From Salinispirillum sp. LH 10-3-1 (GTDB lineage Bacteria > Pseudomonadota > Gammaproteobacteria > Pseudomonadales > Natronospirillaceae): a stretch of 64,000 nt of DNA. Positions 1 to 64,000 of this stretch are shown one piece after another. A program made the translations under genes and the position numbers. The notes under the pieces are model-generated. The model was not told the origin of the DNA, searched no databases, and worked only from the letters and a program-made list of their open reading frames with translations. Each line of letters starts with the position of its first letter. Positions within the stretch are counted from its first letter, which is position 1. The DNA lies in assembly GCF_030643825.1 (NCBI RefSeq), contig NZ_CP101717.1, forward strand, positions 2,873,673 to 2,937,672, written 5' to 3'.

Positions 1-531
1 CGTACTGCGATAACTGCCGCTCAGCGCTCCGTCGCCCGAACCAACCACCCACGCATTCACATTGCTGGTGCCGTAATTCGACGATGACCAATACCAGGTA
101 TCCGGCGTATTAGGAAAAGCCGCCGCAAGGACCGTAGGCTTGAGGAAATTGCCCAAACAATGGCCGCCATAGCCATTGCTGTTAAAGCCGCTGCGTTGAT
201 CACTGCTGCAATGCACGATGGTATTCAGTTCATCCCGTGTTGGCAGGCGCCAGTCCGTGTGGCCCGCGAATTCCAAACCCTGTGCCAGCGTCATGGCGTT
301 GTCCCAAGTGTGGCGACTGGCTCCACCACTGCAACTGACGCCATTCCATTGCTGGCCCAGACTGCACCGCATCCAAGTCAGACCTGTTTGCTGGTCGGTC
401 AAGGTACCATTCCCGTGATCCTGAAACCGGCCGTCGATGATTTGCCCTTGAGCAGCGCCGGCCAAGGATACAATCAATAACACGCGCAACAACAAAGCCG
501 CAGTCGAAGCTGGGCGTACAACGTCTTTCAT
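1..531 (-). CDS. Secreted DUF1566 (Lcl C-terminal-like) domain protein, 3' end outside window
   Basis: The reverse strand reads open for 177 codons from an ATG at 531 to the window edge, so the protein is cut at its C-terminus. The start follows a GCGGAG-type ribosome site. Residues 1-24 form a signal peptide (basic start, then LLLRVLLIVSLAGAAQG). The rest has the aromatic motifs of the DUF1566 family: TGLTWMRC, HTDWRLPTRDEL and TWYWSSS. Several cysteines suggest disulfides in an exported protein. The molecular function of the family is not established; members are usually periplasmic, outer-membrane or secreted. Confidence 0.75.
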   Translation of the reverse strand, partial: MKDVVRPASTAALLLRVLLIVSLAGAAQGQIIDGRFQDHGNGTLTDQQTGLTWMRCSLGQQWNGVSCSGGASRHTWDNAMTLAQGLEFAGHTDWRLPTRDELNTIVHCSSDQRSGFNSNGYGGHCLGNFLKPTVLAAAFPNTPDTWYWSSSNYGTSNVNAWVVGSGDGALSGSYRST

Positions 532-588
532 GATGGTTAACTCCGCTTTTTTATCTTTATTCGGGGTTAGGGTTAAACAGCATTCAAC

Positions 589-927
589 TTACACTTTCTT
601 CACGAATTCGGTTTTCAATTTCATGGCGCCGATGCCATCAATTTTGCAGTCAATGTCGTGGTCGCCGTCGACCAAACGAATGTTCTTCACCTTGGTGCCC
701 ACTTTGACCACCGACGAGCTGCCTTTTACCTTGAGGTCTTTAATCACCGTCACTGTATCGCCATCCGCCAGCACCGTGCCATTCGCATCGCGGTAAACCT
801 TTTCGTCGCTCGGCTCACCCGCACCGCTTTGGGCCCATTCATGCCCGCACGAAGGACAGACATACATCAAGCCGTCTTCATAGGTGTATTCGGCGGTACA
901 AGCCGGGCAATGCGGTAACGCACTCAT
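589..927 (-). CDS. yjdM: YjdM/PhnA family zinc-ribbon protein
   Basis: 112 aa. The N-terminus carries a zinc ribbon with two CxxC pairs (HCPACTAEY and VCPSCGHEW), followed by the compact beta domain typical of YjdM, formerly called PhnA ([22 protein letters not shown]). The ATG at 927 was chosen over upstream in-frame codons because AGGA lies just before it and because it gives the usual family length. YjdM is widespread, but its role is not firmly known, and the old link to phosphonate use is doubtful. It appears to be a single-gene unit, with the same orientation as its neighbours. Confidence 0.85.
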
Positions 928-1000
928 AGCAATATCCTGTTCATCAGTGGAGGCAGCGTAAAAAGCGCCCCCATCATACAGAAAAAGCACTCAACGTACC

Positions 1001-2437
1001 TCAAAAGGTACTGAGCCCCCAACGCTCCATCAGCCAATACAAGGCCTGCCGCCACCGGTCTTCATCGGCGTAGGTCGCGTACTCCGTGCTCAGGTGCTGC
1101 CCCGGTAATTGATGCCAATAGCGATCGAACCAGCGCACTGAGTCACGCATGGCTCGACTGCCGGTCGTGCCTTCCAGTAACACATTGGTCTCAAGGTTAT
1201 AGTTGTCGAGGTTGCGCCGGGTCAGGTTCGCCGAGCCCAGCAACAGCACGCTGTCACCATTGGCATAGCGCACTTGCAGAAACTTGCTGTGGCATTGTTC
1301 GCCATGGGTCGCACACCAACGAACCGGTACGCCAGCGGCGTGCAGTGCGAGAGCGGTCTGACGATTAGGAATACCGTTTTTCTCTCTCCCAAAGGAGTCT
1401 TTCGCCGGGTCCAGCAACACACGCAGTGTGACCCCTCGTTCTTGCGCCGCAATCAGTGCCGCGACGATGTCACGATCGGCCAGATAAAACGCCGCCACAT
1501 CGACCAGATCGTCACGTCTGGTGCGCGCTACCGTAGCCAGCCAAGCCTGTTTAATCGCCTGCTCCGTTAGCACCTGCAGGCGTTCATCGGAGGGCTCTGC
1601 GTCGGTTGGAATGGCCACATTCAGGTCTGGGCCGCCAGAGAATGCCAATACCGCCCGCTCAGTTGCCAGTAGGTCAGCCACCGCCGGACCGGTGAATCGC
1701 AAGGCGACATTACCGTGCGCGCTGCTTGCGTCGTGTGGGTTAGCAGAGGTCACCACGGCCACGTACAAGTCACCATTGTCGGCAATCATTAACTTGCGGT
1801 GATTTGCTTTAAAATTGATCAGCGATAAGTAACTGCGCGCCGAAATACGTCCGGCACCAATCGGGTTGCCAAAGGTATCTCCCGGCCCCACTCCCCACGG
1901 TGCAATGAAGGTACGCCACAGTGCTGAAAAGGCGGGGTTGCTGTCGCGTAACGCGGGCAAATGCGTAATCACTACATCGATGTTGGCGGCTTCAAGACGG
2001 TTAAAGATGCCTGACTCTAGGCTGCCATACAAGGTATTGATCGGATCGGTAATGACCACGATTTGCATGTCGGGCTGAGCCTCTCGACGCGCCAGCAGTC
2101 GATCGGTTAACTCTGAGGATAACGCACGGTGTGTTTCAGGCTCCGCGCCCTGAAAGCTATTGAACAGGAACATATCGAGCAGCAGGAAATGCTCGGCGGC
2201 GTCGATGAGACCAAAGATCTCATCGAAGATAGTCTGTTCCGTGTGTCGTTCGCCTGAGTCATCGACATAGGTCACATCGGCCAAAAATTTTACATGATGA
2301 GCCGCACGCAGCTCTCCAGAAAAATCCAAACCGGCAGGCAGAGCCTTGTTTGCATGGTGCCAGCCGACACCACCTACGGTGACCAATAGTGCGGCGAACG
2401 CACTCAGCAGTCCGTACTTAATGTGCCTTCTTGTCAT
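1001..2437 (-). CDS. Phospholipase D-like protein with two HxK motifs
   Basis: 478 aa. The start at 2437 follows a GGAGG site. The N-terminus (RHIKYGLLSAFAALLVTVGGVGW) is a signal anchor, so the enzyme probably faces the periplasm. Two PLD half-sites are visible: NHRKLMIADNGDLYVAVV followed by SANPHD, and CHSKFLQVRYANGDSVLLLG followed by SANLTRRN. The HxK pairs plus the downstream GSAN-type asparagine form the usual two-lobed active site for phosphodiester hydrolysis or transfer. The second motif is canonical; the first has TSAN in place of GSAN. The substrate (phospholipid or cardiolipin headgroups, or nucleic acid) cannot be told from sequence. It resembles neither Cls nor PldB neighbourhoods. 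Confidence 0.8.
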   Translation of the reverse strand: MTRRHIKYGLLSAFAALLVTVGGVGWHHANKALPAGLDFSGELRAAHHVKFLADVTYVDDSGERHTEQTIFDEIFGLIDAAEHFLLLDMFLFNSFQGAEPETHRALSSELTDRLLARREAQPDMQIVVITDPINTLYGSLESGIFNRLEAANIDVVITHLPALRDSNPAFSALWRTFIAPWGVGPGDTFGNPIGAGRISARSYLSLINFKANHRKLMIADNGDLYVAVVTSANPHDASSAHGNVALRFTGPAVADLLATERAVLAFSGGPDLNVAIPTDAEPSDERLQVLTEQAIKQAWLATVARTRRDDLVDVAAFYLADRDIVAALIAAQERGVTLRVLLDPAKDSFGREKNGIPNRQTALALHAAGVPVRWCATHGEQCHSKFLQVRYANGDSVLLLGSANLTRRNLDNYNLETNVLLEGTTGSRAMRDSVRWFDRYWHQLPGQHLSTEYATYADEDRWRQALYWLMERWGLSTF

Positions 2438-2584
2438 AACGCCCCCTCCGGGCAAAGTGACAGCACACCATAATGCCTTCAATTTTCTGCCCTGTCGTCC
2501 GACTTTAATTTTTACTTTTGTCCTTGTTTTACCCCACCAGTCGTCTATTTTTTTAAATAGTCTTACCTTGTGGAGTGCCTGCTC

Positions 2585-4210
2585 ATGAACAACCTCTCCA
2601 TCCGCGCCAAATTCCTTGTCTTAGTGATCTCGATATCGGTGATTTTTATTGTGGCCCTCTTGGCAATACGTGCCACCAGTGTGCGCATCACTGCAAACTT
2701 CGAGCGTTTTTATGAGGATAATTTTGCTGTGTCGCTGCTGGTGGAGCGCATTAAGGAAGCGCAAGTCGACATTGTGGTGGATGTGCGGGGTTTGCAGATC
2801 GCTTACCTGCTGAACCTCTCTGATCAGATTCCGGGCTACTTAACCAACATGGAGCGCAATTACCGTGAAACGCCGGAGCTGTTGCGCGCCCTTAACGAAC
2901 GCTATGTGGGCGAGCCGGCCAGCCTTCAGCGCTTAAATAGTCTAGTAACCGACTATCAAACGAAGACTAAAGCCTTTGTTGCGGCCATGGAAAGCTCTCC
3001 GAACAACCAGGCTCCATTCCCGGTGTTCTCAGCATTTATAACGTCGTACAACGACCTACTTGCGCATTTTGACGACCTCAAAGCCGAGACAGACCTCGCC
3101 GCCATCGAAGCACAGAACGATGCCCGAGACGCAGTAGCGGCAGCGAACCTGGTATTTTACCTTTCTTTGTTGATCGCCGTAGTGGCGGCCACGGTGCTGA
3201 GTGTGTTCATTTCACGCAACATCATTCAGAACATAAAAAAAGTTCGAGACCTCGCAAATGCTTTGGTTGAAGGCGATTTGACACGACGCAGCCAGGTAGC
3301 GGGGTCGGATGAAGTGGCCGAGCTCAGCCGGTCGCTGGACGAAACTGTAACTCACCTGAGCAGCGTCATTCGTGAAATTGCCCAATCAGCCGAAGTTGTC
3401 GGGACCAACAGCGAAACCGTTTTGGACGCCAATCGCCACATTCAGAGCATGGCGAATCAAGTTACCGACAATACCAGTCAAGTGGTCACCGCCATTGAAG
3501 AAATGTCGGCCACCAGCAAGAACATAGCGGAGAACACCAACAATACCGCTGCGGCATCAAGCGAAATGGCTGGTATGGCGACGCAGGGTTTGGATGCATC
3601 AGCAGCAACCATTGATACGGTGCAGCAAATGGTGGCTAGCTTGCAAGAAACCTCAACGGTCATCGACCGCTTACAGGAAGAAACAGCCAACATTGAGCGC
3701 ATTCTCGATGTGATTCGCGGCATTTCTGAGCAAACTAATCTATTAGCCCTGAACGCTGCCATTGAAGCAGCTCGCGCCGGAGAACAAGGACGCGGTTTTG
3801 CCGTCGTAGCCGACGAGGTGCGTGGGTTGGCTCAGCGGTCGCAAGACTCAGTAAATGAGATAGAAACCCTGCTCGCGCAATTAAGTGCTGCCGGTCGAGA
3901 TGCGGTGACGCGCATGAATGCCTCCACCGGCATGGCCGACGTAACACGTGGCAAGATCGACGAAAACTTTAAGATGCTGAAAGACATTCTGGCACGGGTT
4001 GAACATGTCAACGAACAAGCGCAGCAGATTGCGACAGCGGCAGAAGAGCAAAGCGCTGTTGCGGCAGACATCAGTCAGAACATGCATGCCGTGCAACAGT
4101 TGACCAACGAAACCGCTGAAACCGCCACCAATACCAACACCTACAGCGAGGAAATGAATCAAGTCAGTAGCACAGTATTGAGCCAACTCAAGTTCTTCCG
4201 CATTAACTAA
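2585..4210 (+). CDS. Methyl-accepting chemotaxis protein with periplasmic helical sensor
   Basis: 541 aa. The ATG at 2585 has GGAG nine bases upstream. TM1 spans about residues 12-32, followed by a roughly 155-residue helical periplasmic domain of the four-helix-bundle type, then TM2 ([20 protein letters not shown]), a HAMP domain and the cytoplasmic signalling hairpin. The hairpin tip shows the invariant receptor sequence ([20 protein letters not shown], then [18 protein letters not shown]). It should signal through CheA/CheW to flagella or pili. No che genes are in the window. The next gene, 16 bp downstream, encodes a solute-binding-like protein and may be its ligand carrier; this link is inferred from position only. 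Confidence 0.92.
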
Positions 4211-4226
4211 GAAAAACGGTCAAACG

Positions 4227-4967
4227 ATGGTTAATTGGTGGCGAGCAAATATCATCCTAAGCGCACTGTTTTGCACTGCGCTAGGGCTGGCTCAGCCACA
4301 ATCTGTCGTTTTGTGGAACTACCACGACCTCCCGCCTTTCGTCATTGATCAGCGCTCGGGCCTCAGCCATGCGCTTGCTGATTGGCTCAATAGGCACGCC
4401 GAGGGCCAATACGAATTCAGTGTGCTCACCTTACCGCGCGAACGCCTGAACGTTCTCTTGCAACAAGGCCATCAGGGTATTGTGCTCTGGGCGAACCCAG
4501 CGTGGTTTGGTGACAGCGCAGAAGAGACTTTTCTTTGGTCAGAGGCCATGCTGGAAGACCGCAACGCCGTCATATCGCATCGAAGCCATTCCATTGACTA
4601 TGCTGGCCCTGAGTCGCTACGAGGTAAGCACCTCGCAGTAGTGCGCGGGTATCGATTTGCTGATCTAGAACCACTTATTGAAGCAGGCCAAATTGTGCGC
4701 TATGACGTCAATCGTGAAGATAACGCTTTGCTCATGGTATCGAGGTTGCGTGATGTTCAGGTAACCATCATGTCTGACATTTCAGCTGGCTTCATTGCTC
4801 AGAAACTAGGGGTCGAAGACGACCTCTATCTATCTCCCGTCGCACACAGTTACTACGAGCGACGCCTGCTGATTACATCACAACTGACCGATGTCGCAGA
4901 CTTTCTTGAAGAACATATCCCTCGATTGCTGGCTTCCGAGGAATGGGCACAGTGGCTCGACAGCTAG
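4227..4967 (+). CDS. Periplasmic solute-binding protein family 3-like protein
   Basis: 246 aa with a signal peptide (IILSALFCTALGLAQ). The mature part looks like a family 3 extracellular solute-binding domain (LWNYHDLPPFVIDQRSGLSH near the start; LRGKHLAVVRGYRF in the hinge region). No ABC permease or ATPase is nearby. It lies 16 bp after a chemoreceptor gene on the same strand, so it is probably co-transcribed. Stand-alone proteins of this kind often act as sensors or as receptor partners. Ligand unknown. Confidence 0.75.
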   Translation: MVNWWRANIILSALFCTALGLAQPQSVVLWNYHDLPPFVIDQRSGLSHALADWLNRHAEGQYEFSVLTLPRERLNVLLQQGHQGIVLWANPAWFGDSAEETFLWSEAMLEDRNAVISHRSHSIDYAGPESLRGKHLAVVRGYRFADLEPLIEAGQIVRYDVNREDNALLMVSRLRDVQVTIMSDISAGFIAQKLGVEDDLYLSPVAHSYYERRLLITSQLTDVADFLEEHIPRLLASEEWAQWLDS

Positions 4968-4996
4968 GGCCATTAGCTTTTTCTAGCCTAGGCACA

Positions 4997-5959
4997 CTAA
5001 CCCGAACGTCGTCCGCCCTTCGGCGAGCGACCAGGCTTTTGCTTAGTCTGACCGGGAGCACGCGGCTTAGGCTCCGACGAAGGGCGTCCTTTACCACGCC
5101 CAGCAGGTGCGCCACGCGGGGGTCTTCCACCATCCGGCGCCCGCGCATTGGGGCGTCCCGGCCTAGCGGGATTTGACTTGGCTTTATTGGGTGGCTTGCG
5201 ATTGCGCTGTGACTTGCCTGGTGATGTCGCCACATTGCCTTCCGACTCCGCCAGCATCCCAAACAGTGTTTTCAGCTCTTTCGGCGTCAGATCGCGCCAG
5301 TCACCGACGGCCAACCCTTTCAGCGATACATTCATAATGCGCACGCGCTCAAGCCGCACGACGTCATAACCGAAATGCTCACACATGCGGCGTATTTGCC
5401 GGTTGAGTCCCTGTACCAGAACAATATTAAAGGCATTGGCACCGACCTTGGTCACCCGGCATTTCTTGGTAACTTCGCCCAAAATAGGCACACCACTGGC
5501 CATGCCAGCGATGAATTCGTCGGTCACGGGTTTGTTCACCGTAACCACGTATTCTTTTTCGTGCTGATTGTGGGCGCGCAGAATCTTATTAACCAGGTCA
5601 CCGTTGTTGGTCAGGAAAATCAGACCTTGCGAGTCTTTGTCGAGTCGCCCGATGGGAAAGATACGCACGCTGTGCTGCACGAAATCAACGATGTTGTCTT
5701 TCTCACTGGATTCGGTAGTACTGACGATGCCCACCGGCTTGTTCAGCGCAATCAGGACCAGATCTTCCGCTTCCTGTGGCTCGATGATTTGACCATTCAC
5801 CTTAACCACGCTGCCCGGTACCACCTGATCTCCGGTAGTGGCGCGCCGCCCATCAATATACACATTGCCCTGTTCAATAAAGCGGTCGGCATCGCGGCGC
5901 GAGCACAGACCGCTTTCGCTGATGTATTTATTAATCCGTGTGGAGGTTTTAAAAACCAT
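4997..5959 (-). CDS. rluF: 23S rRNA pseudouridine(2604) synthase RluF
   Basis: 320 aa. The N-terminal S4 domain ([20 protein letters not shown]) and the RsuA/RluB/E/F catalytic domain with [10 protein letters not shown], whose Asp is the catalytic residue, closely resemble E. coli RluF, including [17 protein letters not shown] and MCEHFGYDV. It makes pseudouridine at position 2604 of 23S rRNA and a site on tRNA-Tyr in E. coli. The last roughly 80 residues form a Pro/Gly/Arg/Lys-rich basic tail, probably disordered and RNA-binding; a shorter basic tail is also seen in E. coli. Confidence 0.93.
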
Positions 5960-5985
5960 GTGTCAGTGCTTACTCATGGGGCAGA

Positions 5986-6534
5986 TCAAAACTGATCAAA
6001 CAAGGGAAAACGCTGCGCGATATCGGCCCCAGTAAAGTTAGCCACCCAACCTTCAGGGTTGTTAAACAAGCGAATGGCGGTGAACTCCGGCGTCGGCCCC
6101 ATATCAAACCAATGCGGCGTGTTGGCCGGTACGCTGATAAGGTCGTTGCGTTCGCACAACACCTGAAATACCTTGTTGTCGAGGTGCAGGCAGAACAGCC
6201 CCTGCCCTTTCACAAAGAATCGCACTTCGTCTTCACTGTGCCGGTGTTCGTCCAAAAACTTCTGCCGGAACGCCTCGCGCTCCGGGTGGTCGGGCACCAT
6301 ATGTACCACGTCGACGGTCTGATAGCCGCCTTCGGCTTTCAGGCGATCAATGTCTTTCTGATAGAGTGCAATTATCTCGTCGTTGCTCGCATCGGGTGCT
6401 AATTCATGCGGCGCTTGCCAGTGTTCAAACTGCACGCCTACGGTACTGAGTTCGGTGCGAATGTGATAGCTGTCGTCCGTATCCAGCAGCAACTTACTGG
6501 GATCGTCGTGAGCATAGACTTTCAGGTGAGACAT
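5986..6534 (-). CDS. mtnD: Acireductone dioxygenase MtnD
   Basis: 182 aa cupin. The start at 6534 follows GGAG. The metal-binding set of the ARD family is present (HRHSEDEVRFFVKGQG and NTPHWFDMGP). Using Fe or Ni and O2, it cleaves acireductone to the 2-keto-4-methylthiobutyrate precursor of methionine. Last gene of the leftward mtnB-mtnC-mtnD operon, 10 bp after mtnC. Confidence 0.95.
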   Translation of the reverse strand: MSHLKVYAHDDPSKLLLDTDDSYHIRTELSTVGVQFEHWQAPHELAPDASNDEIIALYQKDIDRLKAEGGYQTVDVVHMVPDHPEREAFRQKFLDEHRHSEDEVRFFVKGQGLFCLHLDNKVFQVLCERNDLISVPANTPHWFDMGPTPEFTAIRLFNNPEGWVANFTGADIAQRFPLFDQF

Positions 6535-6544
6535 ATGAGCACTC

Positions 6545-7240
6545 CTATAACACAAGCTGATTAAAGTCGGTCACTGTTGGATGCGCTTGGCTGGATTCAG
6601 TACCCGGTCGCACCAACTGAACCGTTTGCAGGCCCGCCTCACGTGCAGCGTCCAGTTCTTCAACAATATCAGACAGAAACAGTATTGTATCGGCTGGTAA
6701 ACCGACTTTTTGTACTATCTGCGCATAGGACGCCACTTCGCGCTTGTGCCCGATGCGTGTATCAAAGTAGTCGCTGAATAAAGGTGTCAGATCTCCGGCC
6801 GGGGTGTGCGCAAACAATAATTTCTGTGCTTGCACCGAGCCGGACGAGTATACATACAATGCTTTACCCGCCGCAGCCCAACGCTGCAAGTTAGGCGCGA
6901 CATCATCGTACAGGTGTGCCGTGAAGTCACCGGTTTCATACCCCTGTATCCACACCATGCCCTGCAGGGCTTTCAATGGCGTCACCTTTTGGTCGGTGTC
7001 GATCCAGAGCAGCAGCTGATCAATCAGGGCATCCATGGCGGCGTCGGGCTGGCCCATTTCCAGCTTTACGGCTTCAAGCTGCGCGGCGACTTCAGGGCTT
7101 TCACTGTGCCTGCGTACGAACGCTGGCAACGCTTGATAGGCATAAGGAAACAGGACGTCTTGTACAAAAGCGATGTCCGTCGTGGTGCCTTCGATATCGG
7201 TAACGATGGCCTTAATATTGGTGAGTTCTAGCGTTGCCAT
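6545..7240 (-). CDS. mtnC: Enolase-phosphatase E1 (MtnC)
   Basis: 231 aa HAD-family enzyme. Motif I is IVTDIEGTTTDIAFV, with the typical E1 replacement of the second Asp by Glu. Later motifs include VYSSGSVQAQKLLF and ILFLSDIVEELDAA. It enolises and dephosphorylates 2,3-diketo-5-methylthiopentyl-1-phosphate. Its start overlaps the end of mtnB by 13 bp, indicating translational coupling in the salvage operon. Confidence 0.95.
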   Translation of the reverse strand: MATLELTNIKAIVTDIEGTTTDIAFVQDVLFPYAYQALPAFVRRHSESPEVAAQLEAVKLEMGQPDAAMDALIDQLLLWIDTDQKVTPLKALQGMVWIQGYETGDFTAHLYDDVAPNLQRWAAAGKALYVYSSGSVQAQKLLFAHTPAGDLTPLFSDYFDTRIGHKREVASYAQIVQKVGLPADTILFLSDIVEELDAAREAGLQTVQLVRPGTESSQAHPTVTDFNQLVL

Positions 7241-7815
7241 CTCTCTTCCTCTAAGACACAGGCCAGTAAGAATTCCAGCCCTTCCAAGTGCCGACGACAG
7301 GTCGCCACATCTTCACCCACGGCGTACAGGCCGTGCCCCGCGACCAGAAAGCCCCATGGCATAGGCCATTTTGCTTTCACAGCGGCGGCAATATCCGCCA
7401 TATCCTGTGAATTGGGCACCACCGGCAATAGTATACTGGCGTCGTGTGTTCGGTTGCCTTGCAACGCTTTCTGCATCTCGAAGCCAGTAAAACGTACGCC
7501 TTCAGGGTGTCGACGCGACAGTACGGTTGCCGCCACCGAGTGCGTATGCAACACACACCCGATATCGGCATCGAGTCGATACAGAGCAGCGTGCAGCTCA
7601 CTCTCGGCGCTGGGCAACCCAGTACCGTCCAACACCAGTCCAATGGCGTCACACAACAGCAGGTCTTCCGCCTGAATGCGCGTTTTGTCACGCCCAGACG
7701 CTGTGATCAGATAGCCCTGCGGCATTCGGGCAGAAAAGTTCCCGCCAGTGGCTGGCGTCCAACCCTGTGCGGCCACCCAAGTGATGGCATCGAGTAATTC
7801 TTCTTGCGTGCTCAT
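7228..7815 (-). CDS. mtnB: Methylthioribulose-1-phosphate dehydratase MtnB
   Basis: 195 aa class II aldolase-like zinc enzyme. Recognisable motifs are TPATGGNFSARMP near the N-terminus, the metal histidines in VLHTHSVAATVLSR, and FLVAGHGLYAVGED. The ATG at 7815 is taken because the longer frame begins with TTG and because GAGG lies six bases before the ATG. First gene of mtnBCD, divergent from mtnA across a 69-bp gap. Confidence 0.95.
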   Translation of the reverse strand: MSTQEELLDAITWVAAQGWTPATGGNFSARMPQGYLITASGRDKTRIQAEDLLLCDAIGLVLDGTGLPSAESELHAALYRLDADIGCVLHTHSVAATVLSRRHPEGVRFTGFEMQKALQGNRTHDASILLPVVPNSQDMADIAAAVKAKWPMPWGFLVAGHGLYAVGEDVATCRRHLEGLEFLLACVLEEERWQR

Positions 7816-7841
7816 GTCCGACCTCAATGTCTAATGCCCGC

Positions 7842-7870
7842 ATTGTATATGATATGATTTTCGCCGTTAA
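7842..7870 (-). promoter_or_regulatory. Candidate sigma-70 promoter for mtnBCD
   Basis: On the reverse strand a -35-like TTAACG and a -10-like TACAAT are separated by exactly 17 bases in the mtnB/mtnA divergent gap, about 27 bases before the mtnB ATG. Four of six and five of six consensus bases match. No operator was recognised. Confidence 0.4.
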
Positions 7871-7884
7871 CCGAGGATTACTGG

Positions 7885-8901
7885 ATGTTGGATTTAGAAG
7901 CACGCAGCCTGCGCGTGACCGCAGGCGATATTGAGTTTTTGGACCAGACGCAATTACCACAACGCGAAGCCTGGTACCCGTGCAACACACCCGACCAGTG
8001 GCAAGCGGCGGTCACCTCGCTGGCCATTCGGGGTGCCCCCCTCATTGGCCTGAGTGCAGCCTTGGTATTGGCACGTTACGCCAACGAGCACCCGAGCGCC
8101 GACTGGCAAGCGGTCAGTGCGCGCTTACGCGCCACCCGCCCAACAGCAGTCAACTTGATGCATTGTTTGGATGAAATGGGCGCATGCTTTGCTGCCGGGC
8201 CAAAAGCCATGAGTCAGCGTGCTGCTGAATTGTTTGCTGAAGATCGCGCCCTGTGTCAACGCATGGCCGAACGCGGTGCCGAGTTATTGGTCGATGGTGA
8301 CTGTGTCCTTACTCATTGCAACACCGGGGCTTTGGCGACCGCAGGCGTCGGCACGGCCATAGGCGCCTTAGCGGTGGCGCACCAACGTGGCACGCGCCTA
8401 ACGGTGTTTGTTGATGAAACACGACCCTTGTTGCAAGGTGGCCGATTAACCGCGTGGGAGATGGCCGACCTTGGCATTCCCTACGAACTGATTTGCGACA
8501 GTATGGCCGCCAGCCTAATGGCTGCGGGCCGAGTGGACAAAATCATGGTCGGTGCCGATCGGATTTGCGCTAACGGTGACTTTGCCAACAAAGTGGGCAC
8601 TTACATGCTGGCGGTGCTGGCGCACCATCACAAGGTGCCCTTTTATGTCGTAGCGCCCTACACCACGGTCGACCCGCAGTGTCAGTCGGGCGCCGACATT
8701 CCGATCGAACAGCGCAACCCCGCAGAGGTGCGCGGTGTTTCCGGTGCATTTGGCGACGTGAGCTGGGCACCGAAGGACGCACCAGTCTGGAACCCGGCCT
8801 TTGATGTGACCCCGGCGGAGTTGGTCACGGCATGGATTTTAGACACCGGCGTGTTCAAGGCAGCCGATATTGCCCGTGGTGTTCACATGATGCGCCCTTA
8901 A
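7885..8901 (+). CDS. mtnA: S-methyl-5-thioribose-1-phosphate isomerase MtnA
   Basis: 338 aa of the eIF2B-like isomerase family. Signature stretches: SLAIRGAPLIGLSAAL near residue 50, LTHCNTGALATAG mid-protein, and KIMVGADRICANGDFANKVG carrying the catalytic Asp. It converts methylthioribose-1-phosphate to methylthioribulose-1-phosphate, the substrate of MtnB encoded divergently next door. A 7-bp hairpin (8917-8934) lies just beyond its stop codon but lacks a good T-run. Confidence 0.96.
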   Translation: MLDLEARSLRVTAGDIEFLDQTQLPQREAWYPCNTPDQWQAAVTSLAIRGAPLIGLSAALVLARYANEHPSADWQAVSARLRATRPTAVNLMHCLDEMGACFAAGPKAMSQRAAELFAEDRALCQRMAERGAELLVDGDCVLTHCNTGALATAGVGTAIGALAVAHQRGTRLTVFVDETRPLLQGGRLTAWEMADLGIPYELICDSMAASLMAAGRVDKIMVGADRICANGDFANKVGTYMLAVLAHHHKVPFYVVAPYTTVDPQCQSGADIPIEQRNPAEVRGVSGAFGDVSWAPKDAPVWNPAFDVTPAELVTAWILDTGVFKAADIARGVHMMRP

Positions 8902-8991
8902 AAGCCTCTTTTTCTCAATCTGGTATTCCAGATTTGTCAATTGAGGTGGTTTCCCTTAAGGTTCGCGCAGCTTTTTAATAAGGAATATGAG

Positions 8992-9789
8992 ATGGATTGG
9001 CTACAGGTTGTGATTTTGGGCTTGATTCAGGGCCTCACCGAGTTCCTGCCCGTATCCAGTTCGGCCCACCTAATTTTGGTGCCCGTGCTGACCGACTGGG
9101 AAGACCAAGGCCTCGCCTTTGATGTAGCACTGCACCTTGGCAGTCTTTCCGCCGTTATCCTGTACTTCCGGCAAGACTTGCTCAAGATGATGGTCGCCTG
9201 GACGCGCTCGGTGACGCACCGCGAGCTGAACGCCGATGGCAAACTGGCTTGGGCGGTAATCTTGGGCACCATCCCTGTCGGCTTGGCTGGTTTGGTGTTC
9301 AAAGATGCCATTGAAACCCATTTGCGCTCACCCATCATATTGGCGGTATCGCTGATCGTATTTGGTGTGCTGCTGGGATGGGCCGACTGGCGCCAGCGCG
9401 GCACGCGCTCAGAACACCAAATGACGTGGAAGGACGTAGCTTGGATTGGCTTCGCACAAGCCTTAGCTCTGATTCCTGGCACCTCGCGCTCCGGTATTAC
9501 CATGACAGCGGCACTGCTGGTCGGTATGAGTCGAGAGGGCGCGGCTCGCTTTTCCTTCTTGCTGTCTATCCCGGTGATTGCCTTAGCGGGTATGTTAGAA
9601 GTCTGGGGTCTCATTCGGGCACCGGAAGCCATAAGCTGGTCCGCCATGTTCTGGGGTACGGTGATTTCCGGCGTCAGCGCCTATGCGTGCATCCACTATT
9701 TCTTAGCCTTTATTAAGCGCATCGGCATGCAGCCCTTTGTGATTTATCGAGTCGTCTTGGGGGCATTGTTGTTGGTGGTGTTTCTCTGA
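8992..9789 (+). CDS. uppP: Undecaprenyl-diphosphatase UppP (BacA)
   Basis: 265 aa integral membrane protein. The start is the ATG at 8992 (AAGGA about eight bases before), giving the usual N-terminus MDWLQVVILGLIQGLTEFLP followed by VSSSAHLIL. The second conserved patch, ALALIPGTSRSGITMT, is also present. It dephosphorylates undecaprenyl pyrophosphate at the membrane, recycling the peptidoglycan lipid carrier and conferring low-level bacitracin resistance. Single gene, followed by a hairpin. Confidence 0.96.
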   Translation: MDWLQVVILGLIQGLTEFLPVSSSAHLILVPVLTDWEDQGLAFDVALHLGSLSAVILYFRQDLLKMMVAWTRSVTHRELNADGKLAWAVILGTIPVGLAGLVFKDAIETHLRSPIILAVSLIVFGVLLGWADWRQRGTRSEHQMTWKDVAWIGFAQALALIPGTSRSGITMTAALLVGMSREGAARFSFLLSIPVIALAGMLEVWGLIRAPEAISWSAMFWGTVISGVSAYACIHYFLAFIKRIGMQPFVIYRVVLGALLLVVFL

Positions 9790-9802
9790 CCGCCCCCTAA
9801 CG

Positions 9803-9839
9803 GTGCGACATTCCTGAATTCTTGTCAGCAATGTCGCAC
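9803..9839 (+). terminator. Hairpin after uppP, probable terminator
   Basis: A perfect 10-bp inverted repeat (9803-9812 with 9830-9839) and a 17-base loop lie 13 bp after the uppP stop. The following sequence has only short T-runs, so this may be a weak or Rho-assisted terminator. Confidence 0.45.
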
Positions 9840-9886
9840 TTCTGCACCTGAGTCTGGTCGTCTGGACCAGCACTTACACACCAACA

Positions 9887-9916
9887 TTCACCCCTTCGCA
9901 CTGTACAAACTATACT
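9887..9916 (+). promoter_or_regulatory. Candidate promoter of the second chemoreceptor gene
   Basis: A TATACT -10 at 9911-9916 is preceded by TTCACC at 9887-9892 with an 18-base spacer. The predicted transcript would start about 25 bases before the ATG at 9950. No flagellar sigma-28 motif was seen. Confidence 0.4.
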
Positions 9917-9949
9917 CAGCCCAATAAAAACGATTATTGGTTGTCTGCA

Positions 9950-11404
9950 ATGAATCCCATCCGGTTGTACGTACGTTTGTTTACTCCCCAAGGAAAGGAT
10001 TTCCAAGACGGCCAGCACCCGCAAGAAAATATGGTGTTGGTATTTGCCTTTTTCGGCGTTGTGATCGCCCTCTACAGCTTCCTGAAATGGAACAGCTATG
10101 GGGTTACACCCTTGGTGCTGAGTTCTCTGGTGCTGCTGAGCTTAACGCTGACGGCCAGCACCCTGATGAAGCTAGGCACAGCGACGCTGATCACCATCAA
10201 CATAACCCTGACTGGCTTTGCCGTGCATGCCGTCAATATGGTGTATCAGACGGGCGGCATCGACTCACCTCATATTCTGTGGCTGATTGCACTGGTGGTG
10301 GGCACTTACTTTATGGCCGATGCCCGCTCAGCATTTGGTTGGACTCTGGTGTTTGTGCTCGCACTGGTCTTTATGATCAGCCGTGACGTCTCTGGCGGCT
10401 ATGTACCCACTCTCGACCTGGACGCGCGCGCCTTGCGCGTGGAAACCTGGTCGGGCTACCTGTTGCCCATGATCATGGTCTGGGTAATGCAGAGCATCAG
10501 CTTGAAGGTACGCAACAATGCCATGCAGTCGACCCGTGACGCCCTGGCGGCTGCCGAGGTGAGTGCTGCTGAGGCCAGCCACAACTCACAACACCTGAGC
10601 GCCGTACTGACGCAAGCAGAGGCGAGCGTTAGCCACCTGTACGAAGGCGGCGCACACCTGAGCGAGCTGCAAGAAACCGTGCAGGAACACAGCCAGAGTA
10701 TCCAGCAGCAGTCGCAACAGCTTGCCGAAGCAGCGACGTTCTTTAATGATCGCCTGAATCAAGTCTCTGCATCGCTGAGCGAAGGCAATGAGTTGGTACA
10801 ACGCATCAATCGCGAAGCCGCTACCGCATCCACTGACAGCACCGAAAGCGCGACCGCCATGGAAGCCGTGGTCAGCAGCATGGACCAGATCAAAGACAAT
10901 AACGATCGCATTGAGGTCGCTACTCGCCTGATCAATGACATCGCGCAGCAAACGAACTTACTTGCACTGAATGCAGCGATCGAAGCGGCGCGAGCGGGCG
11001 AAGCCGGGCGCGGCTTTGCGGTCGTCGCCGATGAAGTTCGCAACCTGTCTCAAAAGTCGGACACCTCCGCCAACGAGATTCGTACCCTGCTGAATCAAAG
11101 TATTGCGGATATCGACAACGGCATCGCGGTGGTGGGTAATGCGCGGGAAACGCTTACACGGGTGCTGACATCAGTCACCAGTATTAGCCAGTCCATCGAT
11201 TCTGTCAGTGCCCAAATCGTCGAGCAGAATCGCGAACTGGTAGAAATGGCACAATCGAGCAGCGAGCTCTCCGATATCAGTCAGCAGCAAACCCGCTCAG
11301 CGGCTGCCCTGATTGAAAGCCAGAAAGCGCTGAAAGTGCAGGCTGAAGAGCTGACGCAGCTGTCACGCACGATGCAGGATGTGATGCATGGGGATGCAGG
11401 TTAA
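9950..11404 (+). CDS. Methyl-accepting chemotaxis protein with multi-pass membrane sensor
   Basis: 484 aa. The first roughly 190 residues form about six hydrophobic segments (for example [32 protein letters not shown] and [14 protein letters not shown]) rather than a periplasmic ligand domain. No clear HAMP follows; a coiled coil leads to the signalling hairpin with [20 protein letters not shown] and [18 protein letters not shown]. It probably senses something in the membrane or a property such as redox or lipid state; this is inference. The start could be the TTG at 9941, but the ATG at 9950 is preferred. No strong ribosome site is visible for either. Confidence 0.88.
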
Positions 11405-11435
11405 GCCCCGCTAGCCGCTCCAGCGCTGGACGTTG

Positions 11436-12047
11436 CTACAAAAAGCCTTGATCGCGCGCAATTCGCGCCGCGTCTACACGATTCCGTGCGCCCAATTTAC
11501 TGATGGCTTCACTCAGGTAATTACGCACGGTGCCTTCAGAACGGTATATCTTGGCCGCGATGGCAGCGGTGGTTAACCCTTCGGCGGCGAGCTTCAACAC
11601 TTGCCGCTCGCGATCACTCAGCGGATCAACAACCTGCCGTGCCTCGGCGGCCAACTCGGGGTCGATCACTCGCCCCCCAGCCAGCATACGACGCACCGAA
11701 TCCGCCAATTGCTCGGCCGGTGTATCTTTCAGCAGGTACCCGCGTACTCCACTGTCCAAGGCACGCTTCAGGTAACCACTGCGCGCAAAGGTGGTGATGA
11801 CCCCAACCACTGTGTCTGGACTGTGCTCACGCAGCCGACGGGCCAGTTCGAGGCCACTCATATTAGGCATTTCGATATCGGTCAATACCACATCGACTTG
11901 ATTGTCTTGCAAATAGTCCCACGCTTGCTGGCCATCGGCCATCTGACCCACCACGGTCATGTCAGGCTCCATGTCGAGCAGAGCGGACAGCGCGCCGAGA
12001 ATAAGCATCTGGTCTTCAACCAGAAGAATACGGATATTGTCGCTCAT
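11436..12047 (-). CDS. LuxR/NarL-family response regulator (DesR-like)
   Basis: 203 aa. The receiver domain has acidic pocket VEDQ (residues 10-13), phosphoacceptor D57 in LTDIEMPNMSG and a lysine in YLLKDTPAEQL. The C-terminal helix-turn-helix of the LuxR type is seen in LSDREREVLKLAAEGLT-like sequence (here LSDRERQVLKLAAEGLTTAA). The gene overlaps the histidine kinase gene by 4 bp (ATGA), so the two are translated together. DesK/DesR-type pairs often sense membrane fluidity or antibiotics. No desaturase or ABC target lies next to it, so the regulon is unknown. Confidence 0.9.
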   Translation of the reverse strand: MSDNIRILLVEDQMLILGALSALLDMEPDMTVVGQMADGQQAWDYLQDNQVDVVLTDIEMPNMSGLELARRLREHSPDTVVGVITTFARSGYLKRALDSGVRGYLLKDTPAEQLADSVRRMLAGGRVIDPELAAEARQVVDPLSDRERQVLKLAAEGLTTAAIAAKIYRSEGTVRNYLSEAISKLGARNRVDAARIARDQGFL

Positions 12048-13201
12048 GTTGTCGCCTCAACCCCTACCGCGTCGAATTGGCCCAACGGGAATCCTACTAC
12101 CATGGTGGTGCCGTTGTCGGAGCGCCAGCGCACCATACCGCCCACCTCCTGAACCCGCGAACGAATGCCCGTGATACCATTGCCTGCAGGACCATTGAGT
12201 CCGCTACCGTTATCGCGTAACTGTAAGAGCAAACGACCATTTTGATGCGAAATCGTTAGGTGTGCTTCGGAGGCGTTAGCATGACAGACAATATTGGTCA
12301 CGCCTTCGCGCAACACCTGACCGAGCACCGGCTCCAAAGCAGCAGGCACGGGGGCATCGGTATCGGCGACAAAGCGTACCCCGGCGGAGGACAAGATGCT
12401 CCGTGCCGAATTGATCTCCAGCGCTAAGCCACCGAGGTGATAGCCACTCACGGCTGCCCGCACCTGTTGCAAGCTTTCACGAGCGGCTTTTTCTATATCC
12501 TTCATCTCTTGGCGAGCACGCACAGGGTCGCGCTCGAGAATGCGCTCGGCCAACTCGGCCTTGATGCGAATACCGGACAGGGTGTGCCCCAGCAGATCAT
12601 GTAAGTCACGCGCGATGCGCTCCCTTTCCGCAGTACGTGCCAGCTCTTCGGCTTCACTTTGGGATTTCAACAAGGCTTGATGTTGGTCGATATAGCGAAT
12701 AAAGACTTCATCCATCAGCCCACCAAATACCGCCAAGAAGAAAACAATGGTCAGCAATAACCCGGCGATCTCCAAGTGATAGCCGTAACCGACCGCAATA
12801 CTGACCACCAGCAGTTGCACCAAAAACGCTGGAAGTTTGCGCTGTGCACGCGATAGGAAAGTCAAACTGAACAGTAAGAAGACGTAGCCCGCTTCGGTGT
12901 AAGGCAGTGTGTATAGGCAAATCGCCAGCATAGCGGCGACAAAGAATAAGCGACCGACGCCTTTCTGCCACAAGCCCGCGAAGAGCAACACCGGCGACAC
13001 CGCGCTCACCACCAAGCCGAGCAGCAAACGCTCGCTGGTGATACCGGGCCACAGCAAGCCCATCCAGAAAACCACCAAGTGTACGCCCAGCATGCCGGGC
13101 ACCATCCAGTCGAGAAAGAACGGATGATCGTCGGGTAGCCAAGCCTTATAATGCCACCAAGGGTAAGCTGAAAGGCGATTGCGTGGAAATTCTATGGTCA
13201 T
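12044..13201 (-). CDS. DesK-type sensor histidine kinase
   Basis: 385 aa. Roughly five or six N-terminal membrane segments (for example HLVVFWMGLLWPG and LLLTIVFFLAVFGGL) are followed by a HisKA_3 domain (ERERIARDLHDLLGHTLSGI, phospho-His near residue 201) and an HATPase domain (VLREGVTNIVCHANAS, then LRDNGSG). No periplasmic domain is present, so sensing is probably within the membrane. The longer frame starts with TTG; the ATG at 13201 is preferred, but its GGAGG lies only one base before the start, which is unusually tight. Confidence 0.88.
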   Translation of the reverse strand: MTIEFPRNRLSAYPWWHYKAWLPDDHPFFLDWMVPGMLGVHLVVFWMGLLWPGITSERLLLGLVVSAVSPVLLFAGLWQKGVGRLFFVAAMLAICLYTLPYTEAGYVFLLFSLTFLSRAQRKLPAFLVQLLVVSIAVGYGYHLEIAGLLLTIVFFLAVFGGLMDEVFIRYIDQHQALLKSQSEAEELARTAERERIARDLHDLLGHTLSGIRIKAELAERILERDPVRARQEMKDIEKAARESLQQVRAAVSGYHLGGLALEINSARSILSSAGVRFVADTDAPVPAALEPVLGQVLREGVTNIVCHANASEAHLTISHQNGRLLLQLRDNGSGLNGPAGNGITGIRSRVQEVGGMVRWRSDNGTTMVVGFPLGQFDAVGVEATT

Positions 13202-13269
13202 GCCTCCATTGTCGTCAGGACGCAACCGGAAAACGAGTGACCATTGTCACCACTTTCGTCGCCCTCTGA

Positions 13270-14628
13270 TCAGGCGGCGCCATCGCCCGTCAGCAATTCT
13301 TGCTGCACCCGCTGAGCGTCGACGTTCAAGCCTAAAACGCGACCAATGCTCTGGGTATCCTTCCAAGCGTTGCCCAGGCAACTGGTCGCACCGGGTGACG
13401 GGGTCATATTAAAGATCAAACCCGCACCGGTATCCATTTTGACCTCACCGGGCACGATACTCAGAGTGGTACGATCGATCAATTGCGGCCGCAGCCCGCC
13501 AACACCATTGGCGCGCGTGAGATTTTTGCGTTGCAACTCAGGCACGACTTTGCGCGCTTGGCGAAGAAAACTGTAGCGCCGCAAACCGGGCACTTGGTAC
13601 ACCATATTACGCAACATAAACGGTCGTAAATCCGCATCGCGGAACCATTTTAGCAAGGCTTTAGGCGCCACACTGGCAGCGCCCTCGACCGCCTTAAAGT
13701 CACGTTTCGAGGTACTTAAATAGCGCTCTAACCGTCGAATGGGCCAGGTCGTCGGGCCAAACCGCGTCTGCGCGGGATTGAGGACATCCACATCGCCGTG
13801 CACCGCCGCGAAGGGCAGCTTGTCATTTTGCACCGTATACACCTTACCCTTCAGGCAAGCAGGTGCCGTGTAGTAGTTCCCTGCCATCGGCAAACAGGTG
13901 TATTCGTGGCCATAGCCCATGCGCTGGGCATACAGCAAACTGTGGCCGCCTGCACACACCAACACAGCGCGCGCCTGCCAAACCCCTTGTGCTGTTTGCA
14001 GTGTATAGCCGTTCACGGTCGCCACGAGGGTTTCAACCGGGTTACCAAGTTGCACATCGAGTGGTTCAGCGTCTTGTTTGTCTTGCTGCGCCTGCTGAGC
14101 TTGCGCCAATAACGAGCGGCTGAGTGCTGCAAAGTCGATGGCAGCAACACGATCCGCCACACCAATCGCCGCCACGGGCTCGGTGCGCCCAGCCATCACG
14201 CTGGGCTCCATAGCGGCAATGTCGGCCGCCTCTAGCCAGCTGAGGTAGGGAAAGCTCTGCTGCAACCAAGACCAACGCTCACGCAAATGCGCAATTTCCG
14301 CCTCACCCACTGCCAGCACCATCTTGGGCATACGAAAGCCAATCTCTGCTGCGTCCGGCTGCTGGCGTACATAGTTAGCCACCATGTTAGCGGTGGCCTT
14401 CACTTCTTCGGCTTTTTCACGCGAATAGTTGGTCTCAATGTCGCCGCAATGCAGCGTTTGTGAATTGTGTAGACTGCCGGAGTTCGCCTGCGCCACCGCT
14501 TTATGGCGATCAAAGATCGCCACCGACCGCGCATTGGTGTAGCGACTCAACATGTAAGCATTAGCACACCCTGAAGCACCGGCGCCAATGATGGCAACGT
14601 CAACGTGCTTAATACCGGTACGGCTCAT
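13270..14628 (-). CDS. mqo: Malate:quinone oxidoreductase, Campylobacter/Helicobacter type
   Basis: 452 aa FAD enzyme with an N-terminal dinucleotide fold (DVAIIGAGASGCANAYML). The block SLHNSQTLHCGDIETNYS, the segment KLPFAAVHGDVDVLNPAQTR and the C-terminal IFNMTPSPGATSCLGNA closely resemble the divergent Mqo of Campylobacter jejuni and Helicobacter rather than the E. coli protein. Expected reaction: malate to oxaloacetate with electrons passed to quinone at the inner membrane face. It starts four bases after the dnaB stop, so it is probably in the dnaB transcript. The assignment rests on recalled family sequence, and a related 2-hydroxyacid substrate is possible. Confidence 0.8.
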   Translation of the reverse strand: MSRTGIKHVDVAIIGAGASGCANAYMLSRYTNARSVAIFDRHKAVAQANSGSLHNSQTLHCGDIETNYSREKAEEVKATANMVANYVRQQPDAAEIGFRMPKMVLAVGEAEIAHLRERWSWLQQSFPYLSWLEAADIAAMEPSVMAGRTEPVAAIGVADRVAAIDFAALSRSLLAQAQQAQQDKQDAEPLDVQLGNPVETLVATVNGYTLQTAQGVWQARAVLVCAGGHSLLYAQRMGYGHEYTCLPMAGNYYTAPACLKGKVYTVQNDKLPFAAVHGDVDVLNPAQTRFGPTTWPIRRLERYLSTSKRDFKAVEGAASVAPKALLKWFRDADLRPFMLRNMVYQVPGLRRYSFLRQARKVVPELQRKNLTRANGVGGLRPQLIDRTTLSIVPGEVKMDTGAGLIFNMTPSPGATSCLGNAWKDTQSIGRVLGLNVDAQRVQQELLTGDGAA

Positions 14629-14632
14629 GGCA

Positions 14633-15991
14633 TCAATCCTCTTGTGCTTGGTAGTCGTAGGTCAGGTTCTCGAAACGCGTGTACTCGCCAATAAACGACA
14701 GGTGACAGGTACCGATCGGACCGTTACGCTGCTTACCGATGATGATCTCCGCCACATTGGGTTCCGATGTCTCCGGGTTGTAGACCACATCCCGATAGAT
14801 AAAGGCGATGACGTCGGCGTCCTGCTCGATAGCGCCCGACTCACGCAGATCCGAGTTAACGGGGCGCTTATTGGGGCGCTGCTCCAAGCTACGGTTCAGC
14901 TGCGACAAGGCCACTACAGGGCATTTGAATTCTTTGGCGATGGCTTTCAAAGAGCGCGAGATTTCAGAAATCTCATTCGTGCGGCCTTCCGTGAAGCCTT
15001 TGATTTTCATCAACTGCAGGTAGTCGATCATGATCAACGCGGGCTCACCGTGCTCGCGGATCAAACGCCGTATGCGTGAGCGCATTTCGGACGGCGATAT
15101 ACCGGCCGTATCATCAATAAACAAGGGCCGATCGTGCAGCTTGTTTACGGCGTTGGTCAATTTGTCCCAGTCATCGGCTTCCAGCTTACCGGTACGCACC
15201 TTGGTTTGGTTGATGCGTCCCAAGGAGGACAGCATACGCTGCACCAACTGCTCACCGGGCATTTCGAGCGAGAACACAATGACGGGCTTGTCGCTGAACA
15301 TCAGAGCCGATTCCACGAGGTTCATCGCGAATGTCGTTTTGCCCATCGAGGGCCTTGCTGCAACAATGATGAGATCGCCGGGTTGCAAACCTGTGGTCAT
15401 CTGATCGAGTTTTTCGAATCCGGTACTCAGACCAGTGATCGGACTGTCAGAATGCGACAACTCATCAATGCGCGCTAACGCCGTTTTCAGCAACTCCTTA
15501 ACACCGACCGGGCCGCTGTCGGACGGCCGATCTTCGGCGATTTGGAACACCGCACGTTCCGCCTCGTCCACCAGTTCTTCGGCCGTGCGCCCTTCTGGGT
15601 CATACGCACTGGTGGCCATGGTATTGGCCACTTCGATGAGGCGACGTAACAGGGCGCGCTCACGTACGATGTCGGCATAGGCATCGAGGTGCCCGATGCC
15701 CGACGCGTTCTCAACCAGCTCGGTCAGATAGATTACGCCACCGGCTTCGTCCAGACTGCCTTCACGCTCCAGCTCTTCGGTCAGCGTAATAACATCAATC
15801 GGCTGCTGCGCTTCAATCTGCCCGAGCATGGCACTGAAAATAGCGCGGTGCTCTGGCCGGTAGAAGTCTGTCACCGTGACCTTTTCCGCCACATTGTCCC
15901 AACGCTGGTTGTCCAGCATCAAGCCGCCTAACAGACTTTGTTCGGCTTCGAGAGAATGCGGGGGTGTCTTGAGATTGAATTCGTCCGTCAT
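14633..15991 (-). CDS. dnaB: Replicative DNA helicase DnaB
   Basis: 452 aa. The N-terminal collar domain begins PPHSLEAEQSLLGGLMLDNQ. The RecA-like motor has Walker A ARPSMGKTTFAMNL, Walker B ALIMIDYLQLM, and the DnaB-specific VVALSQLNRSLEQRPNKRP and SDLRESGAIEQDADVI. It is the hexameric 5'-3' helicase of the replication fork. There is no intein or insertion. It lies downstream of rpsF-rpsR-rplI on the same strand, separated from rplI by a terminator and a REP pair. Confidence 0.98.
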   Translation of the reverse strand: MTDEFNLKTPPHSLEAEQSLLGGLMLDNQRWDNVAEKVTVTDFYRPEHRAIFSAMLGQIEAQQPIDVITLTEELEREGSLDEAGGVIYLTELVENASGIGHLDAYADIVRERALLRRLIEVANTMATSAYDPEGRTAEELVDEAERAVFQIAEDRPSDSGPVGVKELLKTALARIDELSHSDSPITGLSTGFEKLDQMTTGLQPGDLIIVAARPSMGKTTFAMNLVESALMFSDKPVIVFSLEMPGEQLVQRMLSSLGRINQTKVRTGKLEADDWDKLTNAVNKLHDRPLFIDDTAGISPSEMRSRIRRLIREHGEPALIMIDYLQLMKIKGFTEGRTNEISEISRSLKAIAKEFKCPVVALSQLNRSLEQRPNKRPVNSDLRESGAIEQDADVIAFIYRDVVYNPETSEPNVAEIIIGKQRNGPIGTCHLSFIGEYTRFENLTYDYQAQED

Positions 15992-16091
15992 GAGGCTGGT
16001 TTATCGCACTACTTTGGGTTTAAAGACTGGTTATCTTACTGACTCATGGGATGTATGGATAGGCATTAGAAGAATTCGTAGGAAGATCAGG

Positions 16092-16163
16092 TCGTAGGAG
16101 GCCAGCCCTCTGGCCGAATGGTTCGCGCGGGGAATATTCGGCCAGAGGGCTGGCCTCCTACGA
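16092..16163. repeat. Paired inverted REP elements (BIME/REPIN-like)
   Basis: Two 28-base arms (16092-16119 and 16136-16163) are perfect reverse complements around a 16-base centre. Each arm is itself a small hairpin (GGCCAG, four-base loop, CTGGCC) preceded by a GTAG head, the layout of REP sequences mobilised by REP-associated tyrosine transposases (RAYTs). It lies between dnaB and the rplI terminator. A degraded relative lies at 49021-49089. No RAYT gene is in the window. Confidence 0.8.
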
Positions 16164-16173
16164 TCCGATAAGC

Positions 16174-16209
16174 ACAAAAAACGCCCCACAGGTATAACCT
16201 GGGGGCGTT
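16174..16209 (-). terminator. Rho-independent terminator of rpsF-rpsR-rplI
   Basis: Read leftward, an AACGCCCC arm (16202-16209) pairs with GGGGCGTT (16180-16187), with an inner AGGT/ACCT extension, and is followed by six T residues. It sits 21 bp beyond the rplI stop codon. Confidence 0.85.
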
Positions 16210-16230
16210 CATTAGCACATAATGCTGTGC

Positions 16231-16680
16231 TTATTCTTCAGGAACTACGATAACCGTTACGGTTGCAACCACTTCAGGGTGCAACTGCAAATCGATTTCG
16301 AATTCGCCAGTGGTGCGCAGAGCGCCTTCAGGCAAACGGATTTCGCTTTTGCTCACTTCAACGCCAGAAGACGAAATAACGTCTGCCAGGTCACGCGTGC
16401 CGATTGAACCGAACAGCTTACCTTCGTCACCAGCGCGTACTGCGATAGTGAGTTCCAGCTCTGCCAGTTGCGCAGCGCGCGCTTGAGCTGCAGCCAGTTT
16501 CTCACCAGCGGCTTTTTCCAATTCAGCACGACGTGCAGAAAAGGTATCGATGTTTTCTTTAGTCGCAGCAACTGCTTTACCCTGAGGGATCAGGTAGTTG
16601 CGGCCGTAACCAGCCTTGACGTTTACTTTATCGCCCAGACTGCCGACCTTGCCGACTTTCTCCAGAAGTATTACTTCCAT
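16231..16680 (-). CDS. rplI: 50S ribosomal protein bL9
   Basis: 149 aa. Typical bL9 start [19 protein letters not shown] and the glycine-rich loop [16 protein letters not shown], followed by the connecting helix and the C-terminal RNA-binding domain. The start at 16680 follows AGAGGAA and removes a 13-residue upstream extension. Third gene of rpsF-rpsR-rplI. Confidence 0.98.
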
Positions 16681-16753
16681 TTCAAATTCCTCTTGTTCAG
16701 GCGCATCGCAACGCGCCATTACTTACCGATAATACGTTGGCACCGTGGCCGGC

Positions 16754-16981
16754 TTACTCGTGACGATCAGAGTAAGGCAGCAGAGCCAGAAAACGAGCCC
16801 GCTTGATCGCAGTGCCCAGCTGACGCTGGTAGCGAGCACGAGTACCCGTAATACGGCTAGGAACGATTTTGCCAGTTTCACTGACGTAGCCTTTCAGCGT
16901 TTCTACATCTTTGTAGTCGATTTCTTTAACGCCTTCGGCGGTAAAGCGACAAAACTTACGGCGACGAAAAAAACGAGCCAT
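16754..16981 (-). CDS. rpsR: 30S ribosomal protein bS18
   Basis: 75 aa, usual length. [13 protein letters not shown], then [20 protein letters not shown] and [14 protein letters not shown], are canonical. It binds bS6 on the platform of the 30S subunit; its partner gene rpsF is 26 bp upstream. It retains one Cys (CRF) near the N-terminus. Confidence 0.98.
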
Positions 16982-17007
16982 GATTTATTCTCCTGATTCC
17001 GATCTGT

Positions 17008-17451
17008 TTAGACTTCTTCGCGAGTTTCGTTGCTAACTTCTTCGTCAGCATCGTCGTCGTTGTCGTCATTGCCACTGTCGTCATTGTCATAACGGCGTGG
17101 TGTGTCATAGCTCTTGCGCGCTTCTTTAGCTTCAACTTCTTTCATCATAGGTGATGCTTCAGTCACAGCTTCATCACGACGGATCACCAAGTTACGGATG
17201 ATGGCATCGTTGAAACGGAAGGTAGACTTCAGATCTTCAATGGTGGCGTTGTCGCACTCTACGTTCAGCAGGATGTAGTGAGCTTTGTGCACTTTCTGGA
17301 TAGAGAAAGCCAGCTGACGACGACCCCAGTCTTCGTGACGGTGCAGCTTGCCGCCGCTTTCAGTCACAACACTGGTATAACGCTCAACCATAGCAGGTAC
17401 TTGTTCGCTCTGGTCTGGGTGGACCAGAAGAACGATTTCGTAATGACGCAT
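17008..17451 (-). CDS. rpsF: 30S ribosomal protein bS6
   Basis: 147 aa. The start is [18 protein letters not shown] at 17451, with AGGAG upstream. The core ferredoxin-like fold covers about residues 1-95. The C-terminal tail is strongly acidic (repeated Asp/Glu/Asn runs), longer than in E. coli, where glutamates are added by RimK. First gene of the operon, about 95 bases downstream of the promoter. Confidence 0.98.
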
Positions 17452-17547
17452 AAATGCTCCTTTCGGGTTCAACAACCTTCAGTGTCCCGGTCCGCCGTAA
17501 GGTAAGGAGAACGCACGATAAATATCAGATTTTATCCGGGGTCGCGG

Positions 17548-17576
17548 ATCATAGGGGAAAAGCGGCTGTGATGCAA
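17548..17576 (-). promoter_or_regulatory. Sigma-70 promoter of the rpsF operon
   Basis: Read leftward: -35 TTGCAT (17571-17576), a spacer of exactly 17 bases, then -10 TATGAT (17548-17553). The leader to the rpsF ATG is about 90 bases, long enough to hold an S6:S18 autoregulatory site; a CCG-containing stem near 17490-17510 is a possible candidate but is not proven. Confidence 0.7.
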
Positions 17577-17610
17577 GCTTCAGGAATGAGTTACGCCAAA
17601 GGAAGTAGGT

Positions 17611-17727
17611 AAAGCGTCACGAGCGACGTGCTGGCAAGACAAAATTTGACGAGAACGCGCAGTTTACTTCAAGTAAATGAGCATTTGAGGATAATTTTAA
17701 CGCCGCCAGAACAAGCGTAGTAGCTTT
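17611..17727. repeat. Long imperfect palindrome between rlmB and rpsF
   Basis: About 115 bp are symmetrical around position 17670. The centre is TTTACTT-C-AAGTAAA; further pairs are AATTTT on both sides, CTGGC (17631-17635) with GCCAG (17704-17708), and AAAGC (17611-17615) with GCTTT (17723-17727). The right edge touches the rlmB stop codon. The form resembles an intergenic repeat that folds into a long imperfect hairpin, but a single copy in this window cannot show that it is repetitive. Confidence 0.6.
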
Positions 17728-18469
17728 ACAAGCGCTGACGGACAGCCTCGTAAAGGCACACCCCCGCCGCAACTGAAACATTCAAACTGCTCACCGTGCC
17801 CACCATGGGGATGTTCACCAGCAGATCACAATGTTCGCGCGTCAGGCGGCGCATGCCCTCGCCCTCAGCCCCCATCACGATGCCCGTAGCACCCTTGAGG
17901 TTGGCGTCGTAGATCGAATGTTCGGTCTCACCGGCAGTGCCGGTTAACCACACACCACGATCACGCAACTCGGCCATGGTGCGGGCCAAATTCGTAACCA
18001 ACACCAAGGGCACTTGTTCGGCCGCGCCGCTGGCGACTTTGACCACCACGGGCGTCAGTCCGGCCGAGCGATTCTTCGGCACGATGACCGCGGCCACACC
18101 CGCCGCATCGGCGGTACGCAAGCAAGCACCCAAGTTATGGGGGTCGGTTACGCCATCCAAAATCAGCAACAACGGATCGGTGGTGTTATCCAACAAATTC
18201 CAGAGAAAGTGCTCGTCTTTTGGGGCAATGGCGTGCACCACGGCAATGACGCCCTGATGGTTGATATCACCCAGCTCCAGTTTCTGCAGGCGCTGGTTGA
18301 ACGCTGCGGGCTGCACTAAGTCGAAGCGCACACCAGCGGCGCGTGCTTGCTCAATAACGCGCTGCGTGCGCTTGTCCTGACGGCTGGCATTGACCAGCAC
18401 TTCTTTTACGCGCTCGGGCTGTTGCTCAAGCGCGGCACTGACGGCATGGATACCGGCGATGGCTGACAT
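17726..18469 (-). CDS. rlmB: 23S rRNA 2'-O-ribose G2251 methyltransferase RlmB
   Basis: 247 aa SpoU-class knotted methyltransferase. N-terminal substrate-binding domain ([16 protein letters not shown]-like start), then the SpoU motifs [36 protein letters not shown] and [20 protein letters not shown], which form the SAM-binding knot. It methylates G2251 in the ribosomal P loop. It follows rnr by 45 bp, as in E. coli, though a hairpin lies in the gap. Confidence 0.96.
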
Positions 18470-18490
18470 AATTTGTAATTACCTAGATTT

Positions 18491-18516
18491 AAAACAGATG
18501 CCCCAGAAGGGGCATC
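18491..18516 (-). terminator. Hairpin at the rnr stop codon, probable terminator or attenuator
   Basis: GATGCCCC (18497-18504) and GGGGCATC (18509-18516) form a perfect 8-bp stem with a four-base loop. Read leftward it is followed by TGTTTT. The arm overlaps the rnr stop codon, and rlmB starts 22 bp further on, so this may reduce read-through into rlmB. Confidence 0.55.
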
Positions 18517-20869
18517 AGAACGGACGGGGCGCGCGCTTTTTCTTGCGATTGGCGACCGGCTTACCACCTTTTTTCTTCCGCTCGGGCTTTTCCGTTGGCA
18601 AGGTGCCGGGTTCAGCACGCTTCTTCTTGCTGTCCCCGGTATCCGCCAATTCGAAATCGATCTTACGGTCGTCCAACGACACCCGTGCAACCCGCACTTT
18701 AATCTCGTCACCGAGGCTGTGCATGACACGCGTCCGCTCGCCCACTAAACGCTGTTTCGCGGCGTCGTAGACATAATAGTCGCGCGACAAGGCGGTAACG
18801 TGCACCAAGCCATCGACCCAGAAATCATCCAACTGCACGAAGAAGCCGAAGCCCAATACGGCGGTGATCTTACCGCTGAAGACTTCGCCAATGTGCTCCT
18901 GCATGAACTCACACTTGAGCCACGACACCACATCACGCGTGGCTTCGTCGGCGCGGCGTTCATTGTGCGAGCAATGCTCGCCCAAGGCGTACATACGCTC
19001 TTCGGTATACGGGTAGGATTTTTCCAGCTTAACCTGCGGCGTATCCTTGGTGCGTTTTAACTGACCACTGCGGCGCCCGCTGTGAATCAGGCCACGCAGG
19101 GCACGGTGCACCAACAAATCAGGGTAACGGCGAATGGGTGACGTGAAGTGCGTATAGGCGTCATACGCCAAACCAAAGTGGCCCAGATTTTCCGGCTGAT
19201 ACACCGCTTGCGACATGCTGCGCAGAATCATGCTCTGAATGGCATCGTGATCTGTACGGCCGTGAATCTGCTCCATCAGCTCGCGATAATCCGACGGTGC
19301 AGGCTCTGCCCCGCCGCGTAACGCCAAGCCCAATTCGGCCAGATAACCACGCAGATTTTCCAGCTTCTCGGCAGGCGGCACGTCGTGTACGCGATACAGC
19401 GCCGGAATGCCGGACTTGTCCAGAAATTCGCCGGTACAGGTATTCGCTGCCAGCATGCACTCTTCGATGATTTTATGCGCGTCGTTACGGGCATAAGGTA
19501 CGATGCGCTCAATCTTTTTGTCGGCACCAAAGATGATGCGCGGCTCAATGGTTTCGATGTCCATGGCGCCACGTCGAGCGCGGGTGCGGCGCAATGCTTC
19601 ATACAACTCAACCATTTGCGTCAGCGATTTGCGGACTTTTGCCGGATCGCCTTGCACTTGGTTCATCACCGCCGATTCGTCGCCTTGCATCCAGTCCCAC
19701 ACATTGGTGTAGGTTAAACGGGCTTGACTCCAAATCACCGCCTCGTAAAAGCGATAACCTTCAATGTCGCCGTTGTCTTTGATCAGCATCTCGCAGACCA
19801 ACACCAAACGATCCAGCGCCGGGTTCAACGAACACAGGCCGTTCGACAATTTTTCCGGCAGCATGGGAATAACGCGCTCCGGGAAATACACCGAGGTAGC
19901 ACGCACTTCGGCTTCTTTATCCAAGGCTGAGCCGGGGCGCACGTAGTGACTGACGTCAGCGATGGCTACCCACAGTTTCCAGCCGCCGGGGCGCTTCGCC
20001 ACGCAGACGGCGTCGTCGAAATCGCGCGCGTCTTCACCGTCGATGGTGACAAACGGACGATCGCGCAGATCAACGCGACCTACCAGATCGCTCTTGCGCA
20101 CTTCATCGGGCAGATCAGCCAATTGCAAGGTAACTTCTTCCGGCCATTCGTAGGGAATCCCATGGCTGCGCAAAGCGATGTCGATTTCCATACCCGGCGC
20201 CATAGAGCGACCCAATACTTCGGTAACTTCACCGAGCGGCTGACGTCGTACGTCAGGCTGATCAGTGATGCGTGCGGAGACGATGTCACCTGGCTCGGCA
20301 CCACCGGACTTGCCGGGCGGAATCAAGACGTCGTGTGACAGACGACGATTTTCCGGCAACACATAAGAAATGCCGGATTCACTGTGATAGCGCCCAACCA
20401 CAAAGGCTGTATTGCGCTCAATCACTTCAACAATATGACCTTCCAGACGACCACGATGGTCGCGATCGGTGGTGCGTACCACGGCTTTGTCGCCATCAAA
20501 ACAGGCGCGCATTTGGCGGTGCGACAGACTGATGGCTTCGCCACCGTGATCCGGAATCAACAAGCCGTGGCCGTCAGGGTGTCCCTGTACGCGCCCACGG
20601 ATCAAGCTCATGCGATCAATCAGGCCGTAAGCGCCCTGACGTGAACATATAACTTGGCCATCACGCACCATGGCAATCAGCCGGCGACGTAAGGCTTCAA
20701 TTTCATCTTCGGTTTTAAGACCCAGTTCGGCCACCAACTCAGGGTGAGTTGCGGGAGTGCCACGTTCGGTCAGATGTTCTAACAGAAATTCCCGGCTTGG
20801 CACCGGATTGTCGTAACGTTGAGCTTCCCGCTCCGCATAGGGGTCTTTGTTCTTCTTTTTATTTCCCAC
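18515..20869 (-). CDS. rnr: Ribonuclease R
   Basis: 784 aa. Order: N-terminal helix-turn-helix region, cold-shock domains, RNB exonuclease domain with the acidic site DGEDARDFDDAVCV, an S1 domain near residues 640-725 (GEVFSGKITAVLGFGFFVQL) and a Lys/Arg-rich tail. It is a processive 3'-5' exoribonuclease that degrades structured RNA and takes part in rRNA quality control and trans-translation. The upstream gap to purA holds two hairpins. Confidence 0.97.
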   Translation of the reverse strand: MGNKKKNKDPYAEREAQRYDNPVPSREFLLEHLTERGTPATHPELVAELGLKTEDEIEALRRRLIAMVRDGQVICSRQGAYGLIDRMSLIRGRVQGHPDGHGLLIPDHGGEAISLSHRQMRACFDGDKAVVRTTDRDHRGRLEGHIVEVIERNTAFVVGRYHSESGISYVLPENRRLSHDVLIPPGKSGGAEPGDIVSARITDQPDVRRQPLGEVTEVLGRSMAPGMEIDIALRSHGIPYEWPEEVTLQLADLPDEVRKSDLVGRVDLRDRPFVTIDGEDARDFDDAVCVAKRPGGWKLWVAIADVSHYVRPGSALDKEAEVRATSVYFPERVIPMLPEKLSNGLCSLNPALDRLVLVCEMLIKDNGDIEGYRFYEAVIWSQARLTYTNVWDWMQGDESAVMNQVQGDPAKVRKSLTQMVELYEALRRTRARRGAMDIETIEPRIIFGADKKIERIVPYARNDAHKIIEECMLAANTCTGEFLDKSGIPALYRVHDVPPAEKLENLRGYLAELGLALRGGAEPAPSDYRELMEQIHGRTDHDAIQSMILRSMSQAVYQPENLGHFGLAYDAYTHFTSPIRRYPDLLVHRALRGLIHSGRRSGQLKRTKDTPQVKLEKSYPYTEERMYALGEHCSHNERRADEATRDVVSWLKCEFMQEHIGEVFSGKITAVLGFGFFVQLDDFWVDGLVHVTALSRDYYVYDAAKQRLVGERTRVMHSLGDEIKVRVARVSLDDRKIDFELADTGDSKKKRAEPGTLPTEKPERKKKGGKPVANRKKKRAPRPF

Positions 20870-20889
20870 TTAAATTTTTCCTCTTAAAG

Positions 20890-20944
20890 CAGAGCGCCAT
20901 ACGGCGCTCTGACAGCAGCGCAGCACGAACCTTCGTGCCGCTGC
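20890..20944 (-). terminator. Two tandem hairpins between purA and rnr
   Basis: One stem of 9 bp with a 4-base loop (20890-20898 with 20903-20911), and a second of 7 plus 6 bp with a two-base bulge (20915-20929 with 20932-20944). Together they fill half of the 106-bp gap. The T-run after the last stem is short (GCTTTAAG), so they may be a weak purA terminator or RNA processing and stability elements. Confidence 0.45.
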
Positions 20945-20975
20945 CTCAATGGTATTGCTCAACCAGCCTCCTCTG

Positions 20976-22286
<1,311 letters not shown>

Positions 22287-22342
22287 TTATCAATAGTCAA
22301 AAATTGAGTGTGATTTACGCTCTGCGAGACCCTTATGGGGCT

Positions 22343-23536
22343 TCACAGCGGCGTGACCTGCCACGTTCCCGACAGCTCGCTCAGTCGATGTGAGCATTCC
22401 AATTCAGCCGCCTCTTCGGCGCGCTGCGTAAATCCTTGCACCACGACAGAGCCCTCGGCGCGCAACTGGGCGATCACCCGTTGCAAGCCAGCCTCGTCGT
22501 GCCCTTCATTGGCAAGCATAGGCGCATAAATACGGCGCCGATGCTGCCGAATACTCGGGTCCGTCAAGCCGCCTAACGTCTTAAGGTCAGCGGAGAATCC
22601 GGTGGCGGGCCGGCTGCGCCCGTACGCAGCGCCGGTGTCGTCGTAACGACCGCCTTTGGCAATGGCATGCCCGTGTTCCTTATGAAACAACGAAAACACC
22701 AACCCTGTATGGTAGTTGTAGTCACGTAATTCTGCGAGATCGAGGTGCAAGCGTACTTCTGGATGCTTCTTCTGCAGCACATTCACCAGTTCACGCAACG
22801 CAATCAGCGTATCGTTCACCGCGAACGCACGCAATGTGTCGTCTAACCGATCCAGCAGCTCGACACCACCCGACCAAGTCGGCATCGACATCAGTAATTT
22901 CCGATGGGCATCGCTGCTCACATGCACATTGAGCCATTCCTTAAGCTCTGGCAGAGCACGCTGGCGCAGCAGGCCGTACAGTTCAGATTGCAGCGCCGAC
23001 GGCAGACCTAAAGAGTCCACCACGGCGTGATAAATCGCCACATGGCCAATATCCAGGGTCAAGGATTCAAGACCAAACGACTGCGCCAGTTCCACCATTA
23101 AGCAAATGACTTCGATGTCCGCTGCCAACTCAGAGCTGCCATAGATTTCAGCCCCCACTTGCAGTGGGTTGCGCGACGACAGCAATGATGATTTACGGGC
23201 ATGCAAAACGGGCGCGCAATAGCAGTACCGCGCTACGGCGATGCGGCCGATGCTGTGGGCATCCATGCGCGCAACTTGTTGGGTTAAATCTGGGCTAATG
23301 CCAAGCAGCCGGCCCGACAACTGATCTGTCACCTTAAAGGTCAACAGGTCAAGGTCGTTACCCAGTCCAACTTGGAGGCTTTCTAAGAATTCCGCCTGCG
23401 GTGGCATTACCTGCTCATAACCCCAGGCCTGAAATAAATCGAGAGTGCGACGGCGCAGCGCTTCAACGTGCGTTGCCATCGGCGGCTGGACTTCTTCAAT
23501 GGCGTCCGGCAATAACCAACGGTCGGTGTTGTTCAT
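22343..23536 (-). CDS. hisZ: ATP phosphoribosyltransferase regulatory subunit HisZ
   Basis: 397 aa HisRS paralogue (start RWLLPDAIEEVQPPMATHVE, then LFQAWGYEQVMPP). It keeps the class II synthetase fold but lacks the anticodon-binding domain and is shorter than HisRS. HisZ activates short-form HisG, which is not in this window. It is tied to purA downstream, a common pairing. A terminator for the upstream hfl operon ends only 24 bases before its ATG, so its own promoter must overlap that hairpin region or lie upstream of it. Confidence 0.92.
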   Translation of the reverse strand: MNNTDRWLLPDAIEEVQPPMATHVEALRRRTLDLFQAWGYEQVMPPQAEFLESLQVGLGNDLDLLTFKVTDQLSGRLLGISPDLTQQVARMDAHSIGRIAVARYCYCAPVLHARKSSLLSSRNPLQVGAEIYGSSELAADIEVICLMVELAQSFGLESLTLDIGHVAIYHAVVDSLGLPSALQSELYGLLRQRALPELKEWLNVHVSSDAHRKLLMSMPTWSGGVELLDRLDDTLRAFAVNDTLIALRELVNVLQKKHPEVRLHLDLAELRDYNYHTGLVFSLFHKEHGHAIAKGGRYDDTGAAYGRSRPATGFSADLKTLGGLTDPSIRQHRRRIYAPMLANEGHDEAGLQRVIAQLRAEGSVVVQGFTQRAEEAAELECSHRLSELSGTWQVTPL

Positions 23537-23559
23537 GGCACCTATAACTAACAGAACAT

Positions 23560-23585
23560 AAAAAAACCGGGACTCTGCCCGGTTT
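23560..23585 (-). terminator. Rho-independent terminator of the hfq-hflX-hflK-hflC operon
   Basis: Read leftward: AAACCGGG (the complement of 23578-23585), a short loop, then CCCGGTTT continuing into a run of seven T (ending near 23560). A strong intrinsic terminator about 150 bases after the hflC stop. Confidence 0.85.
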
Positions 23586-23732
23586 GCGGAAGTATAAACG
23601 CTTTGTGATCAATACTCACCCGATTTTTGCAGGGTGGGCGCTATACTCTTAAGCGTTTGAAGATAGGACTGGGGCCCTACGTTAAAACACCACGTAGAAG
23701 CTCAGCCCTATTCAGATCTTCATGCAGGAATC

Positions 23733-24605
23733 TTAACGGACACCTGACCCTTGGTTTAGGTAACGGAAGAAGTCGCTTTCCGGCTCGAGCACGAAGAGGT
23801 CATTACCATTAAACGAGTCACGGTAAGCCTGCAGGCTGCGCCAGAAGGAGAAGAACTCTTCGTCTTGCGAGAATGCCTCAGCGTATACCTGCGCTGCAAT
23901 CGCATCACCTTCACCACGAATGATCTGCGATTGACGGAACGCGTTCGCTATGATTTCCGTGCGCTGACGATCTGCATTAGCGCGGATACCTTCAGCTTGC
24001 TCGCTACCGCGGGCACGAATCTCTGTTGCCAGTTTCTCACGATCTGTTGCCATACGCGTGTAAACGTTGTTACTGACTTCTTGTGGTAAGTCGATCCCTT
24101 TAATACGAATATCCACGACTTCCACGCCCAGCGCGTCACGGCCCAACAGGTCAACGCGATCACGGATTTCCGTCATCAACTGGTCACGCTCACCCGACAC
24201 TACTTCGTACAGGGTACGGGTACCAAAGGCACTCCGCAGACCATCGTTGGCCAAAGCTGACAAACGCTCAGAGGCGGCCAGTTCGTCACCCGCTGTAGCA
24301 CCATAATAGGTCCGCGGATCAGAGATTCGCCACTTGACGAAGGCGTCCACAATCACTGGCTCTTGGTTCACCGTTAAGAAGCGCTCAGGACGTGAGACGT
24401 TGGTCAACACACGACCGTCAAACATCTTCACCGTATCAATGAACGGTACTTTGAGGTGCAAGCCAGCACTAACGTCCGGGTTCACTACTTCACCGAAGCG
24501 CAACTGCACGGCGCGCTGCTTCTCGGTCACGATGTACAGCGTTTGGCTGGCCACTAACACCACTAGGGCGATTACGACCAAACTGATTACATTACGATTA
24601 CTCAT
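23733..24605 (-). CDS. hflC: HflC, SPFH-domain modulator of FtsH
   Basis: 290 aa. A single N-terminal membrane anchor (VISLVVIALVVLVASQTLYI) is followed by an SPFH/band-7 domain (TEKQRAVQLRFGEVV) and a coiled-coil region rich in Glu/Arg/Ala. The second ATG (24605) is used because GGAG is eight bases before it. It forms the membrane HflKC cage around the FtsH protease with HflK, encoded 12 bp upstream. Confidence 0.95.
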   Translation of the reverse strand: MSNRNVISLVVIALVVLVASQTLYIVTEKQRAVQLRFGEVVNPDVSAGLHLKVPFIDTVKMFDGRVLTNVSRPERFLTVNQEPVIVDAFVKWRISDPRTYYGATAGDELAASERLSALANDGLRSAFGTRTLYEVVSGERDQLMTEIRDRVDLLGRDALGVEVVDIRIKGIDLPQEVSNNVYTRMATDREKLATEIRARGSEQAEGIRANADRQRTEIIANAFRQSQIIRGEGDAIAAQVYAEAFSQDEEFFSFWRSLQAYRDSFNGNDLFVLEPESDFFRYLNQGSGVR

Positions 24606-24617
24606 GGTCATATCTCC

Positions 24618-25775
24618 TTAGTTACGGCCTGGATTCTGACGAATCCGGCGTTCCAGTTCATCGGTGATACGACGTAACTCAGTGTCACTCAAGCCACCCG
24701 CGGCGCCAGCACCTGAAATGCGATCTAACGGCAGATACATCATGTTATTACTGCCTTCACGCACGTCCAGCAAGACCTTGTTGGTATCGCGATAGATCGA
24801 CGACAGAGTCTCAAGATACAAACGTTCCCGAGTCACGGCTGGGGCCATGGCGTACTCGCTGTATAGACTTAAGAAACGTGCGGCGTCACCTTCGGCCTGA
24901 GCTACCAGCTCCGCCTTGTAACCTGCCGCTTCTTCTAATTGACGCTGAGCCGCACCACGTGCTTCCGGAATCACTTGGTTTGCATAGGCTTGCGCTTGGT
25001 TGATCACACGCTGCTCGTCTTCTCGAGCGCGAATTACGTCATCAAAAGCTTCGCGTACGGCGTTGGGGGCTTGCGCTTCCCGAATGTTCACCGCACTGAT
25101 CACAATGCCTGAACCGTACTCATCCATATAGCGCTGCAAGCGTGTACGGATGTTGGCCGCCATCGCTGCACGACCAGCGGTGATGACTTGGTCTAACACC
25201 AAGCTACCCACTTCGTGACGCAATGCTGCATTGGAAGCATCTTCCAAGCTGCGCTCAGGAGAACGCACGTTCAGGGCAAATGCCCGTGCGTCGGTAGCCA
25301 GGAACTGAACCGTCATCGCAACATCTACAATGTTGTCGTCTTCGGTCAGCATCAGCCCTTGGTAAGAGTATGAACGCAAGTTAGTGACGTTCACCTTTTC
25401 CACTTGATCGATCAACGGAATCTTAAAGCGCAGACCCGGCATTTCCATCTTATGGAAGGTACCAAAACGTAATACAACGCCACGTTCCTGCTCATCGAGG
25501 GTATAGAAGGCATTGAACAAGCCGGCACCCAACAGGATCACAATACCGGCCAACCAAAAGCCTTTCGCACTGCCCGGTTGGCCACTGGAGCCACCCGTAC
25601 CACCGCTGTTATTGCCACCGCCCTGCTTGTTACCGCTGAGCCACTGGTTGATTTTTTTGGTCCAATCACTGATCAGCTGATCGAGATCCGGTGGGCCATC
25701 TTGCTTACCGTTATTTCGGCGGCCCCAAGGATCTTGGTCATTGCGCTGATTATCAGGCGGTTCGTTCCACGCCAT
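24618..25775 (-). CDS. hflK: HflK, SPFH-domain modulator of FtsH
   Basis: 385 aa. The start MAWNEPPDN at 25775 follows GGAGAG. The cytoplasmic Gly/Asn/Asp-rich leader (residues 1-70) contains DPWGRRN and DLDQLI as in E. coli HflK. TM near 73-93 (FWLAGIVILLGAGLFNAFY), then the SPFH domain (DEQERGVVLRFGTF) and coiled coil. Partner of HflC in the FtsH-regulating cage. Confidence 0.95.
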   Translation of the reverse strand: MAWNEPPDNQRNDQDPWGRRNNGKQDGPPDLDQLISDWTKKINQWLSGNKQGGGNNSGGTGGSSGQPGSAKGFWLAGIVILLGAGLFNAFYTLDEQERGVVLRFGTFHKMEMPGLRFKIPLIDQVEKVNVTNLRSYSYQGLMLTEDDNIVDVAMTVQFLATDARAFALNVRSPERSLEDASNAALRHEVGSLVLDQVITAGRAAMAANIRTRLQRYMDEYGSGIVISAVNIREAQAPNAVREAFDDVIRAREDEQRVINQAQAYANQVIPEARGAAQRQLEEAAGYKAELVAQAEGDAARFLSLYSEYAMAPAVTRERLYLETLSSIYRDTNKVLLDVREGSNNMMYLPLDRISGAGAAGGLSDTELRRITDELERRIRQNPGRN

Positions 25776-25797
25776 GGTTCTCTCCGATTTATCGTTA

Positions 25798-27108
25798 TTA
25801 ACGTTCAAAAAACTCTTTGGGTCGCGGCGCCAAATACGCGTCGGGCGCTATACCGCAGCGGTTCAGCATGCGCTGAAAATCTTTTTTCTGCAGGCTGATA
25901 TCCAGGCAGGCATTGCCCGCCTCGTCATAGTGCTCATGCTTTACCGCATCGACTTCGAACAACTGTGCCCGCAAGGCCGACCACTGAGGCGGCACGGCGA
26001 TTTCACCGGTGAACATCTCGTCGCCTAACCAAGCGATAATGGCGTCACGCAGCAAATCAAACCCGGTGCCTTCCAAGGCTGAAACCCAAACGGCTTCCGG
26101 CTTGCCCTGTGCATCGTAGTCAATTTGTGGCTGTTTGCCGAGCAAATCCGCCTTATTAAACACCAACAAAGTAGGTGTTTCATCAACGGCCAGCTCACTT
26201 AACACTTCGTTTACTTGTTCAATATTGGCGTCACGTTCGGCGGCTGCACAGTCAATAACGTGCAACAACAGATCCGCCTCGGCCGTCTCCTGCAAGGTCG
26301 CCTTAAATGCTTCGACCAATTTGTGTGGCAGGTGGCGAATAAAACCCACCGTATCCGCCAACACCACATCCCCCATATCACCGACTTTAAGCTTTCTGAG
26401 CGTCGGATCCAAGGTGGCGAACATCTGATCCGCCGCATAAACATCCGAAGACGTCAGCGCATTGAACAAGGTGCTCTTACCCGCGTTGGTATAACCAACA
26501 ATGGCTACCGTGGGCGTATCAGAGCGCTGGCGCGCGCGTCGACCTTGATCTCGCGTACGCTCAACCTTGCTCAAACGGCGCAAAATACTGTTAATACGTT
26601 CGCGCAGCAAGCGACGGTCAGTTTCCAGCTGGGTCTCACCCGGCCCGCGCAACCCGATACCACCCTTTTGCCGCTCCAAGTGCGTCCAGCCACGCACCAA
26701 GCGGGTCGCCTGATACTGTAACTGAGCTAACTCAACTTGCAGCTTACCCTCATGGGTACGGGCACGTTGCGCAAAGATATCGAGAATCAATCCGGTACGG
26801 TCCAACACTCGGCATTCGACCAAGCGCTCCAAGTTGCGTTCTTGGCTGGGCGACAAGGAATGGTTAAACAAGACAACGTCAGCGTCGAATTCCTTCACTG
26901 CCGCTTTGATTTCATCAGCCTTACCAGACCCGACGAATAATTTAGGATGGCGCACTGTGCGTTTGCCAGTAATGAGTGTTACGGGGTCGGCGCCAGCTGA
27001 GTTGACAAGTTCGACAAACTCAGCGGCGTCCTCACGGTCGTCACCCTCGGGAAAATCGATGTGGACCAGCACGGCGCGGTCCCCACCCTGGGCACGTTCA
27101 AAGAACAA
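25798..27108 (-). CDS. hflX: Ribosome-associated GTPase HflX
   Basis: 436 aa. The N-terminal HflX domain includes DVVLFNHSLSPSQERNLERL and the glycine-rich GGIGLRGPGETQLETDRR. The G domain has G1 VGYTNAGKSTLFNAL, G3 DTVGFIRHLP and G4 NKAD. It splits stalled or heat-stressed 70S ribosomes. It lies 14 bp after hfq and 22 bp before hflK in the conserved operon. Confidence 0.96.
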   Translation of the reverse strand: MFFERAQGGDRAVLVHIDFPEGDDREDAAEFVELVNSAGADPVTLITGKRTVRHPKLFVGSGKADEIKAAVKEFDADVVLFNHSLSPSQERNLERLVECRVLDRTGLILDIFAQRARTHEGKLQVELAQLQYQATRLVRGWTHLERQKGGIGLRGPGETQLETDRRLLRERINSILRRLSKVERTRDQGRRARQRSDTPTVAIVGYTNAGKSTLFNALTSSDVYAADQMFATLDPTLRKLKVGDMGDVVLADTVGFIRHLPHKLVEAFKATLQETAEADLLLHVIDCAAAERDANIEQVNEVLSELAVDETPTLLVFNKADLLGKQPQIDYDAQGKPEAVWVSALEGTGFDLLRDAIIAWLGDEMFTGEIAVPPQWSALRAQLFEVDAVKHEHYDEAGNACLDISLQKKDFQRMLNRCGIAPDAYLAPRPKEFFER

Positions 27109-27122
27109 TCAGATACTCCAGA

Positions 27123-27371
27123 TTATGCGTCCGCCGCATCTTCTTCGTCGCCATCGTAAGGCAACTTAACCGGACGCGACGGCACCACGGTTGAGATGGC
27201 ATGTTTGTAGACCATCTGGGATACCGTATTTTTCAACAGAATCACAAATTGGTCGAAAGACTCTATCTGACCTTGCAACTTAATTCCGTTCACCAAAAAG
27301 ATGGATACAGGAATGCGCTCTTTACGCAGGTAATTCAGATAAGGGTCCTGAAGGCTCTGTCCTTTAGACAT
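27123..27371 (-). CDS. hfq: RNA chaperone Hfq
   Basis: 82 aa. [19 protein letters not shown] and the Sm2 motif [12 protein letters not shown] are canonical. The acidic tail [10 protein letters not shown] is short compared with E. coli (102 aa). The start at 27371 removes a 55-residue artefactual extension. It forms a hexamer matching small RNAs with mRNAs. Second gene after miaA in the operon. Confidence 0.98.
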
Positions 27372-27589
27372 CGTGTACTCCTCAGTTATTTTAATAGTTA
27401 TCAGGGTGATGCACGGTAGCCTTAGCTTCTGCGGGTAACACTCATTACCACGCCAGCACCCACTGGGCACACACGGCGATGCGTCGTTATGACGCTGTAC
27501 CCTGTATTCTGTTGCGGCACCAACACCAAGATGCAAACACCGCTTTGTTACTTGCGAGTGAAGCTCGCCTCACACTGCTTTTGCTGGAA

Positions 27590-28537
27590 CTAAAAATGCT
27601 TTTCCAGGCACTTCAAGACATCAGTCGTCAGATTGGGCGAAAGAGTATCAAAGCTCGTCAAGTTGCGCCAGCCCCGCAACCACGTAAGCTGACGTTTCGC
27701 CAGTTGTCGTGTTGCTGCCAAGCCTTGGGCACGCATGTCATCCCATGAAATATTCTGTGCTATATATTCCCACATTTGACGATATCCCACACAGCGAATT
27801 GACGTGTGATTGACATCGAGATCGCCACGTTCGAACAGGGCTCGCACCTCCTGCTCAAAACCCTGCGCCAACATGAGGTCAAAGCGTTGCTCAATTCGCC
27901 CGTGCAATACGGCACGCTCTTCAGGCCGCACCGCCAACTGCACAACGGGCCATGGAAATTCTGGGGCAACCTCACCGGCGGGCAACATGGGGGTTTTGTC
28001 ACGCCATAACGCACTCATGGGGCGACCGGTGCTCAAGCACACTTCAAGGGCGCGCACCACGCGCTGACGATTATTAGGATGTACGCCTGCGGCGGCTTCT
28101 GGATCAAGTCGAGCCAGCTCGGCATGCAACACCGCCCACCCTTCGTGTTCACCACGCGCCTCTAGGCGCGCACGCAGTTCGGGCTGTGCGGCCGGCAGCT
28201 CCGCCATATCGGACAGCAAGCCACGAAAATACAGCATGGTGCCACCCGCCAGAATGGGTTGTTTGCCACGGGCGATGATGTCTGCAATCAATGCCATGGC
28301 GTCGTCGCGAAAGGCACTGACGGAATAGCTTTCTATAGGGTCAATAATATCCAGCAGGTGGTGCGGAATGCCCTGCTGTTCTTCGGCAGTGGGCTTGGCC
28401 GTGCCAATATCCATTCCGCGATAGACCAGCGCCGAATCGACAGAGACGACCTCGCCATCGAGCCGTTTTGCCAGCTCAACCGCCAGCCCGGTTTTTCCCG
28501 ATGCCGTGGGGCCCATGAGGCATATAATCGGTGTCAT
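27590..28537 (-). CDS. miaA: tRNA dimethylallyltransferase MiaA
   Basis: 315 aa. P-loop CLMGPTASGKTGLAVELA, then VSVDSALVYRGMDIGTAKP and PILAGGTMLYFRGLL, are typical. It adds an isopentenyl group to A37 of tRNAs reading UNN codons. hfq follows after a 218-bp gap, which may contain the separate hfq promoter known in E. coli. Upstream, miaA is cut off from mutL by a 282-bp gap holding an inverted-repeat element. Confidence 0.97.
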   Translation of the reverse strand: MTPIICLMGPTASGKTGLAVELAKRLDGEVVSVDSALVYRGMDIGTAKPTAEEQQGIPHHLLDIIDPIESYSVSAFRDDAMALIADIIARGKQPILAGGTMLYFRGLLSDMAELPAAQPELRARLEARGEHEGWAVLHAELARLDPEAAAGVHPNNRQRVVRALEVCLSTGRPMSALWRDKTPMLPAGEVAPEFPWPVVQLAVRPEERAVLHGRIEQRFDLMLAQGFEQEVRALFERGDLDVNHTSIRCVGYRQMWEYIAQNISWDDMRAQGLAATRQLAKRQLTWLRGWRNLTSFDTLSPNLTTDVLKCLEKHF

Positions 28538-28656
28538 TGCATTCGGTGTCCTTAGTCAACGGATGGCATTGCCAGATACATATTAGGCAATACTGACGAT
28601 GCGCGCTCAGCAATCAATAAGTGTTAGTCGTGCCTGCCATATCGTGGGCTATCGGT

Positions 28657-28775
28657 CATTGAAAAAAGGCGACCAGGTGTGACAGAGGGCCTCTGCGCAC
28701 AGGACGTGCGCAGCGGAGCCCCCATCGACGGGTTTATGGCGTCCCGATGTCACACCTGGTCGCCTTTTTTCAATG
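28657..28775. repeat. 119-bp element with 28-bp perfect inverted repeats (MITE-like or bidirectional terminator)
   Basis: 28657-28684 and 28748-28775 are exact reverse complements. The 63-base centre holds a second hairpin (CTGCGCAC, five-base loop, GTGCGCAG). Each outer arm carries a run of six A or T flanking GGCGACC/GGTCGCC, so transcripts from either direction would end in a stem followed by U residues. It lies between mutL and miaA. The GC-rich centre resembles an extragenic repeat type I recall from marine gammaproteobacteria, but this cannot be verified here. Confidence 0.75.
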
Positions 28776-30725
<1,950 letters not shown>

Positions 30726-30733
<8 letters not shown>

Positions 30734-32057
30734 TGGGCACCCGCAGCACTTGGCCGATACGAATTACGTCGGAATTCATACTATTGATTTCGCGCAAGCG
30801 ACTGAGACTAACTCCGTGGCGCGCCGCAATACCCGACAAAGTGTCGCCACTCCGTACCGTGTATTGGGAAAACGAATTCCCATTACGGCGCTGCGCATAC
30901 ACCCATGTATTGGGTGGCGGATGCGCATCAAAATGGTCTTTAATACCGGCAAAAATGGATTGCGCCAATCGTCGACGATAGGCTTGCGAGCCCAGATTAC
31001 GTTCGTCATTCACGTTCGACATAAAGCCCGTCTCAACGAGAATTGACGGCACATCCGGGGATTTCAGCACGGCGAAACCGGCCTGCTCGACGCGCGACTT
31101 GTGCAACCTCGTGACATTACCTACTTGCCGCAAAACCGAGGCCCCAACGGTTAAACCTTCCTGCATGGAGTGCGTCATCGCTAAATCCACGATGACGCCA
31201 CGCACCACCGCATCCATAGACTCCAAATTCACGCCGCCTACACCGCCGATGGTGTCAGCAGCGTTCTCACTTTCGGCCAGATAGCTTGCCATCGTTGAAG
31301 TAGCACCGCGATCCGACAGCGCATAAACGGATGCCCCAGACGGCTGTGGACTGGTGAAGGCATCGGCATGGATAGACACAAAGAAATCAGCATTGGCTTC
31401 GCGCGCCAGTTGGCGACGACGCACTAAGGAAATATAGTAGTCACCGGTGCGCACCATAAACGGCGTATACCCCGGTGTCGCCTCGATAATGGCTTCCATT
31501 TCGCGCGCAATGGCGAGCACTACGTTCTTTTCAAAAGTACGGTTACGCCCGATGGCGCCGGGGTCTTCGCCGCCATGCCCGGCGTCAATGGCGATTATAA
31601 TATCGCGCTGCCCGCCAGTCTGGGCCTGACTTGCCTCGCGTGCGGCCTGCAACTGCACCGATCGACCTTCTTGGCGCTGCAGGTCGATCACCAAACGGTG
31701 GCCGTACTGCTCGTTAGGCGGCAGAACAAAACTGCGCGGACTCAGATCTTCCGCCAAGTCCAACACCACACGTAGACCACCGTTTTCACGCTGAGCGGCG
31801 CGCACCGAGCGCACGCCACTATCCGCCAATTCAAGATCGCCAATGGAAGCAAAGAGATTGGTATCGTCGAGATCCACCACCACGCGCGATGGCCCGGTAA
31901 GCGTGAACACACGATGATCGGCTTCACGGGTGAGATCCAAGACCAAACGAGTATGGTCAGGGGCGCGCCAAATACGTAGATTGGTAACAATATTAGTAGC
32001 GCTGGCGATACCTGCCAACGACCAAAGTACGATGAGAGCGATTACTTGACGCTTCAT
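30726..32057 (-). CDS. amiB: N-acetylmuramoyl-L-alanine amidase, AmiB/AmiC type with LysM
   Basis: 443 aa. Signal peptide ([19 protein letters not shown]), AMIN domain (about 22-125), linker, zinc Amidase_3 domain ([19 protein letters not shown], then SIHADAF and [10 protein letters not shown], giving the metal-binding residues) and a C-terminal LysM ([20 protein letters not shown]). It splits septal peptidoglycan during daughter-cell separation. The ATG at 32057 overlaps the tsaE stop in ATGA. Synteny (tsaE-amiB-mutL) supports the name amiB. Confidence 0.93.
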
Positions 32058-32557
32058 GCCGGTTTCCATTGTTCTAAGCGCTGAGCCCAGAGTTGCCCGA
32101 TGGGTGAATAAGCGCTCCACTCCAGTACGCGCCCACTGCCCTGCTCGGTCAGCGCCAGTACCAGGTCGGCCGGTCGCAACACACCCGCACCGCGCTCAGG
32201 CCATTCAATCAAACACACTGAACTGGGTGTATCGTAATCCCGAATACCAATAAACTCCAACTCTTCCGGATCACCTAGACGATACAAATCAAAGTGATAC
32301 ACCGCATTATCATCCCATTCATAGGCTTCCACCAGCGTGTAGGTAGGACTTTTTACCGTCCCCTCCCACCCCAAGCCACGCAAAAAACCGCGTGTCAACG
32401 TGGTCTTACCCATACCGAGATCACCCAACAAATAAATCATCACCCCGCGCTGCGCTGCTGCTGCCAACGCTGCACCAATTGACTCTGTCTCGTCTGCATC
32501 CTGGAGCACACAGTGGCCGGATTGCAGTACTGCTTGTGGTTGTTGGCTGTTGTGCAT
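32054..32557 (-). CDS. tsaE: tRNA t6A biosynthesis ATPase TsaE
   Basis: 167 aa. P-loop LLGDLGMGKTTLTRGFLRGL, then SPTYTLVEAYEW and the conserved YHFDLYRLGDPEEL and CLIEWPERG. It works with TsaB/TsaD/TsaC to form threonylcarbamoyladenosine at A37 of ANN-decoding tRNAs. First gene of tsaE-amiB-mutL, divergent from queG across 86 bp. Confidence 0.96.
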   Translation of the reverse strand: MHNSQQPQAVLQSGHCVLQDADETESIGAALAAAAQRGVMIYLLGDLGMGKTTLTRGFLRGLGWEGTVKSPTYTLVEAYEWDDNAVYHFDLYRLGDPEELEFIGIRDYDTPSSVCLIEWPERGAGVLRPADLVLALTEQGSGRVLEWSAYSPIGQLWAQRLEQWKPA

Positions 32558-32643
32558 AGAAACGCTGGTATCTGTCGCTGTGGTTTGCGCAGAAGTGTAT
32601 CATTGTCATCACATACACTCTACTTTGTAGCCTTAGCCATGCC

Positions 32644-33711
32644 ATGCAACGCCTGAACACCTTGGACCTGAGCCACTTCCGCACACGCCTTGACGAACAG
32701 GCCGAAGCATTGGGCTTTGCCGACCTGGGTATCACCGGCATCGACCTGAGTGCTGAAAAACCGCGCTACCAAGCATGGCTCGATAAAGGCTACCACGGCA
32801 CCATGGCCTATCTGGCCGACCACGGCGACAAACGCTTTCATGCCGACCAACTGGTGCCCGGCACTCGTGCCGTCATTAGCGTGCGCATGGACTACAAACC
32901 ACCGGCCCGCACCCGCGAATTGCTGGACCATCCCACTCAGGCCTATATAGCACGCTACGCACTGGGCCGTGATTACCATAAATTAATGCGTAAACGCTTG
33001 GTGCAGTTGGCGAAATGGATGGAGCAAGAAGTCGGAGCCCTGGGCTACCGTGCATTTGTGGACAGTGCTCCGGTGCTGGAGCGCGCCATTGCGCGCAACG
33101 CTGGCCTTGGCTGGCAAGGCAAGCACACGCTGATCATCAACAGCCAGGCCGGGTCGTGGTTCTTTTTAGGTGAACTGTTCACCGACCTGCCCCTGCCGCC
33201 TGATGCACCGCAAGCCACCGAGCATTGTGGCAGCTGCACCCGGTGCTTAGATGTCTGCCCCACACAAGCCTTTACAAAAGCTTGGGAACTGGATGCCAGC
33301 AAATGCATCAGCTATTTAACGATTGAACACAAAGGCCCAATTCCCAAGGAGCTGCGCGCCCCGATGGGTAACCGCATTTTCGGCTGTGACGACTGCCAGA
33401 TTTACTGCCCATGGACCAAGTTCAGCCCGACTACGGAAGAAGCCGATTTCCAGCCTCGCCACACACTCGACGAAGCTGATTTACTGGCGTTGTTTGGGTG
33501 GGACGAAGCGACTTTTCTGGAACGTACCGAAGGCATGGCGATCCGCCGGACAGGCTATGAAAACTGGCAGCGCAACATCGCCGTAGCGCTAGGGAATGGA
33601 GCAGCCTCAGCCGAAGCCATGGAGGCACTGCGCAAGCGACACCCAACCAGCACACCCATGGTGCAGGAACACATTGAGTGGGCTCTGGCACGCCTGAAAG
33701 ATCAGAACTAA
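32644..33711 (+). CDS. queG: Epoxyqueuosine reductase QueG
   Basis: 355 aa. N-terminal cobalamin-binding region (GFADLGITGIDLS; GYHGTMAYLADHGDKR), DSAPVLERAIARNAGLGWQG, and two [4Fe-4S] clusters (CGSCTRCLDVCPTQAF and CDDCQIYCPW). A HEAT-like tail follows. It performs the last step of queuosine synthesis on tRNA. Divergent from tsaE as in many gammaproteobacteria (in E. coli queG neighbours nnr-tsaE). Confidence 0.96.
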   Translation: MQRLNTLDLSHFRTRLDEQAEALGFADLGITGIDLSAEKPRYQAWLDKGYHGTMAYLADHGDKRFHADQLVPGTRAVISVRMDYKPPARTRELLDHPTQAYIARYALGRDYHKLMRKRLVQLAKWMEQEVGALGYRAFVDSAPVLERAIARNAGLGWQGKHTLIINSQAGSWFFLGELFTDLPLPPDAPQATEHCGSCTRCLDVCPTQAFTKAWELDASKCISYLTIEHKGPIPKELRAPMGNRIFGCDDCQIYCPWTKFSPTTEEADFQPRHTLDEADLLALFGWDEATFLERTEGMAIRRTGYENWQRNIAVALGNGAASAEAMEALRKRHPTSTPMVQEHIEWALARLKDQN

Positions 33712-33775
33712 CAGTTGCCGTCGCGCATTACGCTCACTATGATGAGATACAAGGCAAGCAGTTGACGTCCAGCCT

Positions 33776-34279
33776 ATGACCACCAGCGCGCAAGAAAAGC
33801 TCGACCTCGAACACGAAGCCGCCAAGCTGTTCATGCGCTTGTATGAACGGCAATTTGGCGTGCCCATGCGGCACATCTGGCACAACGAGCCGCGCAAGCC
33901 GGATGTTTCCTGCTATTTAGAGGGAGAGAAACTCGACCTTGAAATCGCTCACCTGTACGGCAGCGAAGCCGAAGCCATTTTAATCCACAAGCGTGAAATC
34001 AATCAGCGCACGATAGAAGCGCTGCATCGCCTGCTGGACGTACCCATCAGTCAACGCTTACTCGCCGCGCTTAACACCATCCTCGCCAGTAAGGCGGAAA
34101 AGACGTACCACAGCGACCGTGTTTGGCTGGTGTTGCGCAATACCAACCCTCTGTGGACACGGATCGATCTCGAAGCCAATTTGCACCACGTCACGCTGCC
34201 CGAGGCGCATCCCTTCGAGCAAATATGGGTGGTGGGTGACATGAACGGCGAGTCCGGTATAGTACAGCTGTTCCCCTAA
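33776..34279 (+). CDS. Uncharacterised 167-aa protein
   Basis: I do not recognise a named family. It is soluble, with no signal peptide or membrane segment. The N-terminal helix (EKLDLEHEAAKLFMRLYERQ) is followed by RKPDVSCYLEGEKLDLEIAH, whose Asp and later Glu on successive strands recall the PD-(D/E)xK nuclease layout, but the catalytic lysine is replaced (EIA), so this is speculative. It lies between queG and an antiporter gene on the same strand, with modest gaps. Codon use looks like that of the neighbours, so it is probably a real gene. Confidence 0.65.
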   Translation: MTTSAQEKLDLEHEAAKLFMRLYERQFGVPMRHIWHNEPRKPDVSCYLEGEKLDLEIAHLYGSEAEAILIHKREINQRTIEALHRLLDVPISQRLLAALNTILASKAEKTYHSDRVWLVLRNTNPLWTRIDLEANLHHVTLPEAHPFEQIWVVGDMNGESGIVQLFP

Positions 34280-34310
34280 CCTCCTTCTCCGGCACAGGAT
34301 TCACCACACC

Positions 34311-35513
34311 ATGGATGCCCTCTCCTTCAGCCTGTTCGTTGCCTTGGTGTTAGCCGGTGGCTGGGCCGCGTCGCGTCTGGCGCAGACCGCACGCCTACCT
34401 GGCATTCTGGGCATGCTGGTATTTGGTCTGTTATGGGGCATTTTTGCACTGGATGCTGTGCCGCCGCTGGCGTGGGATATCGAACCCTTCATTAAGGGCT
34501 TGGCCCTGATCATCATTCTGCTGCGCGCCGGGCTGGGGCTCCGTCGCCGTGTTCTCGCCAAAGTTGGCCGCACCGCGCTGTTGCTGGCGGTCATTCCTTG
34601 TACCCTAGAAGCCTTGGCCTTGATGCCGCTGCTGCATCTGATCTTTGGCCTTGATTGGCTGGTCGCTGGCTTAGCCGCATGGATGCTTGCGGCGGTCAGT
34701 CCAGCCGTCGTGGTGCCCACCATGCTCAAGCTGCAAGCGGAAGGACACGGCCAGAAAAACCATCTGCCCGCCATGGTGCTGGCTGGCGCCTCAGTTGACG
34801 ATGTCATCGCCATCACGTTTTTTGCCGCCTTTTTGGTCATGGTCAGCAGTGCAGGTACCTCACCAGACGGGCTTAACTCAGCGCTGGGAACACTGGGCTT
34901 GGTGCCCTTGTCCGTGCTCGGCGGCATTTTACTGGGCGCAGCCGTGGGCTTGGCCTTGGCGTGGTGGCTGCAACGCCACTACGAGAAGATTCGCGCCACC
35001 GATAAGGCCATGTTGATTGTGATGGTCAGCATCGTCGTGGTCGCACTGGGCGACTGGTTGTCACTGGCGTCTCTGCTGGCCGTCATGACCATTGGCATCA
35101 TATTGCTGGAACGCGCCGAACCGGTGGCCAATGAAGTGGCGGTCAAACTGGCGAAGTTCTGGATTCCAGCGGAAATCGCCCTGTTTGTTTTCATCGGCTT
35201 GCAGGTAAACCCCAGTGTGGCGCTGGAAACGGGCTTGCTCGGCGTACTGGTGATCGTCGGTGGTTTACTGGCACGGACATTGGGAGTCTTGATCGCCACT
35301 GGCTTAGACGCACGATTGTCGTGGCTTGAACGCTGGTTCTGCGCTGCGGCCTATGTCCCCAAGGCGACCGTGCAGGCGGCCTTGGGAGCGGTGCCACTGA
35401 GCCTGGGGATTGCAGGCGGGGAAGTCATCTTGTCGCTGGCGGTGATTGCTATTTTGTTCACGGCGCCCTTGGGCCTGATGCTCATACGCCACCTTGGGCC
35501 ACGCCTGCCCTAG
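34311..35513 (+). CDS. Cation:proton antiporter (Na+/H+ exchanger domain)
   Basis: 400 aa with about 12 membrane segments. The conserved core includes LPGILGMLVFGLLWG, ALIIILLRAGLGL (TM3/4), AAVSPAVVVPTMLKLQ and the acidic pair in VLAGASVDDVIAITFF, the ion-binding motif of CPA-type exchangers. It lacks a C-terminal TrkA-N or cAMP-binding domain, so it is the short form. Likely role is Na+ or K+ for H+ exchange at the inner membrane, in keeping with a saline habitat. The substrate ion is not readable. Confidence 0.85.
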   Translation: MDALSFSLFVALVLAGGWAASRLAQTARLPGILGMLVFGLLWGIFALDAVPPLAWDIEPFIKGLALIIILLRAGLGLRRRVLAKVGRTALLLAVIPCTLEALALMPLLHLIFGLDWLVAGLAAWMLAAVSPAVVVPTMLKLQAEGHGQKNHLPAMVLAGASVDDVIAITFFAAFLVMVSSAGTSPDGLNSALGTLGLVPLSVLGGILLGAAVGLALAWWLQRHYEKIRATDKAMLIVMVSIVVVALGDWLSLASLLAVMTIGIILLERAEPVANEVAVKLAKFWIPAEIALFVFIGLQVNPSVALETGLLGVLVIVGGLLARTLGVLIATGLDARLSWLERWFCAAAYVPKATVQAALGAVPLSLGIAGGEVILSLAVIAILFTAPLGLMLIRHLGPRLP

Positions 35514-35522
35514 CGGTCGGCT

Positions 35523-36224
35523 TTAATTGCTTATTCGGAGCAGACCTGCGAGTTCAGCAATACGGGCAATCTGATGAAAACCCGGCGTGTCCGGCAGGGG
35601 TGCTGCCGCCTCTTCGTGCTCCCATGTCAGGCTATGTGGCACATAGACCGCCTGCGCGCCCAATTCAAGCACGGGTAGGATGTCCGAGCGCATCGAATTA
35701 CCGACCATCAAAAAATCCTTCGCGGCTACGCCATGGCGCTGCAATAACGCATCGTAGGTTTCCGCGTTCTTTTCGCTGACCACTTCGATATGAGCAAAAT
35801 ACGGCGCCAGGCCTGAACGCGCCAGCTTAGCGTGCTGATCTAACAAATCGCCTTTGGTAATGACCAGCATAAGGTAGTACGGAAACAGCGTCTCCAACGT
35901 GTCGGTCACCCCGTCAAGCAAACGCACGTCCGCCGTCAGCATGGTACGGGCGGCATTCAGAATGTGCTGTATGTCAGTACCGGTAATTCGACCTTCGGTC
36001 AACTCGACCGCCGTTTCGATCATCGACAGCGCAAAGGCTTTTACGCCATAGCCGTAATGCGGCAGATTCTTTATTTCCGTCTCATAGAGTCGCGCAGCGA
36101 TCCAGTCTGGGCTGTGATACTGTGCCAACAGCGCCTTGAATTCCGCCTGCACTTGGCGAAACAGGTGTTCGTTGTGCCACAGTGTATCGTCGGCGTCGAA
36201 GGCAATGACTTTGACCGGCCCCAT
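35523..36224 (-). CDS. HAD-superfamily hydrolase
   Basis: 233 aa. Motif I VIAFDADDTLWHNEHLF with both catalytic Asp residues, motif II VITKG, motif III Lys region (VSEKNAETY) and motif IV FLMVGNSMRSDILPVLE. A helical cap lies between motifs I and II. It is a phosphatase-like enzyme of unknown substrate. The ATG overlaps the stop of the upstream PaiB-like gene (TGATG), and AGGAG sits seven bases before it, so the two are coupled. Confidence 0.88.
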   Translation of the reverse strand: MGPVKVIAFDADDTLWHNEHLFRQVQAEFKALLAQYHSPDWIAARLYETEIKNLPHYGYGVKAFALSMIETAVELTEGRITGTDIQHILNAARTMLTADVRLLDGVTDTLETLFPYYLMLVITKGDLLDQHAKLARSGLAPYFAHIEVVSEKNAETYDALLQRHGVAAKDFLMVGNSMRSDILPVLELGAQAVYVPHSLTWEHEEAAAPLPDTPGFHQIARIAELAGLLRISN

Positions 36225-36841
36225 CACACCTCTCCTGTACCCAAACCGGTCGCCGCCATATAGGCCGCTAGCGCTTGGTCATCCAGTCGCTTCGAGCCGC
36301 TGAGGGCGGCAAACACGCCGCGTTGATCGGCCGTCGAACGCTGCTGCCCCAGCTTCTGCTTGCCTTCGAGCTGCGTGATCTCAAGCCGGAACCCGACGAT
36401 CGCGGGCAGCAATTTATCGCGGTAAGCGTCGGTAATCACCGTGCGCTCTGCCAACAAGTCAGGCTCGTATTGGCGTACTGTGTCTTCCACCACCGCTAGG
36501 GTTTGTTCGGCATTTAACAAGGACACCCGCCCGGTGACATGCACGGCGGCGTAATTCCACGTCGGCACATTGGGCTTGGCAGCGTACCAGGTTGGCGAGA
36601 TATAGGCGTGCGGGCCACTGAAGATAACCAGGGCGTCTTGGCCGTCCAGGTTTTCCCAATGCGGATTGCCGCGCGCAAAATGCCCATACAGCGTACCCAA
36701 TTTGCCCTCTTCTCGATGCAGCACCAACGGCTGATGCGTCGCTTGCAAGTCAGCGGAAACCACCGCAGCAAACCCGTGGGCATCAATAAAGTCATGTTGT
36801 GCCGCGAGATCAACCATTTTCATGGCCTTAGGTATGTACAT
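36224..36841 (-). CDS. PaiB-family FMN-binding protein
   Basis: 205 aa of the PaiB/FMN-binding negative regulator family: MYIPKAMKMVD start, LVLHREEGKLGTLYGHFARG, NPHWENLDG, then YISPTWYAAKPNVPTWNYAA, the hallmark block. These proteins have a split-barrel flavin fold; B. subtilis PaiB represses protease and sporulation genes, but most members are untested. Coupled to the HAD gene downstream. It is followed upstream by a Tag-like glycosylase gene 28 bp away on the same strand. Confidence 0.88.
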   Translation of the reverse strand: MYIPKAMKMVDLAAQHDFIDAHGFAAVVSADLQATHQPLVLHREEGKLGTLYGHFARGNPHWENLDGQDALVIFSGPHAYISPTWYAAKPNVPTWNYAAVHVTGRVSLLNAEQTLAVVEDTVRQYEPDLLAERTVITDAYRDKLLPAIVGFRLEITQLEGKQKLGQQRSTADQRGVFAALSGSKRLDDQALAAYMAATGLGTGEV

Positions 36842-36869
36842 GAAGAGTTCCTTACTGCGCCTGATCTAG

Positions 36870-37538
36870 TTAATCGTCTATGCTGCACGCAAGAATGCGC
36901 GACAGATGACTGAAGGGTAAACCGGTTTCCGCATGCCATTCGTTAAAAGCGGCTTGCGCCTGACGTAAGCCTTTCTGGCTGAAGGGTGCTGCGTCCAGAA
37001 TTTTTTCGCGTTTCAGTGCGGCAACGACGTCATTGGACAGTATGTAGCCGTCCCAGCCGACTTGGCGTAAAAAATACTGCGGTGTGGCACCGCCAAGGCG
37101 CGCGCCGTTCTTCTTGAACCAACGTTGCAACCCAGCCTGATCATCCGATGGCCATTGCGCCAGAAAGCGCCCAAAACCGTCAAACTCGCGTGAAGCATCG
37201 ACGATCATGCGCGCGTTATGAGGCACGGTATTGATCTTTTGCATATTGCGCACCACGCGCTCATCCTTACCTAGGTTTTCCAGCACGCTGGGTGGCACCT
37301 GCTGCCAATAACGCGGCACGAAGCCTTCAAACGCCGCTTCAAAATCCGGCCATTTGTTACGGATCACTCGCCATACAAAGCCCGCTTTAAACACACACTG
37401 AGTCAGGGCTGATAAATAGCGGTCGTCACCGACGCTCACCAATTCTTCCGACGTGGCTACGTCTGGTAACAATGCCTGCAAACCTGCATGGCCGCCTTTG
37501 CGCGCCAGCGCGCGCTCATGTATTGCTTGGAATCCCAC
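36870..37538 (-). CDS. DNA-3-methyladenine glycosylase I-like protein
   Basis: 222 aa of the Tag-related HhH glycosylase family (LTQCVFKAGFVWRVIRNKWP; TPQYFLRQVGWDGYILSNDV). It begins with GTG at 37538, eight bases after GGAG. E. coli Tag has an N-terminal CxW zinc site that is absent here, so it belongs to the divergent group usually labelled 3-methyladenine glycosylase I. Likely base-excision repair of alkylated bases, but activity is inferred. Confidence 0.8.
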   Translation of the reverse strand: MGFQAIHERALARKGGHAGLQALLPDVATSEELVSVGDDRYLSALTQCVFKAGFVWRVIRNKWPDFEAAFEGFVPRYWQQVPPSVLENLGKDERVVRNMQKINTVPHNARMIVDASREFDGFGRFLAQWPSDDQAGLQRWFKKNGARLGGATPQYFLRQVGWDGYILSNDVVAALKREKILDAAPFSQKGLRQAQAAFNEWHAETGLPFSHLSRILACSIDD

Positions 37539-37618
37539 AGAAACATCTCCAGAAACCGTATTGGCAGTGCCTACACGTCAAGTGATCACAGAGTTCGTGA
37601 TATTAGGAAATTAATGAC

Positions 37619-37840
37619 CTAGTTGGAAAACGTATCTATATACAGTTGCTCAACTTGCGCTCGCGCCCATGGCGTGCGCCGCAAGAACTTAAGGCTGGAC
37701 TTCACCGATGGATCACTTTTAAAGCAGTTAATATTGATTTTTTGCCCCAGTACGTCCCAACCGTAGTGGGCCTCCAGTGCAACAACGATGGCCTCAAGGG
37801 TGAGGCCGTGCAGAGGGTTTTTCGGTTGTTCGTGGTTCAT
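37619..37840 (-). CDS. VF530 (DUF2132) family small DNA-binding protein
   Basis: 73 aa. The sequence [20 protein letters not shown] followed by [18 protein letters not shown] is the hallmark of the VF530 family, whose fold is known to bind DNA. Usual full length. It is a stand-alone small gene with a weak ribosome site. Cellular role not established. Confidence 0.9.
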
Positions 37841-38016
37841 GCTAGGGCACCCAGATATTCAATGGCTACATCCTACCACCCTGAGGTTAGTGAGCAATCG
37901 GTTACTCGCTGACTTGATTAAGTCCGGCCTCTGCTTTTGAATTTTTGTAACCATGTCCATTTACTTTAGATATTACTTATATTATGATTAACTAATACAT
38001 TAAGTTGGAGATGACG

Positions 38017-38361
38017 ATGGCTTACACCGAAAAGTTTCAAGCAATGGCCGACCGAGCTCGTGCGCAAGTCAGCGACGTAACACCGGAACAAGTTGATGAC
38101 CTGGTAACACAAGGCGCGGTGCTACTCGACATTCGCGACAAAGAAGAACACGACGCCGATCACATTGCAGGCTCGATCAACATCAGTCGCGGCAAGTTGG
38201 AAATGAACGTGGAAGGTGAGATTCCTGATCTGGACGCCACCATTCTCTGCTACTGCAACGCGAACAACCGTGGCGCCTTGTCAGCCGCAGCCTTAAAGAA
38301 TATGGGTTACAAGAACGTGCGCTACATCAACGGTGGGTTGCGTGCTTATCGGTCGAAATAA
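38017..38361 (+). CDS. Single-domain rhodanese-like protein
   Basis: 114 aa. The start is the ATG at 38017, six bases after GGAG; the longer frame begins with TTG. Rhodanese fold with VLLDIRDKEEHDADHIAGSI and an active loop CYCNANNRGALSA: the first Cys of the expected CxxxxR-type loop is preceded by another Cys two residues away. Probably cytoplasmic sulfur transfer. An AT-rich 90-bp region upstream is likely to hold the promoter. Confidence 0.88.
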   Translation: MAYTEKFQAMADRARAQVSDVTPEQVDDLVTQGAVLLDIRDKEEHDADHIAGSINISRGKLEMNVEGEIPDLDATILCYCNANNRGALSAAALKNMGYKNVRYINGGLRAYRSK

Positions 38362-38393
38362 TTCATTCCAATTAAGCGTAAGCGGCTGGCCTT

Positions 38394-38606
38394 TTAACCG
38401 AGGCCATCGCCACCCGAGCCTTGTCCGTCACCCCCATGCCCTCCATTAAACCAATCTGGCAACAACGACATCACCTGGCTCACGGTGTAAACCACCAGCA
38501 GTGAAAACAAAAGCGGCAACAGCAACCCGCGCAGCAGACTGTCAGATTGAGTATCCATCAGGAACCACAAAGCCACTGATACCGCCAACAGTAAACACAG
38601 TTTCAT
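38394..38606 (-). CDS. Small membrane protein with glycine-rich tail
   Basis: 70 aa. Two hydrophobic segments (residues 2-16 and 26-48) end in a Gly/Asp/Ser tail (NGGHGGDGQGSGGDGLG). Strong GGAGGGAG site before the ATG. It starts 22 bp after the upstream lipoprotein gene, so the two probably form an operon. Not recognised. Confidence 0.6.
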   Translation of the reverse strand: MKLCLLLAVSVALWFLMDTQSDSLLRGLLLPLLFSLLVVYTVSQVMSLLPDWFNGGHGGDGQGSGGDGLG

Positions 38607-38628
38607 AGCGCTCCCTCCATCAACGTGC

Positions 38629-38964
38629 TCAAAACACTTTTTTGGCTATCAACCAGCTATCTGGACATTTGACGTTTTGGGGTAGGGTCACCGCTTTCGA
38701 AACATCACAGAGCCGACCGGAACGCGCATCACTCACGAAGGCCAATTGCTCGTCCTCATAGTAATGCAACGTATGAAGCACTAGTCCACCCAGTTTTTGA
38801 GTTACCCTAACCGTGGACTCAATGCCGTAAACGGCCCGAACATCCTCAATGGTTTGGAACCGTTTGCCATCGACATACATGCCACACCCTTGCAGAACCA
38901 GCAACCCCACAAGCAGGGAGTATTTAATCGCACACCGACGCACGTCCTTCAATAATAAACGCAC
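38629..38964 (-). CDS. Predicted lipoprotein
   Basis: 111 aa. Starts with GTG at 38964, five bases after AAGGAG. Signal peptide with lipobox LVLQGC (Cys near residue 27). The mature part (GMYVDGKRFQTIEDVRAVYG) has three further Cys residues. The residue after the lipid Cys is Gly, so outer-membrane sorting by Lol is likely. No family recognised; first gene of a two-gene unit with the 70-aa membrane protein. Confidence 0.7.
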   Translation of the reverse strand: MRLLLKDVRRCAIKYSLLVGLLVLQGCGMYVDGKRFQTIEDVRAVYGIESTVRVTQKLGGLVLHTLHYYEDEQLAFVSDARSGRLCDVSKAVTLPQNVKCPDSWLIAKKVF

Positions 38965-39012
38965 TTCTTCTCCTTAATACGTTGTGAATTCCTTTGTTTC
39001 TAACAGAGGCTA

Positions 39013-39290
39013 TTAAAGCGCCTCATGGCTCTCGGGTGCAACATAAGCATCCCGCGCCTGTCGTACCTGATCATGATGTTCATCCGCCCACTTAATCAGA
39101 TGTTGCAGCGGACTAAAAAACGACCGCCCTAACGGTGTCATGCTGTACTCCACGCGTGGCGGCACGGTGGGATAGACATGCCGACTCACCACGCCATCTT
39201 TTTCCAAGTGGCGTAACGTCTGAGCGTGCATGCGCGGCGATATATCCTCAATCTCGCGACGCAAGGCCTGAAACGCAGGGTACGTTTACC
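39013..39290 (-). pseudogene. Decayed HxlR-family regulator
   Basis: The C-terminal two thirds of an HxlR winged-helix protein are intact (LRREIEDISPRMHAQTLRHL then EKDGVVSRHVYPTVPPRVEY and SMTPLGRSFFSPLQHLIKWA). The in-frame start of the open stretch is only TTG, and the N-terminal CP(V)xxxLxxIGGKW helix is missing. A stop occurs about ten codons upstream; reading one frame over gives KRTLRF, the residues expected just before, which suggests a frameshift plus loss of the 5' end. No full-length start codon exists. An 8-bp inverted repeat (39384-39409) that may be its operator survives upstream. Confidence 0.65.
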
Positions 39291-39383
39291 CACCCTAACC
39301 TCTCTTACCCTTACTGCACAGTAACCAAGTCACTTTTTGCTTCCTACTGCTGCGCACTCAAACAACCGGTATCATAAAGTAAC

Positions 39384-39409
39384 TAGATTAATAGACGTAA
39401 CTTAATCTA
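39384..39409. promoter_or_regulatory. Inverted repeat, possible former HxlR operator
   Basis: TAGATTAA (39384-39391) and TTAATCTA (39402-39409) are separated by 10 bases. The site lies between the decayed HxlR gene and an orphan ATG (39425) that has a good AGGA site but stops after four codons. The rest of the 203-bp gap shows no gene. Confidence 0.4.
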
Positions 39410-39467
39410 CTGATAGGAAATACTATGTCTAGTCAATAGCCTCGTCATTAATGCGCTATAACTGCTG

Positions 39468-39902
39468 TTAGAGAATGAACGACACCACCGCACCCGTCAC
39501 CATCAACCCTGCCACGGCATAGCCACCATCGACAGCCATTAGGGCCCATGGTTTTGTGCGGTCATCAAAGTTGTACACCGCTTTCTTGGCGTTCTCAACC
39601 AAGGCCACACCGATACCAAGTGCCAAACCCAGTACCATGCCATCCACCACACTGCTCCCGCCGAGCGCTTGGAATATCCACACCAGCACGGCAGCCGATA
39701 GCCAAGCACCGACCAGGGTCAATAGCATTTCTGCACCGGGAGACTTACCTTCAAATTCTTCGACACCGCGGCCGGTCGCCGACACCCACTGTTTCTGAAA
39801 CAATGCCATATACCACAGGGCACCCAACATAAAGTTAGCCAACCCACCCACCAAAATGGCTATCAAGGTGCGCACACTCATATCCAACAACACGATGTTC
39901 AT
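39468..39902 (-). CDS. DUF1761 family membrane protein
   Basis: 144 aa with four hydrophobic segments. The family pattern is visible: LVGGLANFMLGALWYMALF, then KQWVSATG, and a C-terminal KPWALMAVDGGYAVAGLMVT. Function of DUF1761 is unknown. The start at 39902 has AGGA eight bases before it. It lies 49 bp after the TetR gene on the same strand and is probably co-transcribed with it. Confidence 0.82.
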   Translation of the reverse strand: MNIVLLDMSVRTLIAILVGGLANFMLGALWYMALFQKQWVSATGRGVEEFEGKSPGAEMLLTLVGAWLSAAVLVWIFQALGGSSVVDGMVLGLALGIGVALVENAKKAVYNFDDRTKPWALMAVDGGYAVAGLMVTGAVVSFIL

Positions 39903-39951
39903 TTGTTTATCCTTTTTTTTAAAATTAAGATCGCCATGGGTTCACCACGCA

Positions 39952-40521
39952 CTAGCGCAGCAAGTCCAACATAGCCTCACACCGACTCATCAGTTGTGTG
40001 TGCCATTCCATCATTGGCGCAGCACTGCTCAACCCGTGGAACAGGTACTGGAAGTAAAAGCCCATCCACGCTTGCGCCACCAAGCTGCGTTGTGCGTCTG
40101 AGCAATCGGGCAGTTCAACCGCCAGCCGATCAGCCACGGCAGCCAAGAAATCAGCCATCTGCGCGCCATAGTAGTCTTGTTCAAACAGCGCTTGTTGCAA
40201 CAAGGCGACCGACAACGCCCGATCTTGATCGTAATAGGTATAGAGCAGTTGGGTGTATTGTTCAAAATAGGCCAACCCTGAACCGCGCTCGACCATGGAC
40301 GCTGTCTGGTGCGCAAGCAGCTCATCCAACTCCTGCAGAAATAAAGCCTTGGTCAGTTCGTGCTTGTCTTTGAAGTGCGCAAACAGTGTCCCCGTGCTTA
40401 CCCCAGCAGCGACTGAAATATCGCGGGTACTGACGTGGTCATAGCCGTGCTCGCGGAACAACTGTTGCGCTGCATGCAACAAACTCTGGCGGGTTGCTTG
40501 TTTCTTCTTATCTCGATTCAT
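39952..40521 (-). CDS. TetR-family transcriptional regulator
   Basis: 189 aa. The N-terminal helix-turn-helix is typical (LLHAAQQLFREHGYDHVSTR, DISVAAGVSTGTLFAHFKDK). The ligand-binding C-terminal domain is unspecific. It is divergent from a 121-aa membrane protein gene; the 119-bp gap holds two TGAGC-N2-GCTCA palindromes, one inside the promoter of that gene, the expected operator for local repression. The DUF1761 gene downstream probably belongs to the same regulon. Confidence 0.92.
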   Translation of the reverse strand: MNRDKKKQATRQSLLHAAQQLFREHGYDHVSTRDISVAAGVSTGTLFAHFKDKHELTKALFLQELDELLAHQTASMVERGSGLAYFEQYTQLLYTYYDQDRALSVALLQQALFEQDYYGAQMADFLAAVADRLAVELPDCSDAQRSLVAQAWMGFYFQYLFHGLSSAAPMMEWHTQLMSRCEAMLDLLR

Positions 40522-40573
40522 TCGGTCATTCTAGAGGCTTTTCTATACCACGCCCAGCCATCTTTAATAAAAT

Positions 40574-40600
40574 TGAGCTTGCTCATTGAGCGCGCTCAAT
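40574..40600. promoter_or_regulatory. Double TetR-type operator
   Basis: Two 12-bp palindromes of the form TGAGC-N2-GCTCA lie 13 bases apart (40574-40585 and 40587-40598). The second extends to a perfect 16-bp palindrome ATTGAGCGCGCTCAAT at 40585-40600. They lie between the divergent TetR gene and the 40641 gene. Confidence 0.75.
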
Positions 40601-40607
40601 TTATGAT
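40579..40607 (+). promoter_or_regulatory. Promoter of the 121-aa membrane protein gene
   Basis: -35 TTGCTC (40579-40584), a 17-base spacer, -10 TATGAT (40602-40607). The spacer is almost entirely the 16-bp operator palindrome, so bound repressor would block RNA polymerase. Confidence 0.65.
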
Positions 40608-40640
40608 GATCAAGAATTAAACAATCATAGAGGTGAAGAA

Positions 40641-41006
40641 ATGACTGCACACCGTTATGCACAATGGCTACTGGCCATCGCTCTCACACACTTTTCTTTA
40701 GGGGTATTTATTTTTTGGTCGGAACTGGGCGAGATCGCCCGAGCGGGCGTGTTTGCCAGTCTCAATCCAGACAATCTAAACACCGCAGTGGCCTTTTGGT
40801 TTCTCATGTTCAGCTTGCCACTGCTCACGGTGAGCGCCGCACTGTGGCATAACCAGCAGGCTGTCGGGCAACCCGTCATTGTCATGAGCTTAGTGAGTGC
40901 CGGCATAGGCTGTGTGCTGATGCCGGCCAGCGGTTTTTGGACATTGCTTGTGCTGGCGCTGGTTGCACTGTGGCGCAACCGCTCACCGGCAATGGCTCAC
41001 GCCTGA
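40641..41006 (+). CDS. Small four-helix membrane protein (DUF6463-like)
   Basis: 121 aa with four hydrophobic stretches ([63 protein letters not shown]). A strong GAGGTGAAG ribosome site precedes the ATG. It resembles small DUF6463-type proteins that are often next to TetR genes, though this label is tentative. It is under the TetR double operator. Its last ten bases overlap the end of convergent orn. Confidence 0.75.
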
Positions 41007-41539
41007 ATGAAGTGTTCGCGGTAGTAGCGCAGCTCTTCAATGCTTTCACGGATGTCATCCAGCGCACGGTGCGAGTTGTGCTTTTTAAAGCCGTCGATGA
41101 TGCCGGGCTTCCACCGTTTCGCCAGCTCTTTCAGCGTCGAGACGTCCAAGTTACGATAGTGCACAAAGGCTTCTAACTTTGGCATGTATTTCACCAAAAA
41201 ACGGCGGTCTTGCCCAATGGTGTTACCCGCCAACGGTGACTTACCGGGGGTGACCCACTCCTGCAAAAAAGCCAACGTTTGCGCTTCCGCCTCGGCATCA
41301 CTGATGGAGCTTTCTATCACCCGTTGCGTCAGTCCGGATTCGCCATGGTGTTTTACACACCACTCATCCATCGCATCGAGCAGGCTTTTGGGCTGATGGA
41401 TCACCAGTTCAGGACCTTCGGCCAGAATGTTCAAATCGGCATCCGTCACTATAGTCGCGATCTCAATGATGCGCTCTTTCTCCGGATCAAGGCCTGTCAT
41501 TTCAAGGTCTATCCAGACTAAGTTGGTATCTTTGTTCAT
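40997..41539 (-). CDS. orn: Oligoribonuclease
   Basis: 180 aa DEDDh exonuclease. Motifs: [20 protein letters not shown], then [15 protein letters not shown], and [20 protein letters not shown]. It degrades 2-5 nt RNAs and pGpG, the end product of c-di-GMP turnover, which matters in a genome with c-di-GMP-binding proteins such as FimX. Two starts are possible (GTG 41548 or ATG 41539); ATG gives the usual length. It converges with the 40641 gene. Confidence 0.96.
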
Positions 41540-41695
41540 GCTGCTCACGTTGTTGGTTCAATGGCCACAGTTTACGGGTTAGTCCTGCTGGCCGCCAGTC
41601 GCGCTCTTCAACCCTTGCGCAAATTCAGCCATGCAACCGTCATCGTAGTGCATTATGCTGGCAAGCGCTGTCAAAGAATAACAATGGAGCCAGGA

Positions 41696-44600
41696 ATGAC
41701 CCGTGTACGCCCTCTACTGATTTTACTGTCCCTACTGTTTGTCGTGCCTGCTTGGGCCAGTGACTTACCACGTATTGCAGGCCTGTATGAACCCTTCCCT
41801 AACGAAGCCGTGATCTATTACAACCGCGCCGACGGTGATTACGACGGCTGGGGCCTGCACTTGTGGGACGATGACAGCCGCTCACAAGTCGCTGGGGAAT
41901 TATCGATCGGTGGTACTCTTTGGTCGGCCCCCCAACTGCCTTCTGGCATCTCCGATACCTACGGTGCCTATTACATCGTGGATATGAACACCACCGAGTG
42001 GTCGGATTTCATGTTCATCGTCCATAAAGGCGATGACAAAGACCTTGGCGGGCTCGATCACCATTTTTCCCGCGCCCGATTCGGCCAGGATGTCTTTACC
42101 TTTCAAGGGGTCAGCAATCTCTACTCCGAGGCCGTAGTGGCACCCCCCATTGAAATAGAAGGCGCCGCAGCACACTGGGTGGCACCCAATACCTTGGTGT
42201 TTGATGAGGGTGCCGCCGCCGAAGTACGATTATTCTATTCCCCCATCGCACGTTTGGAGGTAGACGAGGTCAGCCGAGTTATTCGTGGCGCGGCCGACAG
42301 CGTGACGCTGAGCTGGAAACCGATGCCGGAGGCCATCGCTCGCCAGTTTCCGCATCTGGCTGAGCGCAAGGCTTGGACAATGCCTAACCACATCAATGCC
42401 AAGCAATGGCTTAAAGGCCAATTGGTGGTCGGCACCTTCGATCTAGAGGGACGGTTAGAAAGCGCTACTCAAGTACAAACCCCTGGGGTAATCGACGCTC
42501 TGTACGCCAACCGCGCTGAACAAAAGACCTTAGGCGCATTGCCGTTCAATTCCGGGACGGTTTTCCAGCTGTGGGCACCCACCGCACAACGTGTTAGCCT
42601 GTACCTGTACGACGACGAATTGCAGCTGCTTGAGCGTTACCCCTTGCGCGAAGACCCCACCAGCGGCGTCTGGTCACATCTCAGTCGTGAAGCACCACAC
42701 GGCACCTTCTATCGCTATGAGGTCACCACTTACCACCCGGATACGCGCCGGATTGAGACGTTTCGCGTTACCGATCCATACAGTCAGGGTCTCTCCACCA
42801 ACAGCCTCTTTTCGCAAGTGGTGTATCTGGACCACCCAGACATCACCCCTGACGGTTGGGCAGACAATCGCACCGACCATGTAGTCGCGGTACCGGAAGA
42901 CATCGTGTTGTACGAAGTGCAGGTTCGTGATTTCAGCGTGGCCGATCAACACGGAACGCCTGAATACAACGGCAAATATCTGGCCTTTACCGAGGCCGAA
43001 CGAGCCAGCGTACAGCACCTGCAACGACTGCGCGACGCCGGGCTCACCCATGTTCACCTGATGCCGACCTTCGACATTGCCACCATCAATGAAGATGCGG
43101 CGCAGGTGGTGAACATCAATGACACCTTTGCACGCCTGTGTGACATCAACCCGGCAGCTGCCGCCAGTCCGTTCGCCGACTACTGCACCAGTGACCGCTT
43201 GATCATGGACATTCTGGGCGATTTTGATCCCAGTACGGCGGACGCCCAAGCGGTTATGCAGTTGATTCGCAACCACGACAGCTTTAACTGGGGCTACGAC
43301 CCACTGCATTTCAATGCGCCGGAGGGCAGCTTTGCCACCGACCCGAATGGCATGACACGCATTCTTGAATTCCGCCAAATGGTGCAAGCGCTGCATGACA
43401 TGGGTTTCAACGTCGTGGTTGACGTAGTGTACAACCACACCAATGCCGCTGGCTTGCACCCCAAATCGGTGCTCGACAAAGTGGTGCCAGGCTATTATCA
43501 CCGGCGTAACCCGGACAGCGGCGCAGTAGAGACCTCGACCTGCTGTATGAACACCGCGACCGAGCATCGCCTGATGGAAAAACTGATGACGGACTCATTG
43601 GTGTTGTGGGCCGAGCATTACCACATCGACGCCTTCCGCTTTGATCTGATGGGCCACCACATGCGCGAAGAAGTGATGCGTTCGTTGGTCGCGGTGCGCA
43701 ATGTGCGGCCACATGTGTATTTTTATGGCGAAGGCTGGGATTTTGGTGAAGTCGCCAATAATCAGCGCGGCGTTAACGCCACGCAATGGAACATGCCGGG
43801 CACAGGCATTGGCACCTTTTCAGACCGTCTGCGTGACGCCGTGCGTGGTGGCTCACCGTTCGACGAACAAGAAGGCTTACGCATCAGCCAAGGGTTCGGC
43901 AACGGGCTGTATTTTTACCCCAATGAGCTGCGCCCCGCCGACGACCATGCACGCCAAGAACTGCTGCACCTGACCGATTTGATCCGTCTAGGCATGGCCG
44001 CCAACCTGCAAAACTTCCAACTGGTAAACCATGAAGGCTTACTGTTGCGCGGTCGAGACTACGATTACCGCGGTGCGCCAGCGGGCTACGCGCTCGACCC
44101 GCAAGAAGTCATCAACTACGTCTCTAAGCACGACAACCAAACCCTGTGGGACAACAATCAATACCGCATTGCGCGTGGCGTCAGTACCGATGACCGAGTG
44201 CGTATGCAAGTGGTTGGCCTCAGCCTGCCGATGCTGAGTCAGGGCATTCCGTTTTTTCACGCTGGTTCCGATCTATTGCGTTCGAAGTCCATGGAACGCG
44301 ACAGCTACGACAGTGGCGACTGGGTTAATCGCATTGACTGGACCGGTGCCACGCACAACTGGAACATCGGCCTGCCGTCCGAGGAAAAAGACGTGGCAAA
44401 CTGGCCGTTGATTCAACAGATCATCACCGACCCCGATGCCGCGCCGACACCGGAGCACATTGCCCTAAGTGGTGAACTGTTCCGCGAGTTTATGCAGATT
44501 CGCCAAAGCAGCCCGCTGTTCCGCCTGCGTACCCAGCACGATGTGATGAGTCGAGTGGATTTCCGCAATACCGGCGCGAATCAGGTGCCCGGCTTGATCA

Positions 44601-45214
44601 TCATGACGCTGCACGATGGTCAAGGCGTCACTGACTTAGACCCCGAACGTGACGCCATGATGGTGATCGTTAACGTCAGTCCGCACGCTCGCACGCTGCG
44701 CGCTCCAGGCTTCACAGTGCACCCGATACAGCAAAACAGCGCCGACACTCGGTTACACGACATCGCCCACGAAAACGATGCTTTCGTCATTCCGCCACTG
44801 TCTACTGTGGTGCTTGAACAACCACAGCAGGGCGCTCAGGGGCGCGGCATGCCGGTGGCGCGCAAGGACCCCAGCCTGATGCCGCCATTGGGTGGCACAC
44901 GTCTGTACTTGCAAGGTTCGCTCACGGGAATGGACACCACGGCCGCCGAGCATGAGCTGCGCTTTATCGGTAATGGCCGCTATGAAATGACACTGCTAGT
45001 GCCGGAAGGTTTCCACCGCCTGCGCATTGGCGGCAGCAACGGCGTGCAGTTCGCTCGCACCGGTGGGCCACTGCAACTGGCAACCGACGAAGTGCTGAGC
45101 GAACGTGGCACGCTGATGGTGTTTCGGATGAGCGAAGACACTGAACTAAAGGTAGTCCTGGACCTGCAAGATGTTACTGCACCCGTGCTGCATTTAGCTG
45201 AGCATGGTTTATAA
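41696..45214 (+). CDS. Exported pullulanase (GH13), PulA-type
   Basis: 1172 aa. Start at 41696, six bases after GGAG; signal peptide ends near A21 (LLFVVPAWA). Order: PUD/CBM41-like starch-binding domain (VIYYNRADGDYDGWGLHLW), linker, CBM48 (GTVFQLWAPTAQRVSLYLYD), and the GH13 barrel with FNWGYDPLHF, VVVDVVYNHT, DAFRFDLMGHH (nucleophile D650), YGEGWDFG (acid/base E679) and VSKHDNQ (D813), then a DUF3372-like C-terminal domain. It debranches alpha-1,6 links in pullulan, starch or glycogen. There is no lipobox, so it should be periplasmic or secreted. No maltose or other amylase genes are nearby. Confidence 0.93.
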   Translation: MTRVRPLLILLSLLFVVPAWASDLPRIAGLYEPFPNEAVIYYNRADGDYDGWGLHLWDDDSRSQVAGELSIGGTLWSAPQLPSGISDTYGAYYIVDMNTTEWSDFMFIVHKGDDKDLGGLDHHFSRARFGQDVFTFQGVSNLYSEAVVAPPIEIEGAAAHWVAPNTLVFDEGAAAEVRLFYSPIARLEVDEVSRVIRGAADSVTLSWKPMPEAIARQFPHLAERKAWTMPNHINAKQWLKGQLVVGTFDLEGRLESATQVQTPGVIDALYANRAEQKTLGALPFNSGTVFQLWAPTAQRVSLYLYDDELQLLERYPLREDPTSGVWSHLSREAPHGTFYRYEVTTYHPDTRRIETFRVTDPYSQGLSTNSLFSQVVYLDHPDITPDGWADNRTDHVVAVPEDIVLYEVQVRDFSVADQHGTPEYNGKYLAFTEAERASVQHLQRLRDAGLTHVHLMPTFDIATINEDAAQVVNINDTFARLCDINPAAAASPFADYCTSDRLIMDILGDFDPSTADAQAVMQLIRNHDSFNWGYDPLHFNAPEGSFATDPNGMTRILEFRQMVQALHDMGFNVVVDVVYNHTNAAGLHPKSVLDKVVPGYYHRRNPDSGAVETSTCCMNTATEHRLMEKLMTDSLVLWAEHYHIDAFRFDLMGHHMREEVMRSLVAVRNVRPHVYFYGEGWDFGEVANNQRGVNATQWNMPGTGIGTFSDRLRDAVRGGSPFDEQEGLRISQGFGNGLYFYPNELRPADDHARQELLHLTDLIRLGMAANLQNFQLVNHEGLLLRGRDYDYRGAPAGYALDPQEVINYVSKHDNQTLWDNNQYRIARGVSTDDRVRMQVVGLSLPMLSQGIPFFHAGSDLLRSKSMERDSYDSGDWVNRIDWTGATHNWNIGLPSEEKDVANWPLIQQIITDPDAAPTPEHIALSGELFREFMQIRQSSPLFRLRTQHDVMSRVDFRNTGANQVPGLIIMTLHDGQGVTDLDPERDAMMVIVNVSPHARTLRAPGFTVHPIQQNSADTRLHDIAHENDAFVIPPLSTVVLEQPQQGAQGRGMPVARKDPSLMPPLGGTRLYLQGSLTGMDTTAAEHELRFIGNGRYEMTLLVPEGFHRLRIGGSNGVQFARTGGPLQLATDEVLSERGTLMVFRMSEDTELKVVLDLQDVTAPVLHLAEHGL

Positions 45215-45688
45215 CCTACGCAGCACCGACGGCTCGGCCGCGAACCGCGCCCGAGCCGCAAAGGCGTCGCGCCAGATTTTCACGTTCTGGGGGTCTTCGT
45301 GATTGCAGAACCCGAGCAGCGGGTGCTCCGTCTGGCAGCACCACGCTAGGCTGCGGTCAGCAAAGACGAAGTGCTCGGTAAACCCGTTACGCGCCCAGTA
45401 ATCCTCGACTAACGTACGAAACTCGAAACGGCTGGGAATGCGTTGAATCAAGGGTAACCAGCGATGACCATCGGTGCGCCAATGCCGGATGTCGGCGATT
45501 TGCAGATGCACCCGCGCGTGCGGACTGCTGAGGGCAAACCGCTTAAGCGCGTCGATGACCTGCAAGTCATCAAACAATGTGCGTGGTAACGTTGAGGACG
45601 CGACAAAGACCTCATGGCGGGCTTCACCCAGCAGCTCAATCAGTGTGGTGCGCGCCGTTTCAAGATCGTCAAAACGCTGCACGGTCAT
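45209..45688 (-). CDS. DUF7931-like protein, PLD-superfamily-like
   Basis: 159 aa. The start MTVQRFDDLE at 45688 follows GAGGAGG. The pattern TLIELLGEARHEVFVASSTL and VHLQIADIRHWRTDGHRWLP recalls half of a phospholipase D fold without the full HxK motif; similar genes sit beside rsgA/psd in pseudomonads. Function unknown. It is 16 bp after rsgA and overlaps the convergent pullulanase stop by 6 bp. Confidence 0.75.
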   Translation of the reverse strand: MTVQRFDDLETARTTLIELLGEARHEVFVASSTLPRTLFDDLQVIDALKRFALSSPHARVHLQIADIRHWRTDGHRWLPLIQRIPSRFEFRTLVEDYWARNGFTEHFVFADRSLAWCCQTEHPLLGFCNHEDPQNVKIWRDAFAARARFAAEPSVLRRL

Positions 45689-45704
45689 GCCATCCTCCTC
45701 TTTT

Positions 45705-46733
45705 CTACTCGTAACGGCGATAGCCACTCACCTCAGCTAATGAGGCCAAAATGCTGTGATAGCTGTCCAATCGTCGCCCCATCACCGCCCCCTCATCAAT
45801 TGCTGCTTGTATGGCACAACCGGGATCATCCTGGTGCTTACAATCGCGGAACTTACACAGACCATTGTAGGCGAACAAATCAGGGAAACCCTGCATAACC
45901 TGATCCGGCGGCACGTGCCACAACCCGAATTCACGAATGCCCGGCGAGTCGATCAAATCACCGCCTTGCGGCATGTGGTACAGCATGGCGGTGGTGGTGG
46001 TGTGCTTGCCTTTACCCGTGGCGTCGGAAATATCGCCAATCACAATGTCTTCGTCGCCCAGCAACTGGCGAATCAGCGATGACTTTCCAACCCCGGACTG
46101 CCCAACAAACACCGTGGTTTTCTCACGCAGCTCCGGCACTAAAGTTTCTTGTAAGGGCGCCAAAGCGCTCAACAACAGCGTGCGATAGCCCAGCGCTTCA
46201 TATTCGGCCAAATACGTTCGGTAAGGATCGTCACGCGTTAGCAAGTCCGACTTATTCAACACCAATACCGGTTCAATGTTCGACAGTGCAGCGGCCACCA
46301 AATAACGATCCAACAGCGCCAACGGCGTTGCGGGCAGGCTGGAGAACACAATCATGATTTGATCAATATTAGCCGCGACCGGTCGCAATTGGCCGCGCAT
46401 ATCCGGCCGCACCAGCAGGCTTCGGCGGTCTTCACAGGCCACTACCACGCCGGTTTGCTCTTTACCCGCGCACCAGGTTACCCGATCACCGGTCACCAAG
46501 GCTGGTAAGTTGGCGCGTTGATAACAACGGTACACCAAGCCATCTGCGGGACATTCTATCGCCAGCGTCGCACCATAGTGAGCCTGCACCACACCGGCTT
46601 GCTCGGGCCCGACTGATCCCTCCTCCAACTGCTGCTCAGCCTGACTGGATTTACGCTCGGTGCGGCGCTGGCGCTCGCTCTGTGTATGACGAATGCGCGC
46701 TTGTTGCTGCTTGGTCAGTTTACGCTTAGCCAT
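45705..46733 (-). CDS. rsgA: Ribosome biogenesis GTPase RsgA
   Basis: 342 aa. Basic N-terminus (MAKRKLTKQQQARIRHTQSE), OB-fold, then a circularly permuted G domain: NKSDLL (G4) precedes the P-loop FVGQSGVGKSSLIRQLLG and DSPGIREFGLW (G3). A C-terminal zinc knuckle is seen in CKFRDCKHQDDPGCAI. It helps late 30S assembly. The ATG at 46733 overlaps the acetyltransferase stop by 8 bp. Confidence 0.96.
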   Translation of the reverse strand: MAKRKLTKQQQARIRHTQSERQRRTERKSSQAEQQLEEGSVGPEQAGVVQAHYGATLAIECPADGLVYRCYQRANLPALVTGDRVTWCAGKEQTGVVVACEDRRSLLVRPDMRGQLRPVAANIDQIMIVFSSLPATPLALLDRYLVAAALSNIEPVLVLNKSDLLTRDDPYRTYLAEYEALGYRTLLLSALAPLQETLVPELREKTTVFVGQSGVGKSSLIRQLLGDEDIVIGDISDATGKGKHTTTTAMLYHMPQGGDLIDSPGIREFGLWHVPPDQVMQGFPDLFAYNGLCKFRDCKHQDDPGCAIQAAIDEGAVMGRRLDSYHSILASLAEVSGYRRYE

Positions 46734-47307
46734 GCGAATGAGCATCCTGTTGCAGGCGCTGCCAGTCTTCGGCAATCAGTGAGGTCAATACATGGTCTTC
46801 CCATTGGCCATTAATTTTAAGGTAACGCTGTGCCAAGCCTTCACGCAAAAAACCTAGGCGCTCTAGCACCGCGGCACTGCGGTGATTACGCGGCATGTAG
46901 TTAGCGATCACCCGATGCAACTTAAGCTCGGTAAAAGCGTGGGTCAAAACTGCTTGCAGTGCTTCGTGCATGTAGCCCTGACCCTGCATGGTCTGGTCCA
47001 GTCCATAACCCAAATAGGTCGCCTGAAAGAAACCACGCGTAATGCCCGTCAATTGCACGGTGGCGACAATACGGGATTCTCCGGCCGGATGCACCATCCA
47101 TGACAATGCCCGACCGTGTTCGGCCTCTGATTGCATGTGTCTTAAACGCTGTCGACAGTGGGACAACGAGTAATACTCGGCTTCACGCGCCGGCTCCCAT
47201 GGCTGGAGGTAGCCTCGGTTCGCTAACACATACGCCTGCAGAGCTTCTGCGTGCTCCTCGCAGGCCCTCTGCAACCTGAGCCGTGGTGTGTTTAATTGCT
47301 CCGTCAT
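46726..47307 (-). CDS. RimJ/RimL-type GNAT acetyltransferase
   Basis: 193 aa. LNTPRLRLQRACEEHAEALQ start, beta bulge and acetyl-CoA loop DQTMQGQGYMHEALQAVLTH, and the RimJ-like ending HRSAAVLERLGFLREGLAQR. This group acetylates ribosomal protein N-termini or other alpha-amines. It may be rimJ, but the target cannot be fixed from sequence. Coupled to rsgA by an 8-bp overlap. Confidence 0.85.
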   Translation of the reverse strand: MTEQLNTPRLRLQRACEEHAEALQAYVLANRGYLQPWEPAREAEYYSLSHCRQRLRHMQSEAEHGRALSWMVHPAGESRIVATVQLTGITRGFFQATYLGYGLDQTMQGQGYMHEALQAVLTHAFTELKLHRVIANYMPRNHRSAAVLERLGFLREGLAQRYLKINGQWEDHVLTSLIAEDWQRLQQDAHSHG

Positions 47308-47421
47308 GCGCTACCTTCTGCGTATTTGCCAATGGCCACAGCGTTCAATGCTGGCGTGCTACGCAATAAATAAGTACCCTTCTTCACCATCTTGATTCCA
47401 GTCTTTACAAGGACCCCGTTC

Positions 47422-48273
47422 ATGTCGGACGCCCTGTTTGTCATTATGCAAAAGATTCTACCGCAACACGCCCTGAGTCGTCTTGTCGGAAAGGTCGCCC
47501 ACAGTGAGCGGCGCTGGCTCGCGCAGCCGGTGATTCGCTGGTTTGCCCGGCGCTACGGGGTGAACATGGCGGAAGCCGCAAACCCTGACTTACAAAGTTA
47601 CACCAGCTTTAATCATTTCTTTACCCGAGCGCTCAAGCCCGATGCGCGCCCATTTACCGCCAATGACCAAGTGTTGATCTGCCCGGTGGATGGCGCGGTC
47701 AGCCAGTCTCGCCCTATTGCCGCAGGCCGTATTTTTCAAGCCAAGGGGCACGACTACTCGACCCAGGCGCTGCTAGGACGTCATGCTGACCAGCCGACGG
47801 AATACGATAACGGTTTGTTCAGTACCATTTACTTGTCGCCTAAAGATTACCACCGTATCCACATGCCCTGCGATGGCACGCTGACGCGCATGACCTTCGT
47901 ACCTGGCAAACTGTACAGTGTAAACCCCGCCACGACAGAGCGAGTAAACGGCTTGTTCGCGCTTAACGAGCGCGTGGTCTGCGAATTTGATACCGCGCAC
48001 GGCAGCATCGCTGTGGTGCTCGTCGGTGCTATGATCGTCGCCAGCATCGCCACAACGTGGGCTGGCACGGTCGCCCCGCAGTCCGGCGACATCCGTACTT
48101 GGCACTATGGTGCAGATGCCCCCGTACTGAAGCAAGGTGACGAACTGGGCCGCTTTTTACTGGGTTCGACCATTGTCGTACTGACCACAGACCAAGCCTG
48201 GGATTGGCAGCCCAATATGCAGGCAGGCCACGCTGTGCGCTTGGGCCAAACCATGGCACAACGTAAAAACTGA
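47422..48273 (+). CDS. psd: Phosphatidylserine decarboxylase proenzyme
   Basis: 283 aa. Start MSDALFVIMQKILPQHALSR at 47422, eight bases after AAGGA. Typical block TSFNHFFTRALKPDARPF and VCPVDGAVSQ-like ICPVDGAVSQSRPI. Near the C-terminus LLGSTIVVL contains the GST cleavage site whose serine becomes the pyruvoyl cofactor. It makes phosphatidylethanolamine at the inner membrane. Divergent from the acetyltransferase-rsgA unit, as in E. coli where psd and rsgA are neighbours. Confidence 0.96.
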   Translation: MSDALFVIMQKILPQHALSRLVGKVAHSERRWLAQPVIRWFARRYGVNMAEAANPDLQSYTSFNHFFTRALKPDARPFTANDQVLICPVDGAVSQSRPIAAGRIFQAKGHDYSTQALLGRHADQPTEYDNGLFSTIYLSPKDYHRIHMPCDGTLTRMTFVPGKLYSVNPATTERVNGLFALNERVVCEFDTAHGSIAVVLVGAMIVASIATTWAGTVAPQSGDIRTWHYGADAPVLKQGDELGRFLLGSTIVVLTTDQAWDWQPNMQAGHAVRLGQTMAQRKN

Positions 48274-48325
48274 CCACGAAACCACCTATGTGCAGATAAA
48301 ATCGACGCTAGTGCGGCCTGAACCC

Positions 48326-48354
48326 TTGAGTCTGGCGCACCGAATCGCTATGCT
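48326..48354 (+). promoter_or_regulatory. Promoter of the ProQ-like gene
   Basis: -35 TTGAGT (48326-48331), a spacer of exactly 17 bases, -10 TATGCT (48349-48354). Transcription would start about 27 bases before the GTG at 48388. Confidence 0.6.
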
Positions 48355-48387
48355 GCGCTCTGTTTGATTCCACCATACGAGTACGCT

Positions 48388-49014
48388 GTGACCGACCAAA
48401 AAACTGCTGAGGTAGCCGAGCCAACCGCACCCGCTGCCAGCGAAGAAGTACAAGCCCCTGTTGAGCAGGCGCCAAAAATTCACCCGAATCGGGCAGCGTT
48501 TGAATTGCTGGCGGAGCAATACCCTGAATTATTTAATTTGCGCGCCCCCAAACCGCTGCAAATCAATATTCATGTGAGCCTGGCGGAAGACGGTAAGTTT
48601 TCCAAAACAAAAATTCGCCGCGCGTTAAATTTCTACGTGCAACAGCTGTCGTACATCAAGGCCGTCGCGGCTGGTGGCGCACGCTATGGTTTAAAAGGTG
48701 AAGCCGGTGAGGTGAAGCCTGAAGACGCCGAACACGCTAAAACGCGGGTGGCAGAGATTGAAGAACGCCGCAAAGCTAAGCGCGATGCGCGGCGTAAAGC
48801 AGGACAGGCTGACGCCAAACCCCGTGCCAAGAAACCCCGCCCAGCCCAACCGGCGGATGGCAAGAAACCCGGTAAGCCTGCAGCGAAGAAGCCTGCTCCC
48901 GCGGATGCCAAGCCGGTAGCGCAAAAAGAACAGAAGCCGGAAACGCCAGAAGAAAAAGAAGCGCGTTTGAACGAGAAACTGGCTTCGCTGGCGAATCGCT
49001 TCGCACGGAACTGA
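48388..49014 (+). CDS. proQ: ProQ/FinO-domain RNA-binding protein
   Basis: 208 aa from a GTG at 48388. A Glu/Ala/Pro leader (1-35) is followed by a ProQ/FinO domain (about 36-110: RAAFELLAEQYPELFNLRAP, KPLQINIHVSLAEDG, SKTKIRRALNFYVQQLSYIK) and a long Lys/Ala/Pro linker with KKP repeats. The second Tudor-like domain of E. coli ProQ is not evident, so this is a ProQ relative with a disordered basic tail. It likely acts as an RNA chaperone for small RNAs or 3' ends. Confidence 0.85.
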   Translation: MTDQKTAEVAEPTAPAASEEVQAPVEQAPKIHPNRAAFELLAEQYPELFNLRAPKPLQINIHVSLAEDGKFSKTKIRRALNFYVQQLSYIKAVAAGGARYGLKGEAGEVKPEDAEHAKTRVAEIEERRKAKRDARRKAGQADAKPRAKKPRPAQPADGKKPGKPAAKKPAPADAKPVAQKEQKPETPEEKEARLNEKLASLANRFARN

Positions 49015-49020
49015 TGCAAA

Positions 49021-49089
49021 CGGCCAGACCTCTGGCCGAAAACTTCGCGCATGCTCGTATGAAATATGTGCTGCGTTCCTACGCTCGAT
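49021..49089. repeat. Degraded REP-like element after proQ
   Basis: CGGCCAGACCTCTGGCCG (49021-49038) is a perfect 7-bp stem. From GGCCAG onward 25 of 29 bases match the left arm and centre of the REP pair at 16101-16129, including the TTCGCGC after a 3-base gap. The right half keeps only TTCCTACG. It probably descends from the same family and may also act as a terminator between the convergent proQ and epmA genes. Confidence 0.6.
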
Positions 49090-50023
49090 CGGTGGTAAAG
49101 CTGATCACCCGCCCAATATCGCCCTCCTGCAACAATACCATCATCAAACGATCAAAGCCCATGGCTACTCCGGCACAGCTCGGCAAGCCAGCGCGCATCG
49201 CTTGGTCCAGCCGTTCGTCCAGCGGACCAATGGCCTGACCGCTACGCTCACGCTGTCGCACATCCTGCTGAAAACGCTCTTGCTGCTCGTCAGCATCCAA
49301 CAACTCGAAATAGCCGTTCGCCATTTCCATGCCTTGATAGAACGCCTCAAAGCGGCGTGCAATGCGCACACCTAGCGCGTCCGTCTCAATGCGCGCCAGC
49401 GCCGCCATACTCGGCGGCCAATCCGTGATAAACACCAACCTATCTGACGGCAAAGCGGGCTCCACAACCTGCGCCAACCACAAATCCAGCATTTCGTTAC
49501 GCACCGCGCTGTGCCATGCCAAACGCGCTTGAGAACGGGCTTGCAAATCGCCCAACTCAATCGCATGCGGATCAAAGCCCGCATATTGCATGAAGGCCTC
49601 GCGATAACTTAAGGTTTGCCGTGGCAAGCTAGGAATTAACTCCGCCAATAGCGCATGAACTTCATCCATCATGGCGACTTCGTCAAAGCTTGGGCGATAC
49701 CACTCCAACATGGTGAATTCGGGATTGTGCCGTCGGCCGGACTCACCGGCGCGAAAGACTTTGCACAGCTGAAAAATCGCCCCATAACCCGCCGCCAACA
49801 GGCGCTTCATGGGGAATTCAGGCGAGGTATTGAGGTAATACTGGCGGCCTAGCTGGCTGGCAACAATTGACTCGATGTTCGGGTCGCTGTTCATCGCACT
49901 GCTGAGCAGCGGTGTTTCGACTTCGAGCACCTCCCGCGCCGCAAAAAAAGCCCGCACTGCGGCCAAGGTGGCAGCGCGGGCTTTTAAGTGTTCGCGTGGC
50001 GCCGTAGGCTGCCAATCGCTCAT
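49079..50023 (-). CDS. epmA: EF-P lysine lysyltransferase EpmA (GenX/PoxA)
   Basis: 314 aa class II LysRS-like catalytic core without anticodon domain. Motif 2 area FRAGESGRRHNPEFTMLEWY and motif 3 GVAMGFDRLMMVLL are clear. It attaches (R)-beta-lysine to K34 of EF-P. It lies 56 bp downstream of efp on the same strand, and epmB, which supplies beta-lysine, is divergent from efp. Confidence 0.95.
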   Translation of the reverse strand: MSDWQPTAPREHLKARAATLAAVRAFFAAREVLEVETPLLSSAMNSDPNIESIVASQLGRQYYLNTSPEFPMKRLLAAGYGAIFQLCKVFRAGESGRRHNPEFTMLEWYRPSFDEVAMMDEVHALLAELIPSLPRQTLSYREAFMQYAGFDPHAIELGDLQARSQARLAWHSAVRNEMLDLWLAQVVEPALPSDRLVFITDWPPSMAALARIETDALGVRIARRFEAFYQGMEMANGYFELLDADEQQERFQQDVRQRERSGQAIGPLDERLDQAMRAGLPSCAGVAMGFDRLMMVLLQEGDIGRVISFTTDRA

Positions 50024-50079
50024 AACAAACGCTCCTAGAAGACTGGAGGCCTAAAAACCACAGAGATGAAAAGGGGTTT

Positions 50080-50652
50080 TTACTGTTTCGCGCGCGAAAC
50101 GTATTCACCAGAGCGGGTATCTACTTTAATTACTTCGCCATTATCAATGAACAAAGGCACCTTAACCACAGCGCCTGTGGTCAATTTGGCCGGCTTGGTG
50201 CCGCCAGTAGCGGTGTCACCACGCACACCTGGGTCGGTTTCTACAATTTGCAGATCGACAAAGTTCGGTGGCGCTGCCGTCAATACGGCATCGTTCCAGA
50301 GCGTCACCGTATAGCGCTCTTGCTCTTTTAACCAGTCTTTAACGTCACGAATGGCATCCGCGTTGGCGCCATACTGCTCATAGGAGCCATCGGTTTTCAT
50401 GAAATGCCAAAACTCGCCATCGCTGTACATGTATTCCATGTCCAGATCGATGACGTCAGCGCCCTCAAGGCTTTCACCCGACTTGAACGTACGCTCCCAA
50501 ACCCGACCTGTTTTTAGGTTCTTCAGCTTCACGCGGTTAAATGCCTGACCCTTACCGGGTTTAACGTATTCGTTCTCAATGATGCTGCAAGGGTCACCTT
50601 CCAACAATACTTTAAGACCGCCACGAAATTCGTTGGTAGAATAGCTTGCCAT
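50080..50652 (-). CDS. efp: Translation elongation factor P
   Basis: 190 aa. [20 protein letters not shown] start at 50652. The tip loop [11 protein letters not shown] places the modified lysine at K34, as in E. coli. Three beta-barrel domains of normal length. It relieves ribosome stalling at polyproline stretches. A 14-residue upstream extension is rejected. An AT-rich hairpin (near 50053-50078) may end the transcript before epmA or allow partial read-through. Confidence 0.97.
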
Positions 50653-50720
50653 AGATCTTCCGTCCGTAAATAGCAGCGACCCCCGGCAGGGCAATCGATG
50701 CAGTGAGAATTCAGCCGCCT

Positions 50721-51743
50721 ATGATAACCGGAAAACCCATTGCTGTGCAGTCAGTCCCGACAGAAAAAAATGACTGGCAGCACCAGCTTACGGAAATGAT
50801 TCAAGACCTGTCCGCACTGCTCGACGCCTGTGGTTTAAGCGAACCGCCCGCTCCCCTGGCGAACATGCTGGCGGTTGGCTTTCCGGTGCGCACCACGCGC
50901 CACTTTGCCAGCTTGATCACGCCCGGCGATTGGCATGACCCCCTGTTGCAACAGATTCTGCCCTGGGCGACCGAACAAGTCGATGTTCCTGGCTTCAGTG
51001 CCGACCCATTGCAAGAGCGCGAGGCTTCTCCGCTGCCGGGACTGATTCATAAGTACCGTTCGCGCGTCTTACTCGTACCCACGGGTTCCTGTGCCATTCA
51101 CTGCCGCTACTGCTTTCGCCGCCACTTCCCTTACGAAGGTCATCGCATGGGCGCTAAGGAGCGCGCCGCCATTCTCGACTACCTGAGCGCACATCCCGAG
51201 GTGAACGAAGTGATCTTCAGTGGCGGCGACCCGCTGATGCTGAATGATCGTAGCATGCAAAACTGGCTAACAAGTCTGGCTGGCATTTCCAGTCTGACCA
51301 CTGTACGATTTCACAGTCGCTTACCCATTGTCTTACCGGATCGCCTGACACCGGAGTTCCAGAGGTTACTGACCAGCACGCGCTTGCAAACCGTGTTGGT
51401 GCTGCACAGCAACCATGCACAAGAGCTACCTGAAGTCTTGGCGCAACCGCTGAACGCATTGCGCGCCGCCGGTGTCATATTATTGAACCAAGCGGTTTTA
51501 TTGCGTGGCGTAAACGACAATTTGATGACGCAAGCTGAGTTATCGCAACGCCTCATGCAGCTCGGTGTGCTGCCGTACTACCTGCACCAACTGGATTCCG
51601 TCAGTGGTGCAGCTCATTTTGCCGTTTCGGACAATGAGGCATTGTTATTGCATAATCAGATGAAAGAGCAGCTGGCGGGCTACTTGGTGCCTCGCTTGGT
51701 ACAGGAAATACCTGACCGCCCCAGTAAGACCTGGCTGCCCTGA
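50721..51743 (+). CDS. epmB: EF-P-(R)-beta-lysine 2,3-aminomutase EpmB
   Basis: 340 aa radical-SAM enzyme. Cluster motif CAIHCRYCFRRHFPY (CxxxCxxC), SGGDPLMLND and VRFHSRLPIVLP, plus PLP-binding residues. It converts lysine to (R)-beta-lysine for EpmA. Start at ATG 50721 gives family length; a GTG at 50703 is possible. Divergent from efp. Confidence 0.95.
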   Translation: MITGKPIAVQSVPTEKNDWQHQLTEMIQDLSALLDACGLSEPPAPLANMLAVGFPVRTTRHFASLITPGDWHDPLLQQILPWATEQVDVPGFSADPLQEREASPLPGLIHKYRSRVLLVPTGSCAIHCRYCFRRHFPYEGHRMGAKERAAILDYLSAHPEVNEVIFSGGDPLMLNDRSMQNWLTSLAGISSLTTVRFHSRLPIVLPDRLTPEFQRLLTSTRLQTVLVLHSNHAQELPEVLAQPLNALRAAGVILLNQAVLLRGVNDNLMTQAELSQRLMQLGVLPYYLHQLDSVSGAAHFAVSDNEALLLHNQMKEQLAGYLVPRLVQEIPDRPSKTWLP

Positions 51744-51848
51744 CACCCTCTAAGGGTGTCAGGACTCAGTACAGAGCGTTGCCTGCGCCGCACTGAGTTC
51801 ACTACTATCATTAGTCGAAATACTGACGCAGTTAGCACAGGACGATGG

Positions 51849-53579
51849 ATGCCCGAGAAAACGACCGCCTATCTAAAGCCTGTCGAAGCCACACAGAAGT
51901 CGCTTTCATTCTGTGCAGCACGCGAACGGGACCTGACCGACTGGGTAGGCGAACTGCCCGTGGTCAACTTGGCGGAAACTGGCCGTCGGCTCTACGGTGC
52001 TCTGCGTGAGCTGAACCAGCTGAAAAGCAGCCCACAAGATCGCCTCGCCTTTCTGAACATACTCGCCCCCAGTGTTGAGTACGCTGCTGACGGTCTCTTT
52101 CGTCGCCACCTAGACAGTCTGTACAACCTTGATGACACCGAACGCAAGGTAGCCGGTTTGGCGCAAGCGCTGCATGTGGAGCTCGCCACCGGCTACAAGT
52201 CCGTTGCACTCGACGCAGGCACAACTTGGGCGCTGTCGCGCAAAGAAACCGTAGCGCGCGCCCTGCACCATTGCACCTGGGCCCTGCTCCCCAATTTGAA
52301 GCGCGCCCTGAGCCTTTACCTGCCCGCCCCTACAGGCCTCTGGGGTGAGTTGCATCAGCTCTACCGAGTGGCGCGCAAAGCTGAAACAGCCCGCACAGAA
52401 TTTCCGTGGCAAGACAAAGCCAGCACCCTTGAACAAGGTTATTTTGCTGCCCTGCTGCTGAGCACCTCCCAGACGTTCCAGTTGCAGAAACACGAACTCG
52501 ACCCCTTGTTTCGTGCCTGCGTCACTTGGAGTCGTTTCATCAAGCTGGCGCGTGCACCCGATGGCGTTTATCTGATCGAGCCAAACAGTGACTCAGCGCC
52601 ACAATACATCACCGAATACACCACGCTGCTGCCGGATTCCCTGTGCCTCGATACTCGGGCGCTGGTGAGGGCAATCAAAGAAAAACGCGAGCAATTACCG
52701 GCCGTACATGGCTTCTCCGACCGCTTGGCTGACCATCTTGCCTTGGCGTGGGATCGCGCACAACCGCGCCGCTTCCGCCGCCAAGAGGCCGAAGGGAGAA
52801 TTGGCGTCACCGTGGGTTTATCCGCCGTGCACAAATTGCTCAGTGGTGGCCAGACATTCGAATCCTATGTGCGGCAATACCGTGACACTAAATTGGTTGA
52901 CGACCCGGAACAGCGCTTTGCGGCTCGCGCTACACGCACAGAATTGGCTAATCGCGATGTCTGGGAAGATTCATTCGATGCGGGCCTGAATGCTATACCC
53001 ACCATTCAAATGGACACCGCGAAACTCGAGGAGGAGTTTGTTGATGTCTCCCCTGTCACCGAATATGGCGCAGTATTGCGCGACAAAAGCCCGCGCGGCT
53101 ACTGTTTGCAGTGGCCGGGTGAAACACCGAATAACTTGGTGACGGGCGAGCTTATCGCTGTGCGCGACGAACGGTCAAAACATCGCACCATCGGCTTAAT
53201 TCGCTGGGTTCGCAAGGCACCAGGCGAAGGCCTCTTGATTGGTGTAGAGCTGCTTTCCCCCAATGCGCAAGCCTGTGCTGTGCGTGTGCTCAATAAAACC
53301 GGGAAACACAGTGATTTTTTGCGCTCCATCGCACTTCCGGAAATCAAAGCCATCGCGCAGCCAGAATCCGTTATAATACCGCGCCTTGCTATTAAGGTCG
53401 GACAAAAGGCTCAATTGTACCGGCAAGGCAAAGAACATGCGTATCGGCTCACCCAGAAGATCACCGAGACCAGTGCTGTTGGTCAGTTCTCCATCGTGCC
53501 GATACAGAACAATTTGGACAAAGCCGCCGAACCCAAGAAAACCGAATGGACAGAAGACCCTCTGTGGCGTGCGTTCTGA
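51849..53579 (+). CDS. PilZ-domain protein upstream of fimX
   Basis: 576 aa. ATG at 51849 has AGGA six bases before it; the upstream GTG frame is rejected. A long, mostly helical N-terminal region of about 430 residues (LAFLNILAPSVEYAADGLF; HHCTWALLPNLKRALSLYL) precedes a C-terminal PilZ-like barrel (LIAVRDERSKHRTIGLIRWV, then LLIGVELLSP). The RxxxR motif for c-di-GMP is only partly kept. No signal peptide. The same order (this protein, FimX, SerB) is found in Pseudomonas, where FimX controls type IV pili, so a role in that pathway is inferred. Confidence 0.75.
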   Translation: MPEKTTAYLKPVEATQKSLSFCAARERDLTDWVGELPVVNLAETGRRLYGALRELNQLKSSPQDRLAFLNILAPSVEYAADGLFRRHLDSLYNLDDTERKVAGLAQALHVELATGYKSVALDAGTTWALSRKETVARALHHCTWALLPNLKRALSLYLPAPTGLWGELHQLYRVARKAETARTEFPWQDKASTLEQGYFAALLLSTSQTFQLQKHELDPLFRACVTWSRFIKLARAPDGVYLIEPNSDSAPQYITEYTTLLPDSLCLDTRALVRAIKEKREQLPAVHGFSDRLADHLALAWDRAQPRRFRRQEAEGRIGVTVGLSAVHKLLSGGQTFESYVRQYRDTKLVDDPEQRFAARATRTELANRDVWEDSFDAGLNAIPTIQMDTAKLEEEFVDVSPVTEYGAVLRDKSPRGYCLQWPGETPNNLVTGELIAVRDERSKHRTIGLIRWVRKAPGEGLLIGVELLSPNAQACAVRVLNKTGKHSDFLRSIALPEIKAIAQPESVIIPRLAIKVGQKAQLYRQGKEHAYRLTQKITETSAVGQFSIVPIQNNLDKAAEPKKTEWTEDPLWRAF

Positions 53580-53670
53580 TCAGTTCTCAGTACAACCTAA
53601 AAGTCAGAACAATTGATCGATCGATTAACAAACTCAACAGCGAAGCAACAACAAGGCAACCAGAATTCAC

Positions 53671-55737
53671 ATGAGTGCAGAAGAATCCAACAGTATTAAC
53701 CTGATTATGTTGCACCGCACGCAGAATGAAGCAGAACCCCTGCTCAGTGCGCTGCGCAACCACGGTCAGGCGGCGCGCAGCCATTTTGTAGCGTCCGCTG
53801 CTGAGTTGGAAAAAGTCACCCATGAACAGGTGTTTGATGTTGCCTGTGTGCACCTGGCCGCCGACACCGTTGACCCTACGACGGCTGTTTCCATCATTCG
53901 CGACAGTGGCAAAGACCTCCCCGTCATTGGACTGACGGACGGCTACACGCCAGAGCAAATGGCTCGCGGCCTGACCATGGGGCTTGAGGATGTGGTCGAT
54001 ACCAATCAAACCGAACATCTACTGCATGCGATCAAACGGGCTTTCAGTCAACTTTCAATACGGCGCCAAAAGCGCAGCCTTGAGCACATGTTGACGGAAT
54101 CGGAGCGCCGCTGCCAATTGCTGTTGAATGGATCGAAAGACGCTATCGCGTACGTCCATGAAGGTATGCATATTTACGCCAACGACACTTACCGCGAGCT
54201 TTTTGGTTACGATGACATGGAAGAACTGTCGTGCATGCCCTTGGTTGATTTGGTCAGCACTACACCGCCCGACGCCCTGAAAAGCCAACTTAAAAAAGTA
54301 TCTACTGGCAAGACAATACGGCTCGACGTAGAAGGTGAGCACGAGAGTGGCGAGCGCTTCAAGGCCCGCCTATCGGTAAGCCCTGCCAGTTACGAAGGCG
54401 AACCTTGCATACAGATCACCATCAGCAAAGAGCATGCAAATAACGAAGAGTTGCAAGCCCGCGTGCGCGAACTGGCCAGCCTTGATGCCCAAACCCAACT
54501 GTACAATCGAGCCTACTTCGATGAAGCCATGGCCGACGTCATCAATGAGGTGCGCCGCACACACAGCAAGCGCAGCCTAGCCTTCCTGCAGGTGGTCGGT
54601 TTAGCAGAGCATAAACAGGCACTGGGTATCGCAGGCACCGACCTACTACTTTCTTACGTCGCTGACACTCTACGTAAAGCGTTTCCCGATACGGAACTGA
54701 TGGCGCGCTTCTCCGATGACGCCTTCACCATCGTCTGCCCTACGGATCATGACAGTGCACAACAGAAGACAGAGCGCTTCCTAAAGGCCGTTGCCAACCA
54801 CCTTTTTGAAGTCGACGGCCAAACCGTGCAGGTTAAACTGCATGCTGGCATCAGCCCGATCACCGAAACCACCAGCTCCGACACCGAATCCATCACTCAG
54901 GCACACGAAGCCTGCATGCGTGCCATTAAAGAAAGCAAATTAGTGATCGTCTATCGCCCAGGCGACAAAGAATTAGCCGAAAATACCATGGCATCGCAAC
55001 TGCGCTCGGCACTGGAAAGCAACAAGCTACGCATCCTGTTTCAGCCACTGATGAATTTGCGCCAAAGCAGCGAAGAGAACTACGAAGTGCTGGTGCGCAT
55101 CATCGGAGACGATGAGAAACTTTTGGCCCCGCATGAATTTCTGGAAGCGGCCAACGTGGCAGACTTGGCGTGCCACCTCGACCGCTGGGTATTCCGTAAA
55201 ACCGTGATCGAGCTGGCGCGACATCGCCGTGGCAAGGGCGCTTCAACGCGTGCCTTCGTGCACTTAACGGCCGCCACCGTGCAAGATTCCACCTTCTTAC
55301 CATGGGCCAATAAAACCCTGCGCGAAGCCAAACTGCCGGGCGACTCCATCGTCTTCCAAGTCTCAGAGCACCTGGCGCACAGCTATCTGAAGCAATTGAA
55401 GTCATTCAGCAAAGGCTTGAGTGTACTGCACACCAAGTTGGCGGTGGGACGCTTTGGGCATCCCGAAAAAGGAGAATTACTGCTGCGGCATGTCAACGTT
55501 GACTTCATTAAAGTCGACCCGAGCTTTGTAAGAGAGTTGGATAACGCTGACAATCTGAACAAATTGACGGAATTGGTGAGTTACATCCACCAACATGAAG
55601 TTGCGTCTATCGTGCCACACATTGAAAGTGCGGCCATTTTGGCGAGTTTGTGGCAGGCTGGCGTGCATTACGTGCAAGGGCATTATTTGCAACAGCCGGC
55701 GAGCAGTATGGATTTTCAGTTTGAAGAAGACGAGTAA
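53671..55737 (+). CDS. fimX: FimX-like REC-PAS-degenerate GGDEF-degenerate EAL protein
   Basis: 688 aa. Receiver-like domain 1-125 (VIGLTDGYTPEQM), PAS about 140-250, GGDEF about 260-415 with RFSDDAFTIV in place of GGDEF, and EAL about 440-680 with YEVLVRI in place of EAL (residues near 472). Both enzymatic motifs are broken in the manner of P. aeruginosa FimX, where the EVL domain binds c-di-GMP with high affinity and drives type IV pilus assembly. It is therefore probably an effector, not an enzyme. serB converges on it. Confidence 0.88.
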   Translation: MSAEESNSINLIMLHRTQNEAEPLLSALRNHGQAARSHFVASAAELEKVTHEQVFDVACVHLAADTVDPTTAVSIIRDSGKDLPVIGLTDGYTPEQMARGLTMGLEDVVDTNQTEHLLHAIKRAFSQLSIRRQKRSLEHMLTESERRCQLLLNGSKDAIAYVHEGMHIYANDTYRELFGYDDMEELSCMPLVDLVSTTPPDALKSQLKKVSTGKTIRLDVEGEHESGERFKARLSVSPASYEGEPCIQITISKEHANNEELQARVRELASLDAQTQLYNRAYFDEAMADVINEVRRTHSKRSLAFLQVVGLAEHKQALGIAGTDLLLSYVADTLRKAFPDTELMARFSDDAFTIVCPTDHDSAQQKTERFLKAVANHLFEVDGQTVQVKLHAGISPITETTSSDTESITQAHEACMRAIKESKLVIVYRPGDKELAENTMASQLRSALESNKLRILFQPLMNLRQSSEENYEVLVRIIGDDEKLLAPHEFLEAANVADLACHLDRWVFRKTVIELARHRRGKGASTRAFVHLTAATVQDSTFLPWANKTLREAKLPGDSIVFQVSEHLAHSYLKQLKSFSKGLSVLHTKLAVGRFGHPEKGELLLRHVNVDFIKVDPSFVRELDNADNLNKLTELVSYIHQHEVASIVPHIESAAILASLWQAGVHYVQGHYLQQPASSMDFQFEEDE

Positions 55738-55758
55738 ACAGTGAGGGCGAATGACGCC

Positions 55759-57015
55759 CTACAAACTGTCGATTTGATGCTGGTCTTTAAACCCCAACAA
55801 ATACAAAATGCCATCTAAACCAATGGTACTCAACGCCTGCTTGGCGTTTTGCTGCACGATGGGTTTGGCACGGAACGCAATGCCCAAGCCTGCCGTGCTC
55901 AACATCGGTAAATCGTTCGCACCGTCGCCTACCGCAATGACCTGCTCCAATGAAATGTTCATATCGGCAGCGATCTGCTTCAGCAGTTCCGCTTTGCGCG
56001 CACCGTCCACAATGGGTTCAATTACCCGCCCCGTCAGCTCATCGTTCTCATCGAATTCCAAGGTATTGGCGTGTACGTAATCGATACCCAGTTTGTCCTG
56101 CAAATACTCACCAAAATAGGTGAAGCCGCCGGACAGAATAGCTGTGCGATACCCAAGGGTTTTAACGTGTCGAATCAGACGCTCGGCACCTTCGGTCACC
56201 GGCAACTGCGCTGCAACTTCCGCCAGTACCGACTTCTTCAGACCTCTCAACAGCGCCATACGACGACGGAAACTTTCCTGGAAGTCCAGCTCACCACGCA
56301 TCGCCGCTTCGGTAATTTCAGCCACCTGATCACCGACACCGGCGGCTTTCGCCAGCTCATCAATGACTTCCGCTTCGATCAATGTGGAGTCCATATCAAA
56401 GCAGATCAAACGGCGGTTACGGCGGTACAGGGTATCTTCCTGAAAGGCGATATCAACGTCCAACTCACCGGCCACCTGCAAAAAGCGCGCGCGCATAGCG
56501 TCGGCATCCACCGGCTTACCGCGCAGCGAAATCTCGACACAGGCGCGGCTGTTTTCCGGCGCTTTCCCCAGGGGAACACGGCCAGACAAACGGACGATGT
56601 CATCGATGTTTAATTCTTGTTCGGCCACCACTTCGGCCATGCGCGCAAAGTGCGCTGCGGTGATCTTGCGCGCCAGCAAGGTAACGGTGTAGCGCTCCTT
56701 GCCTTGGCCGCTGACCCAGTGCTCGTATTCTTCCGCACTGACCGGTGTAAACTGCACCCCAACACCCATTTCATGAGCCTTGTAGAGCAGATCTTTCAGC
56801 ACCGTACTCGCCATGCCTTCACCAGGCAACTCAATGAGCATGCCCAGATTCAATTGGTCGTGAATGACCGACTGCCCGATATCCAGAATGGAGATATTGT
56901 GTTGTGCCAATAAATTGGAAAAGGCCAGAGTCAGACCACGGCGGTCTTCACCCGACACCTTCACCAGAATGACTTCAGACGCCTTCTTGTAAACAGCGGG
57001 TGAGGTGTCGGCCAT
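55759..57015 (-). CDS. serB: Phosphoserine phosphatase SerB
   Basis: 418 aa. N-terminal tandem ACT-like region (EVILVKVSGEDRRGLTLAFS) and C-terminal HAD domain with CFDMDSTLIEAEVIDELA (catalytic DxDST), AILSGGFTYFGEYL and VIAVGDGANDLPML. Final step of serine synthesis. The long ACT-bearing form is typical of Pseudomonas-like relatives. Its start is one base after the stop of the 57-aa gene upstream. Confidence 0.96.
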   Translation of the reverse strand: MADTSPAVYKKASEVILVKVSGEDRRGLTLAFSNLLAQHNISILDIGQSVIHDQLNLGMLIELPGEGMASTVLKDLLYKAHEMGVGVQFTPVSAEEYEHWVSGQGKERYTVTLLARKITAAHFARMAEVVAEQELNIDDIVRLSGRVPLGKAPENSRACVEISLRGKPVDADAMRARFLQVAGELDVDIAFQEDTLYRRNRRLICFDMDSTLIEAEVIDELAKAAGVGDQVAEITEAAMRGELDFQESFRRRMALLRGLKKSVLAEVAAQLPVTEGAERLIRHVKTLGYRTAILSGGFTYFGEYLQDKLGIDYVHANTLEFDENDELTGRVIEPIVDGARKAELLKQIAADMNISLEQVIAVGDGANDLPMLSTAGLGIAFRAKPIVQQNAKQALSTIGLDGILYLLGFKDQHQIDSL

Positions 57016-57016
57016 C

Positions 57017-57190
57017 TTATTTCAGGCTTTCAATAGTGCTTTTTACGCTGGCCGCCAACGCACGCAACTCAGCGACCGTGTCATCCACTTCATGGGTCGA
57101 CATGGCACGAGGCGCATCAGAGCTGATACGAAACAACGCGTTTTCAATACGGTTCAGTTGCTCAAGGGCCTGATCAATCTTCTCGCTCAT
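57017..57190 (-). CDS. 57-aa conserved-looking coiled-coil protein before serB
   Basis: Start MSEKIDQALEQLNRIENALF at 57190 with GAGGAAT before it. It is helical and acidic (DDTVAELRALAASVKSTIES) with heptad-like leucines. The stop sits one base before the serB ATG, indicating co-translation. Not recognised. Confidence 0.65.
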   Translation of the reverse strand: MSEKIDQALEQLNRIENALFRISSDAPRAMSTHEVDDTVAELRALAASVKSTIESLK

Positions 57191-57325
57191 GGTGCATTCC
57201 TCAGATAATGAAAAGGTGGTGACGACTGCCTGCACAGGGTAGACTAGTGGCCGTCTAAATTGGCGGCTATTGTAGCGTCAATCATTCCAGAATACAGCCA
57301 TCTGCCCGGATCTCTGACACGCATT

Positions 57326-58648
57326 ATGTGGAAATTATTAGAGCGCCTCGTTCGCTCGCCCAACATTATTGTCGTCGCATTGTGCGTTCTGTTTCTGACC
57401 GTGCTCAGTGCCACCATAGTGGTTTGGCCCAACCAGCAACTGCTGGCCAATTCCTGGCACCAGCAAGGCGAGCTGTTGGCTCGCGAATACGGCCATCGCG
57501 CCGCAGGCCTGCTGACCATCGACGACCGCATCAGCTTAACAGTAGAAGCACGACGTTGGACGCGGGAGCCCCTGATCACCGGCCTTGAGATATTGGACCC
57601 TGCAGGTCGCACCATCACCGACGCCGGTAGCGTCACCGGCGACGACCACCGCAGCTTCAGCAGCCCACTGTATTACGAAGAGCAACTGCTCGGCACCCTA
57701 ACGCTATGGCAGGACGACAGCAACCTGCGTGCGGCTCGTTTGCGCGGTACATTGTTGATCGCATTGACCCTGATCGTCTTCGGCGGCCTGTCTGCTGGCA
57801 TGATGCACCTTTACTTGCGCCGCCAAGGACACGACAGCCAGACCGTCCAGGCCTTGCTGCTGGCCCATTTCCCTGAATTGCACGCACCCGCCACACTGGA
57901 ACCACAAGCGCGACTGAATCACTTACTGCGCCAGCTCGGCCGCTCGCACGGTGATGCTTTGGACTTGTTATCGGCGCTGCGCCGCCGCCTGCCGGAACAT
58001 CAAATCAGCGAAATTATTTCCAATTTTCGCGCCAGCGACTTGCCCGGAGCGCAAACCGTTGGGGCGCTGATCAAAATTGAACTGGTTAATCTGGACGCAC
58101 TGGAAAAGAAACTGCCGCCCGATGCGGTCAAACGTCTGATGGACTTTATTCAGCAACGCTGCGACGAAGTCATGCGCTTATATCAAGGCGAACCAACGCA
58201 AGACCCATGGCGCTTTCTGGTACAAAACGACATTGAGGATGGTGACTTCGTGCAGCGCGCGCTCTGTGCCAGCTATGTATTGGATCAATTGCTCAACAAC
58301 ATGGAAGGCTGGACCGCCCGCCCACGTCCGGAGTTCAGCGTGTCGGTCATGGCTGGCCCCATGTACGCAGGCATTCAAAACAGTCGCGGCCTGCCAGTCC
58401 TAACGATCTTCGGCCAAATCCTGAAACAGCTGGATGCGCTCAGTAGCCATAACCAAGGCGCGCAGATCCTCATTGGCGAGCCGGTGTTTCAGTACGCGCC
58501 GCTGGGCGAAATCGTCGATGCCGAAATCTACCGTGACATCGCCCTACCGGATACCCAGACGCTGGAGGTCTGGCGTTTGCTCGGCTTCACCGAAAACTGG
58601 CAACGCGTGCTTGACCGGCAGGTGGACTCATTGCAGGACCGCGTCTGA
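57326..58648 (+). CDS. AhpA-like membrane protein
   Basis: 440 aa. Two membrane segments (IIVVALCVLFLTVLSATIVV and LRGTLLIALTLIVFGGLSAG) border a roughly 130-residue periplasmic domain. The cytoplasmic part ends in a region (FSVSVMAGPMYAGIQNSRGL then LTIFGQILKQLDALS) that recalls a class III nucleotide cyclase fold lacking clear metal aspartates. Pseudomonas has a protein of the same shape (AhpA) beside serB. Role unknown. It overlaps the haem permease gene by one base (TGATG). Confidence 0.7.
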   Translation: MWKLLERLVRSPNIIVVALCVLFLTVLSATIVVWPNQQLLANSWHQQGELLAREYGHRAAGLLTIDDRISLTVEARRWTREPLITGLEILDPAGRTITDAGSVTGDDHRSFSSPLYYEEQLLGTLTLWQDDSNLRAARLRGTLLIALTLIVFGGLSAGMMHLYLRRQGHDSQTVQALLLAHFPELHAPATLEPQARLNHLLRQLGRSHGDALDLLSALRRRLPEHQISEIISNFRASDLPGAQTVGALIKIELVNLDALEKKLPPDAVKRLMDFIQQRCDEVMRLYQGEPTQDPWRFLVQNDIEDGDFVQRALCASYVLDQLLNNMEGWTARPRPEFSVSVMAGPMYAGIQNSRGLPVLTIFGQILKQLDALSSHNQGAQILIGEPVFQYAPLGEIVDAEIYRDIALPDTQTLEVWRLLGFTENWQRVLDRQVDSLQDRV

Positions 58649-59682
58649 TGGCGCGGCGCTCGCCTTGGCTGGTGTATCTTGGCTTGAGCCTGGCTCTGGC
58701 CGCCTTGGCTTTGTGGAGCCTGCGTTCTGGTACCCTGCCCATTAGCCTGACTGATATTCTGCGCGCCCTGGTGCGTCCCGACGAACCCCATAACCCGCTG
58801 CTCAACACCGTTATTTGGGATATCCGCGCTCCACGCCTCGCCATGGCGGCGCTGATAGGTGCCGGCTTGGCATTAGCGGGCGCTACGTTACAAGCACTGT
58901 TTCGCAACCCACTGGCCGAACCCACGATCCTCGGCATCACCTCCGGCGCCACCGCCTTTGCACTGGGCACCATGATATTGCTGCCCAGCTTGTTCGCGCT
59001 CTTACAAGCCAGCCTGGGCCTCGCCACCATTCCTCTGCTCGCCAGTTTAGGAGCAGCCGCCACCCTGAGCCTGATGCTACTGCTCGCCCGCCAGCATGGC
59101 TTTGACCCCAACCGCGTCATTCTGATCGGCATCGCCATCAACGTCTTCGCTGGCGCGGTCATCAGCATCTGTGCGTATGTAGCGACCGACCAACAGCTGC
59201 GCGTGTTGTCGTTCTGGAGTTTGGGGTCGCTGTCGGCTGCAACCTGGAACAAAGTACCGATCCTGGTCATCGCCATGGTCATCGGTGGCGCCATCATCAT
59301 TCGCCATGCTCGTTTTCTTAACGCGTTACTGCTCGGCGAGTCCGAAGCCTATCACCTGGGCTTTCCAGTACGCCGTGCCAAACAACTGTGCCTGCTGGGC
59401 GTCACGCTGATCAGCGGTTCGGCCGTTGCCTTCACCGGCATGATCGGCTTTGTTGGCTTGGTGATGCCGCACATCATGCGCCTGCTGTTTGGCCCCAACC
59501 ATAAACACTTGCTGTGGTATGCCGCCGCGGGTGGCGCGGGCTTATTGATGTTCGCAGACACTCTAGCGCGCACTGTGATAGCACCTATTGAGCTGCCCGT
59601 GGGTATCCTTACCGCCATGATCGGCGGCCCTTTCTTTGTCTTGTTACTGGTGTATTCTCGCTTATGGCATCCCACCTCCTAA
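58648..59682 (+). CDS. hmuU: FecCD-type ABC permease, HmuU-like
   Basis: 344 aa with about ten membrane segments. Family blocks: RAPRLAMAALIGAGLALAGA, LFRNPLAEPTILGITSGA, and FTGMIGFVGLVMPHIMRLLF. These are permeases of haem, siderophore or cobalamin importers. The ATPase partner overlaps by 19 bp. No substrate-binding protein or TonB receptor lies in the window. HmuU is favoured because of the HmuV-like ATPase. Confidence 0.85.
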   Translation: MARRSPWLVYLGLSLALAALALWSLRSGTLPISLTDILRALVRPDEPHNPLLNTVIWDIRAPRLAMAALIGAGLALAGATLQALFRNPLAEPTILGITSGATAFALGTMILLPSLFALLQASLGLATIPLLASLGAAATLSLMLLLARQHGFDPNRVILIGIAINVFAGAVISICAYVATDQQLRVLSFWSLGSLSAATWNKVPILVIAMVIGGAIIIRHARFLNALLLGESEAYHLGFPVRRAKQLCLLGVTLISGSAVAFTGMIGFVGLVMPHIMRLLFGPNHKHLLWYAAAGGAGLLMFADTLARTVIAPIELPVGILTAMIGGPFFVLLLVYSRLWHPTS

Positions 59683-60449
59683 CCGTTGACCAACTGTGCT
59701 TTCAGCGCGGCGGTCGGCCGTTGTTGGATCATATCGACCTTACCCTTTCGGCGGGTGAGGCGGTGGCCTTGGTGGGCATGAACGGCGCAGGCAAGTCGAC
59801 CCTATTGCGCTGCATCACGGGTGAATGGGCACAGGCCAGCGGGCGAGTACTGGTTAAGGAGCGTGAGCTAACGCGCTACCCGTCGGCAGACCGTGCCCAA
59901 TGGCTCGGCGTATTACCACAAAGCTCGCCACTGAACTTTCCGTTTGAAGTGCATGAAGTCATCGCCCTAGGTCGTTACCCCCATCGCACCGGCATACAAC
60001 GCGACCGCGCCATTTTAGCCGCCGCTGCCGATGCTTGCGACGTCACCCACTTGCTGGGCAAACCTTACACCGCGTGCTCAGGGGGCGAACAACAACGCAT
60101 TCAACTGGCACGGGTACTGGCACAGATATGGGAACCGGTGGACGGCCGTGAGCGCATATTACTACTGGATGAGCCGGTAAGCGGCCTCGACCTGGCCCAT
60201 CAGCACGCCCTGTTTCGGCAGATGGCTCCGCTGCAACAACAGGGTGTTGGTGTGATTTTCGTAGTACACGACCTAAACCTCGCCGCACGCTACGCCGACC
60301 GCATTGCGCTGTTGGATGAAGGCCGCTTGATTTGTACCGACACCCCCGCAGCGGTGCTGACCGAGGCCCGTGTGCGTGAGCATTTTCATCTGGATGTTGA
60401 CATCATTCCTCACCCCACTTTAGGCTGCCCAACGTTAATCAGCCGTTGA
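59664..60449 (+). CDS. hmuV: Haem ABC transporter ATP-binding protein, HmuV-like
   Basis: 261 aa. Walker A VGMNGAGKSTLLRCI, Q-loop LPQSSPLNFPFEVHEVIALG, signature CSGGEQQRIQLARVLAQIWE, Walker B ILLLDEPVSGLDLAHQHALF and H-loop VVHDLNLAARYADRI. The LAQIWEP and DLAHQH wording is characteristic of HmuV rather than BtuD. It powers import through the overlapping permease. Confidence 0.87.
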   Translation: MASHLLTVDQLCFQRGGRPLLDHIDLTLSAGEAVALVGMNGAGKSTLLRCITGEWAQASGRVLVKERELTRYPSADRAQWLGVLPQSSPLNFPFEVHEVIALGRYPHRTGIQRDRAILAAAADACDVTHLLGKPYTACSGGEQQRIQLARVLAQIWEPVDGRERILLLDEPVSGLDLAHQHALFRQMAPLQQQGVGVIFVVHDLNLAARYADRIALLDEGRLICTDTPAAVLTEARVREHFHLDVDIIPHPTLGCPTLISR

Positions 60450-60467
60450 TAAAGAAGGTTCTACTGC

Positions 60468-60791
60468 ATGGCGTACAAACTGTGTCATTTCAATGACATC
60501 CCCGAAGGGGACTCCAAGGGTTTTACGGTTAACGGTTTGGCATTATTTGCCGTAAAGAAAGATGCCGAGCTCTACCTGTACAAGAACGAATGCCCGCACT
60601 TAGGCGTGAATTTGGAGTTTCAAGACGACCAGTTTCTGGACCTAGACGCCGAACTCATTCAATGTTCGATGCACGGTGCGTTGTTCAACATCACCGATGG
60701 CATGTGCATTTCGGGGCCTTGTCAGGGCGATGAACTGACCCCTATTCCATGGAAGATGGATGATGGGTATGTGTATTTGACGATGGTGTGA
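60468..60791 (+). CDS. Rieske [2Fe-2S] protein
   Basis: 107 aa. Ligands CPHLG and CSMHGALF (CxH...CxxH) in a soluble Rieske fold of NirD/ferredoxin type. Small stand-alone Rieske proteins often serve as electron carriers or small subunits. It is 18 bp after hmuV, so it may join that transcript. The last 50 bp overlap the convergent acetyltransferase gene. Confidence 0.87.
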   Translation: MAYKLCHFNDIPEGDSKGFTVNGLALFAVKKDAELYLYKNECPHLGVNLEFQDDQFLDLDAELIQCSMHGALFNITDGMCISGPCQGDELTPIPWKMDDGYVYLTMV

Positions 60792-61239
60792 GCGTCCTCT
60801 TCGTTAATTGCTTTGTGAAGCGAACTTGCCCGTCTTCTTGAATGCCATCATCTACCCACCCTAAATGACGGTAAAACCCGTTGGCTCTGACTGATAGGTC
60901 GGCATCGGTCAGCAGCCATACGTCCGCACAGCCTTCCGCTTGCAACCATTGCTCGGCTTCAATCATCAATAATCGACCAATACCCTTGCCTTCATGGCTG
61001 GCGCGCACAAACATGGCGAACACCGTGGCTTCGCTGGCATCTGCCATCGCAAACGCCACTACGTCGCCGTTATCCACCGCTACCCAACCCCGACCACTGC
61101 CGGTGAGCATGTCTGGCAGAGACTCCGGCGTAATACCGCGTTCCGCCAGTTGTTCATACGACAGGTGGTTCTCACGCACACTGGTGCGCACCTCAAACAT
61201 CGCTGTTACATCACTCGCCGTGGCGATTCTAATTTCCAT
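60742..61239 (-). CDS. GNAT-family acetyltransferase
   Basis: 165 aa. MEIRIATASDVTAMFEVR start, VFAMFVRASHEGKGIGRLLM (acetyl-CoA loop) and DLSVRANGFYRHLGWVDDG. Substrate unknown. The C-terminal tail (THTHHPSSME) is translated from the strand opposite the Rieske gene end, a 50-bp tail-to-tail overlap. Confidence 0.82.
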   Translation of the reverse strand: MEIRIATASDVTAMFEVRTSVRENHLSYEQLAERGITPESLPDMLTGSGRGWVAVDNGDVVAFAMADASEATVFAMFVRASHEGKGIGRLLMIEAEQWLQAEGCADVWLLTDADLSVRANGFYRHLGWVDDGIQEDGQVRFTKQLTKRTLTPSSNTHTHHPSSME

Positions 61240-61379
61240 TGACTCTTCCGATGGTAAGTGGGAACGCAGTGACAGGTGGTGGGTTGTCAGTCATAAAAGG
61301 TTCCTCACCCACTGCGAGCGCCGCTTGAGAGCACGGTGGTCGCAGTGCTTTTGACTGCCAAACTGGCGGGATTGTATGA

Positions 61380-62537
61380 TTAACTCTCGACTTGGCGAAA
61401 ACGGCGGTACGCTAAATACCGCCACCCTTTCTCCAGCGGCCCCTGCCCATACTTTTGCTGCCAAAAGTTAGCGAACCACAGTTGCAAAACAGTTAACGCA
61501 ACAACCAAACTCAGCAGCTCAGGTCGGCCGAGCTGCCCCCAATACTGAGGCACCAACCAAACAAAAATCAGATATGTCAAAACGCTCTGAGAAATGTACA
61601 GCGTAAACGCCATCTTCCCGGCATTTTTCAGCAGACGAACCAACACATTGCCGCTGGTAGCCGCCAGCACCAACAAAGAACAATACCCGATGGCAGACAA
61701 CAAACCCGTCAGCATCATCAATAACATCGTGGCGAAACCGACGTCCGAACTGTAACCGATCTCCGCGCGCAATTGCTGAACCCACCAACCCAGCACTAAA
61801 CCCAACACTAAACTGGCCAAGCCCCAAGGTATGAAACGGCTCTGATGGAAGAAACCTTTCTTATAAAGCAGAATGCCGATCAGCATCAAACCCGTGTTGT
61901 GCCAAAGGGCAGCTGCCGGTATGAATAGCAAGAACTGACCAAACTCAACGGCTTGAGCTATCAACCGGTCAGGGTAACTCGTCCACGTCTGCTGTAACGC
62001 CGACAAGGCTTCAGGGCTCAACGGCACCTCGGACATGACCATCGGCACGCCCTTAAAAAATACTGCCGCAACCAATGAAAGCATCAGCAATTGGCCCAAG
62101 ACCAAAAACAACAGCGCTAGACCAAACTGCTTTTTGTTGCTCATACCCAGCAGCCAAACCAATAGAAAGCCGCAGCATGCATAGAGCGTTAAAATATCGC
62201 CAACGAAGACCAAAAACCCGTGCAACAGCCCGAACAACAACAGCCAGCGTAACCTTGAAAACAGCCGAGCACGCGCCGGAAGATCTTTTGCTAAAGCACT
62301 TTGATACTGAATATACAGCCCCACACCAAACAACAGGCTGAACATCGACATGAACCGGCTCTCAAATACCATGCTCTGCATTTGATACAGCGGCATTTCT
62401 AAAGCAGACAGGCCCTCTCGCCAAAAGGGGCTGTAATAGGCTTCTATCGGCGTTGCCATCGCCATAATATTCATGAAAAGAATACCTAAAATGGCAACAC
62501 CACGAATTAAATCCAAACTCTCTATGCGCTCCGACAT
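61380..62537 (-). CDS. DUF418 family membrane protein (YeiB-like)
   Basis: 385 aa with about ten membrane segments. Start RIESLDLIRGVAILGILFMN, then FMSMFSLLFGVGLYIQYQ and the C-terminal DUF418 block GKMAFTLYISQSVLTYLIF. The fold is related to acyltransferase_3/heparan acetyltransferase-like proteins. Function unknown. GGGAG precedes the ATG. Confidence 0.88.
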   Translation of the reverse strand: MSERIESLDLIRGVAILGILFMNIMAMATPIEAYYSPFWREGLSALEMPLYQMQSMVFESRFMSMFSLLFGVGLYIQYQSALAKDLPARARLFSRLRWLLLFGLLHGFLVFVGDILTLYACCGFLLVWLLGMSNKKQFGLALLFLVLGQLLMLSLVAAVFFKGVPMVMSEVPLSPEALSALQQTWTSYPDRLIAQAVEFGQFLLFIPAAALWHNTGLMLIGILLYKKGFFHQSRFIPWGLASLVLGLVLGWWVQQLRAEIGYSSDVGFATMLLMMLTGLLSAIGYCSLLVLAATSGNVLVRLLKNAGKMAFTLYISQSVLTYLIFVWLVPQYWGQLGRPELLSLVVALTVLQLWFANFWQQKYGQGPLEKGWRYLAYRRFRQVES

Positions 62538-62598
62538 TACGCTCTCCCTATTCGAATTTTAAGTATCATACGCCAGTACCATGGCGTAAATCCCTGAA

Positions 62599-63249
62599 TC
62601 AGCTAAACAACGACTTGCCTTCCAAAATGACTCTACCCTCGCCGGCCGGCTTAACCGCACAGGCCACCAGCTTTTGCGCCAGTTGCTTGGCTTCAATAGG
62701 GCGAATACTGGCGGGCATGATCGGTGCGATGGGCCCGAAAAGCTTTTGGCTGATGTGTTCCATTGGCCGCTGTGCATGTGGCCCCAACAACAAAGATGGT
62801 CGCAGAATGTACAAGCTGCGTATTGGCAACTCATAGAGCGCATCTTCCAACGCACCTTTTACCCGGTTATAAAACACTTTGGATTGCGCATTCGCGCCCA
62901 CCGCAGAAATTAAACACACCCGCAGGGTGCCGCGCTCCACCGCCCAGCGCGCCAACGCTAAGGGATAGTCGTAATCAATTTCTTGAAAGCGTGCCTGGCT
63001 ACCCGCCTGTTTGATGGTGGTGCCAAAGGCAATACACAGCACGTCCGGGGCTTCATCCACTTGACTGTTGAACACCGAAAAATCCGTAAAATCCGTCGCA
63101 ATAAATTCACTGTTACTCGGTGCTTGTTCCGGTAAACGACGACCGGGCAGCAATACTTTATCGAATTGCTCAGCTAAAAGAGGTAAAGCCGCAGACCCCA
63201 CAAGGCCAGTAGCGCCCATCAACATCGCGCTTGGTATTTTGGTGCTCAT
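62599..63249 (-). CDS. TIP30-like NAD(P)-binding oxidoreductase
   Basis: 216 aa atypical short-chain dehydrogenase. Nucleotide motif MLMGATGLVGSAALPLL, conserved FGTTIKQAGSQARFQEIDYD, and active-site-like FYNRVKGALEDAL followed by ILRPSLLLG. Matches the HTATIP2/YbjT-like bacterial group. Substrate unknown. AGAGGAAAGG precedes the ATG. Confidence 0.82.
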   Translation of the reverse strand: MSTKIPSAMLMGATGLVGSAALPLLAEQFDKVLLPGRRLPEQAPSNSEFIATDFTDFSVFNSQVDEAPDVLCIAFGTTIKQAGSQARFQEIDYDYPLALARWAVERGTLRVCLISAVGANAQSKVFYNRVKGALEDALYELPIRSLYILRPSLLLGPHAQRPMEHISQKLFGPIAPIMPASIRPIEAKQLAQKLVACAVKPAGEGRVILEGKSLFS

Positions 63250-63494
63250 ATCGCCTTTCCTCTAGGAACGCTCACAGTTTCTTCAATAACCCTTTGTTCC
63301 GCATAATATGCTGATAGTCCCACTGAATTTCTGGTGCTTTCGAAAGCATCGTATCACGTCGGCTTAGTTAACCTCAGCAACGCCATTGTAGAACACAGAG
63401 GCGTGTTTGAACTCCAGTTTCTGCTGCGCGTTATATGTCACGATCTCCGGTGTATGTCAGTTTGCCTTTAAAACTGGCTTAGTTTGCTCTCGGT
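63250..63494. other. Gene-free 245-bp stretch with possible coding relics
   Basis: No full gene. On the reverse strand two short open pieces without good starts are seen: one ending at 63364 (YNAQQKLEFKHASVFYNGVA near its end), another ending near 63277 (MLSKAPEIQWDYQHIM at 63350-63303). They may be remnants of lost genes or chance. Part of this stretch must carry the promoter of the TIP30-like gene. Confidence 0.3.
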
Positions 63495-63956
63495 TCAAGC
63501 ATCCAAACGCAGCTCCATAAAAACGCTATAGGGATCTTCTTTATAAGATCCAAAGGGACCGCAATAGGAAAAGCCGTGTTTCAAATAGAGCGCTCGGGCA
63601 GGTTCGAAGAATGGCATTGAGCCCGTCTCAAGGCTCAACAAGCTGTATTGCCTGCTCTTCGCCTCCTGCACAATATGGCTGACCAATTTCGAGCCATAAC
63701 CTTGGCCTCTTACCGAAGCACTCACCCGCATAGATTTCAATTCACCGAGACCGACGCCCAGCTCTTTAAGCGCAGCACAACCCACCAACTGTTCACCGTC
63801 GTAAAGGCTCCAAAATGTGATCTCCGGAGCGCGCAAGCCGTCTAAATCCAGCGCATGCTTGCTTTCCGGTGGCGATATAGACCTCATATCGTTGATATGC
63901 TGCTGTAGGAATTCGGCGATGTCTGCGCCGTCAAGATTATCGATGCGTATGTCCAT
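63495..63956 (-). CDS. GNAT-family acetyltransferase
   Basis: 153 aa. LVGCAALKELGVGLGELKSM, acetyl-CoA loop VRGQGYGSKLVSHIVQEA, and ALYLKHGFSYCGPFGSYKED. This pattern is shared with the YsnE/PhnO-like group of small-molecule N-acetyltransferases. Start at 63956 with AGGAAATG upstream. The 44 bases to the window end hold nothing recognised. Confidence 0.87.
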   Translation of the reverse strand: MDIRIDNLDGADIAEFLQQHINDMRSISPPESKHALDLDGLRAPEITFWSLYDGEQLVGCAALKELGVGLGELKSMRVSASVRGQGYGSKLVSHIVQEAKSRQYSLLSLETGSMPFFEPARALYLKHGFSYCGPFGSYKEDPYSVFMELRLDA

Positions 63957-64000
63957 TGGTCATTTCCTTTTTGGGATTAAATTGATCGTATTAGGCTGCT

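Follow-up and report, generated by a model that had tools for sequence, protein, structure and literature searches.

The element at positions 28657-28775 of the window, that is, of the whole 64,000-nt stretch of contig NZ_CP101717.1 of Salinispirillum sp. LH 10-3-1 that was analysed, may well be one copy of a dispersed, TwoAYGGAY-type repeat of structured RNA, the GGA loops of which would be putative docking sites for CsrA/RsmA, a reading that we hold with about even confidence. The repeat family has a conserved three-way junction, in which two hairpins with GGA loops (P2 and P3) stand on a long stem (P1), and the strand that carries the GGA loops is referred to below as the GGA strand.

The element at the mutL-miaA junction

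The features of the element and of its surroundings are as follows.

28657..28775, + strand: whole element; +, the strand antisense to mutL and miaA, is the GGA strand; the covariance model R1 matches at 28666-28766 (82.8 bits, E 7.8e-19)
28657..28684, + strand: 5′ arm of the P1 stem, 28 bp, mismatch-free, its sequence individual to the window copy
28748..28775, + strand: 3′ arm of the P1 stem, carrying T6
28693..28713, + strand: P2 hairpin, GGA-type, 8-bp stem, loop AGGAC, C-G closing pair (read from the sequence)
28718..28740, + strand: P3 hairpin, GCC-CCC, loop ATCGAC (GGA lost), GGG, 5-base bulge TTTAT, GGC (read from the sequence, with the family consensus and pair counts)
28649..28653, + strand: CTATC motif immediately outside the P1 5′ foot, where CTRYC is enriched in other copies
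28776..28826, no strand: 7-bp tandem repeat GCTCAGT, 7.3 units, lying between the element and the mutL stop
28820..30733, − strand: mutL, matched in 21 of 21 relatives at 53-77% identity
27590..28537, − strand: miaA, downstream of mutL in the 21 relatives

The preliminary description had placed a 28-bp perfect inverted repeat around a structured core with an 8-bp hairpin between the two genes, and both observations hold, as the arms pair over 28 of 28 bp (33 nt at 94% when extended), and the P2 hairpin, CTGCGCAC-AGGAC-GTGCGCAG, stands at 28693-28713 within the 63 bases between the 28-bp arms. The A6 and T6 runs, described there as lying next to a GC block, are indeed present beside GGCGACC and GGTCGCC. 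When folded as RNA, the element reaches a predicted -86.8 kcal/mol on the + strand and -81.9 kcal/mol on the − strand, against shuffle means of -43.2 and -41.6 (z = -11.1 and -10.7), and 0 of 200 shuffles equalled it on either strand. Within the window, the 23-mer AAAAAAGGCGACCAGGTGTGACA of the P1 5′ arm matched only the two arms of the element itself at up to three mismatches. This copy keeps the P2 loop AGGAC and has a P3 loop, ATCGAC, without GGA; neither loop equals AYGGAY, one of the two is a CsrA-type hairpin loop, and a single putative CsrA site may perhaps be kept.

MutL was detected in 22 of 22 genomes of the family, and in the 21 relatives, for which the miaA starts are estimates from tblastn, the two genes overlap or lie at most 24 nt apart, with 55 nt in one. 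The gap in the own genome measures 282 nt and holds the element together with the 7-bp tandem repeat, which bears out the earlier remark that the element interrupts the usual mutL-miaA continuity (at most 55 nt in 21 of 21 relatives). R1 gave no match at the mutL-miaA loci of the 21 family relatives, and these short, element-free gaps argue that the element is apparently a lineage-specific arrival in a compact junction. As to a target-site duplication, the 0-55 nt gaps of the relatives give nothing alignable with the junction. The GCTCAGT repeat is found directly at the mutL stop, and the junctions of the 21 relatives are too short to hold it.

A dispersed family with a common core and individual arms

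Searched at the DNA level, the own genome (one contig of 3.47 Mb) has matches to the core of the window copy at four other places, and the copies found here and in relatives have the same core between arms of differing sequence. The covariance model R1 was built from an alignment (A1) of 56 out of 96 listed copies; these had themselves been preselected at an arm score of at least 14, which makes the P1 counts of A1 circular, and part of its rows have P2 wrongly aligned (75% paired). Match numbers given for R1 are lower bounds, as no more than 150 candidates were scored per search, or 22 in the survey of the class. At E ≤0.01 the own genome has at least 43 model matches, of which 39 span the full length, and this substantiates the earlier idea of an extragenic repeat; the outcome that had been named as refuting it, an element present only at this site, did not occur, the genome-wide search having returned at least 42 other places. 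Matches were also found in at least 31 of 185 genomes of the class and at least 16 of the 22 family genomes (0 to at least 150 matches each), and the 17 carriers picked from the 26-mer matches hold at least 6 to at least 149 matches per genome. This exact 26-mer, GAGCCCCCATGGACGGGTTTAYGGCG, occurs in at least 120 genome-contig stretches, the carriers among the matches listed being Stenotrophomonas, Xanthomonas, Lysobacter, Serratia, Alteromonas, Haliea, Microbulbifer, Nitrincola, Marinobacter and Saccharospirillum. For E. coli, blastn with the queries tried found 0 copies. Under the words used, openly licensed papers searched at listing level gave no description of the repeat family, and the letters of its core were unmatched.

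The P1 sequence varies between copies and its pairing persists, over a mean length of 30.6 bp (range 19-51, 34 own copies). The P2 stem is variable; its loop is closed by C-G and contains GGA in 30 of 30 own copies, and GGA is found in the P2 loop of 111 of 113 copies in a wider set. P3 follows the plan GCC-NNN, loop A-N-GGA-N, N′N′N′, a 5-base bulge (UUUAC, UUCAC, CUUGC or UUUAU) and GGC. Its loop reads A.GGA. in 109 of the 113 copies in which the P3 pairs are intact (a pattern that includes ATGGAC had fetched many of these), and likewise in 20 of 30 own copies, three of the others, the window copy included, being without GGA and seven unparsed. Among orthologues each of the four bases is seen at the N position of this loop, with A and GGA mostly kept, and the stem changes in concert (CCC/GGG, UCC/GGA, UAC/GUA, and also GCC/GGC to GCU/AGC). 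Outside the 5′ foot, CTRYC is found in 10 of 27 own copies against 2.8 in shuffles, in 7 of 16 copies of other relatives against 2.2, and in 63 of 123 copies of a collection set dominated by Stenotrophomonas against 18.7. Some copies carry extra hairpins inside their loops, several with GGA loops on unrelated stems; by eye, the inserted module of L219 has no GGA loop. Composite copies were seen at L003, L007, L122, L146 and G000:691640-691779, where an extra module made up of a GGA-loop hairpin, a piece reading CCCTTCGGG and a second GGA-loop hairpin follows the P3 loop.

The suggestion of a MITE is unsupported in the own genome, as MITEs have terminal repeats that are common to the copies, whereas here it is the core that the copies have in common, each between arms of its own sequence. 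In Stenotrophomonas and in the Xanthomonas genus, copies within one genome are partly alike in their arms too, and an older MITE-like spread is still conceivable there.

Strand preference, placement and rival readings

P1 mismatches, counted with only Watson-Crick pairs scored as matching, are distributed unevenly between the G-U and A-C classes. Among the non-duplicate copies of the collection (116 copies examined, 105 at an arm score of at least 10, 15 duplicates), the mismatches read on the GGA strand were 122 G-U against 11 A-C. For an orthologue test, 35 genomes were searched in the genus of Xanthomonas codiaei, and a locus was used at which the two members of an element pair lie on opposite DNA strands. 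The two alignments, A2 and A3, take up 49 of 57 R1 matches, L259 (twice), L258 (twice), L319 and the second matches of L239, L254 and L261 being out; in sorting, three rows were shifted to A3 and one to A2, and A3 omits L244 and L255, near or full duplicates of L243 and L251. On the GGA strand, G-U stood against A-C at 31:3 in A2 (23 rows) and 62:6 in A3 (24 rows), or, by pair column, the better proxy for events, at 12:3 and 10:6. Double-changed cells numbered 29 against 6.1 in A2 and 30 against 10.7 in A3, more than in all 500 shuffles and in every slid control; further pair types, one of five measures, were equalled by 13 of 500 (A2) and 31 of 500 (A3) shuffles.

Because G-U outnumber A-C mismatches on the GGA strand, this one folded strand seems to be under selection. 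A mutational bias tied to the DNA strand would favour opposite mismatch classes in the two pair members, and therefore the same G-U excess in both members argues against strand-biased mutation. The bias is weak in the own genome (34 G-U against 18 A-C) and missing in its minus-strand copies (5 against 6), which counts against a strong strand claim for this genome alone.

The copies also have a preferred orientation to each other. Neighbouring copies within 400 bp of each other point their GGA strands outward in 11 of 11 cases in the own genome and, among the matches listed, in 17 of 17 cases in two S. maltophilia genomes, for which 59 of 123 and 44 of 110 matches were used; across the three genomes the total is 28 of 28, its S. 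maltophilia part holding among the matches listed. Tandem neighbours occur elsewhere, namely two + copies in Alteromonas L116 and two in G006. Gene calls made with a simple codon model leave all 33 own copies examined outside genes. Minus-strand genes are commoner than plus-strand ones in the copy-bearing regions of the own genome, at small numbers.

A mobile single-stranded DNA element of the REP/REPIN-like sort, with copies spread by an HUH (Y1) transposase or the like, and with any RNA effect being secondary, is an unlikely alternative that has several observations in its favour. Under it, the targets of the enzyme, recognised as single-stranded DNA, would be the CTRYC foot and the hairpin of the GGA strand, and the enriched 5′-foot motif and the inverted pairs of copies, like REPINs, would be in keeping. 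Single-stranded DNA, in which G-T wobble is tolerated too, would likewise favour G-T over A-C. Further in line with mobility are the R1 matches that jump inside one genus (5 to at least 150; 0 to 48), the patchy presence in at least 31 of the 185 genomes, the lineage-specific arrival at mutL-miaA and, in the Xanthomonas genus, the recurrence of an element pair as a unit of ~340 bp at ~77% identity. However, Y1_Tnp (PF01797), present in 23 of the 31 element-positive genomes, is missing in the other 8, five of which are at least 94% complete and one of which has 20 element matches, and a Y1/REP transposase as a required partner is thus unsupported. Against mobility there also stand the 0 blastn matches of the copies tried in 72,556 plasmids and 50,697 phages, and the compensatory changes that are kept in place among orthologues, unlike what a dead insertion would show. 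A search for an empty site with target duplication gave no clean case, the sequence between the anchors being unrelated at the element-free loci L266, L317 and L318 of the Xanthomonas genus.

We give a low probability, too, to a structured mRNA 3′-end element, the strand of which would be co-transcribed with the upstream gene and would protect or end its mRNA. In 16 of 33 own copies, what lies ahead of the GGA strand is a gene's 3′ end, 16-55 nt off, and S. maltophilia has a locus where an intrinsic terminator between convergent genes has a copy on each side; the Yersinia sRNA Ysr224, moreover, resembles the TCC strand (39 bits, gathering 70). YPAL of Yersinia reportedly inserts just after stop codons, and a role as an mRNA 3′-end hairpin is said to have been proposed for it. 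Such an mRNA would, however, contain the TCC strand, where A-C instead of G-U would be the mismatches tolerated, and in the other 17 of the 33 own copies the GGA strand aims at the start of a co-oriented gene, 10-511 nt off. Strains differ at the S. maltophilia locus in arms, inserted modules and lost copies. At one orthologous place in S. maltophilia (L207-L224), some strains swap the whole element, with both arms different, and others have extra hairpin modules nested in the loops; at Stenotrophomonas L226, L227 and L229, R1 has no match and inspection by eye shows a hairpin resembling a terminator.

Very improbable is a two-way intrinsic terminator specific to mutL-miaA, for which the A6/T6 runs beside a G+C-rich stem and the very stable fold on both strands could speak, but which has against it the 53 bases between the extended arms, the rarity of a T4 run at the 3′ foot (2 of 34 own copies), and the at least 42 further R1 matches in the own genome, which rule out a locus-specific terminator as a general reading. 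A scan for a terminator consensus, with loops of 3-8 allowed, found none, and the terminator reading of the element is doubtful. Recruitment as a terminator, as the preliminary description had it, is accordingly no property of the family, given the rarity of T4, and survives for this copy, which the A6/T6 runs could also make a weak two-way terminator.

Known RNA kinds and the putative CsrA connection

Judged by its consensus structure, the repeat family may well be of the known TwoAYGGAY-type RNA kind. TwoAYGGAY (RF01731) is listed as probably an RNA and probably neither cis-regulatory nor a switch, from the human gut, gamma-Proteobacteria and Clostridiales, in the entries on it in Weinberg 2010 (PMC2864571). 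It resembles the repeat in that its Rfam consensus combines a long outer stem with two AYGGAY-loop hairpins, while the repeat has a conserved 5-base P3 bulge and A-N-GGA-N loops, in which GGA is nearly universal and the second base is at times not Y, and in addition shows outward pairs and at least 150 scored matches in the top genome. One copy of the own genome (L184:1483-1618) scores 43.5 bits over the whole model, with gathering at 43, and is the only one at gathering among 20 loci; none reached it among the 12, 12 and 18 loci of other scans, and another copy scored 32.0 bits. The window copy gave no match to RF01731 up to E 5 within 28400-29000 and is below gathering for every Rfam model. 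The best-scoring eukaryotic microRNA models in cmscan all stayed below gathering, and their scores are taken as a by-product of the long hairpin.

The clan CL00106 holds TwoAYGGAY together with rsmX and RsmW. Its CsrB/RsmX/Y/Z sponges are like the repeat in having multiple GGA-loop hairpins with C-G-closed penta- or hexaloops, but are one sRNA gene each, whereas the repeat has dozens of dispersed copies, a long P1 and, as far as the promoter scores go, no promoter signal. Ysr224 (RF02770) has a consensus that resembles the TCC strand of the repeat core, but all its matches seen are below threshold, the best with 39 of 70 bits, and lie on the strand opposite to the one that is seemingly selected; the Yersinia family may be annotated on that opposite strand. 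A Ysr224-like match of 39 bits on the TCC strand is found at L185:1483-1582 (+). REP palindromes of the GTAG/CGTC type are likewise extragenic hairpin repeats, often in inverted pairs, with stems of 5-13 bp and a conserved tag according to the passages on them in PMC3733652; unlike these, the repeat has a stem of ~30 bp with a sequence individual to each copy, and on stem length membership among them is out. YPAL, of 168-169 nt, is intergenic and is listed among MITEs (PMC2267715, PMC3733652), and by description only it is like the repeat in length class, intergenic place and strong stem-loop; compared in this way, it may be of the same kind.

The consensus of RsmE/CsrA is given as CANGGANG (PMC6849547) and as ANGGAN with variable N positions (PMC7652899), and in the portions of both sources that concern it the sites sit in penta- or hexaloops. 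The conserved loop positions of the repeat are those of this consensus, the family having the ANGGAN loops or C-G-closed pentaloops in hairpins that are looked for in CsrA targets, and its loops look like predicted CsrA binding sites. The own genome encodes CsrA, as do 28 of the 31 element-positive genomes (those three that lack it are 67-88% complete) and 24 of the 24 that are at least 90% complete. Since CsrA is near-universal in the class (159 of 185 genomes, and 122 of 138 fairly complete element-negatives), its co-occurrence with the element says little.

As the most likely reading, we propose that the GGA strand would act at the RNA level, as part of transcripts running out of the intergenic region either way, candidates being read-through, antisense or leader RNA. 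The two GGA loops would dock a CsrA/RsmA dimer, the long P1 stem could be a barrier or an RNase III substrate, and the outcome would be control of the RNA that runs into the neighbouring gene, along with a small CsrA sponge effect. The promoter-like score upstream of the GGA strand, 6.81, is no better than that of the other strand (6.91), downstream (6.77) or shuffles (6.96), and a dedicated promoter upstream of this strand thus gave no signal. CsrA leaves the conserved P3 bulge and the flanks unexplained.

A wider and distinctly speculative reading, which we consider improbable, is that dozens to more than 100 copies per gammaproteobacterial genome would border intergenic regions as outward RNA fire-breaks that recruit CsrA/RsmA, the regulator policing read-through and antisense RNA and the copies forming a distributed CsrA sponge; within that reading, RNase III or Rho would probably be recruited as well.

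In conclusion, the repeat points to a selected strand and to CsrA/RsmA as its candidate partner, and the likenesses suggest that a single abundant gammaproteobacterial element lies behind the little-studied Rfam motif TwoAYGGAY, Ysr224 and possibly YPAL. If CsrA binds dozens of such sites per genome, the CsrA regulon and the estimates of free CsrA would need revision.
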